Below, one piece after another: positions 1 to 64,000 of a stretch of DNA of 64,000 nucleotides. Position numbers and translations under genes: made by a program. The notes below the pieces were generated by a model. It was given only the letters and a program-made list of their open reading frames with translations, was not told the DNA's origin and did no database searches. The stretch is from the NCBI GenBank assembly GCA_025363205.1, contig JANYEI010000038.1:1-64000 (forward strand). Direction: 5' to 3'. Each line of letters starts with the position of its first letter. The first letter of the stretch is position 1. Source of the DNA: Frigoribacterium sp. (lineage in GTDB: Bacteria > Actinomycetota > Actinomycetes > Actinomycetales > Microbacteriaceae).

Positions 1-72
1 CAACGATGACTGGCCCTTCCGGGCCACGGCCACGACATCGTCGCGGAACTCTCTCGGATATGCCTTTGCCAT
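1..72 (-). mobile_element. N-terminus of IS3-type transposase OrfA (truncated by window edge)
   Basis: Reverse complement of 1..72 starts ATG and reads MAKAYPREFRDDVVAVARKGQSSL, the typical N-terminus of actinobacterial IS3-family HTH transposase subunits. Confidence 0.7.
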
Positions 73-192
73 GATTGACATCCTTCCAGCGAGAACGAAT
101 CCTCACAGGTCAGGTGACAACCAAACCCTGGGCAGACCCCCGCTATCCCCCCACTTTTCGCAAAAAATGGGCTGAATTCAACTCAGGCCAAA

Positions 193-447
193 TCACTTTC
201 GCAGTCGAGTCAACGACGTTAACGTGGCAAAAACGCCGACAACTGCCGCAGCGGATCCAATCGAACAAAACGCTTCGAAGACTCGCAACGAAACGAACGC
301 ACCCGCATGCCCACGAGCGTCGATCGAGATCTGCAACGCGAACACCACCAACGTCAGCGCGCCGCCCGTAGCCAGAAGAATCAGACCAATAACGCGCCCC
401 GATTTGCTGACGCGCCCAGGAGACGCCGTGCGGGTGCGGAAAGCCAC
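193..447 (-). CDS. Small two-TM hypothetical membrane protein
   Basis: 84 aa ORF with two hydrophobic stretches (VIGLILLATGGALTLVVFAL; FCSIGSAAAVVGVFATL); no family recognised. Confidence 0.35.
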   Translation of the reverse strand: MAFRTRTASPGRVSKSGRVIGLILLATGGALTLVVFALQISIDARGHAGAFVSLRVFEAFCSIGSAAAVVGVFATLTSLTRLRK

Positions 448-540
448 GCGTCAGAAGACAGTCACATTGATGGCGGAGATACGCTGCACAAGGATAAGCA
501 CCGGCGCTGCAGATACGAGCCTGTGGTGCCTCGCCTACCG

Positions 541-945
541 TCAGGCCTGAGTCGGAGGCGTCCATGACGTCGCGTAGTGAATGGCCAGCCAGCTCACCAC
601 GTGAAATAGCCCACGAAAAACCGGCGCACTGCCGGTATCTCGAAGCGGCGCGGCACGATGGACCGCGAAATTGCCCTGCTTGCGAATCAAATCCATTTTT
701 GCCATGATGCTCGTCCCGACCAGCTCCTTGAACGTTGGCTCGTGGAGAAGGCTGACCAGATCATTTTTGTAGGGGGCTTCGAGCGTGGCATCCGCTCGAT
801 AGAGCCAGTTGACCAGTGTCTCAATGGTTCGCCGCGCGTAGAAGATCGAGGACCGCGGATCGCCGTAGGTGTAATGCTCGGCTCGCTGCGCTTCTTCCGC
901 AATGACCGGCCAGGTAGCACGCGAAGGCGAAGTTGCCCATCCGGT
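541..945 (-). pseudogene. Remnant of type I restriction HsdR N-terminal (DUF4145-like) region, frameshifted and truncated
   Basis: Reverse strand reads MGNFAF... then in another frame ATWPVIAEEAQRAEHYTYGDPRSSIFYARRTIETLVNWLYRADATLEAPYKNDLVSLLHEPTFKELVGTSIMAKMDLIRKQGNFAVHR...LFHVVSWLAIHY, then ends; resembles the N-terminus of HsdR-type DEAD/DEAH subunits. Confidence 0.6.
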
Positions 946-1072
946 TCCCTTTCATAGCTTTCGCCAGACTAGTGGGATCGGCTCATGTATTGGCGCGTAA
1001 CCTGCGAGATCCTCATCACGGATTTACAGCGTTCTTGTCAGCTAGTTGTCGTCGGCCAGCAGGTGGGGCGTG

Positions 1073-2311
1073 TCAGAACGGTGGCGGATCGGCTTCTCGG
1101 CTGTAGCCGGTGGGGCTGGTCCACACTGCACGCTCGGCACCGGGCGGTTTATCCACCCGCCATTTGGTTTGATGTTTCATCGTGTGATGTGTGCGACATC
1201 GATGGCTGAGGTTGTCTGCGGTGGTTGTTCCGCCGTCGGCCCAGGCGCGGGTGTGGTCAAGATCACAGTGGGCTGCGCGTCGTCCGCAGCCGGGGAAGTC
1301 GCAGGTGACCTGCTGGATGGCAAGCCATCGTTTCAGTGCGGCGGGAACTCGATACTGCCGCGGGTCCATCTCAAGAATCGAACCGGAGACCGGATCGGTG
1401 AGCAGCCGGGTGATCGAGGGTACTGTCCCGCACAGCCGGCGGGCGGTTTCGATGTCGATCGGACCGACGCCTTCGAGCAGAGCCGGCTCATCGGAGTGAC
1501 CGAGCAGGGTAAGCACGGGAATGGTGAGCGCAATCGCGACCCCGACCGCCGGCCGCGTGCAGGTACCGCTCGTGCAAGTGCTGCCGGTGAGAAGGTCACT
1601 GAGCACGTCGGCGCGCAGCTGGGCCATCGTGCGCTGTTCGTCGGATTCGGTGAACAGCCCGAATGCGATGCCATCGAGGGCGGCCCCCACCATCGCAAGT
1701 TTCTCTGCAGACAGGTGTGCATGCAGCCACCCCATGCCGTCACGGTCCACTTCGGTCCACACCCCACGGTGCGCGTGCGCCGCCTCATGGCGTTCGGTGA
1801 GAGTCTGCGCCTGCAACTTCTCACGGACGGCCCGAGCCCGGGCCATGAATCTGGCCGGGGCAAGAGTTATGGCACCCATGATCCTGGTCTCAAACTCGGC
1901 CCATAAATCTGCCGGCAACTCGCTGACTATGGATGCCGCTTCCCGGGCGTTCTGGGTCGAGACTTCTCCCTCGGCGAACCACGCCCACAACAGCGGTAAC
2001 CGCTGTCGCAGGGTTCGCGCGACCATGCCGTATGCACGAACCGTGGACTCCGCGAGGCTGAGGCGCACCGCAAGATCAGCCGCGGCGGCGCGCTCGGCGA
2101 ACTCGACGGCATCCCCTCGTAGCATCGCGGCCTCGATGAACACCTCGGGATGCTCGGCGGCTTCCCGCAGGGTGGTGTCTATCGCGCGGAAAACCTCCGC
2201 CGACGCCCGCCACTGTGTACGCTGCGCGAACTCGGCTTCGGCCATGCCGAATTCGACGCGAGTGTCTGCGTCTGCCGGATCCAACAGGAGGTGCTCCATA
2301 AACACACTCAA
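1073..2311 (-). CDS. HNH endonuclease, DUF222 / 13E12 repeat family
   Basis: 412 aa; DUF222-type helical N-terminus and C-terminal CDFPGCGRRAAHCDLDHTRAWADGGTTTADNLSHRCRTHHTMKH HNH motif. Confidence 0.85.
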   Translation of the reverse strand: MSVFMEHLLLDPADADTRVEFGMAEAEFAQRTQWRASAEVFRAIDTTLREAAEHPEVFIEAAMLRGDAVEFAERAAAADLAVRLSLAESTVRAYGMVARTLRQRLPLLWAWFAEGEVSTQNAREAASIVSELPADLWAEFETRIMGAITLAPARFMARARAVREKLQAQTLTERHEAAHAHRGVWTEVDRDGMGWLHAHLSAEKLAMVGAALDGIAFGLFTESDEQRTMAQLRADVLSDLLTGSTCTSGTCTRPAVGVAIALTIPVLTLLGHSDEPALLEGVGPIDIETARRLCGTVPSITRLLTDPVSGSILEMDPRQYRVPAALKRWLAIQQVTCDFPGCGRRAAHCDLDHTRAWADGGTTTADNLSHRCRTHHTMKHQTKWRVDKPPGAERAVWTSPTGYSREADPPPF

Positions 2312-2365
2312 TCAGCAGCCACCGACATTTGTTCCCCACAAGGAAGCCTCGGTCAGGAGGAGTAT

Positions 2366-2402
2366 TTATCCACAGGCAGACTCGCACAAATGAGCCTGTG
2401 GA
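2366..2402. repeat. Inverted repeat TCCACAGGC...GCCTGTGGA containing a DnaA-box-like TTATCCACA
   Basis: TTATCCACA at 2366-2374; TCCACAGGC 2369-2377 is perfectly inverted at 2394-2402; lies upstream of the DUF222 HNH gene. Confidence 0.55.
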
Positions 2403-2428
2403 GAAGAAGACGCCCGGCACGCGAGAAG

Positions 2429-2610
2429 CTACTCTTCGCTCAAGGAGTCTTCGTCGATCTTCACGATCTCAATGTGACGAGCAGCCTGCACACCAACGCG
2501 GTGTTTGATCATCAGCTCCGTGAGCTTCAGACCATCGACCAGGGCAATGTCTTGGGGAAGACGTTGGGCAGCATCCGCAACAAGACGGCGAGAAGGTAGG
2601 AACTGCTGAC
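2429..2610 (-). pseudogene. C-terminal remnant of Mrr-type restriction endonuclease
   Basis: Reverse translation ...SRRLVADAAQRLPQDIALVDGLKLTELMIKHRVGVQAARHIEIVKIDEDSLSEE* matches the style of Mrr C-termini (LIDG..L..LM...GVGV......K.DED); no upstream Mrr body in frame. Confidence 0.6.
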
Positions 2611-2734
2611 GCCGGGGTGAGGAATTCTGCGGTAAATCTGTCGACCGCAGTGAGGAAGAAAACGGCCAGGCTTATGCGATTCGCAGAAGCAATGACGCGT
2701 TACGTCTTCTGTTTCAGGTCGCCCTCCCCCACCC

Positions 2735-2768
2735 CCACTCGAGAAGCCCACGCGGGCCCCTCGAGTGG
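2735..2768. terminator. Strong hairpin downstream of ABC substrate-binding gene (possible terminator)
   Basis: CCACTCGAG (2735-2743) and CTCGAGTGG (2760-2768) perfect inverted repeat with internal GCCC/GGGC; no T-tract. Confidence 0.4.
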
Positions 2769-2775
2769 AACAGAA

Positions 2776-3873
2776 TCAGCCGGTTTTCGTGTCGGCGGCC
2801 TTGGTCGTCGGAGTAATTCCGAGCTGCTTGAGCGCGGCCTGCGCGTACTTCTGGGTGAAGGTCGACGCGTAGGTCACTTTGCTGACATCGGTACCGTTGG
2901 CCTTCTCCATCTGAAAGATCGTCTTCGGGCCGCCGGCCGGCATCAGGCCGTCCGGCAGGAACTGCCCGTAGTCAGCCTTGAGGGCCGCAACGTACTGGGC
3001 CTTGCTGATTGTGCTGTTCTGCACGAAATCCTTCGGCAACGCGTCCGCGACGTCCTGCGCGGTGTGGGTGTGGATCCAGTTCATCGTCGCGACGAGGGCG
3101 GTGACGACCTTCTGCACAATTCCCTGGTTCTTTTTCACCCAGTCTGCCTGCGCGAGCAGACCCGCAGCTGGCCAGGAACCGCCGAGGTTTTTCTTTGCAC
3201 CCGCGGTGGTCGCGAGGTCGATCGCCGAGGTGGCGAGCCCCCGAGACTCGAGGGTGGCCACGGTCGGCTGGGTCGTCATCACGCAGTCGGCCTCACCCCG
3301 CTGGACGGCCGCGATTGCCGTGGCACCGGCGTGGACGGCGACTGTGGTGTAGTCGGTCTTGGCGACTGCGCCCTTTGAGGCGACGAACTGGGACAACTGG
3401 TCGGTGCCGGATCCGAGGTCGGTGACACCCACTTTCTTCCCTTTCAGATCGGAGGCCGTCTTGACTTTGGCCGCCGGGCTACACATCAGCCGCTCGCCCG
3501 GAGCGCCTGAGAGCTGCACCAGGTTAATGACGTTCTTGCCCTTGGTCTGAAAATCGGCGGCGTGGATGTACCACGCGCCCGAGAAGTTGACCTGACCGGA
3601 GATCATCGCCTCCTCAGCCCCGACGCCGCCGTTCTGCTCGGTCGAGAGCGTCATGTTGACGCCGTACTTTTTATAGAAGCCGAGGCTCTCGGCAAGCTGA
3701 TACGGCAAATAGATTTGCTTGTCGATTCCCCCCACCATCATGGTCGCCGTCGGCAGGGTGGAGCCGCCGGAGGTGGTTGCTTTCGGGGTACCACTGCCAC
3801 TGCAGCCCGCGAGTACCAGCGACAGTGCTGCTGCTGCGGAGGCGACAGCGACGATGCTGTGCTTTTTCATCAT
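2776..3873 (-). CDS. ABC transporter substrate-binding lipoprotein, NMT1/SsuA-like
   Basis: Lipobox LVLAGCSGS; GGIDKQIYLPYQLAESLGFYKKYGVNMTLSTEQNGG typical of NMT1/THI5/SsuA solute binding proteins. Confidence 0.85.
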   Translation of the reverse strand: MMKKHSIVAVASAAAALSLVLAGCSGSGTPKATTSGGSTLPTATMMVGGIDKQIYLPYQLAESLGFYKKYGVNMTLSTEQNGGVGAEEAMISGQVNFSGAWYIHAADFQTKGKNVINLVQLSGAPGERLMCSPAAKVKTASDLKGKKVGVTDLGSGTDQLSQFVASKGAVAKTDYTTVAVHAGATAIAAVQRGEADCVMTTQPTVATLESRGLATSAIDLATTAGAKKNLGGSWPAAGLLAQADWVKKNQGIVQKVVTALVATMNWIHTHTAQDVADALPKDFVQNSTISKAQYVAALKADYGQFLPDGLMPAGGPKTIFQMEKANGTDVSKVTYASTFTQKYAQAALKQLGITPTTKAADTKTG

Positions 3874-3991
3874 GTGTGCATTTCCTTTCGGTGACGCCGA
3901 GCGCGAGCGCGCGCGGCGGGTCTGGGGAGAGCGTGACGGAGGCGGACAAACAACCGACTCCGCCGCGCCAGGGTAGGCAACCGGCTTTGCG

Positions 3992-4900
3992 TCAGATCGA
4001 CTGCGCCTCGGACCTCACCGGCGGCCGCCACTTCAAAACGGAGCGCTCTAGCAGGGTGATGAGGTACTCGGCCCCCAGCGTGAAGACCGCCATGATTGCC
4101 ATGCAGGCGAACACCGTATTCGGATCGAAGCGGCCCTGTGACTGGCTGATGATCAGGCCGATGCCCTTCTGCGCTCCAAGCACCTCCGCAACCAGCGCAC
4201 CGATTATGGCGAAGCCGAACGCGGTGTGCAGGCTCGCGATGATCCAGGTCATTGCCGACGGTATGGTGACGTGACGCGCCACCTGGAATGGTGAGGCGCC
4301 CAGAACTCGCACGTTCGCGACCAGGTTCTGGTCGACCTCCCGCACGCCCTGAAAGGCGTTGAAGAAGACCGCAAAAAAAACCAGTACACCAGCAAGCAGG
4401 ATCTTTGGGAAGATCCCCAGGCCGAACGCCACGATGAAGATCGAGCCAAGCACGATGCGGGGAATCGAGTTGAGAATCTTGATGTACGGGCTGAAGACGT
4501 TGGACAGGTATCGGTTCGAGCCGAGCAGTATGCCCGCGATGACGCCGGCGATCGATCCGAACAGGAACCCGAGCAGGGCCTCCTGCACGGTAACCCAGAG
4601 CTGGTCCCAGATCGATCCGAACGCGGTGCCCTCGGTGAACAGGGTAACCAGGGAGTCCCAGATCTTGGTTGGCTGTCCGTAGAAGAAAGAGTCGACCCAT
4701 TTCAGCTGGGTGAACAGCTGCCAGCCGCCGATCACGAACACCGCGACGGCCGCGCGGCCGACCCAGACCCAGATGATGCTCCGGGTGCGCGCCCGACGCG
4801 CCGACGCTTGCAGCTCCGACTCGGGCTGTACCGGCATCAATTCGGCGCGAGCCGTGTCGACCGACGTCATGCCGGTGCCCTGCTGAACCATGGCGCTCAT
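3992..4900 (-). CDS. ABC transporter permease, SsuC/TauC-like
   Basis: BPD permease pattern ...ILNSIPRIVLGSIFIVAFGLGIFPKILLAGVLVFFAVFFNAFQGVREVD. Confidence 0.85.
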   Translation of the reverse strand: MSAMVQQGTGMTSVDTARAELMPVQPESELQASARRARTRSIIWVWVGRAAVAVFVIGGWQLFTQLKWVDSFFYGQPTKIWDSLVTLFTEGTAFGSIWDQLWVTVQEALLGFLFGSIAGVIAGILLGSNRYLSNVFSPYIKILNSIPRIVLGSIFIVAFGLGIFPKILLAGVLVFFAVFFNAFQGVREVDQNLVANVRVLGASPFQVARHVTIPSAMTWIIASLHTAFGFAIIGALVAEVLGAQKGIGLIISQSQGRFDPNTVFACMAIMAVFTLGAEYLITLLERSVLKWRPPVRSEAQSI

Positions 4901-5775
4901 GCCGCCACTCCCGCCGTGCGCTCGTAGGCCCGGGGGACCTCATCCCGCAGGGACTCCCAGATTTGGGTCTGCAACTCGATGAATCGCTGCTCGTGTCGCA
5001 GCGTCGGGACGTCGCCGCGCGGACGCGGCAGATCGATGTCGAAGATGTCTTTGACCGTGCCTGGGCCGGAGGTCATGATGACCACCCGATCTGACAACGC
5101 AACGGCCTCGTCGAGATCGTGGGTGATAAACAGCACCGAGGGGCGCAGCTCCTCCCGCAGCCCGAGGAGTTCGGTTTGCATGATCGCGTTGGTCTGCACG
5201 TCAAGCGCTCCGAAGGGCTCGTCCATGAGCAGAATGCGCGGGTTGTTGATGAGTGCCGCCGCCAGCGCGACGCGCTTACGCATACCGCCGGAGAGCTGGT
5301 GGGGGTAGCGGTCCTCGAAACCGCTCAGTCCTACGCGGCGCAGCCAGTCCTTCGCGAGGGACTCCGCCTGCTTCTTTGGGGTGCCGAGCAGTACCGGCCC
5401 GACCAGCACGTTCTGCAGGACCGACTTCCACGGAAAAAGGGCATCCGCCTGGAACATGTAGCTGACGCCGTTGGTGATGCCGTCGACGATGTGCCCGCCG
5501 ACCTGAACGGATCCGCTGCTCGGCTTGTCTAATCCCGAGACCTGCGCAAGTGTCGTCGACTTGCCGCATCCTGTCGGGCCGACAATGGCACAGAACTGGC
5601 CGGGTTCCACCGCGAGGGTTACGTCCTGAATGGCTGTGAAGGGCTCACCTTTGGGCGTGAGGAATCTCTTGGTGAGTCCGATGATGTCGATTCGCGCCGC
5701 GTCGTCGGCCACCCCCAGGGGCCACGGGCGTGCGCTTGGGGGTGTTGTCACCCATGTGCTTGACCTCTCTGTCAT
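4897..5775 (-). CDS. ABC transporter ATP-binding protein, SsuB/TauB-like
   Basis: Walker A GPTGCGKSTT, signature LSGGMRKRVALAAAL, Walker B ILLMDEPFGALD; start chosen at MTERSS rather than the longer ORF. Confidence 0.87.
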   Translation of the reverse strand: MTERSSTWVTTPPSARPWPLGVADDAARIDIIGLTKRFLTPKGEPFTAIQDVTLAVEPGQFCAIVGPTGCGKSTTLAQVSGLDKPSSGSVQVGGHIVDGITNGVSYMFQADALFPWKSVLQNVLVGPVLLGTPKKQAESLAKDWLRRVGLSGFEDRYPHQLSGGMRKRVALAAALINNPRILLMDEPFGALDVQTNAIMQTELLGLREELRPSVLFITHDLDEAVALSDRVVIMTSGPGTVKDIFDIDLPRPRGDVPTLRHEQRFIELQTQIWESLRDEVPRAYERTAGVAA

Positions 5776-5856
5776 TGCACCGCGTCGTTGCGCGTGCGTG
5801 ACGATGTTGGCAGCACGCCGAGTGCCCTGTCGCGCTTCTGCACCATGCGCCGGTTG

Positions 5857-5883
5857 TGCGCATAAGAAGCGAGTTCTGCGCAT
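5857..5883. promoter_or_regulatory. Direct repeats TGCGCAT x2 (20-bp spacing) in divergent ABC/kinase intergenic region
   Basis: TGCGCAT at 5857-5863 and 5877-5883 between the ABC operon start (5775, minus) and kinase start (5917, plus). Confidence 0.35.
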
Positions 5884-5916
5884 TACGCTCACGCGATCCA
5901 GTGCAACAATCAACTG

Positions 5917-7528
5917 ATGCGACGGCGGATTAGAAAGCTCTCAACCCAGATGTTCCTGGCACATTTGGTGATCCTGACCGCCTCCACGGCGATCGGATTC
6001 CTCCTGTTTGCTACTACCGCCCGCGGTCATCTCGACGATGAATACCAGTCGCGAGCGGCCGCAATCGGACAGACCTTCGCGCAGAACGCATCGGTCCAGA
6101 CCTGTCTCGCCGCCCGGAATGCTTCGTGCGACGCTCATGTGCAGGAACTCGCGACCGGGACTGCACAGGAAACCGGGGCCACCTTCGTTGTGGTGATCGA
6201 CGCAAACTCAGTTCGCGTCTCACACCCCAATACCGCGCTCATCGGCAAGTCAGTGTCCGAACCCCTTATTGCGGCCGACGGGCAGGTGCACCTGCGAGTC
6301 GATAACGGTGCAACGGGGATCACGGCCAACGCGATCGTGCCGCTCTACTCCGAAGATCGCACCTTCATCGGTGAGATTTCGGTGGGAATCAAGGAGGACT
6401 CGGTCTCCAGCGCGCTGCTGACTCAGCTGCCGTCCTACGGCGTCTGGTTCGTCGTGATGCTACTGCTGGGTGGCCTGGCATCCTTCGGGCTGTCGACGCT
6501 TCTCAAGAAGCGCACATTTGGCTTGGAGCTCGATGAGATCGCGCGGCTGCTGCAGGAGAGGGAGGCCACGCTTCACGGCATCCGCGGGCGTTATCGCAAT
6601 CGACCCTGCCGGGCGGATCAGTGTCAACAACGACGAGACGCAGCGGATGCTGCACCTCGCGGACAATGTCGTCGGGCACCGGGTCGAAGATGTGCTGCCA
6701 CCCGGCCCGGTACGCGACGCGCTAACGGGCACGAGCGTCGTCACCGATCAGATCATGCTCACCGAGGACTTCTGGCTCGTTTTGAACAGGATGCCGGTCA
6801 CACTGTCGGGCCATCCACACGGCGTCGTAGTGACTTTGCAAGATCGCACGGTGGTGGAAGCCTTGAGTCGAGAACTCGACGGCGAGCGCAGCCTGACCGA
6901 GTCCATGCGTGCGCAGCAGCACGAGTTCAGCAACCGGATGCACGGAATCGCGGGTCTGCTCGAACTCGGACGACCGGAAGACGCTCTCGAATACGTCAAC
7001 GAGATCCGCGGTACAGCGGGTGACCTTGATCAGACTCTGCGCACGCGGATCGCGGCGCCCCAGATCGTCGGCCTGATGCTCGGTAAGGCCGCGGAGGCGA
7101 ACGAGCGAGGGATCCAGCTCACTGTCGATCCGCAGACCTCGGTCAGCGCCTCACCAGATCGGGTGCATTCGCTCACGACGATTCTCGGCAACCTGATCGA
7201 CAAAGCCTTCGACGCAGTTGCGCAAACTCCCGCGCCTCGGCGCGTACAGGTTGGCATCGTAGAAACCGAGGACGAGCTCCGGATGACGGTCAGCGACAAT
7301 GGGCCCGGTATGCCGCCTGCCTTGCTGCCGCAGATGTTCCGAAACGGTTTTACCACCAAACGCGGATCTCTCGTGCAGCACAGCGGCCTTGGCCTCTCGC
7401 TTGTGCAGCGCACCGTAGCGGGGATTGGCGGCAGCATCACGGTGTCAGAGGAGGCGCCTGGGACGACCTTCCTGATAGCGCTCCCGAGGTCGACATCTGC
7501 CAGCGAGCCAAGGACAGTGACGACATGA
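5917..7528 (+). pseudogene. CitA/DcuS-family sensor histidine kinase, split by frameshift near 6586
   Basis: 5917 frame encodes the TM-sensor part up to ...REATLHGIR; a different frame continues GVIAIDPAGRISVNNDETQRMLHL...QQHEFSNRMHGIAGLLELGR...NGPGMPPALLPQMF...GLGLSLVQRTV to 7528. The expected HGIREGVIAID join needs two additional nucleotides. Confidence 0.75.
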
Positions 7529-8265
7529 CAGACGATTCCGTCACCACCCTCGTCGTCGACGACGACTTCCGGGTCGCCTCGGTGCATGAAGGCTTCGTTG
7601 AGAAGGTGCCTGGCTTCGTGGTGGTCGGTAAGGCGCACACTGCCGCTGATGCCCTCGAGATGGCGCACCGATTGCAGCCCGACCTTGTGCTCTTGGACAT
7701 CTACCTGCCCGACGGCGACGGACTGGATGTGGTTCGTGCCCTGCTCGACAACCCTCGCCCGCCGCTCGTGCTGGTCATCTCCGCCGCCAACAACATCGAC
7801 GCGGTGCGCACCGCGGCCCGGCTCGGCGTGGTGCACTACCTGGTGAAGCCATTTGGCTTCGCCGCGCTGGCAGAGCGTCTGAGCGCGATCAGGGCAGCTC
7901 GGGCCCAGGTCACCGACTGGCCGGAGGATGCCGGACAAAATTACGTCGACCGGTTGTTCGAGCTCCTGCGACCGGTGCTCTCGAATGGCAGAGCTCCCAA
8001 CATCGAGCACCTCGCCCCGACTCTGCAGCTCGTATACCAATCGATCCGGTACGGCAAAAGCCGGGCACCGTCATCCGGTGCCCGGCTTTTCCACAGGGTT
8101 GAACTACTTGATGGCCGCCCGCAGCTCGGCTGCAGCCGCAGCGGGATCAATAGCGCCATAGATTGCAGCGCCAGCCACGGCGACATGCGCACCGGCTTCC
8201 TGAACCGCAGCGATGGTGGCGATCGTCACGCCTCCGGCAACCGAGAACGATACTCCGGAGGTTGA
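7525..8265 (+). CDS. CitB-family response regulator, receiver domain intact, C-terminal HTH missing
   Basis: MTDDSVTTLVVDDDFRVASVHEGFV...LDIYLPDGDGLDVV...YLVKPFGFAAL receiver; after TLQLVYQSIR the ORF runs through a terminator and antisense to the hxlA gene with no HTH. Confidence 0.7.
   Translation: MTDDSVTTLVVDDDFRVASVHEGFVEKVPGFVVVGKAHTAADALEMAHRLQPDLVLLDIYLPDGDGLDVVRALLDNPRPPLVLVISAANNIDAVRTAARLGVVHYLVKPFGFAALAERLSAIRAARAQVTDWPEDAGQNYVDRLFELLRPVLSNGRAPNIEHLAPTLQLVYQSIRYGKSRAPSSGARLFHRVELLDGRPQLGCSRSGINSAIDCSASHGDMRTGFLNRSDGGDRHASGNRERYSGG
8056..8090. terminator. Bidirectional rho-independent terminator
   Basis: AAAAGCCGGGCACCG-TCATC-CGGTGCCCGGCTTTT, perfect 15-bp stem with A/T flanks on both sides. 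Confidence 0.9.
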
Positions 8266-8727
8266 TCCGGCTTCGAGCAGAGTGTCAAAAGTGAATCCAG
8301 CTTCGACCTGTTCGTCGAGGCCGGCGTGCATTTCGACGAAGGTGGCGCCGAGGGCGGTCACCTCTTTCGCGCGAGCGGCTTTGTCTTTCACCCCGATGAG
8401 GTCGACGACGATTCCCTTGCCGTGTGCGCGGGCTGCTTTCACCGCACCGGTGATGGTCGAATCCCCGGCAACGCCGAGAATTGTGACCAAATCCGCGCCC
8501 GCCTTGAAGGCGGTGTCGGCTTCGAGTTCGCCGGCATCCATCGTCTTGAGGTCGGCGAAGACGATCTTGTCGGGGTGGGCATCCTTCATCGCTGTCACGA
8601 CTGAGAGACCGGCGGCCTTGATCAGCGGCGTGCCAAGCTCGATGATGTCGACGCTGTCAGCGACCTTCGCCGCGAGGGCGAGGGCATCCTCGGTCGTGAG
8701 AAAGTCAATGGCTACTTGGAGTTGCAT
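8104..8727 (-). CDS. hxlA: 3-hexulose-6-phosphate synthase
   Basis: MQLQVAIDFLTTEDALALAAKVADSVDIIELGTPLIKAAG...DLKTMDAGELEAD...VAGGVTIATI: OMP decarboxylase-like HPS signature. Confidence 0.92.
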   Translation of the reverse strand: MQLQVAIDFLTTEDALALAAKVADSVDIIELGTPLIKAAGLSVVTAMKDAHPDKIVFADLKTMDAGELEADTAFKAGADLVTILGVAGDSTITGAVKAARAHGKGIVVDLIGVKDKAARAKEVTALGATFVEMHAGLDEQVEAGFTFDTLLEAGSTSGVSFSVAGGVTIATIAAVQEAGAHVAVAGAAIYGAIDPAAAAAELRAAIK

Positions 8728-8797
8728 GGTGATTCCATTCGTTCGGTGGTGGGGGAAGGAAAATCAAGTCAGGGTGAGTGCAGGGCGAAGCCTGCGG

Positions 8798-9379
8798 CTA
8801 TTCGAGGTTTGCGTGGCGGGGCCACAGGTCATCAGCGCTTTGCCCGGACCTCAGCCAGAGCGAGTGGAAAAAAGCGTCACCAATCGTGACGACAGCCTGT
8901 TCGAAGAGAGATCCTGCGTATTGCACAGACTTGGTGGTGGCGCGATCCAGTTTTTCGGCGGCGGGAACCTCGACAAGAACTGACGAAAGGCCTGCGAGCG
9001 GAGAGTTCGTGGCGGTTGTCAAGGTGATGACAGTCGCGCCGACGTCGATGGCAGTCTTGGCCGATCGCACGATGGCCTCTGTTGTGCCGGAGCCGCTCGC
9101 TACGAGCAGCACGTCACCGCGACCAATTGCCGGCGTCGTAACCTCGCCAACAATGTGCACGGTGAGTCCGAGGTGCATGAGTCTCATCGCCGTCATCCGA
9201 AGAGCGAGACCAGACCGTCCCGCGCCGAAAACGAAGACGCTTTTGGCCGCGTGAAGCTTGCCGACGGCGCGCTCGAGCGAAAGCGGATTGAGATCCGCAA
9301 GTGCGTCGACCAGCGTCGCGTCCTCGCGGGCGATGACGTGGAGGGCGTCGAGCACAGGAAAAGTATTAGTAACAGCCAC
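8798..9379 (-). CDS. hxlB: 6-phospho-3-hexuloisomerase
   Basis: SIS-domain protein; VFVFGAGRSGLALRMTAMRLMHLGLTVHIVGEVTTPAIGRGDVLLVASGSGTTEAIV typical PHI; paired with HPS. Confidence 0.92.
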   Translation of the reverse strand: MAVTNTFPVLDALHVIAREDATLVDALADLNPLSLERAVGKLHAAKSVFVFGAGRSGLALRMTAMRLMHLGLTVHIVGEVTTPAIGRGDVLLVASGSGTTEAIVRSAKTAIDVGATVITLTTATNSPLAGLSSVLVEVPAAEKLDRATTKSVQYAGSLFEQAVVTIGDAFFHSLWLRSGQSADDLWPRHANLE

Positions 9380-9435
9380 CTACTAAACAAACGCCAATCA
9401 CAGCATTTCGGTCACTGGTCGCAGGGATGGAAGTT

Positions 9436-9453
9436 ACTACTCGAAAGAGTAGT
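9436..9453. promoter_or_regulatory. Perfect dyad ACTACTC-GAAA-GAGTAGT upstream of hxlBA (putative operator)
   Basis: 18-bp palindrome, 57 nt upstream of the hxlB start; a related site lies upstream of the LuxR-HATPase gene. Confidence 0.5.
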
Positions 9454-9502
9454 TTTTGATTTTCTGGAGCCATTCGGGCTCTTGGTGAAGGACTGGCAGC
9501 GG

Positions 9503-10795
9503 CTACGTCGCGTTCAGGCTCCGGATGTTGACAATCGAGGCGAGCTCGGCACGGTTGGAAGCGCCGACTTTTTTGAGAACGTTCGCGACATGGAACTTGA
9601 CCGTGTTCTCGGTGATGTTCAACGCATCCCCGATTGCCCGATTTCGAGTACCGGAGGCAACGAGTTCCAAAACCCGTTTTTCTTGCGAAGTGAGCGCCCA
9701 CAGGGGAGCCATATTCAGATGAGTCGTGACGGGATCCAGGGGAAGGGAAACAAAGATTTCCGATCCCCACCCTTTGGTCGCTTCGACTCGAAGTGTGCCA
9801 TCGAGGGCGGTCACGCGCGCACTGAGTTGCCGCACATTGGCGGTGTCAACTGTGAGGTCACCCGGTCCGTCATCGCGAATGTTGATCAACAGGTTGCTTC
9901 CATCGCAATCCCACTGCACGCGAACACGACTCACCCCGGACTGCTCGACAAGTGCCAGAACGGCACCCCGCACGATCGCGCGGCCCGCGTGGGCGACTTC
10001 TCCGGGAAGGGCTCGCCCGTTGATCGGAGGCTCGATGAACTGGATGTCGAGATCGCCAAAGCGGGCAAGCGGGCGAAGATCGTTCTGCAAGCTCTCAAAC
10101 GCTTTGGAAACCGGCTCTTTTGACAGCTTTCGATCTCGATCCGACACCGCACGAAGTTTGACCATTGCGGTGGCGGCAATGTCTGTGGCAGCCCGACGGG
10201 CAGCGGCGTCGGAGGCTTCACGCGAACGCAAAACGGCCAGCAGCATCTCCAGCGTGGTGGAGTGGGCATCCGATAGCTCCGCGATGATGGCCGCTCGTTC
10301 CACTGACATCGTGCGGGAATCGAATAGGTAAGCGGGAGTTGCGGAAGCAACCTGGTGGCGGATGCTCAAAGCGACCAGATCCCACAGACCCGCGATAGTG
10401 ACCATCACCTCGTCAAGGGTCGCTTCTGTTGGCGCAGCGAGGTCCGGGTCGGTCAGCACCATCAGCGCACCGCTGGAGGCAATCCACCCAGCGAAGAGTC
10501 GATCACTGCCGGCGATGATGCCGGTGGCCGCCCAACTCGCTGAATTGTTGGATCGCACTTGCTCTCTGATGACGTCCAATTCGGCGACGGTGACGTGATC
10601 GGCGATCGACGGCGCGCCCGCACGTTTCTGTGGACGACCGGTGCAGTCCTCGGTGAAAATCACCAGGGCGGAATGACGGACAAGCGGTCTCAACAGCTCG
10701 GCGAGAGCGGGGGCGATACCCAGAAGCGGGTTCGACAGCACAGTGTGCAGGTCACGCACCAGAGCGGTCGAAACGGGTTGGGTGGGCAATGTCAT
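9503..10795 (-). CDS. LuxR-family regulator with HATPase-like domain
   Basis: C-terminal LTSQEKRVLELVASGTRNRAIGDALNITENTVKFHVANVLKKVGASNRAELAS (LuxR HTH); central NIRDDGPGDLT...GWGSEIFVSLPL (HATPase-like). Confidence 0.75.
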   Translation of the reverse strand: MTLPTQPVSTALVRDLHTVLSNPLLGIAPALAELLRPLVRHSALVIFTEDCTGRPQKRAGAPSIADHVTVAELDVIREQVRSNNSASWAATGIIAGSDRLFAGWIASSGALMVLTDPDLAAPTEATLDEVMVTIAGLWDLVALSIRHQVASATPAYLFDSRTMSVERAAIIAELSDAHSTTLEMLLAVLRSREASDAAARRAATDIAATAMVKLRAVSDRDRKLSKEPVSKAFESLQNDLRPLARFGDLDIQFIEPPINGRALPGEVAHAGRAIVRGAVLALVEQSGVSRVRVQWDCDGSNLLINIRDDGPGDLTVDTANVRQLSARVTALDGTLRVEATKGWGSEIFVSLPLDPVTTHLNMAPLWALTSQEKRVLELVASGTRNRAIGDALNITENTVKFHVANVLKKVGASNRAELASIVNIRSLNAT

Positions 10796-10840
10796 GATTC
10801 CAACCTAATTGGGAGACAGCATAATTGGGCGGCGGTGAAT

Positions 10841-10858
10841 CCCACTCTAACGAGTAGT
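10841..10858. promoter_or_regulatory. Second copy of dyad-type motif CCCACTC-TAAC-GAGTAGT
   Basis: Right half GAGTAGT identical to the 9436 site, left half ACTC conserved, same 4-nt spacer; 46 nt upstream of the LuxR-HATPase start. Confidence 0.4.
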
Positions 10859-10909
10859 CCTCGCTTCCCTCCATGACGGCGGGACGCGGCTGTCGGGAAG
10901 AATGGGCGG

Positions 10910-11713
10910 ATGGCTCATGACGAAGTGAATACCCGTGCTCGACTTCTCGCGGCGTATGACGCGCAACTGCGCACCGATGCGGAAACCCCGGGCGCCATCG
11001 ATGTCACCCTCCTTGGCCCGCTGCGACTGGTGACCTTCGCCGCTGGACGGGGTTTCATCACCTACCGAGACCTCGGAGAGGCAAACGCAGATGCTGTTCG
11101 GCGGCTCGTACCTGAAGCCCTGAGCTATTTCCAGTCCACCCCAGGCATTGAGCGAGTCGAGTGGAAGACACGTGCCCATGACCACGCGCCGGGGCTTCAC
11201 GACGCTCTGTTGGCGAACGGCTTCATCCCAGATGAGCCGGAATCGATCATGATCGGTGAGGCAGTGGCTTTGGCGATTGATGTTCCACTCCCTTTCGGCG
11301 TGACCGTGCGGCAGGTGACGGAAGAACCGGATGTTCGCGCCATGAGCGCGATGCAGGATGAGGTCTTCGGTGATCCTGTCTCCGTGGACGAGGCGAACGC
11401 TTTACTTGCGCGGCTGAGTCTCGGCGACGACCTTGAGCTGTGGGTCGGCGAAGCAGAGGGCCAGATCGTGACCGCGGGACGACTCGAGCCGGTTGCCAGT
11501 TCCGACTTCGCCGGAATCTGGGGTGGCGCAACCCGTGCCGACTGGCGCGGCAAAGGGATCTACCGTGCAGTGACGGCCGCCCGCGCCCGCTCGGCGATCG
11601 CCAGGGGAAAGACACTGATTCACAGTGATTCGACCGCCCACTCGCGTCCCATCCTCGAACGATCCGGATTCATTGCGGTGTCGACAACGACGCCGTATCA
11701 CTGGAAGCGATAA
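10910..11713 (+). CDS. GNAT-family N-acetyltransferase
   Basis: AGIWGGATRADWRGKGIYRAVTAARARSAIARGKTLIHSDSTAHSRPILERSGF matches GNAT motifs A and B. Confidence 0.8.
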   Translation: MAHDEVNTRARLLAAYDAQLRTDAETPGAIDVTLLGPLRLVTFAAGRGFITYRDLGEANADAVRRLVPEALSYFQSTPGIERVEWKTRAHDHAPGLHDALLANGFIPDEPESIMIGEAVALAIDVPLPFGVTVRQVTEEPDVRAMSAMQDEVFGDPVSVDEANALLARLSLGDDLELWVGEAEGQIVTAGRLEPVASSDFAGIWGGATRADWRGKGIYRAVTAARARSAIARGKTLIHSDSTAHSRPILERSGFIAVSTTTPYHWKR

Positions 11714-11758
11714 GCCCACAGATCATCCAGACACACAAGTGCAACCTGTGCCTTAAGT

Positions 11759-12799
11759 CTATTTGCGAGACAGGAATTGTCGTCCGCGTCTGGCCTGGTC
11801 GATTGCAACGGCGAAAACCAGGATCGCGCCAACGAAAATGTTCTGCCACAGTGAGTTCACATTGATCACTGCGAGACCGTTGTTGATAGTGGCGAACAAG
11901 AGGGCACCGAGGGCACTGCCGGCAATACTGCCGATGCCGCCGAAAAGGCTGGTGCCCCCGATGATGACCGCGGTCACCACCTGAAAAGTGAGGCCAGAGC
12001 CTCCGGCGGCAGGGTCAGCCGAACTGAATCGAGCGGCACCCATGATGCCAGCGAGGGCAGCCACACCGCCGGCGATGCCATAGACGATGAGGTCGTGCTT
12101 ACGCACCCGGATGCCGTTCGCGGAGGCTGCCGCCCGGTTTCCGCCGACAGCGCGAGCGTTGTATCCGAGAGTGGTCTTTTCGAGCAGCACCCAAAACACC
12201 ACACCGATCACCAGGGCGTAATACACAAGAAATGGAACGCCCAACAGGTATCCCTGGCCGAGGTCGGTAAACGTTGCCGGGAATCCGAACACACTATTTC
12301 CTCCGGTCATCACCGTGATGACTCCACTCGCGATGAAGAACACGCCAAGTGTTGCGATCAGCGGCGGCACTTTGAGATACACCGACAATGCCGCATTGAG
12401 GATCCCCAGCACGGCGCCGATGGCTACGCCGAGGAGTACAGCGATAGGCCACGGAATACCGGCCACCATCAAAAGTGCAGCACTCACGCCGCCGGTGGCA
12501 TAGACGGCGCCCGCCGAAAAGTCGATACCCCCACCCACCAACACGAGTGTTGCCGGGCATGCGACGATGAAATACAGGGTTCCGGAGCGAAGCAACTCGA
12601 TCACGTTGCCCGGGCTCAGGAAAACTGGATTTCCGATTTGGAAAATGACAACCAGAACGACAATGACGGCGACAATTCCGGCGAGCTGTGTCTTATCGCG
12701 TACCTGGTCAGCGAGTCTGCGACGTCTGCTTGATGTGACTGCAGCAGCTGTCTGGTTGGACGTGCTCGTTGCAACGTCTGTGTGAAAGGGTGCGCTCAC
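11759..12799 (-). CDS. Sugar ABC transporter permease, RbsC-like
   Basis: GGGIDFSAGAVYATGGVSAALLM...YNARAVGGNRAAASANGIRV...GGTSLFGGIGSIAGSALGALL typical BPD_transp_2 permease. Confidence 0.88.
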   Translation of the reverse strand: MSAPFHTDVATSTSNQTAAAVTSSRRRRLADQVRDKTQLAGIVAVIVVLVVIFQIGNPVFLSPGNVIELLRSGTLYFIVACPATLVLVGGGIDFSAGAVYATGGVSAALLMVAGIPWPIAVLLGVAIGAVLGILNAALSVYLKVPPLIATLGVFFIASGVITVMTGGNSVFGFPATFTDLGQGYLLGVPFLVYYALVIGVVFWVLLEKTTLGYNARAVGGNRAAASANGIRVRKHDLIVYGIAGGVAALAGIMGAARFSSADPAAGGSGLTFQVVTAVIIGGTSLFGGIGSIAGSALGALLFATINNGLAVINVNSLWQNIFVGAILVFAVAIDQARRGRQFLSRK

Positions 12800-13554
12800 G
12801 CGGTGGCCTCCTGCTTCGTCCCGGTAATGAGCGAAATAATTTCTTCTCGGGTGGTCTCGGCCGTTTTTCTCACGCCGGCGACGCGGCCAAGGCGCATGAC
12901 CTGGATTCGATCAGCGAACGCAAACACGAACTCGATGTCGTGGCTGACGACGATCACTGCATTCCCGGCCTCTCGTAATGCGGTGATGATGTCAGCGGCA
13001 TGTTTGGTTTCGCGAACGCCAAGGGCGGCAGTGGGCTCATCCAGCAAAACAGTACGAGCTCCCGCGCGCACTGCCCGGGCGATCGCGATTATCTGGCGTT
13101 GCCCACCCGAAAGCATCCCGATTTGGGTATGAACGTCGGCCACTGTCACTTTCAGCTCGTCGAGGAACCGGCGGGATTCGGCATCCATCCTCTTACGATC
13201 GACGAACCACCCCTTTTTCGGAAGCTGACCGATGAACATATTGGTGGAGACATCCAAACATTCCACCAGTGCGAGATCCTGAAATACGGTCGCGATTCCT
13301 GCCGCTCGTGCATCTGCCGGGCTCGTGAAAGTGGAACTCTGGCCGTCGACCAGGATCTCTCCATCGTCGGGACGGTAAATTCCGCTAATCGCTTTTATCA
13401 GAGTGGACTTGCCAGCGCCGTTATCACCGACAATCGCCAGAATCTCTCCGGACCGAGCTGTCAGATCGACACCCTCGAGAGCAGTGACGCGGCCAAACTT
13501 CTTTGAGATACCACGAAGTTCAAGGGCAGGAACGAGGCGGTCAGCGGTCTCCAC
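12796..13554 (-). CDS. Sugar ABC transporter ATP-binding protein (single NBD)
   Basis: GDNGAGKSTLIKAISGIY, LSGGQRQIIAIARAV, TVLLDEPTAALGV; 252 aa. Confidence 0.88.
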   Translation of the reverse strand: METADRLVPALELRGISKKFGRVTALEGVDLTARSGEILAIVGDNGAGKSTLIKAISGIYRPDDGEILVDGQSSTFTSPADARAAGIATVFQDLALVECLDVSTNMFIGQLPKKGWFVDRKRMDAESRRFLDELKVTVADVHTQIGMLSGGQRQIIAIARAVRAGARTVLLDEPTAALGVRETKHAADIITALREAGNAVIVVSHDIEFVFAFADRIQVMRLGRVAGVRKTAETTREEIISLITGTKQEATA

Positions 13555-14520
13555 TCAGTTGCCTTCCGCGGCGACGTTGTCCTTAGTCACAAAAGTGATT
13601 CCGGTGTCAACGGACTTCGGGATTTTCTTCCCTTTGCTGAGAGCGACGAGATCATCCACGACACGACTGCCCATCTTGCAAAAATTCTGCTTTGACGAGC
13701 CATAAATGATTCCGTCTTTTATGCCAGAAATCACCTGGGGTGTGATGTCGTTGGTGACTCCAACGACCTTGCCTACCAGGTTTTTTTCCTTGATCGCCGT
13801 GATAATTCCCGGGACCGCGCTCCCCTCCCAGGAGAGCACGACGTTGACCTCAGGATGTGCGGTCAACGCCTGGCTCACCACATCGGCGGACTTGCTGGGG
13901 TCTCCCGCGTCGAACACGTTCTCGACGTAGGTGACGTTGGTGAGCCCCTTGCTTGCGATGCCCTTTTTGACACCGTCGACGAACAGATTGTTCGTCCCCG
14001 TCGGAGCGCCACCCAGGATGATGATCTTTTGGTCGCCCGAACGCTTACTGATTTGCTCAACGACTGTCGCGCCCTGAATCGTGTAGTCGGTGCCGATCGT
14101 GAAGTCCTGAATATCGGTGGAATCGCCGGTATTCAAAGTCGCTTGATAGATACCCTTGTCCTTCGCTTGCTGCATGACCGGGGTAAAGGCCGCCTTGTCA
14201 ATCGGCTGAGACACGATCGCGTCGTAGCCGTTCGCAATCGCCTGGGAGATTTGGTTGATGTTGAGCTGGTTGTTCACGGTGAGGTCTGGTGGACCTCCGG
14301 TTGCGGCCTTGATGTTGAGCTTCTTCGCCTGTGCGAGGAAGCATTTGTTGGCCTCACCGAGAGGCGGATACGCGGGTAAAACGTTTGAAAAGTAGATTGA
14401 CTTGATTTCACGGGGGACGCCCGCTGTGCTCGCGGGACTGGAACTCGGAACGCTGCAGGCAGACACAGAAATCAACACAGCTGCTGACGCTGCTACGGCC
14501 GCGAGGGTGCGGATCTTCAC
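13555..14520 (-). CDS. Sugar ABC transporter substrate-binding protein
   Basis: Periplasmic binding protein-like; lipoprotein signal MKIRTLAAVAASAAVLISVSAC from a GTG start at 14520 preceded by AAAGGAGAG; longer ORF reaches 14553. Confidence 0.82.
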   Translation of the reverse strand: MKIRTLAAVAASAAVLISVSACSVPSSSPASTAGVPREIKSIYFSNVLPAYPPLGEANKCFLAQAKKLNIKAATGGPPDLTVNNQLNINQISQAIANGYDAIVSQPIDKAAFTPVMQQAKDKGIYQATLNTGDSTDIQDFTIGTDYTIQGATVVEQISKRSGDQKIIILGGAPTGTNNLFVDGVKKGIASKGLTNVTYVENVFDAGDPSKSADVVSQALTAHPEVNVVLSWEGSAVPGIITAIKEKNLVGKVVGVTNDITPQVISGIKDGIIYGSSKQNFCKMGSRVVDDLVALSKGKKIPKSVDTGITFVTKDNVAAEGN

Positions 14521-14543
14521 TGAACTCTCCTTTGAGTGGGTAC

Positions 14544-14560
14544 GGGTGATCACCCGGGTG
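14544..14560. promoter_or_regulatory. Overlapping palindromes GGGTGATCACCC and CACCCGGGTG upstream of sugar SBP
   Basis: GGGTGATCACCC at 14544-14555 and CACCCGGGTG at 14551-14560, just upstream of the RBS. Confidence 0.35.
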
Positions 14561-14686
14561 CAAATTCAGTGTTACAGCCAACGTTGGACTCCGCATCCGC
14601 TTACCAAAGTAACTCTTTCAGACAAATGTCGGACTCGTGATGTGTAAACCTGTGACTCTGGGTATTCTGCGGAATCACTGCAGGGA

Positions 14687-15802
14687 ATGGTCCGCACTAG
14701 GGATGAGGGTGTTGTGGAAGGTCTGCTGAGGCGCCTGTCGTCGGATGGGTCGGAAGCCGAAAACGCTCTTCGCGTTGTCGCATTCTTCGACCGTCTCGTC
14801 GAGACCCGGGGCGGCCTCGAGGAACTGGTGCGCTCATCTGCTCGTCTGGTCGGGGCACCCGCAGGGTTTGTCGGCGAGGGTCGACAACGCAACTGGGCCT
14901 TCGATACCAGGGGGCGAGAGATGGCCGACGAGATCGCGGAGGGCGCCCTCAGGCAGATCGTTTCCTCCGAGGTTGGGCCGATCGGAACCGTGTGGATCGT
15001 CAAAGCCCCGGAAAATGCCTCTCTTGCCGATCTCATCGTCGAGAGGATGGCCCTCTCTGCGAACATCATTCTCAGTCGCTTGGACACTCCGGCCGTGACG
15101 GATCACCCGCCCGCACTGCTGGAGTTGTTCGCTCGCAACACCTCCCTTGAGGAACGGGCAAGCCATCTCGAGTCGCTCGGGTTCCGTCGAGAGTGGAGCG
15201 TTCGCGTGCTGATCGCGAGTGCCTCCGGAAAAAAGTCTCCCGTGAACGAAGCTGTTCAGCAGTGGGCGCACTCGGTCGGCGTGCGTTGCACCGGGACTCA
15301 GCTCGACGACGGATTCGAGATCGCGCTGGTGCACGATCACGGCGATTTGAGTGTAGACAGGCTGCCGAACTGGCCGTTTCTTGCCGCCTTCGGTTCGCGC
15401 ACGAGTGCATTGGAGGCGCATGATTCTCGCGAAACTGCGCGGCAAGCGATCAAGCTGACATCAGCAACCCTGGGACCCCGCGTGGTCGACTACGAGACGA
15501 TCGGGCCCCTGTCGCACCTTGCGGCTCTTTCTCCAGTTCAGGCATCCACGACTCGGCTCGTGCGGCAGTTGGTATTTCTGTCGCAGTCCGATTCGGGAAG
15601 TGGCGAGTTGCTTGCCCTTGACATGTTTTGCCGCTATCGCAGCCTACGGGCGGCTTCCGCGGCGCTGAATCTGCATCACAGTTCGTTGGCGCACAGGTTG
15701 AAGAATGTCGAAAAGAAACTGCAGGTTGACCTGACCGACTCCCCGACGGTCTTTATGCTCACTGTCGCCCTGCAGCTCTACCGGATAGCGGACTGGGCGT
15801 GA
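14687..15802 (+). CDS. PucR/CdaR-like transcriptional regulator
   Basis: C-terminal ALDMFCRYRSLRAASAALNLHHSSLAHRLKNVEKKLQVDLTDSPTVFMLTVALQLYRI, PucR HTH_30-type domain. Confidence 0.7.
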   Translation: MVRTRDEGVVEGLLRRLSSDGSEAENALRVVAFFDRLVETRGGLEELVRSSARLVGAPAGFVGEGRQRNWAFDTRGREMADEIAEGALRQIVSSEVGPIGTVWIVKAPENASLADLIVERMALSANIILSRLDTPAVTDHPPALLELFARNTSLEERASHLESLGFRREWSVRVLIASASGKKSPVNEAVQQWAHSVGVRCTGTQLDDGFEIALVHDHGDLSVDRLPNWPFLAAFGSRTSALEAHDSRETARQAIKLTSATLGPRVVDYETIGPLSHLAALSPVQASTTRLVRQLVFLSQSDSGSGELLALDMFCRYRSLRAASAALNLHHSSLAHRLKNVEKKLQVDLTDSPTVFMLTVALQLYRIADWA

Positions 15803-15875
15803 GGTTCAGACGTTCGTCGGATGATGTTCCACCATGTAGCGGAGGCGCTGAATCCGACCGACTGTAAGACTTATC

Positions 15876-16868
15876 TTGCCCACCGAGACAGGTCAGGCAC
15901 TCCAGATCAGCACGAAGGCGAAGGGTTATTGGCGGATGATGGATCCCGAATTGGCCGCGGCGAGTGTGCTGATGGAACGTCCAGATATTTCGGATGTACC
16001 CGGCGCTCGGGCCCTCGCTTTGACGCTTCGTGAGGAAACATCATCGGCTGAAGAAGAGACGGTCGATCGGGTTCAGGTCGAGGAACGCGTGATCCCAAGC
16101 TCTGACCCTGAGGTCGAAATGGCCGTGCGCATTTACTCACCGGTCGGTCCTCTGCAACTTCGACCCGCGGTCGTCTTCTTCCACGGGGGGGCTTTCGTGC
16201 TGGGAGATCTGGAATCTGAGCATCCACGGTGCCTGCGTTACTCCGCGGATGCAGGATGCGTCGTCGTCTCGGTCGACTATCGCCTTGCGCCGGAGAATCC
16301 TTTCCCCGCCGGTCCCGAGGACTGCTACACAGCCCTGTGCTGGGTGGTGGAACACGCGAGGGAACTTGCTATCGATCAGGCGCGCGTGGCGGTCGCGGGC
16401 AGCAGCGCCGGCGGTGCGCTTGCTGCAGCGGTCTGCCTGATGGCACGCGACCGCGGCGGACCAACACTCGCCCTGCAGGTACTCATTTACCCCGTTCTCG
16501 ACGATCGGATGTCAACGACCTCTGTGCGTGCTTTTGTCGATACCCCGATTTGGGACGAGGGCAATAACGTGGCCATGTGGGACCAGTACCTCCCGGACCG
16601 AAGCACGGTTTCGAGTTACGCCGCGCCTGCGCGCGAAGAAAATCTTGTCGGCTTGCCCAGCGCATACATCCTGAGCGCCGAGTTCGATCCGTTGAGAGAC
16701 GAAGCGATCCTCTACGCATTGCGCCTGCTTCAGGCGGGCGTCTCGGTGGAACTTCACCAGGTAGCCGGCGCGTACCACGGCTTCGATCAGCAGGTGGCGG
16801 ATGCCGCGATCTCACGCCGTGCACTCTCCGACCAGATTCACCACCTCAAGCGGTTTCTGCGTACCTGA
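15876..16868 (+). CDS. Alpha/beta hydrolase, HSL-type esterase
   Basis: VVFFHGGAFVLGDLESEHPRCLRYSADAGCVVVSVDYRLAPENPFP...AVAGSSAGGALAAAV; HGGAF and GSSAGG motifs. Confidence 0.88.
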   Translation: MPTETGQALQISTKAKGYWRMMDPELAAASVLMERPDISDVPGARALALTLREETSSAEEETVDRVQVEERVIPSSDPEVEMAVRIYSPVGPLQLRPAVVFFHGGAFVLGDLESEHPRCLRYSADAGCVVVSVDYRLAPENPFPAGPEDCYTALCWVVEHARELAIDQARVAVAGSSAGGALAAAVCLMARDRGGPTLALQVLIYPVLDDRMSTTSVRAFVDTPIWDEGNNVAMWDQYLPDRSTVSSYAAPAREENLVGLPSAYILSAEFDPLRDEAILYALRLLQAGVSVELHQVAGAYHGFDQQVADAAISRRALSDQIHHLKRFLRT

Positions 16869-17076
16869 CCTGAGGATGTGAGGTCATCGTCGTCGACGGG
16901 TGTGCTCATGACTTCATCGATACGGTCGTGCACTGCTGCGCGGCTGAGTCTGGAATGCGAGCACAGGGTGCCGCGTTACACCCGGCAGATGGTGAAGAAC
17001 TCAGACTTGCTCTGCTCCCGATCGGTAAAATTCATGGCTTCGGCACGTTCATTCCCCGATAGAAAAGGAATTTCCC

Positions 17077-17901
17077 ATGCCTTCAAAAGTTTGGTTTATC
17101 ACTGGAACGTCTCGCGGTTTCGGCCGGCAATGGGCAATTGCGGCGCTCGACCGGGGCGACAAAGTGGCAGCGACCGCTCGCAATATCGACACTCTCAGTG
17201 ACCTTTCCGAACGGTACGGCGACCTGATTCTTCCGCTCGCCCTCGACGTCACGGACCACGCCGCGGCGACCGCGGCGGTCGATGCGGCCCACGCGCACTT
17301 CGGACGACTCGACGTGGTGGTGAACAACGCCGGCTACGGACTTTTCGGCATGATCGAAGAGGTCAGCGATGCCGAAGCTCATGCCCAAATGGAGACCAAC
17401 TTCTTCGGCGCGCTGTGGGTTACCCAGGCGGCTCTCCCCTATATGCGAGCCCAAAAGAGCGGCCACATTCTGCAGGTCTCCTCCATCGGCGGCATCAGCG
17501 CATTCATGGGCACGGGACTCTACGCAGCCTCAAAATGGGCGCTCGAGGGATTCTCGCAGGCGCTTTCGCAGGAGGTCGCCCCGTTCAACATCAGGGTGAC
17601 CCTGATCGAGCCGGGCGGATTCTCCACGGACTGGGGCGGGTCATCCGGAATCCACGCGACCGCGCTGCCGGACTACGACGGCGTGAAGCAGCTGGCCGAG
17701 GCCGCCCGCAAATCCCGCGTGAGCGTCTCGGGCGACCCGGTCGCCTCCGCTGCGGTCCTGTTGAAGATCGTGGATGCCGACGAGCCGCCCCTGCGCATCT
17801 TTTTCGGGGAGGCTCCGCTGGCAATTGCGAAGGCGGATTATGCGTCACGACTGGCCACCTGGGAACAGTGGAACGACTTGTCCATCGAAGCACAGGGTTA
17901 A
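17077..17901 (+). CDS. SDR-family oxidoreductase
   Basis: WFITGTSRGFGRQWAIAALDRGDKVAATARN...VVNNAGYGLFG...YAASKWALEGFSQAL. Confidence 0.88.
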   Translation: MPSKVWFITGTSRGFGRQWAIAALDRGDKVAATARNIDTLSDLSERYGDLILPLALDVTDHAAATAAVDAAHAHFGRLDVVVNNAGYGLFGMIEEVSDAEAHAQMETNFFGALWVTQAALPYMRAQKSGHILQVSSIGGISAFMGTGLYAASKWALEGFSQALSQEVAPFNIRVTLIEPGGFSTDWGGSSGIHATALPDYDGVKQLAEAARKSRVSVSGDPVASAAVLLKIVDADEPPLRIFFGEAPLAIAKADYASRLATWEQWNDLSIEAQG

Positions 17902-17947
17902 AGAAGCACAGGGCTAAAAAAGCACAGGGCTAGAAGCACAGGGCAAT
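17887..17947. repeat. Short tandem repeat (about 15-16 bp, 4 copies) of the SDR 3' end
   Basis: GAAGCACAGGGTTAA-AGAAGCACAGGGCTAA-AAAAGCACAGGGCTA-GAAGCACAGGGCAA. Confidence 0.8.
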
Positions 17948-17958
17948 AGGAGAAAACA

Positions 17959-18909
17959 ATGAAAAAAGTGAATCTTGGAGAACTGACCGTCTCGGCGCAG
18001 GGTCTCGGCTGCATGGGAATGAGTGAGTGGTACGGACCGGCGGACTGGGACCAGTCCATCGCCACCATCCATCGCGCGATCGACCTCGGCGTGACGCTGC
18101 TCGATACCGCGAACGTGTACGGCGACGGCCATAACGAGGTACTGGTCGGCCGTGCCATCCACGACCGTCGTGATTCCGTGCAGATCGCGACCAAATTTGG
18201 CATTGACCGTACCGGCGGGGATGACAAACGAATCATCCGTGGTGAGCGTGGGTATGTGAAACGATCGGCCGAATCCTCGCTGTTGCGCCTGGGAATCGAC
18301 ACGATCGACTTGTATTACCTGCACCGTCCGGCACAGACGGCCGAGATCGAGGAGACGGTCGGAGCGATGGCCGAACTCGTGACCGAGGGCAAGGTGCGTT
18401 ACCTCGGCCTGAGCGAGGTCGACGAGTCGCTGCTGCGGCGCGCGCACGCCGTGCACCCGATCAGCGCAGTGCAGAGCGAGTACTCGCTCTGGACACGCGA
18501 CCCCGAGAGCCTCGCTCCCGTGATGAAGGAACTGGGCATCGGCCTGGTTCCCTACTCCCCCCTCGGGCGCGGATTCCTCACCGGGACAGTCGACCGCACG
18601 ACGTTCGATGCGAAAGACTTTCGCAGCAAGAGCCCCCGTTTCGTCGGTGAGGCCGGGGATGCGAACCAGGCGATCGCCGAGACGGTCACCGCAATCGCTA
18701 CCCGGATTGGCGCGACGCCGGCGCAAGTCGCACTCGCCTGGGTCGGCGCCCAGAGCACCCGCCTTGGCATCTCGATTGTGCCGATCCCCGGCACGAAGCG
18801 TGTGAAATGGCTCGAGCAGAACGTCGGCGCTCTTGATCTCACGCTTGACACCGATACGCTCAGTGCGCTCGACGGCCTGATCGAACAGGTTGTCGGAGCG
18901 CGCTACTAG
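17959..18909 (+). CDS. Aldo/keto reductase
   Basis: LGELTVSAQGLGCMGMSEWYG...GVTLLDTANVYGDGHNEVLVGRAI...IDLYYLHRPAQ. Confidence 0.9.
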   Translation: MKKVNLGELTVSAQGLGCMGMSEWYGPADWDQSIATIHRAIDLGVTLLDTANVYGDGHNEVLVGRAIHDRRDSVQIATKFGIDRTGGDDKRIIRGERGYVKRSAESSLLRLGIDTIDLYYLHRPAQTAEIEETVGAMAELVTEGKVRYLGLSEVDESLLRRAHAVHPISAVQSEYSLWTRDPESLAPVMKELGIGLVPYSPLGRGFLTGTVDRTTFDAKDFRSKSPRFVGEAGDANQAIAETVTAIATRIGATPAQVALAWVGAQSTRLGISIVPIPGTKRVKWLEQNVGALDLTLDTDTLSALDGLIEQVVGARY

Positions 18910-18919
18910 AGCCAAATCC

Positions 18920-18950
18920 CCCGGGTGGATCGCTGTCGGGTTCACCCGGG
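18920..18950. terminator. Hairpin CCCGGGTG...CACCCGGG after aldo/keto reductase
   Basis: 8-bp inverted repeat 11 nt downstream of the stop codon; no T-tract. Confidence 0.35.
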
Positions 18951-18972
18951 ACGGATGTCTAGGCTTGTCGCT

Positions 18973-19689
18973 ATGGCCACAGTCATTCTCGTGCGGCACG
19001 GCCGCACCACCGCGAACACCGCCGGCGTCCTGGCGGGACGGGCCGCGGGCGTCAGGCTCGACCAAGCCGGACGGGCGCAGGCGGCACTGATGGGCGAACG
19101 CCTTGCCGTGGTGCCGCTGGTCGGCGTGGTCTCGAGCCCACTGGAGCGCTGTCGGCAGACGGCGCGGTTCATCCTTGACTCTTACAATCGTGACTCTCAG
19201 AATCTCGATCACCAGGGCGGTCTGCCGGTGACGGCACTGGAGAAGGGGATCACCGAGTGCGATTACGGTGAGTGGCAGGGCCGTACCATTGCCGAACTGG
19301 CCAAGGAGGACCTGTGGTCGGTGGTGCAGTCGCACCCCTCCGCGGTCACATTCCCCGGCGGCGAGTCCATGGCAGCGATGCAGGCCAGATCGGTTGCTGC
19401 GATTCGACGTCACGATGCCGCATTCGAGCTTCAGCACGGATCCGGCGCCGTCTGGGTGGCGGTGAGCCACGGCGACATCATCAAGTCGATCCTGGCCGAC
19501 GCCCTCGGCATGCATCTGGACCTGTTCCAGCGAATCAGCGTTGGCCCGGCCTCCGTTTCAATCGTTCGGTATGGAGCCGGTCGCCCCAACGTCATCGCGA
19601 CGAACACCGATTCTGGTGACCTCTCCTGGCTTCGCGCCAGCGCCCCGGCCCACGATGCACCGGTCGGCGGCGGCGCAGGCAACCTCTGA
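18973..19689 (+). CDS. Histidine phosphatase family protein (MSMEG_4193-type)
   Basis: MATVILVRHGRTTANTAGVLAGR...SSPLERCRQTA...WVAVSHGDIIKSILADALGM. Confidence 0.85.
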   Translation: MATVILVRHGRTTANTAGVLAGRAAGVRLDQAGRAQAALMGERLAVVPLVGVVSSPLERCRQTARFILDSYNRDSQNLDHQGGLPVTALEKGITECDYGEWQGRTIAELAKEDLWSVVQSHPSAVTFPGGESMAAMQARSVAAIRRHDAAFELQHGSGAVWVAVSHGDIIKSILADALGMHLDLFQRISVGPASVSIVRYGAGRPNVIATNTDSGDLSWLRASAPAHDAPVGGGAGNL

Positions 19690-19723
19690 GGAATCGCTCA
19701 TCCACCGCTCGTAGAATATTCGT

Positions 19724-20272
19724 ATGCCAACCATCATCCACGCGTTCGACTGGCCCGATCGGGTCGTCGTCGGTGCGGTCGGGGAACCCGGGTCGCGCAC
19801 GTTTTACCTGCAAGCTCGAACCGGAAAACGAATCGTCAGCGTGGCGATGGAGAAAGAGCAGTCGGCCCTTCTCGCCGAGAAGATCGAGGAAATCCTCGAC
19901 GAGTTGATGGGCCAGCAGGGCAACCCGGTGAGCGTACCGGCTGAGACGCCGATCGAGCTCGTTGACAACGATCCCCTCGAGCAACCAGTCGATGCCGAAT
20001 TTCGCACCGGCGTGATGAGCCTGGGCTGGGACCCGTCGACGGCGCAGGTCGTCATCGAGGCCTACCCGCTCGTACTGGTCGAGGAGGGCGCGATCGATCA
20101 GGTCGAGACGGAGCCGGCGGAGATGCTGCTGGTGCGCATTCCGGTCGGCACCGCGCGGGCATTCGCGAAGCGCACCCTCGAAGTGGTCGGATCTGGCCGG
20201 CCGATCTGTTCTGTCTGTGGCACGCCCATAGACCCCGACGGGCATGTGCACACGCTGCCTGATGATTTCTGA
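19724..20272 (+). CDS. DUF3090 family protein
   Basis: PTIIHAFDWPDRVVVGAVGEPGSRTFYLQARTGKRIVSVAMEKEQSALLAEKIEEILDEL...CSVCGTPIDPDGHVH; follows a histidine phosphatase as is common in actinobacteria. Confidence 0.85.
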   Translation: MPTIIHAFDWPDRVVVGAVGEPGSRTFYLQARTGKRIVSVAMEKEQSALLAEKIEEILDELMGQQGNPVSVPAETPIELVDNDPLEQPVDAEFRTGVMSLGWDPSTAQVVIEAYPLVLVEEGAIDQVETEPAEMLLVRIPVGTARAFAKRTLEVVGSGRPICSVCGTPIDPDGHVHTLPDDF

Positions 20273-20274
20273 CG

Positions 20275-21042
20275 ATGCCGGATGCGGACCTCGCGGAGGA
20301 TGAGCTAGAGATCACCGGCCGCATCACCACGGCATCGAACGCGACGTTTCTTGCGCGTATCGGAAACGTTGTGGTGGTCTACAAGCCCGTAGCCGGCGAG
20401 CGTCCGCTCTGGGACTTTCCGGACGGCGATCTCGCGAGCCGTGAGGTCGCGGCGTGCCTGGTGTCGGAGGCTTTCGGCTGGAACATCGTTCCCCGCACCT
20501 GGCTGCGCGAAGGTCCGCTTGGCGCGGGAATGGTGCAGCTCTGGCGGGATATCGATCCCGAGCAGGATGCCGTTGACCTGGTGCCCGCAGGCGCCGTGCC
20601 CGCTGAGGGGTGGCGCCACGTCTTCAACGGGTTGGATAATCAGGATCGGTCGGTCACGCTCATCCACGAGGACTCCCCCGCGCTACGACGGATGGCCGTC
20701 TTTGACATCGTCGTGAACAATGCCGATCGCAAGGGCGCGCACGTGCTCGCGATGGCGGACGGACACCGTCACGGGGTTGACCACGGTCTCACCTTCCACG
20801 TCGAGCACAAGCTGCGCACAGTGCTCTGGGGCTGGCTCGGTGACGAGCTCACCGCCGACGAGTTGGAGGGGATCGACCGGGTGCGCGCGCAGCTCGACGG
20901 CGATCTCGGAGCTTCCCTCGCAGAACTGCTTACCAGCCGCGAGATAACGGCCCTCGCCGACCGCTGCGACCGGTTACGGCAGAACGGGCGCTTCCCCGCC
21001 CCTCGCGGCCACATGCCCGCCGTGCCGTGGCCGCTGTTCTGA
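20275..21042 (+). CDS. SCO1664 family protein (PI3/4-kinase-like fold)
   Basis: ITTASNATFLARIGNVVVVYKPVAGERPLWDFPDGDLASREVAA...FDIVVNNADRKGAHVL...GVDHGLTFH. Confidence 0.85.
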   Translation: MPDADLAEDELEITGRITTASNATFLARIGNVVVVYKPVAGERPLWDFPDGDLASREVAACLVSEAFGWNIVPRTWLREGPLGAGMVQLWRDIDPEQDAVDLVPAGAVPAEGWRHVFNGLDNQDRSVTLIHEDSPALRRMAVFDIVVNNADRKGAHVLAMADGHRHGVDHGLTFHVEHKLRTVLWGWLGDELTADELEGIDRVRAQLDGDLGASLAELLTSREITALADRCDRLRQNGRFPAPRGHMPAVPWPLF

Positions 21043-21047
21043 CGGCC

Positions 21048-23087
21048 TCATCCGCGACCGAACACGCCGTCGAAGCCACCGCTCGACGGACCCTCGCCGC
21101 CCCTGCTGCCGCGCGAGCCGAGGTAGGAACTCACGACAGCCGCGCCGAGATCGTCCAGCTCGGGGGCGACGACCGTTCCGCCGACCCGCTTCGCCATCGA
21201 GTCGATGAACCGGGCAAGGCCGGGATCGTCGCCGAGGCGGAAGAACGTCGTCTGGGCGCCAAGGCGCATTGAGTTTTCGAGCTCGCGCACGGCATAGGCC
21301 ACAGTGAGCGGATGCGGTGGGTAGTCGAAGAAGACCTCACCACTGGCTTCGAGGTGCGAGGTCGGTTCGCCGTCGGTGACGATGAGGAGCACTGGCTGGG
21401 CATTCGGATGCTTGCGGAAGTGACGGTTTGCCAGCAGCAGGGCGTGATGCAGGTTGGTGCCCTTGTCGTAGATCTCCTCGAGCCCGGTGAGCTGCTCGAT
21501 GTCAATCACGGAAGCCGACCGACCGAAGTTGATGAGCTGCAGCTCATCGCCGCGGAAGCGGCTCGTGATGAGGGTGTGGAGCGCAAGCGCGGTGCGCTTC
21601 ATCGGTACCCACCGCCCGTCCATCACCATCGAGAATGAGGTGTCAACGAGCAGAGCGACACAGGCCTGCGTGCGCGCCTCGGTCTCCTGCACCTCTACGT
21701 CACCGATCTCGATCCGCACACCCGCGCCGGTTGCGCCGCCCTCCCCCGCCGTGCGGGTGATGGCGTTGGTGATGGTGCGAGTGACATCCCAGGCTTCCGT
21801 GTCGCCGAAGGCCCACTCGCGAGTGGCACCGGAGCGCTCCCCCGCCGCCCCCGCCTGGCGGAGGTCATGGTTACCCTGGCGCCCCGACATGCGGTTTGCG
21901 ACATCGCGCAACAGTGCCTTGCCGAGTTGTCGCATCGCCTTCGGGGTCAGGGTGAGCTGGCCGTCAGATTTGCGTTTCATCGTGCCGGAGTCTCGCAGGG
22001 CTTTCTCGAGCTGCTGAAGCGTGCGGGCGTCAACCGCTGCCTCGTCGCCGAGTTGGCGGGACAGCTGATCGAGGTCGAGGTCGTCCAGGCGCGATCCGTT
22101 GTACGACTGCGCAAGCTGCTCAGACAGCGCATCGAGTTCGGCGATGTCCTGGAACACCCCGGTGCCGTCACCAAGACCGAGTCCCTCCTCACCATCCATC
22201 TTCTCGGAGCCGCCCCAGTTCTCACCAGGGCGAAGCGAACGAAGGCTGCCGTCGAGCTGGGCGAGCGACTGCATCAGCTCCGGTGACCCGAAGGCCTGCT
22301 GCGCGAGCGCATCGAGTTCGTTCCGCTGTTCCTGGCTCATCGAGTTGCGCATCCGCTCTGCGGCAGCGGCGCGCTCGGCAAGCGAGTCGAGAAGTTCATC
22401 GATGTTGCCTGGCTTATCGGGGAAGAACTCGCCGTGCTTCGCCATGAAGTCATCGAACTGCTCCTGGCTGTCTTCGCCGTGCCCGTGGGCCTCGAGCAGG
22501 GCGTTGAGATCGTTCATCATCTCGGTGATTGCGGCCCGGTCGGCGTCGGTGGCGTTCTCGAGCGCGTCCTTCATTCCGGCGAAGCGCTGGTCGAGCAATT
22601 CACGCCCGAGCAGGTCTTTGATCTTCTCGAAGTCGGCCCGAGCCTCGCTGCTCTTCCAGTCGTAGTCGCTGAGCTCGCTGACCGCTGCCGCCGGGGAGGC
22701 CGGCAGGTTGTCGAGCTGCATTTCGGCGAGCATCCGATCGCCGTCATCCAGCTCGGTGTCGCGGGCAAGCTGTTTGCGCTCGGCAAGAACGGCTTTGTCG
22801 AGCAGGGCTTTGACCTCCTGCAGTGTGCCGTCGAGGTTGTGCTTCTTCGTCAGCTCGCGCCGACGCTCGGCAACACGGCGCGCCAAGTCGTCGAGGCCAG
22901 CCTGGTTCGCGCCACCCCGACGCAGAAACTCGCGCATCGCACGCTCGGGCGAGGAGCCCGCCATGACATCCTCACCGATCGCATCAAGCGCCTCCGACAA
23001 GTCGACGGGAGCTGCGAGCGGATCGGGCCCGCCGTCATACCTGCCATAGCGAGCACGCCGAGCCAGCCGGCGATTGGCTCTAGCCAC
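21048..23087 (-). CDS. VWA domain protein (MoxR-partner / Mg-chelatase subunit D-like)
   Basis: TQACVALLVDTSFSMVMDGRWVPMKRTALALHTLI...MIDAS-like DxSxS and VLLIVTDGEPTSH. Confidence 0.85.
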   Translation of the reverse strand: MARANRRLARRARYGRYDGGPDPLAAPVDLSEALDAIGEDVMAGSSPERAMREFLRRGGANQAGLDDLARRVAERRRELTKKHNLDGTLQEVKALLDKAVLAERKQLARDTELDDGDRMLAEMQLDNLPASPAAAVSELSDYDWKSSEARADFEKIKDLLGRELLDQRFAGMKDALENATDADRAAITEMMNDLNALLEAHGHGEDSQEQFDDFMAKHGEFFPDKPGNIDELLDSLAERAAAAERMRNSMSQEQRNELDALAQQAFGSPELMQSLAQLDGSLRSLRPGENWGGSEKMDGEEGLGLGDGTGVFQDIAELDALSEQLAQSYNGSRLDDLDLDQLSRQLGDEAAVDARTLQQLEKALRDSGTMKRKSDGQLTLTPKAMRQLGKALLRDVANRMSGRQGNHDLRQAGAAGERSGATREWAFGDTEAWDVTRTITNAITRTAGEGGATGAGVRIEIGDVEVQETEARTQACVALLVDTSFSMVMDGRWVPMKRTALALHTLITSRFRGDELQLINFGRSASVIDIEQLTGLEEIYDKGTNLHHALLLANRHFRKHPNAQPVLLIVTDGEPTSHLEASGEVFFDYPPHPLTVAYAVRELENSMRLGAQTTFFRLGDDPGLARFIDSMAKRVGGTVVAPELDDLGAAVVSSYLGSRGSRGGEGPSSGGFDGVFGRG

Positions 23088-23095
23088 GGTTGTTC

Positions 23096-24604
23096 CTAGC
23101 CATAGATGACCTCGCCCTCGCCGCTCTCCTTGCTGATTTTGCGCATGAGATAGAGGCCCTCGAGAGCGAGCTCGATTGCGCCGGCGCGCTGCCCGTCGTT
23201 GGTGGCACCGAGGCGGGCGCAGATCTCGTCATAGAGCTCCGATTCGCCCAGCACCGGGAGGCCGGCAAGAAAGTCGCTGGCGGTGACCTGCTCGCCGGTC
23301 GTCACCATGACGCCGCTCGCAATCGACTCCACCAGCACGGCAAAATCGAGACCACGGAAATGGGCGCGCACTGTTTCTGCGGTGGCGGTGCGGAGAAGAT
23401 GGTCGAGAATTTCGTCCTCTCGCCCCTCTTCGCCGGACTCGAACTCGATCTTGCCGCCGAGCACGTCGACGGCCGTCTCCAGGTCGACCGGCCGGGCCAC
23501 GGCATCCGGCTCGCCCTGGCGGGTCGCCCGGTGAATCGCGGCCGCCGCGATGGTCTCGGCTCCCGCGATGGCGAAGCGCGCACTCACACCGCTGCGCTGG
23601 TCGACCGCGGACGACTCGCGCAGGGCCCGCGTGAAGCGGGCGAGGATCTCGACGAGGTAGTCGGGCACATCGGCGACGAGGTCGGACTCCTGGCGGATGA
23701 TGGCGATCTCATCGGCGAGTTCGGCCGGGTAGTGGGTGCGAATCTCGGCGCCGAAGCGATCCTTCAGCGGGGTGATGATCCGCCCGCGGTTGGTGTAGTC
23801 CTCTGGGTTTGCACTGGCCACCACGAGCACGTCGAGCGGGAGGCGCAGCACGTAGCCGCGGATCTGGATATCGCGTTCCTCCATCACGTTGAGCATCGCG
23901 ACCTGGATGCGTTCGGCCAGGTCGGGCAGCTCGTTGATGGCGACGATGCCGCGGTGGCTGCGCGGGATCAGGCCGAAGTGTATGGTCTCAGGATCCCCCA
24001 GGCTTCGGCCTTCCGCAACCTTCATCGGATCGACATCGCCGATCAGGTCGGCAACACTCGTGTCGGGGGTGGCGAGCTTCTCGGCATACCGCTCGTCCCG
24101 GCCGCGCCAGGCGACCGGCAGGTCATCTCCCAGCTCGGTGGCGCGGCGCACACTGGTTACGGTGATGGGTTCGAAGGGATGCTCGCCGAGCTCGGAGTCC
24201 TTGATCACCGGACTCCACTCATCGAGCAGCCCGACCATCGTGCGCAACAAGCGGGTCTTGCCCTGCCCGCGCTCGCCGAGAAGCACGATGTCGTGGCCCG
24301 CGATGAGGGCCCGCTCGAGCTGCGGGATGACGGTGGATGCGAAGCCGTGCAGCCCCGGCCACGGGTTGCGGCCCTCTCGGAGCGCGGAGAGAAGATTGTC
24401 GCGGATCTCGACGCGCAGCGTCTTCTGCACATGGCCGGAAGACCGGAGCTCGCCGACGGTTGTCTGGGGTGGACGTATCACCTCAACAAAGTTACCCCGA
24501 CCCTGACCAGTCACTGCAGTGAATGCGCCTTGATCCCAGCCAAGGCGAAGGATTGGACCACGGATTGCACCCTCAGGGACTTCGCGAGACGGGTGCGGCG
24601 GCAC
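23096..24604 (-). CDS. MoxR / Mg-chelatase subunit I-like AAA ATPase
   Basis: GHDIVLLGERGQGKTRLLRTMVGLLDEW (Walker A), RGIVAINELPDLAERIQVAMLNVMEERDIQIRGYVLRLPLDVLVVASANPEDYTNRGRIITPLKDRF. Confidence 0.88.
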   Translation of the reverse strand: MPPHPSREVPEGAIRGPILRLGWDQGAFTAVTGQGRGNFVEVIRPPQTTVGELRSSGHVQKTLRVEIRDNLLSALREGRNPWPGLHGFASTVIPQLERALIAGHDIVLLGERGQGKTRLLRTMVGLLDEWSPVIKDSELGEHPFEPITVTSVRRATELGDDLPVAWRGRDERYAEKLATPDTSVADLIGDVDPMKVAEGRSLGDPETIHFGLIPRSHRGIVAINELPDLAERIQVAMLNVMEERDIQIRGYVLRLPLDVLVVASANPEDYTNRGRIITPLKDRFGAEIRTHYPAELADEIAIIRQESDLVADVPDYLVEILARFTRALRESSAVDQRSGVSARFAIAGAETIAAAAIHRATRQGEPDAVARPVDLETAVDVLGGKIEFESGEEGREDEILDHLLRTATAETVRAHFRGLDFAVLVESIASGVMVTTGEQVTASDFLAGLPVLGESELYDEICARLGATNDGQRAGAIELALEGLYLMRKISKESGEGEVIYG

Positions 24605-24695
24605 TCAGCGCGGAACGAAAATTGCCATTCTGGCCGCAATTGACCGGCTGGTCAACCCGCTCTCCCCGCTCGATTCGCGCCCATACGATAACGCC

Positions 24696-25685
24696 ATGAA
24701 CAATGCCAGCCCCCGTGTCGCCGCGGTCGTGTATAACCCCATCAAGGTAGACCTCCCTGCTCTCCGCGAAGCAGTGATCTCAGAGGCTGCGGCCGCCGGT
24801 TGGGGGGAAACCCTCTGGTTTGAAACGTCGATTGATGATGTCGGCCAGGGCGCAACGGGAGAAGCCCTCGCGCAGCACGTCGATATGGTGATCGTGGCGG
24901 GCGGTGATGGCACGGTTCGAGCGGTTGTCGAAGCTCTGCGGGGGCACGAGGTGTCCGTTGCCCTTCTGCCATCGGGCACCGGAAACCTTCTCGCGCGCAA
25001 CCTCAAGATGACACTCAACGATCTGCCGGGGAGCATCAAAGTCGCCTTCACCGGGGTGGATCGACAGATCGATCTCGGCATGATCCGCATTGAACGGGCT
25101 GATAAGAGCCGGGATCAACATGCGTTCGTGGTGATGGCAGGACTGGGCCTCGATGCGAAGATGATCGCCAATACCGACGATGAACTCAAAGCCAAAGCGG
25201 GCTGGGTTGCCTACATCAAAGCCCTTGCCGCCTCACTTCGAGACCCATCGGAGCTTCACCTCCACTTTCGGCTCGACGATGGACCTCGCACGCGAAGGAC
25301 CGTGCACACTTTGATCCTCGGCAACTGTGGCTCCCTGCAGGCAAATATTCTGCTCATGCCCGAAGCGGTGCTGGACGACGGCAAATTCGACATCATGATG
25401 ACTCGACCCGATGGCGTGCTCGGGTGGATCCGGGTCTGGACGAAAGTCGCCTGGACCAATGGTGTCGTTCGGCGCACAAAGGCCGGAAAAGCGATTGCAG
25501 GAGAACACAAGAACAATCCGGACCTTCACTATGAAACGGGCACGTCATTCACCGCGCGCCTATCGGATCCCGAAGAAATCGAACTCGATGGCGACGGCTT
25601 CGGTGAAGCGATTGCGTTCAAGGCGTGGATCGAGCCGAATGCTCTTCGTGTGCGCACACCCGAGGTGACAACGGCCGCGAAATGA
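24696..25685 (+). CDS. Diacylglycerol kinase family lipid kinase
   Basis: VAAVVYNPIKVDLPALREAV...VIVAGGDGTVRAVVEALRGHEVSVALLPSGTGNLLARNL. Confidence 0.88.
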   Translation: MNNASPRVAAVVYNPIKVDLPALREAVISEAAAAGWGETLWFETSIDDVGQGATGEALAQHVDMVIVAGGDGTVRAVVEALRGHEVSVALLPSGTGNLLARNLKMTLNDLPGSIKVAFTGVDRQIDLGMIRIERADKSRDQHAFVVMAGLGLDAKMIANTDDELKAKAGWVAYIKALAASLRDPSELHLHFRLDDGPRTRRTVHTLILGNCGSLQANILLMPEAVLDDGKFDIMMTRPDGVLGWIRVWTKVAWTNGVVRRTKAGKAIAGEHKNNPDLHYETGTSFTARLSDPEEIELDGDGFGEAIAFKAWIEPNALRVRTPEVTTAAK

Positions 25686-25711
25686 TGCGGTGACCGACGA
25701 GTCCGCTGCGG

Positions 25712-26641
25712 CTACGGCAGCACGTGACCCGCCGCCGTGAAGAGGCGATACCACTCGGGGCGGGTGAGAGGCACGTCCGAACCGGCCGCCGAGTCGCGCA
25801 CTCGGTCGATATTCGTGGTTCCGAGCACCACCTGCATGTTGGCCGGATGACGCGTGATCCACGCCACCGCAATGGCCGCGGCCGGCACCTGGTAGCTGCT
25901 CGCAAGTTCATCGATTACGTCGTTCAACTCCGCGTAGTTCTCCCGGTCTCCGAGGAACACTCCGTCGAAGAATCCCTTCTGGAATGGCGACCAGGCCTGG
26001 AGGGTGATCTCCTTGAGGCGGCAGTAGTCGAGGATGCCGTTGTCGCGATCGATCGACTGGTCCAGCCCGGCCATGTTGGCGGAGACTCCCGCAGCAATGA
26101 GCGGAGCGTGGGTGATGCTGAGCTGCACCTGGTTCACGACGAGCGCTTGGTCCAGCGATGCGGCGAGAAGTTCGATCTGCCCTGGAGTGTGATTCGACAC
26201 CCCGAACTGGCGCACCTTTCCCGAGCTGTGCAGCGCGTCGAAAGCGGCCGCCACCTCATCGGGTTCGACCAGGGCATCCGGGCGGTGCAGCAGCAGGAGG
26301 TCGAGGTAGTCGGTCCGGAGGGCGGCGAGGGACTCATCCACGGAACGGAGGATGTGCTCTGTCGAGTAGTCCCAGAAACCCGAGCGGATGCCCACCTTCG
26401 ACTGGATCGTTATGGCCGACCGCTCGGACGCTGAGAACGTGATCGCCTCGCCGAATCGTCGTTCGCATCCGTGAGTGGTGTCGCCATAAATGTCGGCATG
26501 ATCGAAGAACGTGATGCCGGTGTCAATCGCGGCTCCTACCAGGGACCGGATTTGTGAATCGGAGAGGGGTTGGATTCGCATCAGCCCGAGAATGATGTTC
26601 GGAACTTCGACGGTTGAATTCAGCAGAGTCAGTGTCTTCAT
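25712..26641 (-). CDS. Aldo/keto reductase
   Basis: GLMRIQPLSDSQIRSLVGAAIDTGITFFDHADIYGDTTHGCERRFGEAI...LDLLLLHRPDALVEPDEV. Confidence 0.88.
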   Translation of the reverse strand: MKTLTLLNSTVEVPNIILGLMRIQPLSDSQIRSLVGAAIDTGITFFDHADIYGDTTHGCERRFGEAITFSASERSAITIQSKVGIRSGFWDYSTEHILRSVDESLAALRTDYLDLLLLHRPDALVEPDEVAAAFDALHSSGKVRQFGVSNHTPGQIELLAASLDQALVVNQVQLSITHAPLIAAGVSANMAGLDQSIDRDNGILDYCRLKEITLQAWSPFQKGFFDGVFLGDRENYAELNDVIDELASSYQVPAAAIAVAWITRHPANMQVVLGTTNIDRVRDSAAGSDVPLTRPEWYRLFTAAGHVLP

Positions 26642-26771
26642 CGGTCAAGTCTGCGCCCTGCACTGGGATCGTGTTGGCGCTGCCGGGAGCCAACCGAATC
26701 GTGACGGTCTTCGTTACGCGGTCTTACGTCTGAGCAGCGGCCGCTGCGCGCGAAACTGTAGCGTCGAATCA

Positions 26772-28790
<2,019 letters not shown>

Positions 28791-28830
28791 CTTTCCGAAG
28801 GATCGGCACGGAGCGCAATTCGGTGCCCGA

Positions 28831-29472
28831 TCAGCCCTCTGCTGTGGGATGCGAGCCGAGATGCAGGATCGCGGCCTGGGTGCGACGCTGCAGACCGAGC
28901 TTGGCAAGCAGCCCGGAGACGTAGTTTTTCACGGTCTTCTCGGCGAGCGAGAGTTCCGTGCCGATCTGGCGATTGGTGAGTCCGCCCGCGATCAGGGAGA
29001 GGATCTGTGTCTCCCGGGCGGTCAGTGACCCGAGGCGCGGGTCGGTGTCGGAGCGGGTGTGGATGCGCTCGATCACCTTGCGGGTGAGCATCGGGTCGAG
29101 CAGGGAGCGACCGCTCGCCACTTTTCGAAGCGACTCGATTAGACCGCTGCCTCGGACATCCTTGAGCACATAGCCGGATGCCCCGGCGATGATGGCAGCG
29201 GACAGCGCCTCCTCATCGTCGTAGGCGGTGAGAATAAGACACTTGACCTGCGGATTCTGTGATCGCACGTCTCGGCAGACGTCGATCCCGCTGCCGTCGG
29301 GAAGGCGTACATCGAGCAGCACAACGTCGGGAAGGGTCGCGGCGATGCGTGACCGGGCCTGCGCCGCGGTGCCCGCTTCGCCGATTACCTCGATGTCGTG
29401 CTCCGTACCGAGCAACTCAGCGATTCCGCGCCGCACGATCTCGTGATCGTCCACAAGGAAGACCCGGATCAT
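28831..29472 (-). CDS. devR: DevR/DosR-like NarL-family response regulator
   Basis: IRVFLVDDHEIVRRGIAELLG...LDVRLPDGSGIDVCRDV...GASGYVLKDV...LTNRQIGTELSLAEKTVKNYVSGLLAKLGLQRRTQAA closely resembles mycobacterial DevR, including the recognition helix. Confidence 0.85.
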   Translation of the reverse strand: MIRVFLVDDHEIVRRGIAELLGTEHDIEVIGEAGTAAQARSRIAATLPDVVLLDVRLPDGSGIDVCRDVRSQNPQVKCLILTAYDDEEALSAAIIAGASGYVLKDVRGSGLIESLRKVASGRSLLDPMLTRKVIERIHTRSDTDPRLGSLTARETQILSLIAGGLTNRQIGTELSLAEKTVKNYVSGLLAKLGLQRRTQAAILHLGSHPTAEG

Positions 29473-31223
29473 GATGCCTCCGTTCCGTCTTCGTCACTGC
29501 TTTCGATCGGAACGCTCCAATACAGCCGGGTGCCCTCGGCGCTGGACTCCACGACGAACGATCCGCCGCGAGCAATCGCCCTTGCCTCGAGGTTGGCGAG
29601 CCCGCTTCGACGGGGCGTGTCAGTGATTCCTCCCCCGTTGTCGGAGATCACGAGGTGCATCATGCCGTCCCCGACGTCGAGCGTTACTGCGGTCTGCTCG
29701 GCGTTGGCATGCTTCGCAGCGTTCGCCAGTGCCTCGCGGGCCACCGCAACGACATCATCGGCGAGTCCACCGGTGACGACGAGGTCTACCGGACCGGTGA
29801 AAGCGACCGTCGGGCTCTTCTGCAATCCAGAGGTGATGTCATTGGCCAGATCGATGATGCGGTGCCGCACCGAATCACGGGTGTCTTCGCGAGCCGAAAG
29901 AGCGAAGATCACCGTGCGAATCTGGGTGACGGCGGAGTCGAGGTGGCTCACCGACTGGAGGATCCGCTCTCGATCGACTTCCGATTCGATCGATCCGGCA
30001 ACGCTCTGCAGTTCGAGACCGGTGCCGAAAAGCTGTTGGATCACGTGGTCGTGCAGGTCTCGCGCGATCCTTCCGCGATCCTCGAGCAGCAGCATCCGCT
30101 GTTCGGACGCCCGGGCGCGGGCCAGCTGCATGGCAAGGCTGGCCTGCCCGGCGAAGTCCGCGGCCATCTCGAGGTCGGACGGGGCGAAGCAGAGCCCCCC
30201 CGCCATGCGCGCCACCAACAACACACCCTCGGCTCGGCCGGACGAGATGAGGGGAACAGCCATCATCGGGCCGAGCGGGCGCTCGGTCGAGAAGAGCTCG
30301 GAGTCGGGGCTTCCGCCCCCGACGAGGCGGGGCTGCTTACCCTCGAGAACGCTTCCGGCAAGCGTGCCAGCCGAGGGGAAGCTCCGGCCGACGAGATCGG
30401 CCTCTCCGTCGCCGCGAGCGATCTCGACAACGAGCGTGCCTGCGGTCGAGTGGGGAAGGATCATGCAGACGAGGTCGCTCTCGGCGAGCACGAGCACGCG
30501 GCTCACCAGGGTGGAGAGAGAGTCCGACCGGTCAGAGGAGAGCATCGCGGCAGTGATCTCAGCGGAGGCAGCAGACCAGGCCTGTCGGCGACGAGTCTCG
30601 GCGAACAGCCTGGCATTGTCGATGGCGAACCCCGCGGAGGCCGCGAGCGATTCAACCAGCTGTTCGTCTTCGCTGCTGAAGGTGCCGGAAGCCTGGTTGC
30701 TCAGGTAGAGATTGCCGTAGACCACATCACGCACCCGGATCGGTACCCCGAGAAAGCTCTCCATCGCCGGATGCCCGGCCGGGAATCCGCTTGACCGCGA
30801 GTCGTCGTGGAGGTGCTCGAGTCGGATGGGTCGGGGGTCGTCGATGAGGGCACCGAGCAAGCCGTGCCCCTCGGGCAAGTGGCCGATGATGAGAGCCTGC
30901 TCCGGGGGAATCCCGACGTGGATAAACTGCTCGAGACCGCCACCCGGAGCGATCACACCGAGGGCACCGTATTCGGAGCCCACCAGTTCCACCGCGGCCC
31001 GCACGATCCGCTCGAGGACGACGGGCAGCTCGAGGTGTTCCACGACGGCAAGGTTCGCCCGGAGCAGTGCGCGCAGTCGACCCTGCGTGGCGAGAACATC
31101 CTGAGCGCGATCCACGAGGTCGCTGAGCGCACGGTCGAGTTCTGCTCGCGGCTTATCGGGGAAGGTGAGAAGTTCGTCGTGCGATGCCACGTAATTCCCC
31201 TGCCGACGCTGATCAAGTGACAC
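29469..31223 (-). CDS. devS: DevS/DosT-like GAF sensor histidine kinase
   Basis: Two GAF segments (VLERIVRAAVELVGSEYGALGVI...GHGLLGALIDDPRPIRLEHLHDDSRSSGFPAGHPAMESFLGVPIRVRD), HisKA_3 EDRGRIARDLHDHVIQQLFGTGL, HATPase. Confidence 0.85.
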   Translation of the reverse strand: MSLDQRRQGNYVASHDELLTFPDKPRAELDRALSDLVDRAQDVLATQGRLRALLRANLAVVEHLELPVVLERIVRAAVELVGSEYGALGVIAPGGGLEQFIHVGIPPEQALIIGHLPEGHGLLGALIDDPRPIRLEHLHDDSRSSGFPAGHPAMESFLGVPIRVRDVVYGNLYLSNQASGTFSSEDEQLVESLAASAGFAIDNARLFAETRRRQAWSAASAEITAAMLSSDRSDSLSTLVSRVLVLAESDLVCMILPHSTAGTLVVEIARGDGEADLVGRSFPSAGTLAGSVLEGKQPRLVGGGSPDSELFSTERPLGPMMAVPLISSGRAEGVLLVARMAGGLCFAPSDLEMAADFAGQASLAMQLARARASEQRMLLLEDRGRIARDLHDHVIQQLFGTGLELQSVAGSIESEVDRERILQSVSHLDSAVTQIRTVIFALSAREDTRDSVRHRIIDLANDITSGLQKSPTVAFTGPVDLVVTGGLADDVVAVAREALANAAKHANAEQTAVTLDVGDGMMHLVISDNGGGITDTPRRSGLANLEARAIARGGSFVVESSAEGTRLYWSVPIESSDEDGTEAS

Positions 31224-31299
31224 CGATTCGGGACCGGGTCAGCGCGTGTGCCGGCATTTTCGAGCGTAGCGCGTCGGGGTGCGAGCCTGAGCAAATGGT

Positions 31300-31319
31300 C
31301 GCGGGACTTTAGGCCCCAT
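31300..31319. promoter_or_regulatory. DosR-box-like palindrome (CGCGGGACTTTAGGCCCCAT)
   Basis: Core GGGACTTTAGGCCC versus published DosR core GGGACTWWAGTCCC; between divergent devS and USP/cyd genes. Confidence 0.7.
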
Positions 31320-31372
31320 CGCTTAGTGAGCATCCCTTCATGCTGGGGGAAGAGAGAAGCGGGGGCAGTGTG

Positions 31373-32257
31373 ATGGACAAAATGATCCTTGTCGGAGTAG
31401 ACGGCACTTCGGCGTGCCATGCGGCGATCCGCTGGGCGGTACTTCGGGCAGCAACCCTGCGATCCTGCGTCGTGCTAGTGCACGTCGTCGATGACGAGTG
31501 GGGCATGATCGGCGAACAGTCGATCTCAGAACTCCACCCCTCCGCCTACGCTCTCGTGGAGAAGGACGCGGTCTTCGCCCGTTCGATCGATTCCGCGGTC
31601 ACCGTCAGCACCCGCGTGCTTCTCGGTGATCCGATGGTCGAACTGGGCGTCGTGTCCCGGGAGGTCGGTCTCGTCGTCATCGGAACTCACAAAACAGGTT
31701 TCCTGCACGGACGCGCCTTCGGCTCACGCAGCCTCCAGCTCGCCGCGACGGCGTGGTGCCCGGTCGCCGTGATTCCCGAAGGATCGACAACCGAGCGCCA
31801 TGGGATCGTCGCTGGCATCGACGACTCGGACGCCGGCCGCGCCGCCGTGCGGTTCGCCGCCAACGAAGCACACCGCGTGAATGAGGAGCTGGTGCTGCTG
31901 CGCGCCTGGACCTCCAGCGCGCACGGTTCCGAAGCGGAAGACGGAGCCGCGGAGCAGCGTGCCCGGGATGCCTTGGAGACCCTCGGGTCCCAATCCGTGG
32001 CCCTCGCCCACAGCGCCGGAGACGGGGTGCTGGTGCGCACGCGCACTTTACGTCGCCCGGCGGCGGAAGCTCTCGTCGACGCAGGCATGTCGGCCGAACT
32101 GCTCGTGATTGGCAGCTCTCGGAGGCACGGCGCCCAGATGGCGGCCCTTGGCCCGGTGAGCCACGACGTGCTGCTCAACATCGCCGGACCGACACTCGTC
32201 GTGCACGGCGACACCGAGGCTCGCCCAGAAGCAGAACTGGCCGGCCGAACGAAATGA
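31373..32257 (+). CDS. Universal stress protein (tandem USP)
   Basis: DKMILVGVDGTSACHAAIRWAV...HGIVAGIDDSDAGRAAVRFAANEA...AELLVIGSSRRHGAQMAALGPVSHDVLLNIAGPTLVVH. Confidence 0.88.
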   Translation: MDKMILVGVDGTSACHAAIRWAVLRAATLRSCVVLVHVVDDEWGMIGEQSISELHPSAYALVEKDAVFARSIDSAVTVSTRVLLGDPMVELGVVSREVGLVVIGTHKTGFLHGRAFGSRSLQLAATAWCPVAVIPEGSTTERHGIVAGIDDSDAGRAAVRFAANEAHRVNEELVLLRAWTSSAHGSEAEDGAAEQRARDALETLGSQSVALAHSAGDGVLVRTRTLRRPAAEALVDAGMSAELLVIGSSRRHGAQMAALGPVSHDVLLNIAGPTLVVHGDTEARPEAELAGRTK

Positions 32258-32288
32258 CACCCCTGCCAGATCCGATCCGGAGATATCA

Positions 32289-33698
32289 GTGGACGACATC
32301 CTCAGTCCCCTCGTATTGTCGCAGTGGCAGTTCGGGCTCACCACGATCTACCACTTCCTGTTCATCCCGATCACGATCGGAATGGCCACCACCACAGCGG
32401 TATTCCAGACGGCATGGTACCGAACGGCGAAGGTCAGCTACCTGCATCTCACTCAGTTCTTCGGCAAGATCTTTCTCATCAACTTCGCGATGGGGGTGGT
32501 GACCGGCATCGTGCAGGAGTTTCAGTTCGGAATGAACTGGTCTACCTACTCTCGATTCGTCGGAGATGTTTTCGGCGCTCCGCTCGCCATGGAGGGCCTC
32601 CTCGCCTTCTTCCTCGAGGCCACTTTCATCGGCCTATGGATCTTTGGATGGGACAAACTGCCAAAGGGCCTCCACCTCGCCACGATCTGGATCACGGCCG
32701 CTGGCACCATCCTCTCGGCCTACTTCATCCTCGCGGCGAACGCGTTTATGCAGAATCCGGTCGGCTTCCGTATGAATGAAGCCCGCGGCCGGGCGGAGCT
32801 CACCGACATCTGGGCTGTGCTCACCAACAAGGTTTCGCTCGCGTCGTTTCCGCACACGATCACCGCGTCGTTCATGGTCTCGTCCGCGCTGGTGATCTGC
32901 ATCGCCGCTTGGCATCTCGCCCGCAGGCGGAATCTTGACACCATGCGACCGGCGATGATCTTCGCCCTCTGGACGATGATCGGCGCCGGTATCCTCACGG
33001 TGCTCACCGGCGACCAGCTTGGTCTCGTGATGGTGCAGACGCAGCCGATGAAGATGGCCGCCGCCGAAGCCGCCTACAACACGGTGAATGGGGCGGATGC
33101 CTCGTTCTCGATCTTCACTCTTGGCACACCCGACGGGGTGAACGAACTGTTCTCTATCCGCATTCCGTACCTGCTGTCATTCCTCTCGACTCACACGCTG
33201 AACGGAACCGTCGAGGGAATCAACGACCTGCAGGCGCAATACCGCACGCTCTACGGACCAGGCAACTACGCGCCGGTGGTCTGGATCACCTATTGGGCGT
33301 TCCGCTGGATGATCGGGCTCGGCATGCTCTCGGTGCTGCTCTCGGCCGCTGGCCTCTGGCTGATGCGCAAGGGGCGCCTCCCCAAGAACCCGTGGGTCTG
33401 GCGAGTGGCCGTCTGGGCCTTCCCGCTGCCCCTCGCGGCAATGATCGTCGGCTGGATCTTCACCGAGATGGGCCGCCAGCCGTGGATCGTCTTCAGCCTG
33501 CTCAAGACCAAGGACGGCGTCTCGCCCAATCTCACCGGTCTCGACGTGCTGATCTCGATAGTCGCCTTCACGCTGGTCTACGGCATCCTCGCGGTGGTCG
33601 AATTCCGGCTCCTGAAGCGAGCCGCCCAGAGGGGACCAGAGGGCGCGCCGGTCACCGACGACTCCGAAGTGCCGACCGCCCACGTGACTGTGTACTAA
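32289..33698 (+). CDS. cydA: Cytochrome bd ubiquinol oxidase subunit I
   Basis: LSQWQFGLTTIYHFLFIPITIGMATTTAVFQT...GVVTGIVQEFQFGMNWSTYSRFVGDVFGAPLAMEGLLAFFLEATFIGLWIFGWDKL. Confidence 0.96.
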   Translation: MDDILSPLVLSQWQFGLTTIYHFLFIPITIGMATTTAVFQTAWYRTAKVSYLHLTQFFGKIFLINFAMGVVTGIVQEFQFGMNWSTYSRFVGDVFGAPLAMEGLLAFFLEATFIGLWIFGWDKLPKGLHLATIWITAAGTILSAYFILAANAFMQNPVGFRMNEARGRAELTDIWAVLTNKVSLASFPHTITASFMVSSALVICIAAWHLARRRNLDTMRPAMIFALWTMIGAGILTVLTGDQLGLVMVQTQPMKMAAAEAAYNTVNGADASFSIFTLGTPDGVNELFSIRIPYLLSFLSTHTLNGTVEGINDLQAQYRTLYGPGNYAPVVWITYWAFRWMIGLGMLSVLLSAAGLWLMRKGRLPKNPWVWRVAVWAFPLPLAAMIVGWIFTEMGRQPWIVFSLLKTKDGVSPNLTGLDVLISIVAFTLVYGILAVVEFRLLKRAAQRGPEGAPVTDDSEVPTAHVTVY

Positions 33699-33718
33699 GA
33701 AACAACGCTAAGGAATAG

Positions 33719-34771
33719 ATGATGGATCTCAATATTCTGTGGTTCTGGATTGTCGGCTTCTTCTTCATCGGATATTTCGTGCTCGACGGCTTCGACTTCG
33801 GGGTCGGGATGGCGCTGCCATTTCTTGGTCGGGACGAGATCGATCGCCGCGTCATGATCAACACGATCGGACCGGTCTGGGATCTCAACGAGACCTGGCT
33901 GATCGTGGCGGGTGCTTCGCTGTTCGCCGCCTTCCCGGAGTGGTACGCCACACTGTTCAGCGGTTTCTACCTCGCACTTCTCCTCATCCTGCTCGCACTG
34001 ATCGCTCGTGGTGTCTCGTTCGAATATCGCCACCACCGGCCGGAATCGCGCTGGAAGAAATGGTTCGACGGCATGATCGTGGTGGGGTCGGCTGTACCGG
34101 CGCTGCTGTGGGGAGTGGCGTTCGCCAACATCGTGCAGGGGGTTCCGCTCAACGCCGGCCACAACTATACCGGCACGCTGTTTGACCTGCTCAACCCCTA
34201 CGCACTGCTCGGTGGGCTCACGACGCTCATGCTGTTCTTCACACACGGCGTTGTGTTCATTTCGCTCAAGACGGACGGCGACCTGCGACTGCGGGCCAGG
34301 AGACTCGCCATGCGGTCGGGGGCGATCACCATCCTCGTCGCTGCGGTCTTCCTCCTGTGGACCAACCTCGCCCATGGTCAGGTCGCGTCCTGGCTGCTCG
34401 CCCTACTGGCAGCGGTGCTCCTGATCGGATCGTTCTTCGCCAATCTCCGCGGACGGGAGCGCTACGCGTTCGGACTCATGGCCGGCACGATCGCCATCGC
34501 GGTCGCGAGTCTCTTCGCGGCACTCTTCCCCGACGTGATGCCGGCGAGCAATGATGTGGCCAACAGCCTCACGATCGCGAACGCGTCGAGTACTCCCTAC
34601 ACCCTCTCGGTGATGAGTTGGGTCGCCCTTGCGGTGCTGCCCTTCGTGCTCGCCTACCAGGCCTACACGTACTGGGTGTTCCGCAAGCGCATCACCCGGG
34701 CGTCGATCCCAGAGGACACGCAGCCGCTTGCCGACTCCCCGTCCGCATCGGCACCTGTGCTCGGCGGCTGA
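33719..34771 (+). CDS. cydB: Cytochrome bd ubiquinol oxidase subunit II
   Basis: LNILWFWIVGFFFIGYFVLDGFDFGVGMALPFLGRDEIDRRVMINTIGPVWDLNETWLIVAGASLFAAFPEWYAT. Confidence 0.96.
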   Translation: MMDLNILWFWIVGFFFIGYFVLDGFDFGVGMALPFLGRDEIDRRVMINTIGPVWDLNETWLIVAGASLFAAFPEWYATLFSGFYLALLLILLALIARGVSFEYRHHRPESRWKKWFDGMIVVGSAVPALLWGVAFANIVQGVPLNAGHNYTGTLFDLLNPYALLGGLTTLMLFFTHGVVFISLKTDGDLRLRARRLAMRSGAITILVAAVFLLWTNLAHGQVASWLLALLAAVLLIGSFFANLRGRERYAFGLMAGTIAIAVASLFAALFPDVMPASNDVANSLTIANASSTPYTLSVMSWVALAVLPFVLAYQAYTYWVFRKRITRASIPEDTQPLADSPSASAPVLGG

Positions 34772-34775
34772 GTCG

Positions 34776-36449
34776 ATGCGTCCCCTTGATCCCCGGCTGC
34801 TGCGTTATGCGACAGCGGCCCGCACCTTCTTCGGAGTGGGCGTCGTACTGGGGATCGTGAGGACGGCAGCGACTGTTGCGTTCTGCTTGGTGCTCTCGCA
34901 GGCGATCGTTGGGGCGATCAACGGACGGTCATTCACCGAATTGCTACCCGACATCCTGACCATTGCCGGTGTCGGGATCCTGAGAGCTGGCACGATCTGG
35001 GTGATGGATGTTGCGGCGGCCCGCGGTGCCGCTGCGGTGAAAAGCCAGTTGCGCCGGCGACTCGTCACCGGCCTCGCCCGGCTCGGCCCCGGCTGGCTCA
35101 GCGGGCGCAACCGAATGGATGTCGTGACGACCGCGGGCGCCGGCCTTGACGCGCTCGACGGCTACTTTTCGCTCTTCCTCCCCCAGCTCATCCTCACCGC
35201 GATCGCGACTCCGCTGGTGATCGTCGCGATTTTTCTTCAGGACCTGACCAGCGGCATCCTCGTGGTCGTCGCGTTGCCACTAATCCCGATCTTCATGATC
35301 CTGATTGGGCTGGCGACCCAGACGGTGCAAAGGCGCCAATGGCTGGTGCTCGCACGGATGTCAAGCCGGTTTCTCGATGTGGTCGGCGGGCTCGCCACTC
35401 TCAAGATTTTCGGCCGACAGCATCGCCAGGCGGCCCGCATCGAGTCGCTCACCGAGACCTACCGTGTCGAGACGATGAAAGTGCTGCGCATTTCATTTCT
35501 CAGCGGCTTCGCTCTCGAGCTGATCGGCAGCCTCTCGGTGGCGCTGGTGGCGGTGTCCGTTGGGTTGCGGCTGGTCGACGGAAGCCTCGGACTCGCTGTC
35601 GGACTCTTCGTGCTTCTGCTAGTACCGGAGGCATTCCTGCCGCTGCGCCAGGTGGGAGCGAACTATCACGCGGCCGCGAATGGAGTCGCCGCCGCGGAGG
35701 ATGTCTTCGAAATCCTCGATGCCGCGCTCGCGGTGACGAGAGAGTCGGAGGCGCTCGGCGACCGGGCGACGTCTCTCATTCGTAGCGAGCTGCGCTTCAG
35801 CGAGGTGAGTGTGCGCCACGAGGGGAGGGCCGTGGTTGACCGCTTCTCCGCGGTGATCCGCCCGGGTCGGCTGACGGTCCTTGCCGGTCCGAGTGGATCG
35901 GGAAAATCATCCCTTCTGGCCGCCCTCCTCGGCTTTGTGCCATTCGACGGCAGGATCGAGATCGGTGCCGCGGGCGAAATCGGTGCCGCGGGCGAAATCA
36001 GTGCCGCGCGCACGGCCGGCGATCGTCGTTCGCGAACAGCGTGGGCGGGACAGGGAGCGCCGCTGCTCGAGGGCACAGTCGCCAGCAATGTCGCGCTAGG
36101 TGCGCTGCAGCCGGACATCACGCTCGTGCGCCGCGCGCTCACCCTGGCCGCGCTCGGCTCACTCGACCCCGAATTGCCGGTGAGTGCAACGGGCAGCGGA
36201 CTCTCCGGCGGGCAGGCCGCGCGGGTGGTGGCCGCCCGAGCGATTTACCGCGGTATCGACCGATACTGTCCCGTTCTGGTCTTCGACGAACCCAGCGCCG
36301 CCCTCGATTGCCGCGCTGAAGCAGAATTACTCCGAGGGCTCCGTCGGCTGGCCGACGAGGGCTACACCGTGCTCGTCGTTAGCCATCGACCGGCGATCAT
36401 CGCAGCGGCGGACGAACAGATCGCACTGGGGGTCGCCCTGCATGTTTGA
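34776..36449 (+). CDS. cydD: Thiol reductant ABC exporter subunit CydD
   Basis: MRPLDPRLLRYATAARTFFGVGVVLG...AGPSGSGKSSLLAALLGF...LSGGQAARVVAARAI; directly after cydB. Confidence 0.9.
   Translation: MRPLDPRLLRYATAARTFFGVGVVLGIVRTAATVAFCLVLSQAIVGAINGRSFTELLPDILTIAGVGILRAGTIWVMDVAAARGAAAVKSQLRRRLVTGLARLGPGWLSGRNRMDVVTTAGAGLDALDGYFSLFLPQLILTAIATPLVIVAIFLQDLTSGILVVVALPLIPIFMILIGLATQTVQRRQWLVLARMSSRFLDVVGGLATLKIFGRQHRQAARIESLTETYRVETMKVLRISFLSGFALELIGSLSVALVAVSVGLRLVDGSLGLAVGLFVLLLVPEAFLPLRQVGANYHAAANGVAAAEDVFEILDAALAVTRESEALGDRATSLIRSELRFSEVSVRHEGRAVVDRFSAVIRPGRLTVLAGPSGSGKSSLLAALLGFVPFDGRIEIGAAGEIGAAGEISAARTAGDRRSRTAWAGQGAPLLEGTVASNVALGALQPDITLVRRALTLAALGSLDPELPVSATGSGLSGGQAARVVAARAIYRGIDRYCPVLVFDEPSAALDCRAEAELLRGLRRLADEGYTVLVVSHRPAIIAAADEQIALGVALHV
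35961..36014 (+). repeat. In-frame 18-bp tandem repeat in cydD (ATCGGTGCCGCGGGCGAA x2 plus a degenerate copy)
   Basis: Encodes IGAAGE-IGAAGE-ISAART between Walker A and the Q-loop. Confidence 0.9.
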
Positions 36450-38244
36450 GACCACCTCTGACACCCGGCTCAGTGCAGAATCACCCACTGGTGCCGTTCT
36501 GCGCCTCGCCCAGCCGCCCCTTCGCCGGTTCATGCCAGGGGTGTTTTTCGGAGTGATCTCCGCGCTCAGTTCGGTGGGTCTCCTCGCGACATCCGCCTGG
36601 CTTATCACCCGCGCGGCGGAGCATCCGCCCATCCTGTTCCTCGGTGCAGCGATCGTGGGCGTTCGCGCGTTTGCGCTGCTTCGTGCCACCGCTCGCTATG
36701 ACGAGCGACTCAGCAGTCACGACGCGGCGTTCCGTCAACTCTCGGCTCTGCGGGTCGGGATCTACCGGCGGCTGGTGCCGCTCGCGCCTGACGGACTGCG
36801 AGGGAGCGCTGGCGGAGCGGGGCGTGGCGACTTGCTTGCCCGACTGGTGAACGATGTCGATGAACTGCAGAACATGCCGCTGCGAGTTGTGCAGCCGCTG
36901 CTGGTGACTGTTGTCACCGCCGTGCTCAGCGTGGTGGGCGTGAGCATCGTCCTGCCGTCCGCCGGTGTCGCCCTCGCGGTGGCGCTCCTGCTGGCGTTCG
37001 GCGCTGCCACCCTCGTGCAGTCGGCGATCGCCGGGCGGGCCGAACGATCGATCGCTCCGCTGCGGGGTGCTCTCGCGGACCAGCTGCTCGATTACGTATC
37101 GAACATCGATGTGCTGGTCGCGTTCGATGCTCTCCCGGGGCGAATCGCCCGGGTCGAGGCCGCAGACCACCGCCTTCGCGTTGCCACTCTCGCCTGTGCC
37201 GGTGCTGCCGGAGCAACCTCCGCCATCCTGGCCGCTCTCGCCACCCTCGCCTCTGCCGCCGCGCTGCTGGTCGGCGTGCCGGCGCTCGGGCACGGACTGG
37301 AAGGACCCGCCCTCACGGTGATCGCTCTCATTCCCCTGGCTGTCTTCGAGGTCGTCGCGAGCGCACCGCTCGCTCTCGGAGCGTTCAGGCAGGTGCACGC
37401 GAGCGCCAGGCGGGTGGCGGAGGCGACCCCGGTTAGTATCCCGACAGAGATACCGACCGAGCCCGCTGCGCCTCGCTCCGGCAGAGCGTCACAAGCCGGC
37501 ACCCGTGCTGAGACGGTGCAAGTGACGGTGCCGGTGCTTCAGCTCACCGGGGTCGGCGCAGGCTGGCCTGGTGAATCCAGCCTCGCTTTCAGTGGCCTCG
37601 ACCTCAGCTTGAGTCGCGGTGATCGTGTTGTCGTCGAGGGCGCGTCGGGCTCCGGCAAAACGACTCTCGCCCACGTACTGGTGCGCTTCCTTGATTACAC
37701 CGGCAGCTACCGCATCGGCGGCATCGAGGCGAGACAACTGTCGGCCGACTCCGTGCGTGCCATCGTGGGCCTCTGTGAGCAGTCACCGTACCTGTTCGAC
37801 GAAGACATCCGCCAGAATCTGCTATTTGCCCATGATTCCGCGACCGACGAGCAACTCGTGGCAGTGCTTGCCCGGGTCGGCCTTGCCGATTGGATGCGGG
37901 AGCGCGGCGGTCTTTCGGCCCGCGTGGGCGACGGTGGTGACCTCGTCTCCGGTGGACAGGCACAGCGCCTCGCCCTGGCGCGTGCCCTGCTCGCGAACTT
38001 CCCGGTGATCGTGTTCGACGAGCCGACAGCCAACGTGGATCCCGAGCTCGCTACCCAGCTGATGCGGGACATCCTCGCGGTCGCCGGGGGCGTCTCCGGT
38101 GACGATCAGCGCACCGTGATTGTGATCTCACACACGCCCGTACCCGCGGATCTCGTCTCATACCGCGTTCGACTCGCGACGTCTGACCGGACCTTTCCCG
38201 CCAGCCCGGCAAGCCCTCCATCCGCCGAAAACGATCGCCACTGA
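36442..38244 (+). CDS. cydC: Thiol reductant ABC exporter subunit CydC
   Basis: FFGVISALSSVGLLATSAWLITRAAEHPPILFLGAAIVGVRAFALLRATARYDERLSSHDAAFRQLSALR...EGASGSGKTTLAHVL...VSGGQAQRLALARALL. Confidence 0.92.
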   Translation: MFETTSDTRLSAESPTGAVLRLAQPPLRRFMPGVFFGVISALSSVGLLATSAWLITRAAEHPPILFLGAAIVGVRAFALLRATARYDERLSSHDAAFRQLSALRVGIYRRLVPLAPDGLRGSAGGAGRGDLLARLVNDVDELQNMPLRVVQPLLVTVVTAVLSVVGVSIVLPSAGVALAVALLLAFGAATLVQSAIAGRAERSIAPLRGALADQLLDYVSNIDVLVAFDALPGRIARVEAADHRLRVATLACAGAAGATSAILAALATLASAAALLVGVPALGHGLEGPALTVIALIPLAVFEVVASAPLALGAFRQVHASARRVAEATPVSIPTEIPTEPAAPRSGRASQAGTRAETVQVTVPVLQLTGVGAGWPGESSLAFSGLDLSLSRGDRVVVEGASGSGKTTLAHVLVRFLDYTGSYRIGGIEARQLSADSVRAIVGLCEQSPYLFDEDIRQNLLFAHDSATDEQLVAVLARVGLADWMRERGGLSARVGDGGDLVSGGQAQRLALARALLANFPVIVFDEPTANVDPELATQLMRDILAVAGGVSGDDQRTVIVISHTPVPADLVSYRVRLATSDRTFPASPASPPSAENDRH

Positions 38245-38283
38245 ACATGGATGTCAGCACGCTGCACGTGGTGCCGACCGAAA

Positions 38284-40905
38284 TCAGCGGGCCCGGGTTT
38301 CTGCGGACTGCGGAGCCTGAGCCGTGCTGACGGTGCTGATGTTGGATGGAGCAACTGGTCCGCGGTCGAACCCCGACCAGGGCGCGCGCTTCACGAGTTC
38401 GAGACTTCCCAGGTAGAGAGCCCCCAGCGCGAACAGCATCAGCACCATGCCAAGCGGTGGCGCGGTGAACCCGATCGCGCTCGACACGGGCAGGAACGGG
38501 ATGAGGAGAGTCAGCAGTGCGACGGCGGCTACCGCGCCTCCGAAGAGTGTGTCGGGACGGCTGCGGAAGAATACGCGCCGGGTGCGGAGTGAGATCAGCA
38601 CGATCATCTGGGTGAGCGCGGACTCGATGAACCAGCCACTCTGGAATAGCGCCTCCGAGGCGTGGAAGACGGTGATCAGCAGCGCGAACGTCGCGAGATC
38701 GAATACCGTGCTGATTGCTCCGAAGACGATCATGAACCGGCGCACCGACCGGAGGCTCCAGCGCCCCGGACCCTCAAGGCGCTCTGGATCGACGTGATCA
38801 CGCGAGAGCAACATGCTAGGGAGGTCGGCGAGGAAATTGAGCAGCAGGATCTGGCCGGGGAGCATCGGCAGGAAGGGCAATACCGCCGAGGCAATCACCA
38901 TGCTCAGAACGTTGCCGAAGTTGGAACTCGAGGCGAACCGCACGTACTTGAGCGTGTTGGCGAAGGTACGCCGACCGAGCCGTACCCCGTCGGCGACGAC
39001 GGCGAGACTCTTCTCGGTAAGCACGATCGCGGCCGCCTCGCGCGCAACATCCGTTGCGCCGTCGACGGAAATGCCGACATCGGCAGCGTGGAGTGCTGAG
39101 CTGTCGTTGATTCCGTCGCCGAGGAATCCTACGGTCTGCCGCCCCGCCTTGAGAGCGGAGACGATCTCTTCTTTGTGCCGGGGTTCCACCTCGGCAAAGA
39201 CGTCACATTCGGTGACCGCTCGACGTAGTCTGGCCGGGCTCATCCGGTCGATGTCGGTGCCGGTGATGACGAGCCGGGAGCGCAAGCCGATTCGCGATGC
39301 TACCGACTGGGAAACGAACCGGTTATCCCCGCTGACCATAATGATCCGCACACCGAGCGAAGACAGGTCGGCGACTTCGAGCGTTACGTCGTCTTTGACA
39401 TCGTCCCGAAAACTGAGAAGCCCCTGGAAGTCGAGCGCCGATTCCGCCGCGACAGTGATCGCCTCCCCCGACCGCAGAGACCTGGTCGCAATGCCGATTG
39501 CCCGGAAGCCATCGACTCCGAGGCCACGGTAGTGGTCTCGCACCAGCTGGAAGGCAGCAGGCGATGAATCCCCACGCACGGTGTCACACGCCGAGAGCAC
39601 GGATTCGACCGAACCCTTCATGACCAGCGTCGGCGTGCCGGCGATCGCCACTCCAACGGAGAGTCTTTTGCGCTGGAAGTCGTAGGGCACCTCACCAAGC
39701 GAGACAGCAACCGACGGTCGGTGCACCCTCAGGATTGCGTCATCGAGCGGATTGCGGTACCCCTGTTGCAGCGCCGCGTTGAGGGCACCGAGTTCGAGTA
39801 TTGCGTCGTCAGGAGAGCCATCAGGTGCCAGCGTGCTGTCGAATTCGACGGTGCCGCCGGTGAGTGTGCCCGTCTTGTCGGTGCACAGCACCGTGAGCGA
39901 ACCGAGGTCCTCGATCACGTCGAGCCTCTTCACGATCACGTGATGTTTCGCGAGGTTTCGGGCGCCGGCCGAGAGGCTCACCGACACGATGGCCGGAAGC
40001 ATCTGCGGAGTCACCCCCACAGCGAGCGCGAGCGAGAACAGCAGCGCATCGAGAAGAGGACGCCCGAGCAAGAGATTGATGACGAAGACCGCGATCGTGA
40101 GCGCTATCGTCACCTGCAGCAGAAGGATGCCGAATCGGCTGAGTCCATGCTCGAATGCGGTCGGTGCCGGGCGGCGGACCAGCCGGGTGGCGACGGCCCC
40201 GAATTCGGTGTCCCGGCCGGTGAAGACCACGAGAGCGCTGGCGGTGCCGCTCACCACATGCGTACCCCGGAAGACGCAGTTCGTGCGCGAAGCGAGAGGA
40301 GTTTCGGGGGCGAGGGCATCAGCGGGAGACTTGTCAACCGGAATGGCCTCGCCGGTCAGCGCAGACTCGTCGATGACGAGACTCTGTGCGGTGACGAGAC
40401 GACAGTCGCCCGGCACGACGTCACCGGCCGACAGGCGAAGGATGTCCCCCGCCAGCACATCGTCGAGCACCAGCGTGAGGGGCGCACCAGCGCGTTCGAC
40501 ATCGACCGTCGATGACACGCTGGCGAGGAGCAGATGAACGTCACGGGAAGCGCGCAACTCCTGGGCGAAACCGAGTGCCGCGCTCGCGAGTACGATCGCC
40601 CCGATGATTATTCCGTCGGTGGCATCGCCGACAGCGATCGCGATCGCGGCCGCCATGACCAGGATGAGAGTCACCGGTGAGAGAAACTGTCGTGCGGCGA
40701 GCATAGGCCAGGAGAGCCGCCGGGGCGGCAGTTTTTCGGGCCGGGCACGCGCCGCGATCGACTCCACTGAAGACAGCGGTTCAGACCACAACGCAGCGTG
40801 GGCCGAGATTCCGCGCAGTGCAGTGCCGGCACGGGCAACGTCGGCGACCCTCGTCGCAGCGGGGCGCTCTACCGGCGTCGTCAATGAACTACGAGCACCG
40901 GGCAA
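38284..40905 (-). CDS. Cation-transporting P-type ATPase (MgtA/CtpF-like)
   Basis: VLCTDKTGTLTGG, SALTGEAIPVDKSP, GFLGDGINDSSALHAADVGISVDGATDVAREAA; C-terminal cation ATPase TM bundle. Confidence 0.88.
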   Translation of the reverse strand: MPGARSSLTTPVERPAATRVADVARAGTALRGISAHAALWSEPLSSVESIAARARPEKLPPRRLSWPMLAARQFLSPVTLILVMAAAIAIAVGDATDGIIIGAIVLASAALGFAQELRASRDVHLLLASVSSTVDVERAGAPLTLVLDDVLAGDILRLSAGDVVPGDCRLVTAQSLVIDESALTGEAIPVDKSPADALAPETPLASRTNCVFRGTHVVSGTASALVVFTGRDTEFGAVATRLVRRPAPTAFEHGLSRFGILLLQVTIALTIAVFVINLLLGRPLLDALLFSLALAVGVTPQMLPAIVSVSLSAGARNLAKHHVIVKRLDVIEDLGSLTVLCTDKTGTLTGGTVEFDSTLAPDGSPDDAILELGALNAALQQGYRNPLDDAILRVHRPSVAVSLGEVPYDFQRKRLSVGVAIAGTPTLVMKGSVESVLSACDTVRGDSSPAAFQLVRDHYRGLGVDGFRAIGIATRSLRSGEAITVAAESALDFQGLLSFRDDVKDDVTLEVADLSSLGVRIIMVSGDNRFVSQSVASRIGLRSRLVITGTDIDRMSPARLRRAVTECDVFAEVEPRHKEEIVSALKAGRQTVGFLGDGINDSSALHAADVGISVDGATDVAREAAAIVLTEKSLAVVADGVRLGRRTFANTLKYVRFASSSNFGNVLSMVIASAVLPFLPMLPGQILLLNFLADLPSMLLSRDHVDPERLEGPGRWSLRSVRRFMIVFGAISTVFDLATFALLITVFHASEALFQSGWFIESALTQMIVLISLRTRRVFFRSRPDTLFGGAVAAVALLTLLIPFLPVSSAIGFTAPPLGMVLMLFALGALYLGSLELVKRAPWSGFDRGPVAPSNISTVSTAQAPQSAETRAR

Positions 40906-41444
40906 TGGGCCTTTTCGGCGCAGGCGGAACTGACCGATCCGAGCAGCAGTCCCACCACTCCCCCGTGACCGCGGCTGCCGACGACGAGCATCTCCGCGCC
41001 AACACTCGCGTCAATGAGTTTCTGAGCTGCATTCCCTTCGAAGGAGCTGGTGCTCACCCATCCCGGCAGTACCGCCCCGAACTGCTGGCTAAGAGCGCCG
41101 TTCATAATCTCTGTCGCGTCGTTTTCGGGCGACCATTCAGAAATGCTGATGTCGGCGTAGGCGGCAAAGTACTTCCAGGTGGTGACGATCTGCACTCTGG
41201 TGTTCAGGGAACTCGCAAGGCTCACGGCCTTGGCAAGGGCGCGAAGGGAAGGGTCGGATCCGTCCACTCCCACGACTATTCGCCCCTTCCGCAGCGGCTC
41301 GGCGAGGGTCGGACGCTCCGTGGCGGCGGTCGTCACGTCACCCGCGGCGTTGCGGGTGAGGTCGTCCGCTTCGTAGCGAGCCCCGTCGGGGTGGGCGACG
41401 AAGTGAGAAGGCTGGGTAGCTGAGGTTCCGGTCATCTGTTGCAT
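40881..41444 (-). CDS. Universal stress protein
   Basis: GRIVVGVDGSDPSLRALAKAVSLASSLNTRVQIVTTW...GAEMLVVGSRGHGGVVGLLLGSVSSACAEKAHCPVLVVH. Confidence 0.9.
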   Translation of the reverse strand: MQQMTGTSATQPSHFVAHPDGARYEADDLTRNAAGDVTTAATERPTLAEPLRKGRIVVGVDGSDPSLRALAKAVSLASSLNTRVQIVTTWKYFAAYADISISEWSPENDATEIMNGALSQQFGAVLPGWVSTSSFEGNAAQKLIDASVGAEMLVVGSRGHGGVVGLLLGSVSSACAEKAHCPVLVVH

Positions 41445-41477
41445 GAGACTAGTTCACGCCCGAGCGACCTTCCGAAC

Positions 41478-41497
41478 CTAGGGACCTAAGACCCGAT
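41478..41497. promoter_or_regulatory. DosR-box-like palindrome (CTAGGGACCTAAGACCCGAT)
   Basis: Core GGGACCTAAGACCC, about 35 nt upstream of the USP start. Confidence 0.6.
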
Positions 41498-42295
41498 TTG
41501 GGAGGTCCCCGCAGAGTTGCTCGCGGCGGAAAGAGAATGGGACCGCCGCTCCCCGAGCGGGCGCTCGTCGAGCGGTAACACCTCGGGAGCTCCGAAGAGC
41601 CCGCTGAAAGAGGCCGCCGACAGGGCCCCGGCAGCAAGGATGGCCGCGAGCACCACGATCTGGAACTGTGCCGCCTGGATCGGCGATGCTCCCGCAAAAA
41701 CGGCACCGACAAAAGCGCCGGGCAGGGTGACGATACCGGTGGTGCGGGTCTGGTCGGTCGACGGAATGAGAGCCGTGGACGCCGCGACACGCACCGCCCG
41801 CAGTGCAGACCGGCGCGGTGTGGCGCCGAGAGAAAGCCAGGCTTCCATCTCGTCACGCTGTGAGAGATAGAGGGAGCCGAGTGAGCGACCGGTCAGAGTG
41901 CATACCGTCATAGTGTTGCCAATCACAATGCCGCCAAGAGCGAGTAGGTAACGCGGGCTGAAGTCCACCGCCCCGGTGGCGAACACGACCACGAGCGGAA
42001 CCGCGGATGCCCCGATCACCGTGCCGGCGAGGGCGGGGAGGTAGCGGGGCGCCACCCGCAGCCGTCGAAAGACGACCCAAGTGGCCGCCGCAACCATCAC
42101 GGCAAGAAATATGGCGACCCACCAGCGATTACTGATCACCCCGTTGAGGATCACGCTGAGAATGCCCAATTGCACAACAGCGCGCAGGATCGCCCACGGT
42201 TGCAGCCACGGATGTTCGAGCCGGAGGGCGAGCACCACCCCGAGTGTTAGCGCGGCGAGGAGTGCGACGGCGATGATCGTGACGAGAGGGGTCAC
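41486..42295 (-). CDS. UPF0014 ABC permease (FetB/YbbM-like)
   Basis: ILRAVVQLGILSVILNGVI...GIVIGNTMTVCTLTGRSLGSLYLSQRDEMEAWLSLGATPRRSALRAVRVAASTALIPSTDQTRTTGIVTLPGAFVGAVFAGASPIQAAQFQIVVL. Confidence 0.88.
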   Translation of the reverse strand: MTPLVTIIAVALLAALTLGVVLALRLEHPWLQPWAILRAVVQLGILSVILNGVISNRWWVAIFLAVMVAAATWVVFRRLRVAPRYLPALAGTVIGASAVPLVVVFATGAVDFSPRYLLALGGIVIGNTMTVCTLTGRSLGSLYLSQRDEMEAWLSLGATPRRSALRAVRVAASTALIPSTDQTRTTGIVTLPGAFVGAVFAGASPIQAAQFQIVVLAAILAAGALSAASFSGLFGAPEVLPLDERPLGERRSHSLSAASNSAGTSQIGS

Positions 42296-42377
42296 CGCGG
42301 CTCCGATCCGATGCGCATTGTCTGGCGGACAGAGTGCCTCTCGATTACATCACAGGCTTAACCTTCCGTTTTCGTGA

Positions 42378-42602
42378 ATGCCGTCCAGTGCGTCTGTGAT
42401 CCCTCCCGACGCGCCACGCAACGGGTCACTCACCCGCCGGCTCGGTGTGGCGGCTGCCTCCCTCGGAGCGCTCGGCTGCAGTGCACTGGTCATAACACCT
42501 CCCCTTCTCGGCAGTGCAATCGGCGTGCGAGTGCTGGCTGTGGGTGTGCTCTACCAATTCGTGCGACTTCGCCGGGAAAGACAGGCAAATCCCCAGCAAT
42601 AG
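42378..42602 (+). CDS. Small hypothetical membrane protein
   Basis: 74 aa, hydrophobic core LGVAAASLGALGCSALVITPPLLGSAIGVRVLAVGVLYQFV; precedes the VIT gene. Confidence 0.35.
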   Translation: MPSSASVIPPDAPRNGSLTRRLGVAAASLGALGCSALVITPPLLGSAIGVRVLAVGVLYQFVRLRRERQANPQQ

Positions 42603-42653
42603 GCGAGCCTGTCCTTCGTGGAAATCCCGCAGCAAAGGGAGTTCTATAAGACA

Positions 42654-43382
42654 ATGAGCTACGAAACCGCCCCCAACCAGCAGGCCAACGAACCGCACAT
42701 GGGCGGAGTCGCCCAGAGGCTCAATTGGCTGCGCGCCGGGGTGCTTGGCGCCAACGACGGCATCGTCTCTGTGGCCGCCATCGGCGTCGGTGTGGCCGGT
42801 GCCACCACCGCGACCGCCCCCATCCTCACGGCGGGGCTTGCCGCCCTCGTCGGCGGTGCAATTTCGATGGCACTCGGAGAGTATGTGTCGGTCAGCGGCC
42901 AGCGCGACAGCGAGCACGCTCTCATCGAGAAGGAGCGTCGCGAACTCGAGGAGACGCCGGACGAGGAACTTGCCGAACTTGCCGGCCTCTACCAGGCGAA
43001 GGGCCTCAGCCGGGAGACCGCGCTCACTGTCGCGACCGAACTCACCGCTCACGACGCGCTCGCCGCCCATCTCTCCATCGAGCTGAACATCGACCAGAAC
43101 GACGTGGTCAGTCCCTGGCATGCAACCTTTGCCTCTGCGGCCGCCTTCCTCCTCGGCGGAATCGTGCCGCTGCTCGCGATCCTGTTACCGCCAGAGCAAT
43201 TCCGGGTGCCGGTGACGTTCGTCGTCGTGCTTCTCGCGCTCGCCGCGACCGGACTGATCAGCGCCCATCTGGGCGGCGCCGGCCGAGCGCGCGCGGCCTC
43301 ACGGGTGGTGATCGGGGGCGCCCTTGCGCTCGTCGCCACCTTCACGATCGGTGCACTTCTCGGCACGACCGGCATTGTCTAG
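42654..43382 (+). CDS. VIT1/CCC1-family Fe2+/Mn2+ transporter
   Basis: NWLRAGVLGANDGIVSVAAIGVGVAGA...GGAISMALGEYVSVSGQRDSE...ALAAHLSIELNID. Confidence 0.92.
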   Translation: MSYETAPNQQANEPHMGGVAQRLNWLRAGVLGANDGIVSVAAIGVGVAGATTATAPILTAGLAALVGGAISMALGEYVSVSGQRDSEHALIEKERRELEETPDEELAELAGLYQAKGLSRETALTVATELTAHDALAAHLSIELNIDQNDVVSPWHATFASAAAFLLGGIVPLLAILLPPEQFRVPVTFVVVLLALAATGLISAHLGGAGRARAASRVVIGGALALVATFTIGALLGTTGIV

Positions 43383-43383
43383 C

Positions 43384-44082
43384 GTCACGGGGTCCGGCCT
43401 CACGCGTATCCTTGTCGTCGAGGATGACGACGCGATGGGAGCGCTCATCGAGCGGGGCCTCACCGGCGAGGGCTATGACATCACCCTGGTGACCAACGGC
43501 ATGGATGCGCTGATCGCCGCAGCCAACGGCGACTACGCCGCCGCGGCCATCGATGTGATGATGCCAGAGATGACCGGCTTCGAGATCTGCCGTCACCTCC
43601 GTCAGCACGGCAGCACTCTGCCGGTTCTGCTCATTACCGCGCGCGATGCGATCGAGGATCGGGTCTTCGGTCTTGATTCCGGCGCGGACGACTACCTCAC
43701 CAAACCGTTCGCCTTCGCCGAGTTCAGCGCCCGCATCCGTGCACTGGTGCGTCGTGAGGCCTCCACCCCCAAACCGGTATTGCGTCTCGGGACGCTCGCG
43801 CTCGACACCGCGAGCGTTCGTGCATCCGTTCGGGACAGGCCGCTTCCCCTCAGCACAAAGGAATTCTCGCTGCTGCGATATCTCGCCTCGCGGTCGGGCG
43901 AGACGGTCTCCCGCAGCGACATCCTGCAGGAGGTGTGGGGCACCACCCGTCACATCGACCCGACGATCGTGGACCAGTATGTGCGCTATCTGCGCCGCAA
44001 ACTCGATCCGGAGGATGCCGGTGTGAGAATCGTGACAGTGCGCGGCACGGGCTATTCCCTCGTCGCCGACGACGGGGCCTGA
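43384..44082 (+). CDS. OmpR-family response regulator
   Basis: RILVVEDDDAMGALIERGLTGEGYDI...DVMMPEMTGFEICRHLR...DDYLTKPFAFAEFSARIRALVRR...WGTTRHIDPTIVDQYVRYLRRKLD; GTG start inferred. Confidence 0.88.
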   Translation, partial: VTGSGLTRILVVEDDDAMGALIERGLTGEGYDITLVTNGMDALIAAANGDYAAAAIDVMMPEMTGFEICRHLRQHGSTLPVLLITARDAIEDRVFGLDSGADDYLTKPFAFAEFSARIRALVRREASTPKPVLRLGTLALDTASVRASVRDRPLPLSTKEFSLLRYLASRSGETVSRSDILQEVWGTTRHIDPTIVDQYVRYLRRKLDPEDAGVRIVTVRGTGYSLVADDGA

Positions 44083-44085
44083 GCA

Positions 44086-45444
44086 ATGCTTGGGCGACTC
44101 ACCATCCGTGCCCGGATCACGATCGGCAGTGTTCTCGTCGCTGCGATGATCTTCGCTATCGCCATGATGGCGGCTCACGCCCAGGTCGTCTCGATCCTCT
44201 CCGCCGCGGATGCGACGCTCGCCAGGGCCGACCTTGACTCCTACGCAATAGAGGTTGTCGCGAATCCTTCTGGACTCGTGGATGACTCGGGCAAAGGCCT
44301 GCTCGTCTCCGTTCGTGACCCCGGTGGGGTGGTGAAGCTCGACACTCTCCCCCACGACATCCACCGGGTCGTCGAACACCGTACCGGTCGCAACGAAACT
44401 TTCAGCTCCGGTGAGGACGGAACTTCGTTCGTCGTGGTCGGCAGGCTTGTGAAGACCACGACCGGTGAGTGGTCGCTGTGGGCCGCGCGCAGCACCGCGT
44501 CGAGCCAGCTCGCGATGCAGAGCCTCGACGGTGCATTCGTCATCGGTGGGATCGTGTTGCTCGCCGCCTTCGGATTCGCCTCCTGGCTGCTGGCGGCGGC
44601 GGCATTGGGACCGGTACGACGCATGCGCCAGAAGGCCGAGTCGCTTGGCGTGGACTCGACTGCCGTGCTGCCGGTCGCCCGGGCACAAGACGAACTCTCA
44701 GAGCTGGCGACGACGCTCAACGCGTTTCTTGCGCGGGTCCGTGCCTCGAGTGCGCGCGAAAAGCAGGTCGTGTCGGATGCCGCCCATGAACTTCGCACGC
44801 CACTGTCCGCCCTCAAGACCCAGCTCGAGCTCGCGCACGATGACTTCGATGATGCCAAAGCTCTCGCTGCCCAGATTGTCGCCGCCGAGAAGTCGGTGGC
44901 CCGGCTGTCCTCGCTCGCATCCAACCTGCTCGAGCTCTCCCGGCTCACTGGGCAACCGGTGCCCACTCGCCCGAGTTCCGCCGACGAACTCGTCTCGGAG
45001 CTCATGGGCAGTATCGATCGGGCACGCATGATCGGGCTCGCAAACAGCGCAGAGGTCGGCTTCACCGTTTCACTCGTTCCCTCCGTCAATGCCCGAGCGC
45101 GCTTCGCGATCAGCGCGGAGAATTTCGGGCGGCTCGCCGACAACCTGCTCGCTAATAGCCTTGCGGCGATCCCCGAGGGGGGATCGGTGGATGCAGAACT
45201 GACAGAGGAGCCCCAAGCGATCGTGCTGCGGATCACCGATACCGGTCCAGGCATGGCGGAGGATTTTCTACCTCATGCCTTCGACCGGTTCTCCCGTCCG
45301 GACGATTCGCGCACGGCGAGCACTGGGGGAAGCGGTCTCGGCCTCGCCCTCGTGCACGCGATCGCGACCGCCGCGAATGGCGCCGTGCAGCTGCAGAACA
45401 CCGCCAGCGGGCTACTTGCGACGGTGTCGATCCCCAAGATGTGA
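44086..45444 (+). CDS. Sensor histidine kinase (HAMP-HisKA-HATPase)
   Basis: EKQVVSDAAHELRTPLSALKTQLELA...DNLLANSLAAIPEGG...ITDTGPGMAEDFLPHAFDRFSRPDDSRTASTGGSGLGLALVHAIA. Confidence 0.9.
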   Translation: MLGRLTIRARITIGSVLVAAMIFAIAMMAAHAQVVSILSAADATLARADLDSYAIEVVANPSGLVDDSGKGLLVSVRDPGGVVKLDTLPHDIHRVVEHRTGRNETFSSGEDGTSFVVVGRLVKTTTGEWSLWAARSTASSQLAMQSLDGAFVIGGIVLLAAFGFASWLLAAAALGPVRRMRQKAESLGVDSTAVLPVARAQDELSELATTLNAFLARVRASSAREKQVVSDAAHELRTPLSALKTQLELAHDDFDDAKALAAQIVAAEKSVARLSSLASNLLELSRLTGQPVPTRPSSADELVSELMGSIDRARMIGLANSAEVGFTVSLVPSVNARARFAISAENFGRLADNLLANSLAAIPEGGSVDAELTEEPQAIVLRITDTGPGMAEDFLPHAFDRFSRPDDSRTASTGGSGLGLALVHAIATAANGAVQLQNTASGLLATVSIPKM

Positions 45445-45509
45445 GAATTCACGCGGGAGGCCTGTCCCGTTCACGGCATGCGCATAGCAAACAACCAGAA
45501 GCTGTAACC

Positions 45510-46931
45510 ATGGCAGCGAACACAACCTCCCGGCGCCCGGTCGTTCCCGGGCGGTCGCGAGAGGCTGCTCCGGATCGGCGTCAGCAGTACCGCCGCCGGG
45601 CCCGCATCGCAGACATCCTGGTCACCTCCCTGTGGGGCTCGGGGGCAGCGGCCGCCGCACTCTTTCTCGCCACCGGCGGTGCCGCCAAATTCGGCACCAT
45701 CGCGGATGCGGTCACGAGCACGGGCATCATCGCCGGTCTCATCGGTACCGACTTCATCCTGGTGATGATTGTGCTCGCCGCCCGGATCCCGATCATCGAC
45801 CGCACGGTCGGACACGACCGGGCCATTGCCGTGCACCGTTCGCTCGGCAAGCCAGCCCTCTACCTGCTCCTCGGTCATGCCCTTCTGCTCCTCACCGGAT
45901 ACGGCCTGAGCTCCGGAATCAACCCCATCGCCGAGATCGGCCCCCTCCTTGCCATTCCCGATATGCCGCTGGCCTTCATCGGACTCGGCCTGCTGATTGT
46001 CGTGGTCATCACCTCGCTGGTGGCGGTGCGTCGCCGGTTCAGCTACGAGGCGTGGCACCTCGTGCACCTGCTCAGCTACTGTGCGGTTCTGGTGGCCGTT
46101 CCCCACCAGTTGAGCGTGGGAGGCATCCTCTCCAATGGAAGCGTCGAGCGCGTCTATTGGATCGCCCTCTACGTGCTCGCATTCGGGTCGATCGCCACCT
46201 ACCGTTTCGTCGAGCCCATTGTCTCCACCCTCCGCCACGGCATGCGGGTCGACCGGGTCGAAAGCGTCGCGCCCGGTGTCGTGTCGATCCATTTCTCCGG
46301 TCGCAATCTTCGCTCGCTCGAATCCGCCGGTGGCCAGTTCTTCGTCTGGCGATTCTGGACCGGTCGCACCTGGTGGCATTCGCACCCCATCTCGCTGTCG
46401 TCCGTGCCGACCGGCACCACTGCTCGCATCACAGTGCGTGACCTCGGCACCGGTAGTGGTGCGATCAGTGCGGTGCGCCCCGGCACCCGGGTGTCATTTG
46501 AGGGACCGTACGGCATGTTCACGGATGCGGGCCGCACCGCCCCCAAACTCGCCATCGTCGTAGCGGGCATCGGGATCACTCCGGTGCGTGCGTTTCTCGA
46601 AGACTCCCGGGTGCAACCAGGAGAGACCACGATCCTGCTTCGAGCTTCGTCAATTGACGAAGCCTATCTCTGGGACGAGATCGCCGATCTCGCCCGCAAG
46701 AAGGGAGCGCGCCTCTACACGATGGTCGGCACGCGGGCACTCACCGGACCGGGGTGGATGCCGCAGGCCGACGCCTCGCGTGGTGTCACGCTGCGGAGCA
46801 TTTTCCCCGACCTGAAGGATTCTGACCTCTACATCTGCGGCCCGACCGCATGGCTTGACCTCGTGGAGATCGACGCGCGCCGAGCCGGAATTCCCGAGCA
46901 TCAGCTGCACACAGAAAGGTTTGACTGGTGA
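45510..46931 (+). CDS. Ferric reductase-like transmembrane protein with FAD/NAD(P)-binding domains
   Basis: Multi-TM N-terminus with paired His (HRSLGKPALYLLLGHALLLL; WHLVHLLSYCAVLVAVPHQL); AGGQFFVWRFWTGRTWWHSHPISLSS and VVAGIGITPVRAFLED plus ICGPTAW. Confidence 0.85.
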   Translation: MAANTTSRRPVVPGRSREAAPDRRQQYRRRARIADILVTSLWGSGAAAAALFLATGGAAKFGTIADAVTSTGIIAGLIGTDFILVMIVLAARIPIIDRTVGHDRAIAVHRSLGKPALYLLLGHALLLLTGYGLSSGINPIAEIGPLLAIPDMPLAFIGLGLLIVVVITSLVAVRRRFSYEAWHLVHLLSYCAVLVAVPHQLSVGGILSNGSVERVYWIALYVLAFGSIATYRFVEPIVSTLRHGMRVDRVESVAPGVVSIHFSGRNLRSLESAGGQFFVWRFWTGRTWWHSHPISLSSVPTGTTARITVRDLGTGSGAISAVRPGTRVSFEGPYGMFTDAGRTAPKLAIVVAGIGITPVRAFLEDSRVQPGETTILLRASSIDEAYLWDEIADLARKKGARLYTMVGTRALTGPGWMPQADASRGVTLRSIFPDLKDSDLYICGPTAWLDLVEIDARRAGIPEHQLHTERFDW

Positions 46932-47449
46932 GAACACGCGCAACACTCAGCGGTATCTTTGCCTCCGTCGCCATCCTCGTTGTCGGCTGGCAGGCTGGCT
47001 CCGCCGCCATCACGGCGGTGCACTCATCGTCGGGCACGACCGGTGCCAACAGCGCGAGCAGCGCACGTGGCACCACCCCCGCGCCAACGCCTGCGGCGCC
47101 TGCCGCGCCTGTGTCACCAGCCACACCTGTGACGCCAGCCTCACCTGTAGCGCCCGCGGCACCCGGAGCGCCCGGGGGAAGCTTCACCGGCACCAGCGTG
47201 AGCACCCAGTACGGCAGCGTTCAAGTGCAGGTCGTGGTGGCAAACGGCAAGATCACCGATGTGAAGGCGCTTCATCTCACCGATGACGGCGGCCGGTCGG
47301 TACAGATCAGCAACAGCGCCGCTCCCATCCTGCGGTCGGAGGTGCTCAGCTCCCAGTCCGCCCGGGTGTCGACCGTGGGTGGCGCGACCTACACGAGCGA
47401 CGCCTACCTCACATCGCTGCAGTCCGCACTGGACCAGGCCGGTCTCTGA
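46928..47449 (+). CDS. FMN-binding domain protein, membrane/cell-surface anchored
   Basis: N-terminal TM, Pro/Ala-rich linker, FTGTSVSTQYGSVQVQVVVANGKITDVKALHL...STVGGATYTSDAYLTSLQSALDQAG: FMN_bind with ATYTS flavinylation-like motif. Confidence 0.87.
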   Translation: MRTRATLSGIFASVAILVVGWQAGSAAITAVHSSSGTTGANSASSARGTTPAPTPAAPAAPVSPATPVTPASPVAPAAPGAPGGSFTGTSVSTQYGSVQVQVVVANGKITDVKALHLTDDGGRSVQISNSAAPILRSEVLSSQSARVSTVGGATYTSDAYLTSLQSALDQAGL

Positions 47450-47453
47450 CACC

Positions 47454-48239
47454 ATGGCGCAGCACGTCTTCGAGGCAATGGGCACCGTTGTTTCCCTCAC
47501 CTTGCCGAAGAGGATGGCATTGCCGGAGAGGGTGGCTTTGCTGGAGAGGATGAACGCTGCGGACGCGGTCGCTTCGGTCGCCCGCTGCTTCGCTGAGTTC
47601 GATGAGCGATACAGTCTCTACCGCCCGGATTCGGAGCTTTCCCTTCTCGCGCGGGGCGAACTCTCGCTCACCGGCTCGAGCGATGAGCTGAGGTCGACCT
47701 ATGCGGCATCCCTGCGCTGGCGCGACGAGACCGGCGGGGCATTCACGCCGCATCGTCCGGATGGCGTGATCGACCTCAACGGCACCGTGAAGGCGCTCGC
47801 GATGCAGGCCGCGGCAGACGAGTTGCTTCGCTCCGGATTCTCCCACTGGTGTCTCAATGCGGGCGGCGACGTGCTGTGCACCGGCTACCAGCCAGACGGG
47901 GGCGCCTGGCGCGTCGGTGTGGTGGACCCTGCCGACCGTTCCGCGCTCCTGTTCACGCTCTGCCTGGACGGCACCCGTCACGCGGTTGCCACCTCGGGAA
48001 GTGCCGAGCGCGGAGATCACATCTGGTCTGCCACGGCGATCGATCGCACCTATCTGCAGGTGACCGTTGTTGCCGACGACATCGAGACTGCGGATGTGCT
48101 CGCCACGGCTATCGTCGCGGGCGGCCCGACTACGCTCGCGACGATCGTCGAAGGCCGGCCCGTTGACGTTCTCACCGTCGCACGGGACGGGGCGATGACA
48201 GCGACCCCTGGCCTCAACAGGGCCTTAGCGACGGTCTGA
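47454..48239 (+). CDS. apbE: FAD:protein FMN transferase
   Basis: FEAMGTVVSLTLP...DGVIDLNGTVKALAMQAAADELLRSGFSHWCLNAGGDVLCTG...LDGTRHAVATSGSAERGDHIW. Confidence 0.9.
   Translation: MAQHVFEAMGTVVSLTLPKRMALPERVALLERMNAADAVASVARCFAEFDERYSLYRPDSELSLLARGELSLTGSSDELRSTYAASLRWRDETGGAFTPHRPDGVIDLNGTVKALAMQAAADELLRSGFSHWCLNAGGDVLCTGYQPDGGAWRVGVVDPADRSALLFTLCLDGTRHAVATSGSAERGDHIWSATAIDRTYLQVTVVADDIETADVLATAIVAGGPTTLATIVEGRPVDVLTVARDGAMTATPGLNRALATV
47502..47555 (+). repeat. Three imperfect in-frame 18-bp repeats in apbE
   Basis: TTGCCGAAGAGGATGGCA-TTGCCGGAGAGGGTGGCT-TTGCTGGAGAGGATGAAC = LPKRMA-LPERVA-LLERMN. Confidence 0.8.
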
Positions 48240-48403
48240 ATAGCAGTCTTCCGCGGGTGGCAGGTACCGCACGACACCAGCCATACGCCCCCGTCTCCTG
48301 CGCTGGTTCGATACGCTGGGGTGAGGACCATGCACTGAGGCGGACGCTGCGAAAGCATCACGTGCGTCTCGATCGTGCCGCTCGAATATCTCGAAGGGGT
48401 TTT

Positions 48404-48877
48404 ATGTACGAGAAATTTGGCGCAGCTCACTCGCTCAACGGCTTTCCGGGCGCGGTTGTCGTCTTCCAGCGTGCGCTGGATAGCAACCGCCACCGGATCG
48501 CGAAGCAGGCCGGAGTCACCGCAAGCGAATTACGTGCCCTGTCACGGGTGGCAGAAGCCGGAAGTATCACGCCGAAGGAGCTGGCCGAGTCACTGGAAAT
48601 GACCACGGGCGCTGTCACCGCAATCTCGACTCGACTCGTCGACGGGGCGCTGATGCGTCGCGTCGACCATCCGAACGACCGACGCAGCCTTTTTCTCGAA
48701 CTCACGCCGTGCGGCGACGAGATCATGAAGCAGATCTACCGCGAATTCGATGCGGCCATGGCGGTGGTGACGAAGGACACGCCGCAGGCAGAGCTTCGAC
48801 GCTGCTCCGCCCTGCTTCACTCGGCAGCTGAGGAGCTCGCTCCTCTCGACTCTTCAGTTTTCTCGCCGGGTCTTTAG
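48404..48877 (+). CDS. MarR-family transcriptional regulator
   Basis: ASELRALSRVAEAGSITPKELAESLEMTTGAVTAISTRLVDGALMRRVDHPNDRRSLFLELTPCGDEI. Confidence 0.87.
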   Translation: MYEKFGAAHSLNGFPGAVVVFQRALDSNRHRIAKQAGVTASELRALSRVAEAGSITPKELAESLEMTTGAVTAISTRLVDGALMRRVDHPNDRRSLFLELTPCGDEIMKQIYREFDAAMAVVTKDTPQAELRRCSALLHSAAEELAPLDSSVFSPGL

Positions 48878-48884
48878 TCCCCGT
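48865..48884. promoter_or_regulatory. DosR-box-like palindrome (GCCGGGTCTTTAGTCCCCGT)
   Basis: Core GGGTCTTTAGTCCC, one mismatch to GGGACTWWAGTCCC; overlaps the MarR stop and precedes the 49005 gene. Confidence 0.65.
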
Positions 48885-49004
48885 GAGTGCGGGTCGAATT
48901 AGGCAAACTCGATAAGCGCACCCGCTGCTCTCCGACGCCCCCCTCTCCGGGCGCTTGCCGGCGGTGCGGCGCTCCCCGACTCATTCACACGCCAACGAAA
49001 GGTC

Positions 49005-49466
49005 ATGATGGACATCTTGCTCGCGGTCTTGCACGTTGTCACCGCCGTTTTCATCGTCGGCCCGATGGCCATCTTCCCGATGACCGCAATGCGAGCTGCG
49101 CGGGCGCGCAATGGAGCCCAGGTGCTTGCGCTGGCCAAGGCGACATCCACCTTCTCGTTGCTTTCACTCGTGGTCTTGCTACTTGGCTTCGCCGTGCTGG
49201 GCGTAAGCGATCCGAAAGAACATTGGTCTCTCGCATCGGCGTGGATCGTGTGGTCGATAGTGCTGTACGCGGTCGCTCTCGCCGTCAACCTCTTCGTGAC
49301 CGTGCCGGCCATGAGACGAGTGGCTGCCGGCGTCACGGCGTCAACCGGTGCAGCCGGCACCGTCTCCACCTCGCCGCCCGCCGGCTACGGTGCCATTGCC
49401 GGAGGCTCCGGGGTAGCCAGCCTCATGCTTGTGGCGGTCGTCGTGCTCATGGTCTGGAAGCCCTGA
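49005..49466 (+). CDS. DUF2269-like integral membrane protein
   Basis: Multi-TM: MMDILLAVLHVVTAVFIVGPMAIFPMTAMRAARARNG...ASAWIVWSIVLYAVALAVNLFVTVPAMRR. Confidence 0.6.
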   Translation: MMDILLAVLHVVTAVFIVGPMAIFPMTAMRAARARNGAQVLALAKATSTFSLLSLVVLLLGFAVLGVSDPKEHWSLASAWIVWSIVLYAVALAVNLFVTVPAMRRVAAGVTASTGAAGTVSTSPPAGYGAIAGGSGVASLMLVAVVVLMVWKP

Positions 49467-49499
49467 CGCTGGTGATCCATCAGGCCCGGTCGCCACGGG

Positions 49500-49883
49500 T
49501 TAGGCGGCGCGCAGACCCCTGCGCAGGATGTGCCGCACCGCAGACCGCCAATTGGCAAAACTTTCTGCCGTTGCACCGTCATCGCTGACGACGGTGAACC
49601 CGTCATTGTCCGAAACGAACTCACCAACCAGCGAACCGGTGGATTCGAGCAGGCTCCATCCCGCGTCGTCCCGCGCGGCGATCATGTGCAGTGCATTGCT
49701 GCTCCAGAACGTGACCGAAGACTCACCAGTCAGTGGCAATCCGGTGATCTCGCTCAGTTGCGCCTGGTGTGAGTAGTGCATGGGGGCCTCCGCAGACGCG
49801 AGAATCAGGGCGCTCTGGTTAGCGCTACTTCCTAGATAACCTGCTGCGAAGTCGATCGTCAAAGGGCTTGCGCTCGACGCCAC
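49500..49883 (-). CDS. Hypothetical protein
   Basis: 127 aa ORF with ordinary composition; no family recognised. Confidence 0.5.
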   Translation of the reverse strand: MASSASPLTIDFAAGYLGSSANQSALILASAEAPMHYSHQAQLSEITGLPLTGESSVTFWSSNALHMIAARDDAGWSLLESTGSLVGEFVSDNDGFTVVSDDGATAESFANWRSAVRHILRRGLRAA

Positions 49884-49930
49884 GACATGCAGTCGGCGGC
49901 AGATTGGCGCAATGTGTCAGATCGGCGCAA

Positions 49931-50647
49931 TTAGGCCGCGGCGGCGGCATTCTCTTTATAGGACGCGCTCACCATGATGGGCATGTGGTCGGATGCCCCG
50001 CGATCAAGGGTCTCAACACTGTCGATGCCGAGTCCGACCGATGTCGCGAAGTCGAAGTGTCCCCGGAAGAACCTGTACCGGGTGTAGGTGCGACGGTCAC
50101 TCAGCGAAAGGTCATACCCCGACTCGTTCACCCTCTGGGTGAGATTCGAGTGAAATAGCGGGTAGTTGTAATCGCCGACCATGAGTGTGGGCAACCCGTG
50201 GCCGAGGGTGAGCAGCAGCTCGTGAGCGGCACGGATCTGCTCCCGCCGGAGCGAGTTGCGGGCGGTGAGAGGCGCAGCGTGAAAGGACGCCACCACGAGC
50301 TCCCGGTTGGTCTCGTGGTCGACAAGGCGGGTGCCGATCAGACGTTCGTGAGCGGGTTTGAGCACGTGGTCGTGCAGCGATTTCTTCAGAGCGAAGGCCT
50401 GGGTCTCCCGGGCGCTGAACCGGTCAGTGCGGTAGTAGACGGCTAGCCCGAGCCTGTTTCGCTTGGTGGAATCGGCGAGCCGGAGATGGCCGACCTCGAC
50501 AGGCAGGTCGGTCGTGTCGCATTCCTGTAGGCAGAGCACATCCGGGCTGAATTTCTGCACGAGCTCGACGAGTTCGCCGCTCGCATGATTCTTGCGCAGG
50601 TTGTAGCTGATGACTCTGATCACGTAGATCCCGCTCGACTCGCTCAT
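49931..50647 (-). CDS. Endonuclease/exonuclease/phosphatase family protein
   Basis: IRVISYNLRKNHASGELVELVQKFSPDVLCLQECD...VVASFHAAPL...LMVGDYNYPL...RGASDHMPIMVSA. Confidence 0.88.
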   Translation of the reverse strand: MSESSGIYVIRVISYNLRKNHASGELVELVQKFSPDVLCLQECDTTDLPVEVGHLRLADSTKRNRLGLAVYYRTDRFSARETQAFALKKSLHDHVLKPAHERLIGTRLVDHETNRELVVASFHAAPLTARNSLRREQIRAAHELLLTLGHGLPTLMVGDYNYPLFHSNLTQRVNESGYDLSLSDRRTYTRYRFFRGHFDFATSVGLGIDSVETLDRGASDHMPIMVSASYKENAAAAA

Positions 50648-51024
50648 CGGGCACTCCGATCGGAGGCCACCGCAAAAGCCTAGGGGGCGCGCGCCGTCGA
50701 GACGACACGCACCGCCTGTGAGATGGCTGATCGGCTCGCGGTGGTGCCGTCAGATTTGCCAACAAGGGGTAGTAACCGTGCGCGGTCTGCCTATCGTTGG
50801 GAGTAGCCGTGTCAGTGCGGCGGTGTGAGGGAGGAGCGATCATGACGGGCTTATCACCGGCCGACAGGGTCTATGGCGACGGCTCGCTGCCCGCCGACGC
50901 GGACTTTATTGCTCCCGCGGCAGCCATAGTCGACGTGCACTCTTCCCCGGGCTCACAATCGGGCGCAGAATCAACAACAACCACCAACATCACCACCACC
51001 AATGAATCAAAATACGGAGGAAGA

Positions 51025-51204
51025 ATGACTGACAACGCAGAAGCTACTGGCACACCGGGCGAGCCGGATGGCAAGTTCACCGACGAGGAATTTAAAGACG
51101 GATCGCACACCTCGGATCGCGCCGCCGGACATGCCGAAGAGGGCGAATACACCGATTCTGATCTGTCTGAAACAGACAAGGATCACACCGAAAAGCACGA
51201 CTGA
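51025..51204 (+). CDS. Small acidic hydrophilic protein
   Basis: MTDNAEATGTPGEPDGKFTDEEFKDGSHTSDRAAGHAEEGEYTDSDLSETDKDHTEKHD, preceded by GGAGGAAGA RBS; longer ORF starts at 50797. Confidence 0.55.
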   Translation: MTDNAEATGTPGEPDGKFTDEEFKDGSHTSDRAAGHAEEGEYTDSDLSETDKDHTEKHD

Positions 51205-51288
51205 CGTCAGCACCGCACGGATCCGCGGTCGAGCTTCGTGTGGTGCGGACTTCACCTCTGCCGGTCATCCTCCGGACCTTTCACCTGT

Positions 51289-51356
51289 CCGGATCCATCA
51301 GCCGCCCGGATCTATCAGCCGCCCGGATCTATCAGCTGTCCGGATCTATCAGGCGA
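51289..51356. repeat. 17-bp tandem repeat (4 copies) at the 3' end of the RecB-like gene
   Basis: CCGGATC(C/T)ATCAGCNG(C/T) phased every 17 bp from 51289 (51289, 51306, 51323, 51340). Confidence 0.9.
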
Positions 51357-54300
51357 ATGAACGCGCTCAACTGGGCAAGAGCGGCGACGTTCGTGGGGAG
51401 CGAGTCTGTTATCGCCGGTGAATAGACCAACCAAGCGGCCCATTGCGCCCGCGAAATCGCCACGGTGAGGCGGTTGGCGAGCAGCAAAAACTCCAGGCCC
51501 CGCGGCACGTCTGTGGCCGAAGAGGCCGCCAGCGACACGATCGAAATTGCCGCCTCGCGGCCCTGAAACTTATCCACGGTGCCCACCGGCACGCTTTCGA
51601 ACCCCGCCGCGTCGAGGGTCTCGCGCAACAGTTGCACCTGGGCGTTGTAGGGAGCCACCACGATCACGTTGTTCGGAGCGAGTGCTGACGTATGGCCCGC
51701 AGAGGTCCAGGCACGACCGATCACATCGCGAACGATCGCGAGCACGGCGTTCGCTTCCTCGAGCGAACGGGTGGAATTGTCGTGTGCGACAACCGGCACG
51801 GGGTGAAGGCCAGGCGCGATGCCGGCGAGCACGCGGTCCGAGGGCACGGCATGCAGGCGCCCCTCGTACGAGAGCTCGGACACCGGCGTGCAGACCGCCG
51901 GATGCATGCGGTGGCTCTTGTCGAGAAAAAAGCCGAACTCGGGCGGGAGCACGTCGTGACCGTCGCTGAGCCAGCCGAGCGCCGAGACATCCACCGGCTC
52001 CGGATGCATTCCCTGACTCACCTGCGGGAGCTGTTGCGGGTCGCCGAGCAGCAGGAGTCGGGTCGCCGAGACCGAGGCGGCGATCGTGGCAGCAAGCGAA
52101 TACTGTCCGGCCTCGTCGATCACCAGCAGGTCGAGTGATCCGCGCGGGATGCGCGCCGCGTTGCTGAATGACCAGGCGGTGCCGCCGACGACGAAACCCG
52201 GAAGCTCGGTGAACTCGCCGAGGGTCGAATCGGTGAGCCTGGTCCAGGTCGTGCCCTCAGACTCCGCGCCCGCTCGCGGCTTTTTACCGACGCGGGCCGG
52301 GTCAAGCCCCGCAGCCACCACTGCGGCGAGCATGTTCTCCACCGTCGCGTGAGACTGGGCGACTACTCCGACCCGCCAGCCGTGGTTCTGCACAAGGTCG
52401 GCGATCACCCGCGCACCGTTCCAGGTCTTGCCGGTGCCCGGCGGCCCCTGCACGGCGAGGAAGGAATGGTCGAGGGCGAGCACGGCGTCACGTATCCGCT
52501 CGGCGATGGTGCCGGTCGTGGTCGTGGTCGTGGTCGCGGGATCATCGACACAGCCGCGCGACGGCACCCGCCGAAGGATGTCGAGAGCCGCGTTCGACAT
52601 CAGTTGCGGGTAGGCATCGAGCAGCGCGCGACCCCACTCGGAGATCGCGGTCACCTGGGTGCCCGGATTCGGCGGCGAGCTCGGCATCAGGGCGAGTGGC
52701 AGCTGGTCGTAGGTCGACGCGCCAGACCGGAGGCGTTCGGTGAGCAACAGCGATCCGTCGAGCGCCACGACGACGCTGGTGCGGCAATGGGTGACGCGGG
52801 CACCGGGATCACGACCGGCATCGATCGGTGGGAATGGTGGATCGTAGACCATCCATGGCGCGTCCGCCCCGCCGAACGAGCTGCCGGGGGCGGCAGTGCC
52901 GATCAGCCTGAGCTCGCGGGACTGCGTTCGGGCTCGCCCCTCGATGCCCCAGCCCCGCACAATCTCTGCGCTTTCCACCACGAAGACGTTGCGCGTGTCA
53001 GACCAGTCCTCGAGCGGCGCGACGAGCCGGGCGTAGTGATCCCACCAGAAGCTCTTGCCCTCGCGCCGGTGATAGTCGATGGCGGCGGAGGCGAGGGCGA
53101 GGGCGGATTGGTCCGCGGTGCGCTCCCCCGCCGGAAACCCGGCCACAATGGCGGCGAGCTCTACATAGACCGGGTCAGGGTCATGCAACGGTACGTCGAG
53201 CGCGAGGTCGGGCACTCCCGCCGGCACTATCCCACTCTCGGCGGCACGGGCCAGCAGCCAGTCGCGCAGGGCGAGGGTTGAGATGCAGTCGTACTCGTTA
53301 TAGGTAGCGATCTCGGCGAGAATCCGGGCCGCGGCATCCGTGTCTCCGAAATCGAGAAGGTCGCGCGATCGAACGTACTCGGTGATTGAATCCACTGCGG
53401 TCGCCACTCCCGAGCGACCGCGCGTGCCCATGTAGAGCGGCTCGAGCTTCTTCAGCGAGTAACTGCGGCTGCCCACCCGCATGGACTGTTTCACGATCGG
53501 GTACAGATCGACGAGCACGCCGCTGCGCAGCAGGTCGTCCACCGCTTCCTCGCCGGCGCCATGTCGCGCCGCGATACTCAAAAGGTGCGTGCGCTCGTAG
53601 GAGGCGTAGTGATAAATGTGCAGGGAGGGATACTGCCGCCGGCGTTCCGTGACGTACTCGAGGAAGTCCACCAAGGCCTGTTTCTCCTGTGCGAGATTGT
53701 GTGCCCAGAATGCTCGGAACGTCTCGTCTGTCTCCACGAGCCCGAACAGGTAGTCCAGACCCCACTCGGTGCCCTCCTGATGCAGCGGATCACCCTCGAA
53801 GTCGAAGAAGATGTCACCGGGGTCGGGATCGGGTATGGCGGCGAGGGCCGCCGCGGAGACGACCCGCCAGGCCAGCCCGGGCGAGAGCTGAACGGCCGCC
53901 TGTTCCCGCAGCGCAGAGAGCACCGATTCGGACAGGCCAGGCACCGAAGCTGTCGAGGCGGCCAGCTGCTCGATGGTAGAAATGCCGGCTTCGAGTAACC
54001 GGGCGCGTTGCGTCACTCGCAGCCCGGCAACGAGCAAGAGGTCACGGTGGCTCTGCACCTGCTCCTCGCAGACGGCACAGCGCCCACACGCCACATAGCG
54101 GGAGTCACCCCACTCGGTGGCAGCGGAATCCGCCACCCGTTCGTCGACCAGCACCTCGAGTCGGGCGCGACGCCGACGGTAGACCGGCAGGATATCGACG
54201 AGTCGATGTTCACTGATGCTGTCGTCGCCGAGAATGAGTGAGACCGTCTCCCCGGTCGGGATGCCGAGTCGCTGCAGTTGTTCGCCATAGGCCGCGAGCT

Positions 54301-54733
54301 GGAGCAGCGCGGTGATCTTCGCGTGCCGGGCGAGTTTGGTGTCGTAGACCTCGTAGCGGCCCTCGCGATTTCGCACGATGAAGTCCGCATAGCCGAGGAA
54401 TCTCCCGTCGAAGAACGCAGCCTGGTAGACGGCGGCGGCGTTTCTCGCGAAAGCCGCGGTGGTGAGCTCGACCACCTCGGACGGGTCCGTCGAGCGATCC
54501 GGTCGCGGAATCTCCACCACAGTGACCCGCGACCTGAGCTGCTCGAGAAACCGTTGTTCGTGCCGATCGCCGAGACGGGCAGCACGCTCGAGCATCTCAT
54601 CCGTCGTCACCGGTGGAGGCTCGATACGACCAAGGTGCGCGTCCAGCCTGCGCATCACCGCCCATTCACAGCCGGCCGCCGCAGTGAGGTCGGATGCCGA
54701 GTAAACGACGGTACCGTCGGAGAGCAGGAACAT
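51332..54733 (-). CDS. TM0106-family RecB-like nuclease fused to superfamily I helicase
   Basis: N-terminal nuclease segment (YADFIVRNREGRYEVYDTKLARHAKITALLQLAAYGEQL), RNase H-like IFFDFEGDPL, C-terminal VQGPPGTGKTWNGARVI and LLVIDEAGQYSLA helicase motifs. Confidence 0.88.
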   Translation of the reverse strand: MFLLSDGTVVYSASDLTAAAGCEWAVMRRLDAHLGRIEPPPVTTDEMLERAARLGDRHEQRFLEQLRSRVTVVEIPRPDRSTDPSEVVELTTAAFARNAAAVYQAAFFDGRFLGYADFIVRNREGRYEVYDTKLARHAKITALLQLAAYGEQLQRLGIPTGETVSLILGDDSISEHRLVDILPVYRRRRARLEVLVDERVADSAATEWGDSRYVACGRCAVCEEQVQSHRDLLLVAGLRVTQRARLLEAGISTIEQLAASTASVPGLSESVLSALREQAAVQLSPGLAWRVVSAAALAAIPDPDPGDIFFDFEGDPLHQEGTEWGLDYLFGLVETDETFRAFWAHNLAQEKQALVDFLEYVTERRRQYPSLHIYHYASYERTHLLSIAARHGAGEEAVDDLLRSGVLVDLYPIVKQSMRVGSRSYSLKKLEPLYMGTRGRSGVATAVDSITEYVRSRDLLDFGDTDAAARILAEIATYNEYDCISTLALRDWLLARAAESGIVPAGVPDLALDVPLHDPDPVYVELAAIVAGFPAGERTADQSALALASAAIDYHRREGKSFWWDHYARLVAPLEDWSDTRNVFVVESAEIVRGWGIEGRARTQSRELRLIGTAAPGSSFGGADAPWMVYDPPFPPIDAGRDPGARVTHCRTSVVVALDGSLLLTERLRSGASTYDQLPLALMPSSPPNPGTQVTAISEWGRALLDAYPQLMSNAALDILRRVPSRGCVDDPATTTTTTTGTIAERIRDAVLALDHSFLAVQGPPGTGKTWNGARVIADLVQNHGWRVGVVAQSHATVENMLAAVVAAGLDPARVGKKPRAGAESEGTTWTRLTDSTLGEFTELPGFVVGGTAWSFSNAARIPRGSLDLLVIDEAGQYSLAATIAASVSATRLLLLGDPQQLPQVSQGMHPEPVDVSALGWLSDGHDVLPPEFGFFLDKSHRMHPAVCTPVSELSYEGRLHAVPSDRVLAGIAPGLHPVPVVAHDNSTRSLEEANAVLAIVRDVIGRAWTSAGHTSALAPNNVIVVAPYNAQVQLLRETLDAAGFESVPVGTVDKFQGREAAISIVSLAASSATDVPRGLEFLLLANRLTVAISRAQWAAWLVYSPAITDSLPTNVAALAQLSAFIRLIDPDS

Positions 54734-54915
54734 GGGGCATCCTCGTGGTCGGTGTCTTTCCAGTATGGAGTGGACTGACGACACCCGTGCGGCGGGCCAG
54801 CGATGCGATGCGGAACCCCGCGGACGGGGGTACAGCGCGGGCTAGATTGCTCTGCATCTTCGCTTGTAAACTCAAATCGTGCCCAGTTCAGACGGGTGCA
54901 TCCGGGGGAATCATC

Positions 54916-56277
54916 GTGTCACTCGCTCTGCATTCGGATACCGAGGCACAAGCCGCGGTACCGTCACGAAGAAGTGCTGTTCGCGGTGTAAGGCAGCCGA
55001 CCGCCGACTCCGCGCCCGTCACTGAATCCGCTGCAGAGCCCCCGGCCGTCCTGATCGCACCCGGCTGGTACGCAGACCCGGCGGGAAGTGCACAGTGCCG
55101 CTGGTGGGATGGAACAGCGTGGACCACGAAGTTGAGTGGGGAGACTGCGCTCGAATCGGCTGCTGAGGGTGCGCTTGGTCTCGTCGACGAAGCTGCCGTT
55201 GTTGCCGAAACTGCCGTTGTTGCCGAAACTGCGGTGGTGGCGCCTGCCGTACCGCTGAGTCGTCGCCAGTTGCGTGAGCTCATCGGAGCGCTGACAACCG
55301 CACCGGTGCTGAGCGACGCGGATGCTCTCTCGCCCGTCGAGGCACTGTCTGAGTCTCCACCGGCCGAGAGTGAATCCACCGACGTTCCCGCGCCGGTGCA
55401 GCCTGCTCTGCCTACTCCGCCTACTCTGCCTACTCTGACGGCTCCGCCCGCCGACCCGCCGTTGTCCGCGCTGACCTTTTCCCGCGGCGCCCTCGGCTTC
55501 AGGCTTCCCCCTGACCCCTTTGCCACGCTGTCCGCCGCGGTCGAGGCAACCCCGCAGCCGTTCGTTTCTCGTTCACCCACCGCCGTGGTCCCCGGTGCGA
55601 AATTCGCGATCTCGGCGCGCTCGACGACAGCCGCAGTCTGGCTATTCGCCCTTCTCCCGGTCGTTCACGCGGCCGCCGTCTGGCTCATCTTTGGGCTGCT
55701 CGATCTCGGTGCCGATCCCGTCATCCACTATTCGGTACTCGCAGCGCCCCTCTTCCTCTACCCGGTGCTCGCGTTTATCGACGGTCGCGAGCTGCGCGCC
55801 CGGGGGTTCTCACGAACCGCCTCCGCGGTGCTCGCCCTCGTTCCGCCTCTGTACCTCCTGGTGCGTGCCATCCGGGTCGGCGCGGCAGGCGTGGTGCCGC
55901 TGCTTCTCAGCCTCCTGCTTCAGGCTGCCGCCGTTTCTTTCCTGTTGTTGCAACTGCCGGCCGTTTTCGCGCTCGTGCCGCTCAGCGCGCCCGATGCGGC
56001 CACACCGGGCGTGGTCATCAGCTCACCGATCACCGTCGCGCAGCGGGCCGCCGAGCTCACTCCCTCTGGAATGGCTGCGGAGCTCACGCGCCAGACGCTC
56101 GCGAAGAATCTCGCCTTCTCGTCGATCAACTGCCCGCCGATCCCGGTGACTCTCGACGGCACCTCTGTTTCCTGTGTCGGCACCCTCGCGTCGGTGAAGA
56201 TGAAACTTACCGTCGTGATCGACTCGGCATTGCCGAACTCCGCATTCGCTCTGGTGAGTGAAGCGCCAGCCGTCTGA
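54916..56277 (+). CDS. DUF2510 domain membrane protein
   Basis: APGWYADPAGSAQCRWWDGTAWTTKLSG (DUF2510), low-complexity Pro/Ala/Thr linker, C-terminal TM segments; GTG start inferred. Confidence 0.75.
   Translation: MSLALHSDTEAQAAVPSRRSAVRGVRQPTADSAPVTESAAEPPAVLIAPGWYADPAGSAQCRWWDGTAWTTKLSGETALESAAEGALGLVDEAAVVAETAVVAETAVVAPAVPLSRRQLRELIGALTTAPVLSDADALSPVEALSESPPAESESTDVPAPVQPALPTPPTLPTLTAPPADPPLSALTFSRGALGFRLPPDPFATLSAAVEATPQPFVSRSPTAVVPGAKFAISARSTTAAVWLFALLPVVHAAAVWLIFGLLDLGADPVIHYSVLAAPLFLYPVLAFIDGRELRARGFSRTASAVLALVPPLYLLVRAIRVGAAGVVPLLLSLLLQAAAVSFLLLQLPAVFALVPLSAPDAATPGVVISSPITVAQRAAELTPSGMAAELTRQTLAKNLAFSSINCPPIPVTLDGTSVSCVGTLASVKMKLTVVIDSALPNSAFALVSEAPAV
55195..55248 (+). repeat. In-frame 18-bp tandem repeat in DUF2510 gene
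   Basis: GCCGTTGTTGCCGAAACT x2 perfect plus a diverged third copy (AVVAET-AVVAET-AVVAPA). Confidence 0.85.
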
Positions 56278-56353
56278 CCGTGTTCTCGATCTGACGGGGA
56301 TGGCCGCGATGGTCCCGACCGCCTAACGGACAGACCCGACGACGCATCCGCAA

Positions 56354-57274
56354 TCAGACGAAGCGGATGCCGGCCTGAAGTCGAGTGCGCAGGTCGAACA
56401 GCTCGTTGCCGCCGATCACCCGCGTGCCTGGCACGCCGTCACGCAGCAGAACGGGCAGCATGGACTGGCGGGCGATCACGGTGGAGGCACCGCGGATAGC
56501 CCCGAGCACGGTGTACGGTTCGTCGAGTGCCTCATCGGGAAGCACGATCAGCAGCGCTGTGAACTTGACCCGTGAGGCTCTAGACACAACCCTGGCCCGC
56601 ACCCCGAGGTCGTGCATCGGGCGGGCCTCTCCGAGGGGCTTCCCGAGCAGCTCGCCGCGCCTGCTACGTACCGGCTCGCCGTAGTCCTCGGACAGGATCG
56701 CGAATAGTCCGGTTGGACCGAGCACTACGTGATCGATCTTCTCCTCGGGAGCACCGGTGCTCACGTCGTGCCAGATGGTGAATCCAATACCGAGCGCCGC
56801 GAGCGTTCGCGCCGTCGCTTCTTCGGCGAGAGCATCCGCCAGCAGATGCCGCAGGTCCATCGGAGCCGAGCGAACCAGGGAGGGCTCGTAAGGATCCTCG
56901 AGCGGCTCTCCCCTGCCCACCCACTCGCGCATTAACACGAGATAGCGTTCCCGTCTCCAGCCCCCCGGATGCCCGTAGGACCGTGCGCGCGGGCGGGTGT
57001 CTGCCTGCTTCGGCCTCGATTGCGGAGCCCAGGTTGACGCAGCGTCATCGCTTCGCGATGCCGGTCGACCGCGATCGTACGCCGCGCGCTCATCGGGGTC
57101 ACCGACACGTTCCCACGCGACCTGCACGGAGGTGAAGCGCGCCGCGTCTCCCCCGGTGTCGGGATGCGTCTCCCGCATCAGGCGCCGATAAGCACGACGC
57201 AGGTCATCCTGGCTCGCCGTCGAGCTCACGCCGAGCACCTCGTAGGGTGTCGCTGAGATCGGACTGTCGGGCAT
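56354..57274 (-). CDS. J-domain protein with C-terminal NERD-like domain
   Basis: SATPYEVLGVSSTASQDDLRRAYRRLMRETHPDTGGDAARFTSVQVAWERVGDPDERAAYD, then KIDHVVLGPTGLFAI reminiscent of NERD (IDHVVVGPTGVFVI). Confidence 0.78.
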   Translation of the reverse strand: MPDSPISATPYEVLGVSSTASQDDLRRAYRRLMRETHPDTGGDAARFTSVQVAWERVGDPDERAAYDRGRPASRSDDAASTWAPQSRPKQADTRPRARSYGHPGGWRRERYLVLMREWVGRGEPLEDPYEPSLVRSAPMDLRHLLADALAEEATARTLAALGIGFTIWHDVSTGAPEEKIDHVVLGPTGLFAILSEDYGEPVRSRRGELLGKPLGEARPMHDLGVRARVVSRASRVKFTALLIVLPDEALDEPYTVLGAIRGASTVIARQSMLPVLLRDGVPGTRVIGGNELFDLRTRLQAGIRFV

Positions 57275-57492
57275 GACGGGCTTTCCGCTGGGTGGATCGG
57301 CGAAGTGTTTCGGTGCTTTTGTCTTCTGCACCACCACATCAAGATAGCGAAAACTTGCTGGGATCGACGTGAGTGCGCCTTGGAGATGTGACGGGGGCTC
57401 GCTTCGGATTCGCCGGCCCGCGCGCGCACTCGACTCATTCACAGCTGTAACCGGTGGGTAATACCCGGCTGCTGAGGATAGGTTTCACTGTT

Positions 57493-57993
57493 ATGACTCT
57501 CAGCGACAGCCCTCTCGGCGACATCCCCCTCACGACCATCGACGGTGCGTCGACCACTCTCACCGACCTCGGTGACAAGGTCTACCTCGTCGTCAACGTC
57601 GCCTCTCGATGTGGGCTCGCCCCCCAGTACGAGAAGCTCGAAGAGTTGCAGAAGACGTATGCACAGCGCGGTTTCAGCGTGCTCGGCTTTCCGAGCAACC
57701 AGTTTCTGCAGGAACTCGGCAGCGAAGATGCCATCAAGCAGTACTGCTCGACCACGTGGGGAGTCACCTTCCCGATGTTCGAGAAGACGAAGGTGAACGG
57801 CAAGAACGCACACCCTCTCTACACCGAGCTCACCAAGTCCTCCGACTCTGCGGGCAAGGCAGGCAAAGTCAAGTGGAACTTCGAGAAGTTTGTGATTACC
57901 CGCGACGGCGCGGTGCATCGTTTCCGTCCGACGACGCAGCCGGATGCCCCGGAGATTGTCTCGCTGATCGAAGCCTCGCTTCCCGTCGCCTAG
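57493..57993 (+). CDS. Glutathione peroxidase-like peroxidase
   Basis: DIPLTTIDGASTTLTDLGDKVYLVVNVASRCGLAPQYEKLEELQKTYAQRGFSVLGFPSNQFLQELGSEDAIKQYC. Confidence 0.93.
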   Translation: MTLSDSPLGDIPLTTIDGASTTLTDLGDKVYLVVNVASRCGLAPQYEKLEELQKTYAQRGFSVLGFPSNQFLQELGSEDAIKQYCSTTWGVTFPMFEKTKVNGKNAHPLYTELTKSSDSAGKAGKVKWNFEKFVITRDGAVHRFRPTTQPDAPEIVSLIEASLPVA

Positions 57994-58442
57994 TTCGGGG
58001 CGGCCGGGCCGTGCTGGCCAGTGGAATCAAACCGATAGTCGTCCGGTGCAAACCACCGCACCCCTCGGCTGTGGCTGACGAGGATGGCCCGCATGTGGAG
58101 TTCGGTACCCCCGAATGCCGTGTCGAGAGCGCCGGCCCAGGCCTTATCGGCCGGGCTGAATTGCGACCCGGCGTCGCGTTCGAGCACGACGATCACGGAG
58201 CGGGCGTCCATGCTCTCACCGGCCTGCACGATGTTGCCGACAAGCTGAGGCACCGCGGGATCGGGCATGACCGGCGGGTCGGAGACCGGGATGATGAGCG
58301 GCAACTGCACATTCTTTTCGTCGACGAAGAGGAACCACAGTTGTCTGCGGCAGGCGCGACCGACGAGCGCAGAGATCCGTTGTTCAATCAGCGAATCACT
58401 GGCGAGCGGCTGGGTAACGGTGTCTTCATAGTGGGGTTTCAT
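57990..58442 (-). CDS. Hypothetical protein
   Basis: About 150 aa from MKPHYEDTV; plausible start and composition; no certain family. Confidence 0.55.
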   Translation of the reverse strand: MKPHYEDTVTQPLASDSLIEQRISALVGRACRRQLWFLFVDEKNVQLPLIIPVSDPPVMPDPAVPQLVGNIVQAGESMDARSVIVVLERDAGSQFSPADKAWAGALDTAFGGTELHMRAILVSHSRGVRWFAPDDYRFDSTGQHGPAAPN

Positions 58443-58638
58443 CACGGCAGCGTCGCGCCTCGCGAGGGATACTGGGGAGTGCTGGCCGATTTCTGCGGAC
58501 TGGCCCGCTCGATATCCGCTGTGGAGGAAGGGAGAGTCATCTCCTTCACCGGGTGAATCTCCCGGCAGTCTTCCCCGGAATTTCCTCCGGATGTGCCCAT
58601 CGGTCAGCGCTGTCACCTGTCCCTGTCAAGCTGGGGCA

Positions 58639-60738
58639 ATGACCGACAGCCGCGCCGCCGCCCTCGCCATCCTGCGCATTCTCGTCGGACGTGACGATGC
58701 GGATTTCCATGACGGCCAGTTCGAGGCGATCGAGACGCTGGTAGATGCGCGCCGTCGTGCCCTCGTGGTGCAGCGAACGGGATGGGGCAAGTCTGCGGTG
58801 TACTTTGTGGCGACTCTTCTCCTCCGGCAGCGCGGCGCCGGTCCGACCATCCTCGTCTCCCCGTTGCTTGCGCTCATGCGTGACCAGGTGGCCGCGGCAT
58901 CCCGGGCGGGTGTGCGCGCGGTCGCCATCAACTCCGCCAATGCCCATGAGTGGGTGGAGGTAGAAGACAAGCTGCGCTCCGACGAAGTCGACGTGCTGCT
59001 CGTCTCGCCGGAGAGGCTGAACAACCCTGCCTTCCGTGATGAGCAGCTCCCCACCCTGGTCGCACGCGCAGGCCTGCTCGTGGTGGACGAGGCGCACTGT
59101 ATCTCTGACTGGGGCCACGATTTCCGCCCAGACTATCGGCGGTTGCGCGACCTTATCGCGAAGCTGCCGACGGGCGTTCCGGTGCTCGCGACCACGGCGA
59201 CGGCCAATAGCCGGGTGGTGGCGGATGTCGCGGAGCAGCTCGGCAGCTCCGACGGGTCACCCGACTCCGCGGTTGTCACGATCCGCGGGCCTCTCGCTCG
59301 CACCTCACTGCGCCTCGGCGTACTGAGGTTGGTCGATTCGAAAGCCAGACTGGCGTGGGTACTCTCCCACCTCGCTGAGCTACCCGGCAGCGGGATCATC
59401 TACGCGCTCACCGTCTCCTCCGCGGAGGACGTCGCGCGACTGTTGCGCGAGGCCGGGCACGAAGTGCATGCGTACACGGGTCGCACCGACCCTGCCGAGC
59501 GTGAGCAACTCGAGCAGAGACTCAAATCCAACGACGTCAAAGCGCTGGTAGCCACGAGCGCCCTCGGGATGGGCTTCGATAAGCCCGACCTCGGGTTCGT
59601 TCTCCATCTCGGCGCTCCCTCGTCGCCCGTCGCCTACTACCAACAGGTTGGTCGTGCCGGTCGCGCAACGGAAAATGCCGATGTGCTTCTGCTTCCCGGA
59701 GCGGAGGACGAGGCGATCTGGCACTACTTCGCCACCTCCTCGATGCCGGTGGAAGAGAAGGCCCTTGCGGTGATCGAAGCCCTCGGCGCCACTGCGCTGT
59801 CGACGGCGGCGATCGAAGCACGAGTCGACCTGCGACGCACGCCACTGGAGCTTCTCCTCAAAGTGCTGGATGTCGATGGCGCCGTACGACGGGTCAGGGG
59901 CGGGTGGGTGTCGACCGGCGAGCCCTGGACCTACGACGCCGAACGGTATGAGCGCATCGCGTCCGCCCGGGCGGCCGAGCAGCAGTCGATGCTCGACTAT
60001 GAGACCACCACCGGGTGTCGCATGGAATTTCTGCAGCGTGCCCTCGACGATGAGACTGCCGCGCCGTGCGGCCGCTGCGATCGCTGTGCCGGCGCCTGGT
60101 TTCCGGTCGAGGTACAGACGGATGCCGTGACCGCGGCCGGCGCGTCACTCGACCGCGTCGGCGTACCAATCGAACCCCGCGCCCAATGGCCGAGTGCCAT
60201 GGATCGTCTCGGTGTGACCGTGCGCGGAAACATTGCGCTGTCCGAGCGCACCGAGCCGGGCAGGGCGCTGGCGAGGCTCACCGATCTCGGCTGGGGCGGG
60301 TCTCTGAGGCACGTGTTCGCGCCGAGTTCGCCCGATTCACCGGCGAGCCCGGCCGTCATCGCTGCCTGCGTGCGTGTGCTCGCCGACTGGCAGTGGCAGG
60401 AACGGCCGGTGGCAGTGGTGGCAATGCCCTCGAGGCGGCGTCCGTTACTCATCGCGTCCGTAGCCGAGGGCCTTGCGAGCGCCGGGAAGTTGCCGTTCCT
60501 CGGCACACTCGAGTGGGCCGGAGGCGGGCCGATCGGGGATGCAGGCGGAAACAGCGCCTATCGCCTTGCCGGAGTCTGGGAGCGGTTTTCCGCAGCGGGG
60601 ATCGAACTCCCTTCCGGGCCGGTCTTGCTCGTCGACGACCTGGCGGACAGCCGCTGGACGCTCACAGTGGCGGCTCGTGCGCTGCGGCGTGCCGGGGCGG
60701 GTACGGTGCTTCCCTTCGTGCTCGCACTGCGGGCTTAG
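58639..60738 (+). CDS. RecQ-like DEAD/DEAH helicase with C-terminal PRTase-like domain
   Basis: VVQRTGWGKSAVYFVATLLL, VVDEAHCISDWGHDFRPDYRRL, LVATSALGMGFDKPDLGFVLHLGAP, QQVGRAGRA; C-terminal VLLVDDLADSRWTLTVAARAL resembles a PRPP loop. Confidence 0.85.
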   Translation: MTDSRAAALAILRILVGRDDADFHDGQFEAIETLVDARRRALVVQRTGWGKSAVYFVATLLLRQRGAGPTILVSPLLALMRDQVAAASRAGVRAVAINSANAHEWVEVEDKLRSDEVDVLLVSPERLNNPAFRDEQLPTLVARAGLLVVDEAHCISDWGHDFRPDYRRLRDLIAKLPTGVPVLATTATANSRVVADVAEQLGSSDGSPDSAVVTIRGPLARTSLRLGVLRLVDSKARLAWVLSHLAELPGSGIIYALTVSSAEDVARLLREAGHEVHAYTGRTDPAEREQLEQRLKSNDVKALVATSALGMGFDKPDLGFVLHLGAPSSPVAYYQQVGRAGRATENADVLLLPGAEDEAIWHYFATSSMPVEEKALAVIEALGATALSTAAIEARVDLRRTPLELLLKVLDVDGAVRRVRGGWVSTGEPWTYDAERYERIASARAAEQQSMLDYETTTGCRMEFLQRALDDETAAPCGRCDRCAGAWFPVEVQTDAVTAAGASLDRVGVPIEPRAQWPSAMDRLGVTVRGNIALSERTEPGRALARLTDLGWGGSLRHVFAPSSPDSPASPAVIAACVRVLADWQWQERPVAVVAMPSRRRPLLIASVAEGLASAGKLPFLGTLEWAGGGPIGDAGGNSAYRLAGVWERFSAAGIELPSGPVLLVDDLADSRWTLTVAARALRRAGAGTVLPFVLALRA

Positions 60739-60757
60739 GTTTTCGTTCATCATCATC

Positions 60758-60907
60758 GTGACCACCAATGACATCGCCGGCTATCGCATCGCCGCCATCT
60801 ACGCCATCGACGCCATCTACGGCGAGGTGATGGACCTTACCGTGCGATCGCGCGACATCGGAGCGAGCTTCACGGCCACGCTGCAGTCGGCCCCGCTCGC
60901 CCTCTGA
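60758..60907 (+). pseudogene. Truncated YbjQ/UPF0145-like fragment with 9-bp internal duplications
   Basis: [38 protein letters not shown]... resembles YbjQ (VTT...PGY.I...G.V.G.TVRSR.IG) but ends shortly after. Confidence 0.5.
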
Positions 60908-60940
60908 GCCTGGCTTCTCGAAACATCCGTCCGCTCGATC

Positions 60941-60960
60941 TTCGGGACTTTCGTACTGTG
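60941..60960. promoter_or_regulatory. Imperfect DosR-box-like site (TTCGGGACTTTCGTACTGTG)
   Basis: Left half TTCGGGACTTT matches the DosR consensus, right half degenerate (15/20 by eye); 57 nt upstream of the phosphoketolase ATG. Confidence 0.45.
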
Positions 60961-61016
60961 CGCGGCGAGCACAGGCGAGTACGGTGCCACACAGGCACGA
61001 CCGAAGCGGAGACCAG

Positions 61017-63509
61017 ATGACCGACATGATCAGCACCCCGACGATTTCGAGCACGGGGAGAATTCAGGGCTCGGCGACCTGGGCGTCGATGCCGATTGTT
61101 CCCCTCGACCCGCGCACGCTTGCGCAGATCGACGGATGGTGGCGAGCCGCCAACTACCTCTCGATCGGACAGATCTACCTGCTCGATAATCCCCTGCTTC
61201 GCGATCCGCTCACGCGTGACGATATCAAGCCGCGACTGCTCGGGCACTGGGGTACAACGCCGGGGCTCAACTTTCTCTATGCGCACCTCAATCGCATCAT
61301 CCGGGAGCGCACGCAGAAGACCCTCTACATCACCGGACCCGGCCACGGCGGCCCGGGAATGGTGGCAAACGGATATCTCGACGGCACGTATTCAGAGCTC
61401 TACTCCCCCATTCGCCAGGACTCGGTCGGTATGCGTCGACTGTTCCGCCAGTTCTCCTTCCCCGGGGGAATCCCGAGCCATGCGGCGCCGAATGTACCTG
61501 GCTCGATCAACGAGGGCGGCGAACTCGGCTATTCGCTGTCGCACGCCTACGGAGCGGCCTTCGACAATCCCGACCTCCTGGTCGCCTGCGTCGTCGGTGA
61601 TGGTGAGGCCGAGACCGGTCCACTCGCGACCGCCTGGCACTCCAACAAGTTCATCGACCCTCTGCAGGATGGCGTGGTGCTGCCGATCCTGCATCTCAAC
61701 GGCTATAAGATCGCAAACCCCACCATCCTCGCCCGCATCCCGGAAGAGCAGCTGCTCGAGCTCATGAGTGGCTACGGACATAAGCCATACATCGTCTCCG
61801 GAGGCTTCGATGGTGAAGATCCCCTTCGGGTTCACGAGCGTATGGCGCAGACGCTCGACGAGGTGCTCAATGAAATCTCCCGGATCAAACGGGCGGCAGC
61901 CGATGGCACCCTCGAGGGCACGGCGGCTTGGCCGATGATCATCCTGCGCACGCCGAAGGGCTGGACCTGCCCCGCTGAAATCGATGGAAAGCCGGTGGAG
62001 AACACCTGGCGTGCCCACCAGGTACCGCTCGCGAACGCCCGCGACACACCGGAGCACACGCGCATCCTCGAGGAGTGGATGCTGACGTACAAGCCGACGG
62101 AGCTCTTCGATGAGGCTGGGCGCCTCTTCGAGTGGATCGCGGAACTCGCTCCCGACGGCGACCTGCGCATGTCCGCGACACCGTTCGCAAACGGCGGCCT
62201 GCTGCGCCGCGATCTCGAGCTGCCCGACTTCCGTACCGCGGGCATCGAGGTGGGAGAGCCGGGGAGTGTTGCGGTCGAATCGACGAAGGTGCTCGGCGGC
62301 TGGCTCTCGGGTGTGATCCGTGCCAATCCCGACAATTTCCGCATCTTCGGTCCGGACGAGACGGCCTCCAACCGTTTGCAGGACGTCTTCGAGGCCACCG
62401 ACAAGCAGTGGAACAGCGCGATCTGGCCGATCGATGAACACCTCGCGCGCGCCGGTCGTGTTATGGAGGTGCTGAGCGAGCACCAGTGCGAGGGATGGCT
62501 CGAGGGATACCTGCTCACCGGTCGCCACGGCATCTTCAATTGCTACGAGGCCTTCATCCACATCATCGACTCGATGTTCAGCCAGCATGCGAAGTGGCTG
62601 CAAGAGTCGAAGAAGCTCGAGTGGCGTCGGCCGATCGCCTCGCTTAACTACCTACTCTCGAGCCACGTCTGGCGCCAGGACCATAATGGATTCAGCCATC
62701 AGGACCCGGGATTCATCGACCACGTCGTGAACAAGAAAGCAAGCATTGTGCGGGTGTATTTCCCGGTTGACGCGAACACGCTGCTCTCCACCTACGACCA
62801 TTGCCTTCGATCGGTCGACTACGTGAACGTGGTCGTCGCTGGCAAGCAGCCAAGTCCGCAGTGGTTGAGCATGCCGGATGCGATCGCGCACTGCACGCGC
62901 GGTGTCGGCATCTGGGGGTGGGCTGGCACCGAGGTCGCGGGGCAGGAGCCGGATGTCGTGCTGGCGTGCGCCGGCGACGTACCGACTCTCGAAACCATGG
63001 CCGCGGTATCCATCCTGCGTGAGCGGCTGCCCGAGTTGCGGGTGCGGGTCGTCAACGTGATCGACCTGATGCGCCTGCAAGACGAGTCGGAGCATCCGCA
63101 CGGCCTTGCGAGCGGGGAGTTCGACGCCATCTTCACGACTGACAAGCCCGTGGTGTTCGCCTATCACGGCTACCCGACGCTGATTCACCGGCTCACCTAT
63201 CGTCGCACCGGGCATTCCAACATCCATGTGCGTGGATTCAACGAGGAGGGCGGCACGACCACGCCGTTCGACATGGCCATGCTCAACAGCCTCGACCGCT
63301 ATCACCTCGTGATGGATGTCATCGACCGGGTGCCGGGCCTTGCTGGCCGTGCGGCGGGGCTCCGCCAGGACATGCAGGATGCCCGCCATCGTGCTCGCGC
63401 CTACACGCGCAAGGAGGGCGAGGACATCCCAGAAGTGGCCGACTGGACCTGGAGCGGATCGGGCGTCGGGGCTACTTCCGCCGCCGAAACGGGCGGGGAC
63501 AACGCCTAG
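61017..63509 (+). CDS. xfp: Phosphoketolase (xylulose-5-P/fructose-6-P)
   Basis: [54 protein letters not shown]...[27 protein letters not shown]-like; [59 protein letters not shown]. Confidence 0.96.
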
Positions 63510-63729
63510 CGCGTGAATTCGAGCTCGGCTTGGCCCGGGTGGCGAACCAGAACACCATCCGGGAGTTGAAGGAGATCCTGCGCTCCCCTCGATCGGTCGC
63601 GGGATGCGTGTTTGCTGGTACCCGGGTTGACTTTAAGATCACGATTTGACCACACGCCGCGACCGGGTAGAACGACGTGTACAGTCCAACTGACAATGGA
63701 ATAGAGAGGGCGGAAGAGAGGGTGTGGCC

Positions 63730-64000
63730 ATGGCTCGCGAAGCTCGTAATGCCGCTCAGCTGCCCCCGGCGATGAGCCAGAGATCCGTCTCGGACTATGG
63801 GCGGCGCGGCACGGTCTTCGGTTCCCTGTGCGGGCTGCTGTTCTTCAGCCTCCTCGCGGGGGTGCTCGTGGCAGCTCTCGCCGTTCCGTCGATTCTGGTG
63901 GCCAGTCGCGGCGCGACAGCATCCATCGGTTTCTTCGATAATCTGCCCGACTACCTGACGATCGACGCGCAGACAGAGCGCAACCTGATCTACGCGCAGC
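63730..64000 (+). CDS. N-terminus of transglycosylase/penicillin-binding protein (truncated by window end)
   Basis: MAREARNAAQLPPAMSQRSVSDYGRRGTVFGSLCGLLFFSLLAGVLVAALAVPSILVASRGATASIGFFDNLPDYLTIDAQTERNLIYAQ: single TM then class A PBP-type start. Confidence 0.65.
   Translation, partial: MAREARNAAQLPPAMSQRSVSDYGRRGTVFGSLCGLLFFSLLAGVLVAALAVPSILVASRGATASIGFFDNLPDYLTIDAQTERNLIYAQ

Follow-up and report, generated by a model that had tools for sequence, protein, structure and literature searches.

Predicted operators pair a LuxR-type regulator with the hxlBA operon of formaldehyde fixation in actinobacteria

How might an actinobacterium switch on its ribulose monophosphate (RuMP) genes? The question is raised by a 64,000-nucleotide stretch of Frigoribacterium sp. 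DNA (hereafter the window), in which a LuxR-type regulator gene (9503–10795), hxlB (8798–9379) and hxlA (8104–8727) all lie on the minus strand. The products of the last two, 6-phospho-3-hexuloisomerase (TIGR03127, 224.1 bits, cut-off 160) and 3-hexulose-6-phosphate synthase (TIGR03128, 246.1 bits, cut-off 200), both score above the NCBIfam equivalog cut-offs, identifying hxlBA as a RuMP operon. The original prediction placed a perfect dyad upstream of hxlB and a partner site upstream of the regulator gene. We found ACTACTCGAAAGAGTAGT at 9436–9453, with no mismatches, and CCCACTCTAACGAGTAGT at 10841–10858, with two. Their claimed distances also agreed with the sequence: 56 nt separate the first site from the GTG of hxlB at 9379 and 45 nt separate the second from the ATG of the regulator gene at 10795. 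On the minus strand they read ACTACTCTTTCGAGTAGT towards hxlB and ACTACTCGTTAGAGTGGG towards the regulator. The explanation that best accounts for the locus as a whole, and that we hold with good confidence, is that these are operators of the adjacent LuxR/NarL-type regulator, with hxlBA activated and the regulator controlling its own gene.

The 64-kb window contains eight perfect 7-bp dyads whose spacer is 4 nt, so the perfection of the dyad is by itself unremarkable; we dropped it as a measure, and the weight comes from comparison. That count is also what speaks for chance palindromes near two promoters, a reading to which we give next to no credence, because a matrix built only from Micrococcaceae, and hence independent of the window's own family (Microbacteriaceae), ranked exactly these two positions first and second over the 64 kb (20.8 and 17.2 bits; the third match reached 8.4 bits), and because the spacing from site to start codon equals that of the relatives to the base. 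With a matrix from all relatives, none of 100 Markov windows contained two matches of at least 17 bits. Across the window's genome, the strict pattern was perfect at 9436–9453 only, and near matches elsewhere were no more frequent than those of a reversed-pattern control, so we set aside a genome-wide regulon for this genome. It is very nearly certain, as a prediction, that 9436–9453 and 10841–10858 are operators.

To see whether the motif is conserved, we searched for the regulator in 60 and then 400 relatives, together with a named genome collection. Before deduplication, the regulator and hxlBA were arranged divergently at 118 loci and in tandem at 6; another 12 had no hxlB in reach and 3 were arranged otherwise. 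Nearly all relatives with hxlB above the cut-off also carried the regulator, usually adjacent to it, the exception seen being genome G141. An expectation-maximization search of the divergent regulator/hxlB intergenic regions, to which the motif was not supplied, returned the palindrome CCTACCC-GWWC-GGGTAGG with a log-likelihood ratio of 770, versus 26 for shuffled sequences. A site of at least 12 bits was present in 80 of 81 non-redundant divergent regions, and the remaining region reached 9.9 bits. This is the opposite of what would have spoken against the original prediction, namely a motif missing upstream of orthologous hxl operons. Among flanking 18-mers, 7 of 653,890 reached 12 bits, at least two of the seven being true hxlB promoters of tandem loci; shuffled regions almost never did. 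The palindrome thus stands, with CCTACCC-N4-GGGTAGG as the family consensus and the ACTACTC form of the window as a local variant. One observation that counts against our overall reading is that site 1 is imperfect in Salinibacterium xinjiangense, the closest relative of the window (12.9 bits). When 149 relatives and 151 Micrococcaceae were scanned with the pattern, matches outside hxl and regulator loci did not exceed the control in aggregate. We found no relatives in viral contigs, and no conserved neighbour other than hxlBA or the transketolase and transaldolase genes (tkt/tal) stood out near the window locus.

When these regions were aligned on the palindrome, a common promoter layout emerged: a weaker second copy starts exactly 22 bp downstream of site 1, a third is faintly suggested at +44, and a −10 element resembling CANGAT lies at +62 to +67. 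Of 53 promoters of the Microbacteriaceae type, 52 have an hxlB start codon at +72 to +75, and the GTG of the window is at exactly +74. In the window, the second site (9414–9431, minus strand, TCCATCCCTGCGACCAGT) lies exactly 22 bp from site 1, matching the offset preferred across the family, and is the second-best position upstream of hxlB. It is very weak, which counts against the overall reading, and is stronger in relatives. The expected −10 is TTTGTT at 9386–9391 on the minus strand, an assignment taken from the position of CANGAT in relatives; a competing match, TTTAGT, lies at +66. With 6 nt between the −10 and the start codon, a leaderless pattern, the hxlBA transcript is probably leaderless, which places the centres of the two sites at about −65.5 and −43.5 from the predicted start. 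Matches to a −35 element in hxlBA promoters were no better than in shuffled sequence.

The dyad at 9436–9453 could also be an RNA hairpin acting as a terminator of regulator transcription or as an attenuator. As RNA, it has a stable fold for either strand (−12.6 and −8.6 kcal/mol), and it is followed by a T-run on the plus strand. However, as the original prediction had noted, that is the wrong strand: no gene ends there and the genes concerned are on the minus strand, which speaks against an intrinsic terminator. The conserved positions are those of DNA half-sites, and the relatives have the site between two divergent genes and upstream of the predicted starts, so that neither transcript would include it. 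A hairpin is therefore highly improbable, and conservation at fixed spacing across relatives, as expected of a bacterial operator, strongly supports an operator, as does the presence of the motif at both promoters after rearrangement.

At the regulator's own promoter, the predicted −10 is TAGGTT (10802–10807, minus strand), located 6 nt before the ATG in a leaderless pattern; a TANNNT element six nt before the start codon is common on this side in relatives. An alternative, TATGCT (10818–10823, minus strand), matches the position of TATGTT in S. xinjiangense. The two candidates are separated in the window by a 16-bp repeat containing CCCAATTA, which S. xinjiangense lacks. Among relatives, the regulator-side site lies 37–67 nt upstream of the start codon, and this variation means that the sign of autoregulation cannot be read from spacing. 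We found no operator in the regulator's own upstream region in Rhodococcus sp. NBC_00297, Rhodococcus jostii NBRC 16295 (locus L123) or Arthrobacter cavernae (locus L179), which, like the variable spacing, counts against our overall reading.

These layouts bear on whether the same regulator, acting at the same operators, might instead repress both hxlBA and itself until released by formaldehyde. In many relatives, the site on the regulator side covers part of the −35 region (offsets 44–50), and in some Microbacteriaceae the site lies between −35 and −10 (offset 37), which fits repression of the regulator. By contrast, the hxlBA sites are upstream or −35-adjacent, do not cover the −10 and accompany no −35 above chance, which is the usual picture of an activated promoter and makes activation likelier. 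We regard repression of hxlBA as unlikely and its activation by the regulator as probable, given this promoter architecture.

Rearranged loci offer a further comparison. The tandem order of regulator and hxlB was found in the window, S. xinjiangense and isolate LF-bin-143. These three group together (100/100) inside the set of relatives with the divergent order, so the tandem order is a single rearrangement. Within this clade, the regulator and hxlB promoters each keep their own operator. In genome G016, the regulator and hxlB are 0.8 Mb apart and the palindrome is present at both. Several family members in Arthrobacter and Mycobacterium face a transketolase–transaldolase operon instead, and most of these loci have a recognizable site of the CCAACCC-N4-GGGTAGT type. 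On Streptomyces plasmids, the regulator faces S-(hydroxymethyl)mycothiol dehydrogenase, either in company with hxlBA or by itself, and at each locus the operator is the top-scoring site (14.6 and 18.9 bits). That a different transcription factor binds the dyad, with the LuxR neighbour a bystander, is conceivable in that the pairing of operator and regulator is predicted from sequence and every genome encodes other helix–turn–helix (HTH) proteins. However, regulator and site travel together in Microbacteriaceae, Micrococcaceae, Mycobacterium and Streptomyces, the pairing holds where the partner is transketolase or the mycothiol-dependent formaldehyde dehydrogenase rather than hxlBA, and lone regulators mostly retain the site too. 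A different factor is thus improbable, and we predict with high confidence that the operators are recognized by the adjacent regulator. Counting against the overall reading is operator drift on Rhodococcus plasmids, in which the regulator is divergent from hxlBA and a changed dyad occupies the corresponding place; in one of these (L287), ACTAGCC-N4-GGCCAGT stands where the consensus operator was expected. On this plasmid and a second one (L284), hxlBA lies beside zwf and gnd, with pgi added in L284, the gene set of a dissimilatory RuMP cycle.

We also observed the motif at genes of other kinds. An extra copy of ino1 in genome G041, encoding inositol-phosphate synthase, an enzyme for a mycothiol precursor, has a full hxl-like promoter with a site of 26.6 bits (L216, 5633–5650; G041:C1:839632) and the +22 element, and a ProP-type transporter gene lies on the other side. 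A genus-wide ino1 operator was ruled out: the site belongs to the extra copy of G041 only, the usual copies scoring mostly below 7 bits, with one at 9.8 and one at 16.0. Within a C1-like island, a GAPDH gene has an operator of 21.0 bits upstream (L161, 10309–10326) and the same promoter layout as hxl; another operator, of 24.6 bits, lies near a ProP-type transporter gene with folD (L154, 7914–7931). The GAPDH and ProP/folD loci are possible further members of the regulon. In R. jostii NBRC 16295, a relative of the regulator without hxl nearby sits beside a cytochrome P450 and an FAD/2Fe-2S reductase, a pair that is possibly an O-demethylase that would release formaldehyde.

The regulator (430 aa) comprises an N-terminal sensor-like part (residues ~1–150), a degenerate histidine-kinase-like DHp/CA core (~155–355) and a GerE/LuxR HTH (368–421). 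GerE (PF00196; 61.6 bits, cut-off 23.5) was the sole Pfam domain above cut-off, and four relatives scanned agreed, identifying a DNA-binding domain of the LuxR/NarL–FixJ class. No Pfam match to a receiver domain (Response_reg) was found, as would be needed for a NarL-type two-component response regulator, and HATPase_c stayed below its cut-off (E = 0.1–0.2), short of a sensor histidine kinase. An AlphaFold2 model (mean pLDDT 78, pTM 0.42, its domains being more reliable than their arrangement) shows long helices besides an N-terminal alpha/beta domain, and its CA-like domain, as modelled, resembles VraS (4gt8; TM 0.79 of target, 2.0 Å) and also matches DesK. In the alignment, ELTDxHSTTLE is the sequence of the DHp-like stretch, so that ELTD replaces the usual ELHD, and H178 is invariant; a G1-like RDDGxG is kept; and R272 and R276 are invariant where the N-box Asn would be expected, on a tentative assignment of the box. 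The label 'LuxR–HATPase' in the original prediction therefore stands for the HTH, whereas its HATPase part is fold-like but degenerate. Because the usual His of ELHD is replaced and Arg apparently occupies the N-box Asn position, the regulator is probably a one-chain protein derived from a kinase rather than a functional kinase. Neither C51 nor K57 varies among the 46 long members, and C297 is invariant in 49 of 49. Short regulators (~280 aa) lack the N-terminal domain and C51 and yet retain the locus, which counts against our overall reading and leaves the sensing role of the N-terminal part uncertain.

Taken together, these features suggest the following mechanism. A regulator dimer would bind the inverted repeat CCTACCC-N4-GGGTAGG and a second dimer would probably bind the weaker site 22 bp, or two helical turns, downstream, beside the −35 position. 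The bound regulator would recruit RNA polymerase to the hxlBA promoter, where a −10 is present without a good −35, so that hexulose-phosphate synthase and isomerase would be raised as formaldehyde, or a product of it, accumulates; the operator at the regulator's own promoter would make the switch autoregulated. With respect to the autoregulated formaldehyde/RuMP switch originally proposed, predicted operators are indeed present at the hxlB and regulator promoters, and formaldehyde as the signal is suggested by what the regulon contains. This content (hxlBA, transketolase/transaldolase, mycothiol-dependent dehydrogenase, ino1 and GAPDH) points to formaldehyde or a RuMP intermediate as the probable signal, although it is not proof, and we lean towards a formaldehyde-responsive switch.

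Several known systems invite comparison. The GerE HTH is clearly homologous to that of NarL/FixJ regulators (E = 6e-14 with the NarL DNA-binding domain), although no receiver domain was found here, and sensor and kinase-like domains share the same chain. The half-site core TACYC resembles the NarL heptamer (NarL/FixJ inverted repeats read TACYY...RRGTA), with half-sites about 2 bp closer than in the NarL 7-2-7 box. DesK/VraS/NarX-type kinases (HisKA_3 plus HATPase) share the modelled CA-like fold, but the regulator differs from them in its sub-threshold HATPase, its apparently invariant Arg at the N-box Asn, its replaced ELHD His and its fusion to its own HTH. MnoSR of Mycobacterium smegmatis is likewise an actinobacterial, C1-related system with very few operator sites; however, it is a two-component system that acts on the mno operon in the control of methanol/diol oxidation, and its description does not mention hexulose genes (PMC11303327). 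A functional counterpart is HxlR of Bacillus subtilis and B. methanolicus, a DUF24/MarR-like, formaldehyde-linked activator of hxlAB for which Cys–Lys cross-linking has been described (PMC8879981). The operon type is alike, as would be the activation of hxlAB and the link to formaldehyde, whereas HxlR is a MarR-like winged-helix protein and the regulator here combines a LuxR/NarL HTH with a kinase-like core, with no match to a DUF24/HxlR winged-helix domain in Pfam or NCBIfam. It would work like the HxlR–hxlAB switch but is outside the HxlR family.

By analogy, Cys–Lys cross-linking by formaldehyde is conceivable for this regulator. A bolder and rather doubtful extension would be an actinobacterial family of one-chain direct formaldehyde sensors, each joining a dead histidine kinase to a LuxR HTH and sensing, for example, through a Cys51–Lys57 cross-link or Cys297, in which one operator would coordinate detoxification through mycothiol with both the fixation and the regeneration steps of RuMP. 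LuxR-type regulators are absent from a 2022 review that covers how bacteria metabolize formaldehyde and regulate this metabolism (PMC8879981), and we found no LuxR-type regulator of RuMP genes in the open-access literature, an absence that is weak evidence given that scope. The locus points to a putative, previously undescribed type of formaldehyde-pathway switch. Its compact regulator–operator–hxlBA cassette, found in Microbacteriaceae, Micrococcaceae, Rhodococcus, Mycobacterium and Streptomyces, offers a testable answer to how these bacteria turn on formaldehyde fixation, and the hxlBA promoter is a candidate formaldehyde-responsive promoter for synthetic methylotrophy.

Other genes flank the system in the window. 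A GNAT-like gene (10910–11713, plus strand), whose start on the opposite strand is 51 bp away from the operator of the regulator, is probably outside the system, since few of the compared loci have a relative there. On the other side, a DcuS/CitA-like sensor kinase (5917–7528, plus strand) appears split over two frames, with sCache in the ORF at 5917–7023 and SPOB_a and HATPase in the ORF at 6470–7528, which suggests a sequencing error or a frameshift. The ORF of a DcuR/DpiA-like response regulator (7525–8265, plus strand) overlaps the 3′ end of hxlA on the opposite strand; Pfam recognizes its receiver domain only, and the ORF may be truncated or frameshifted.
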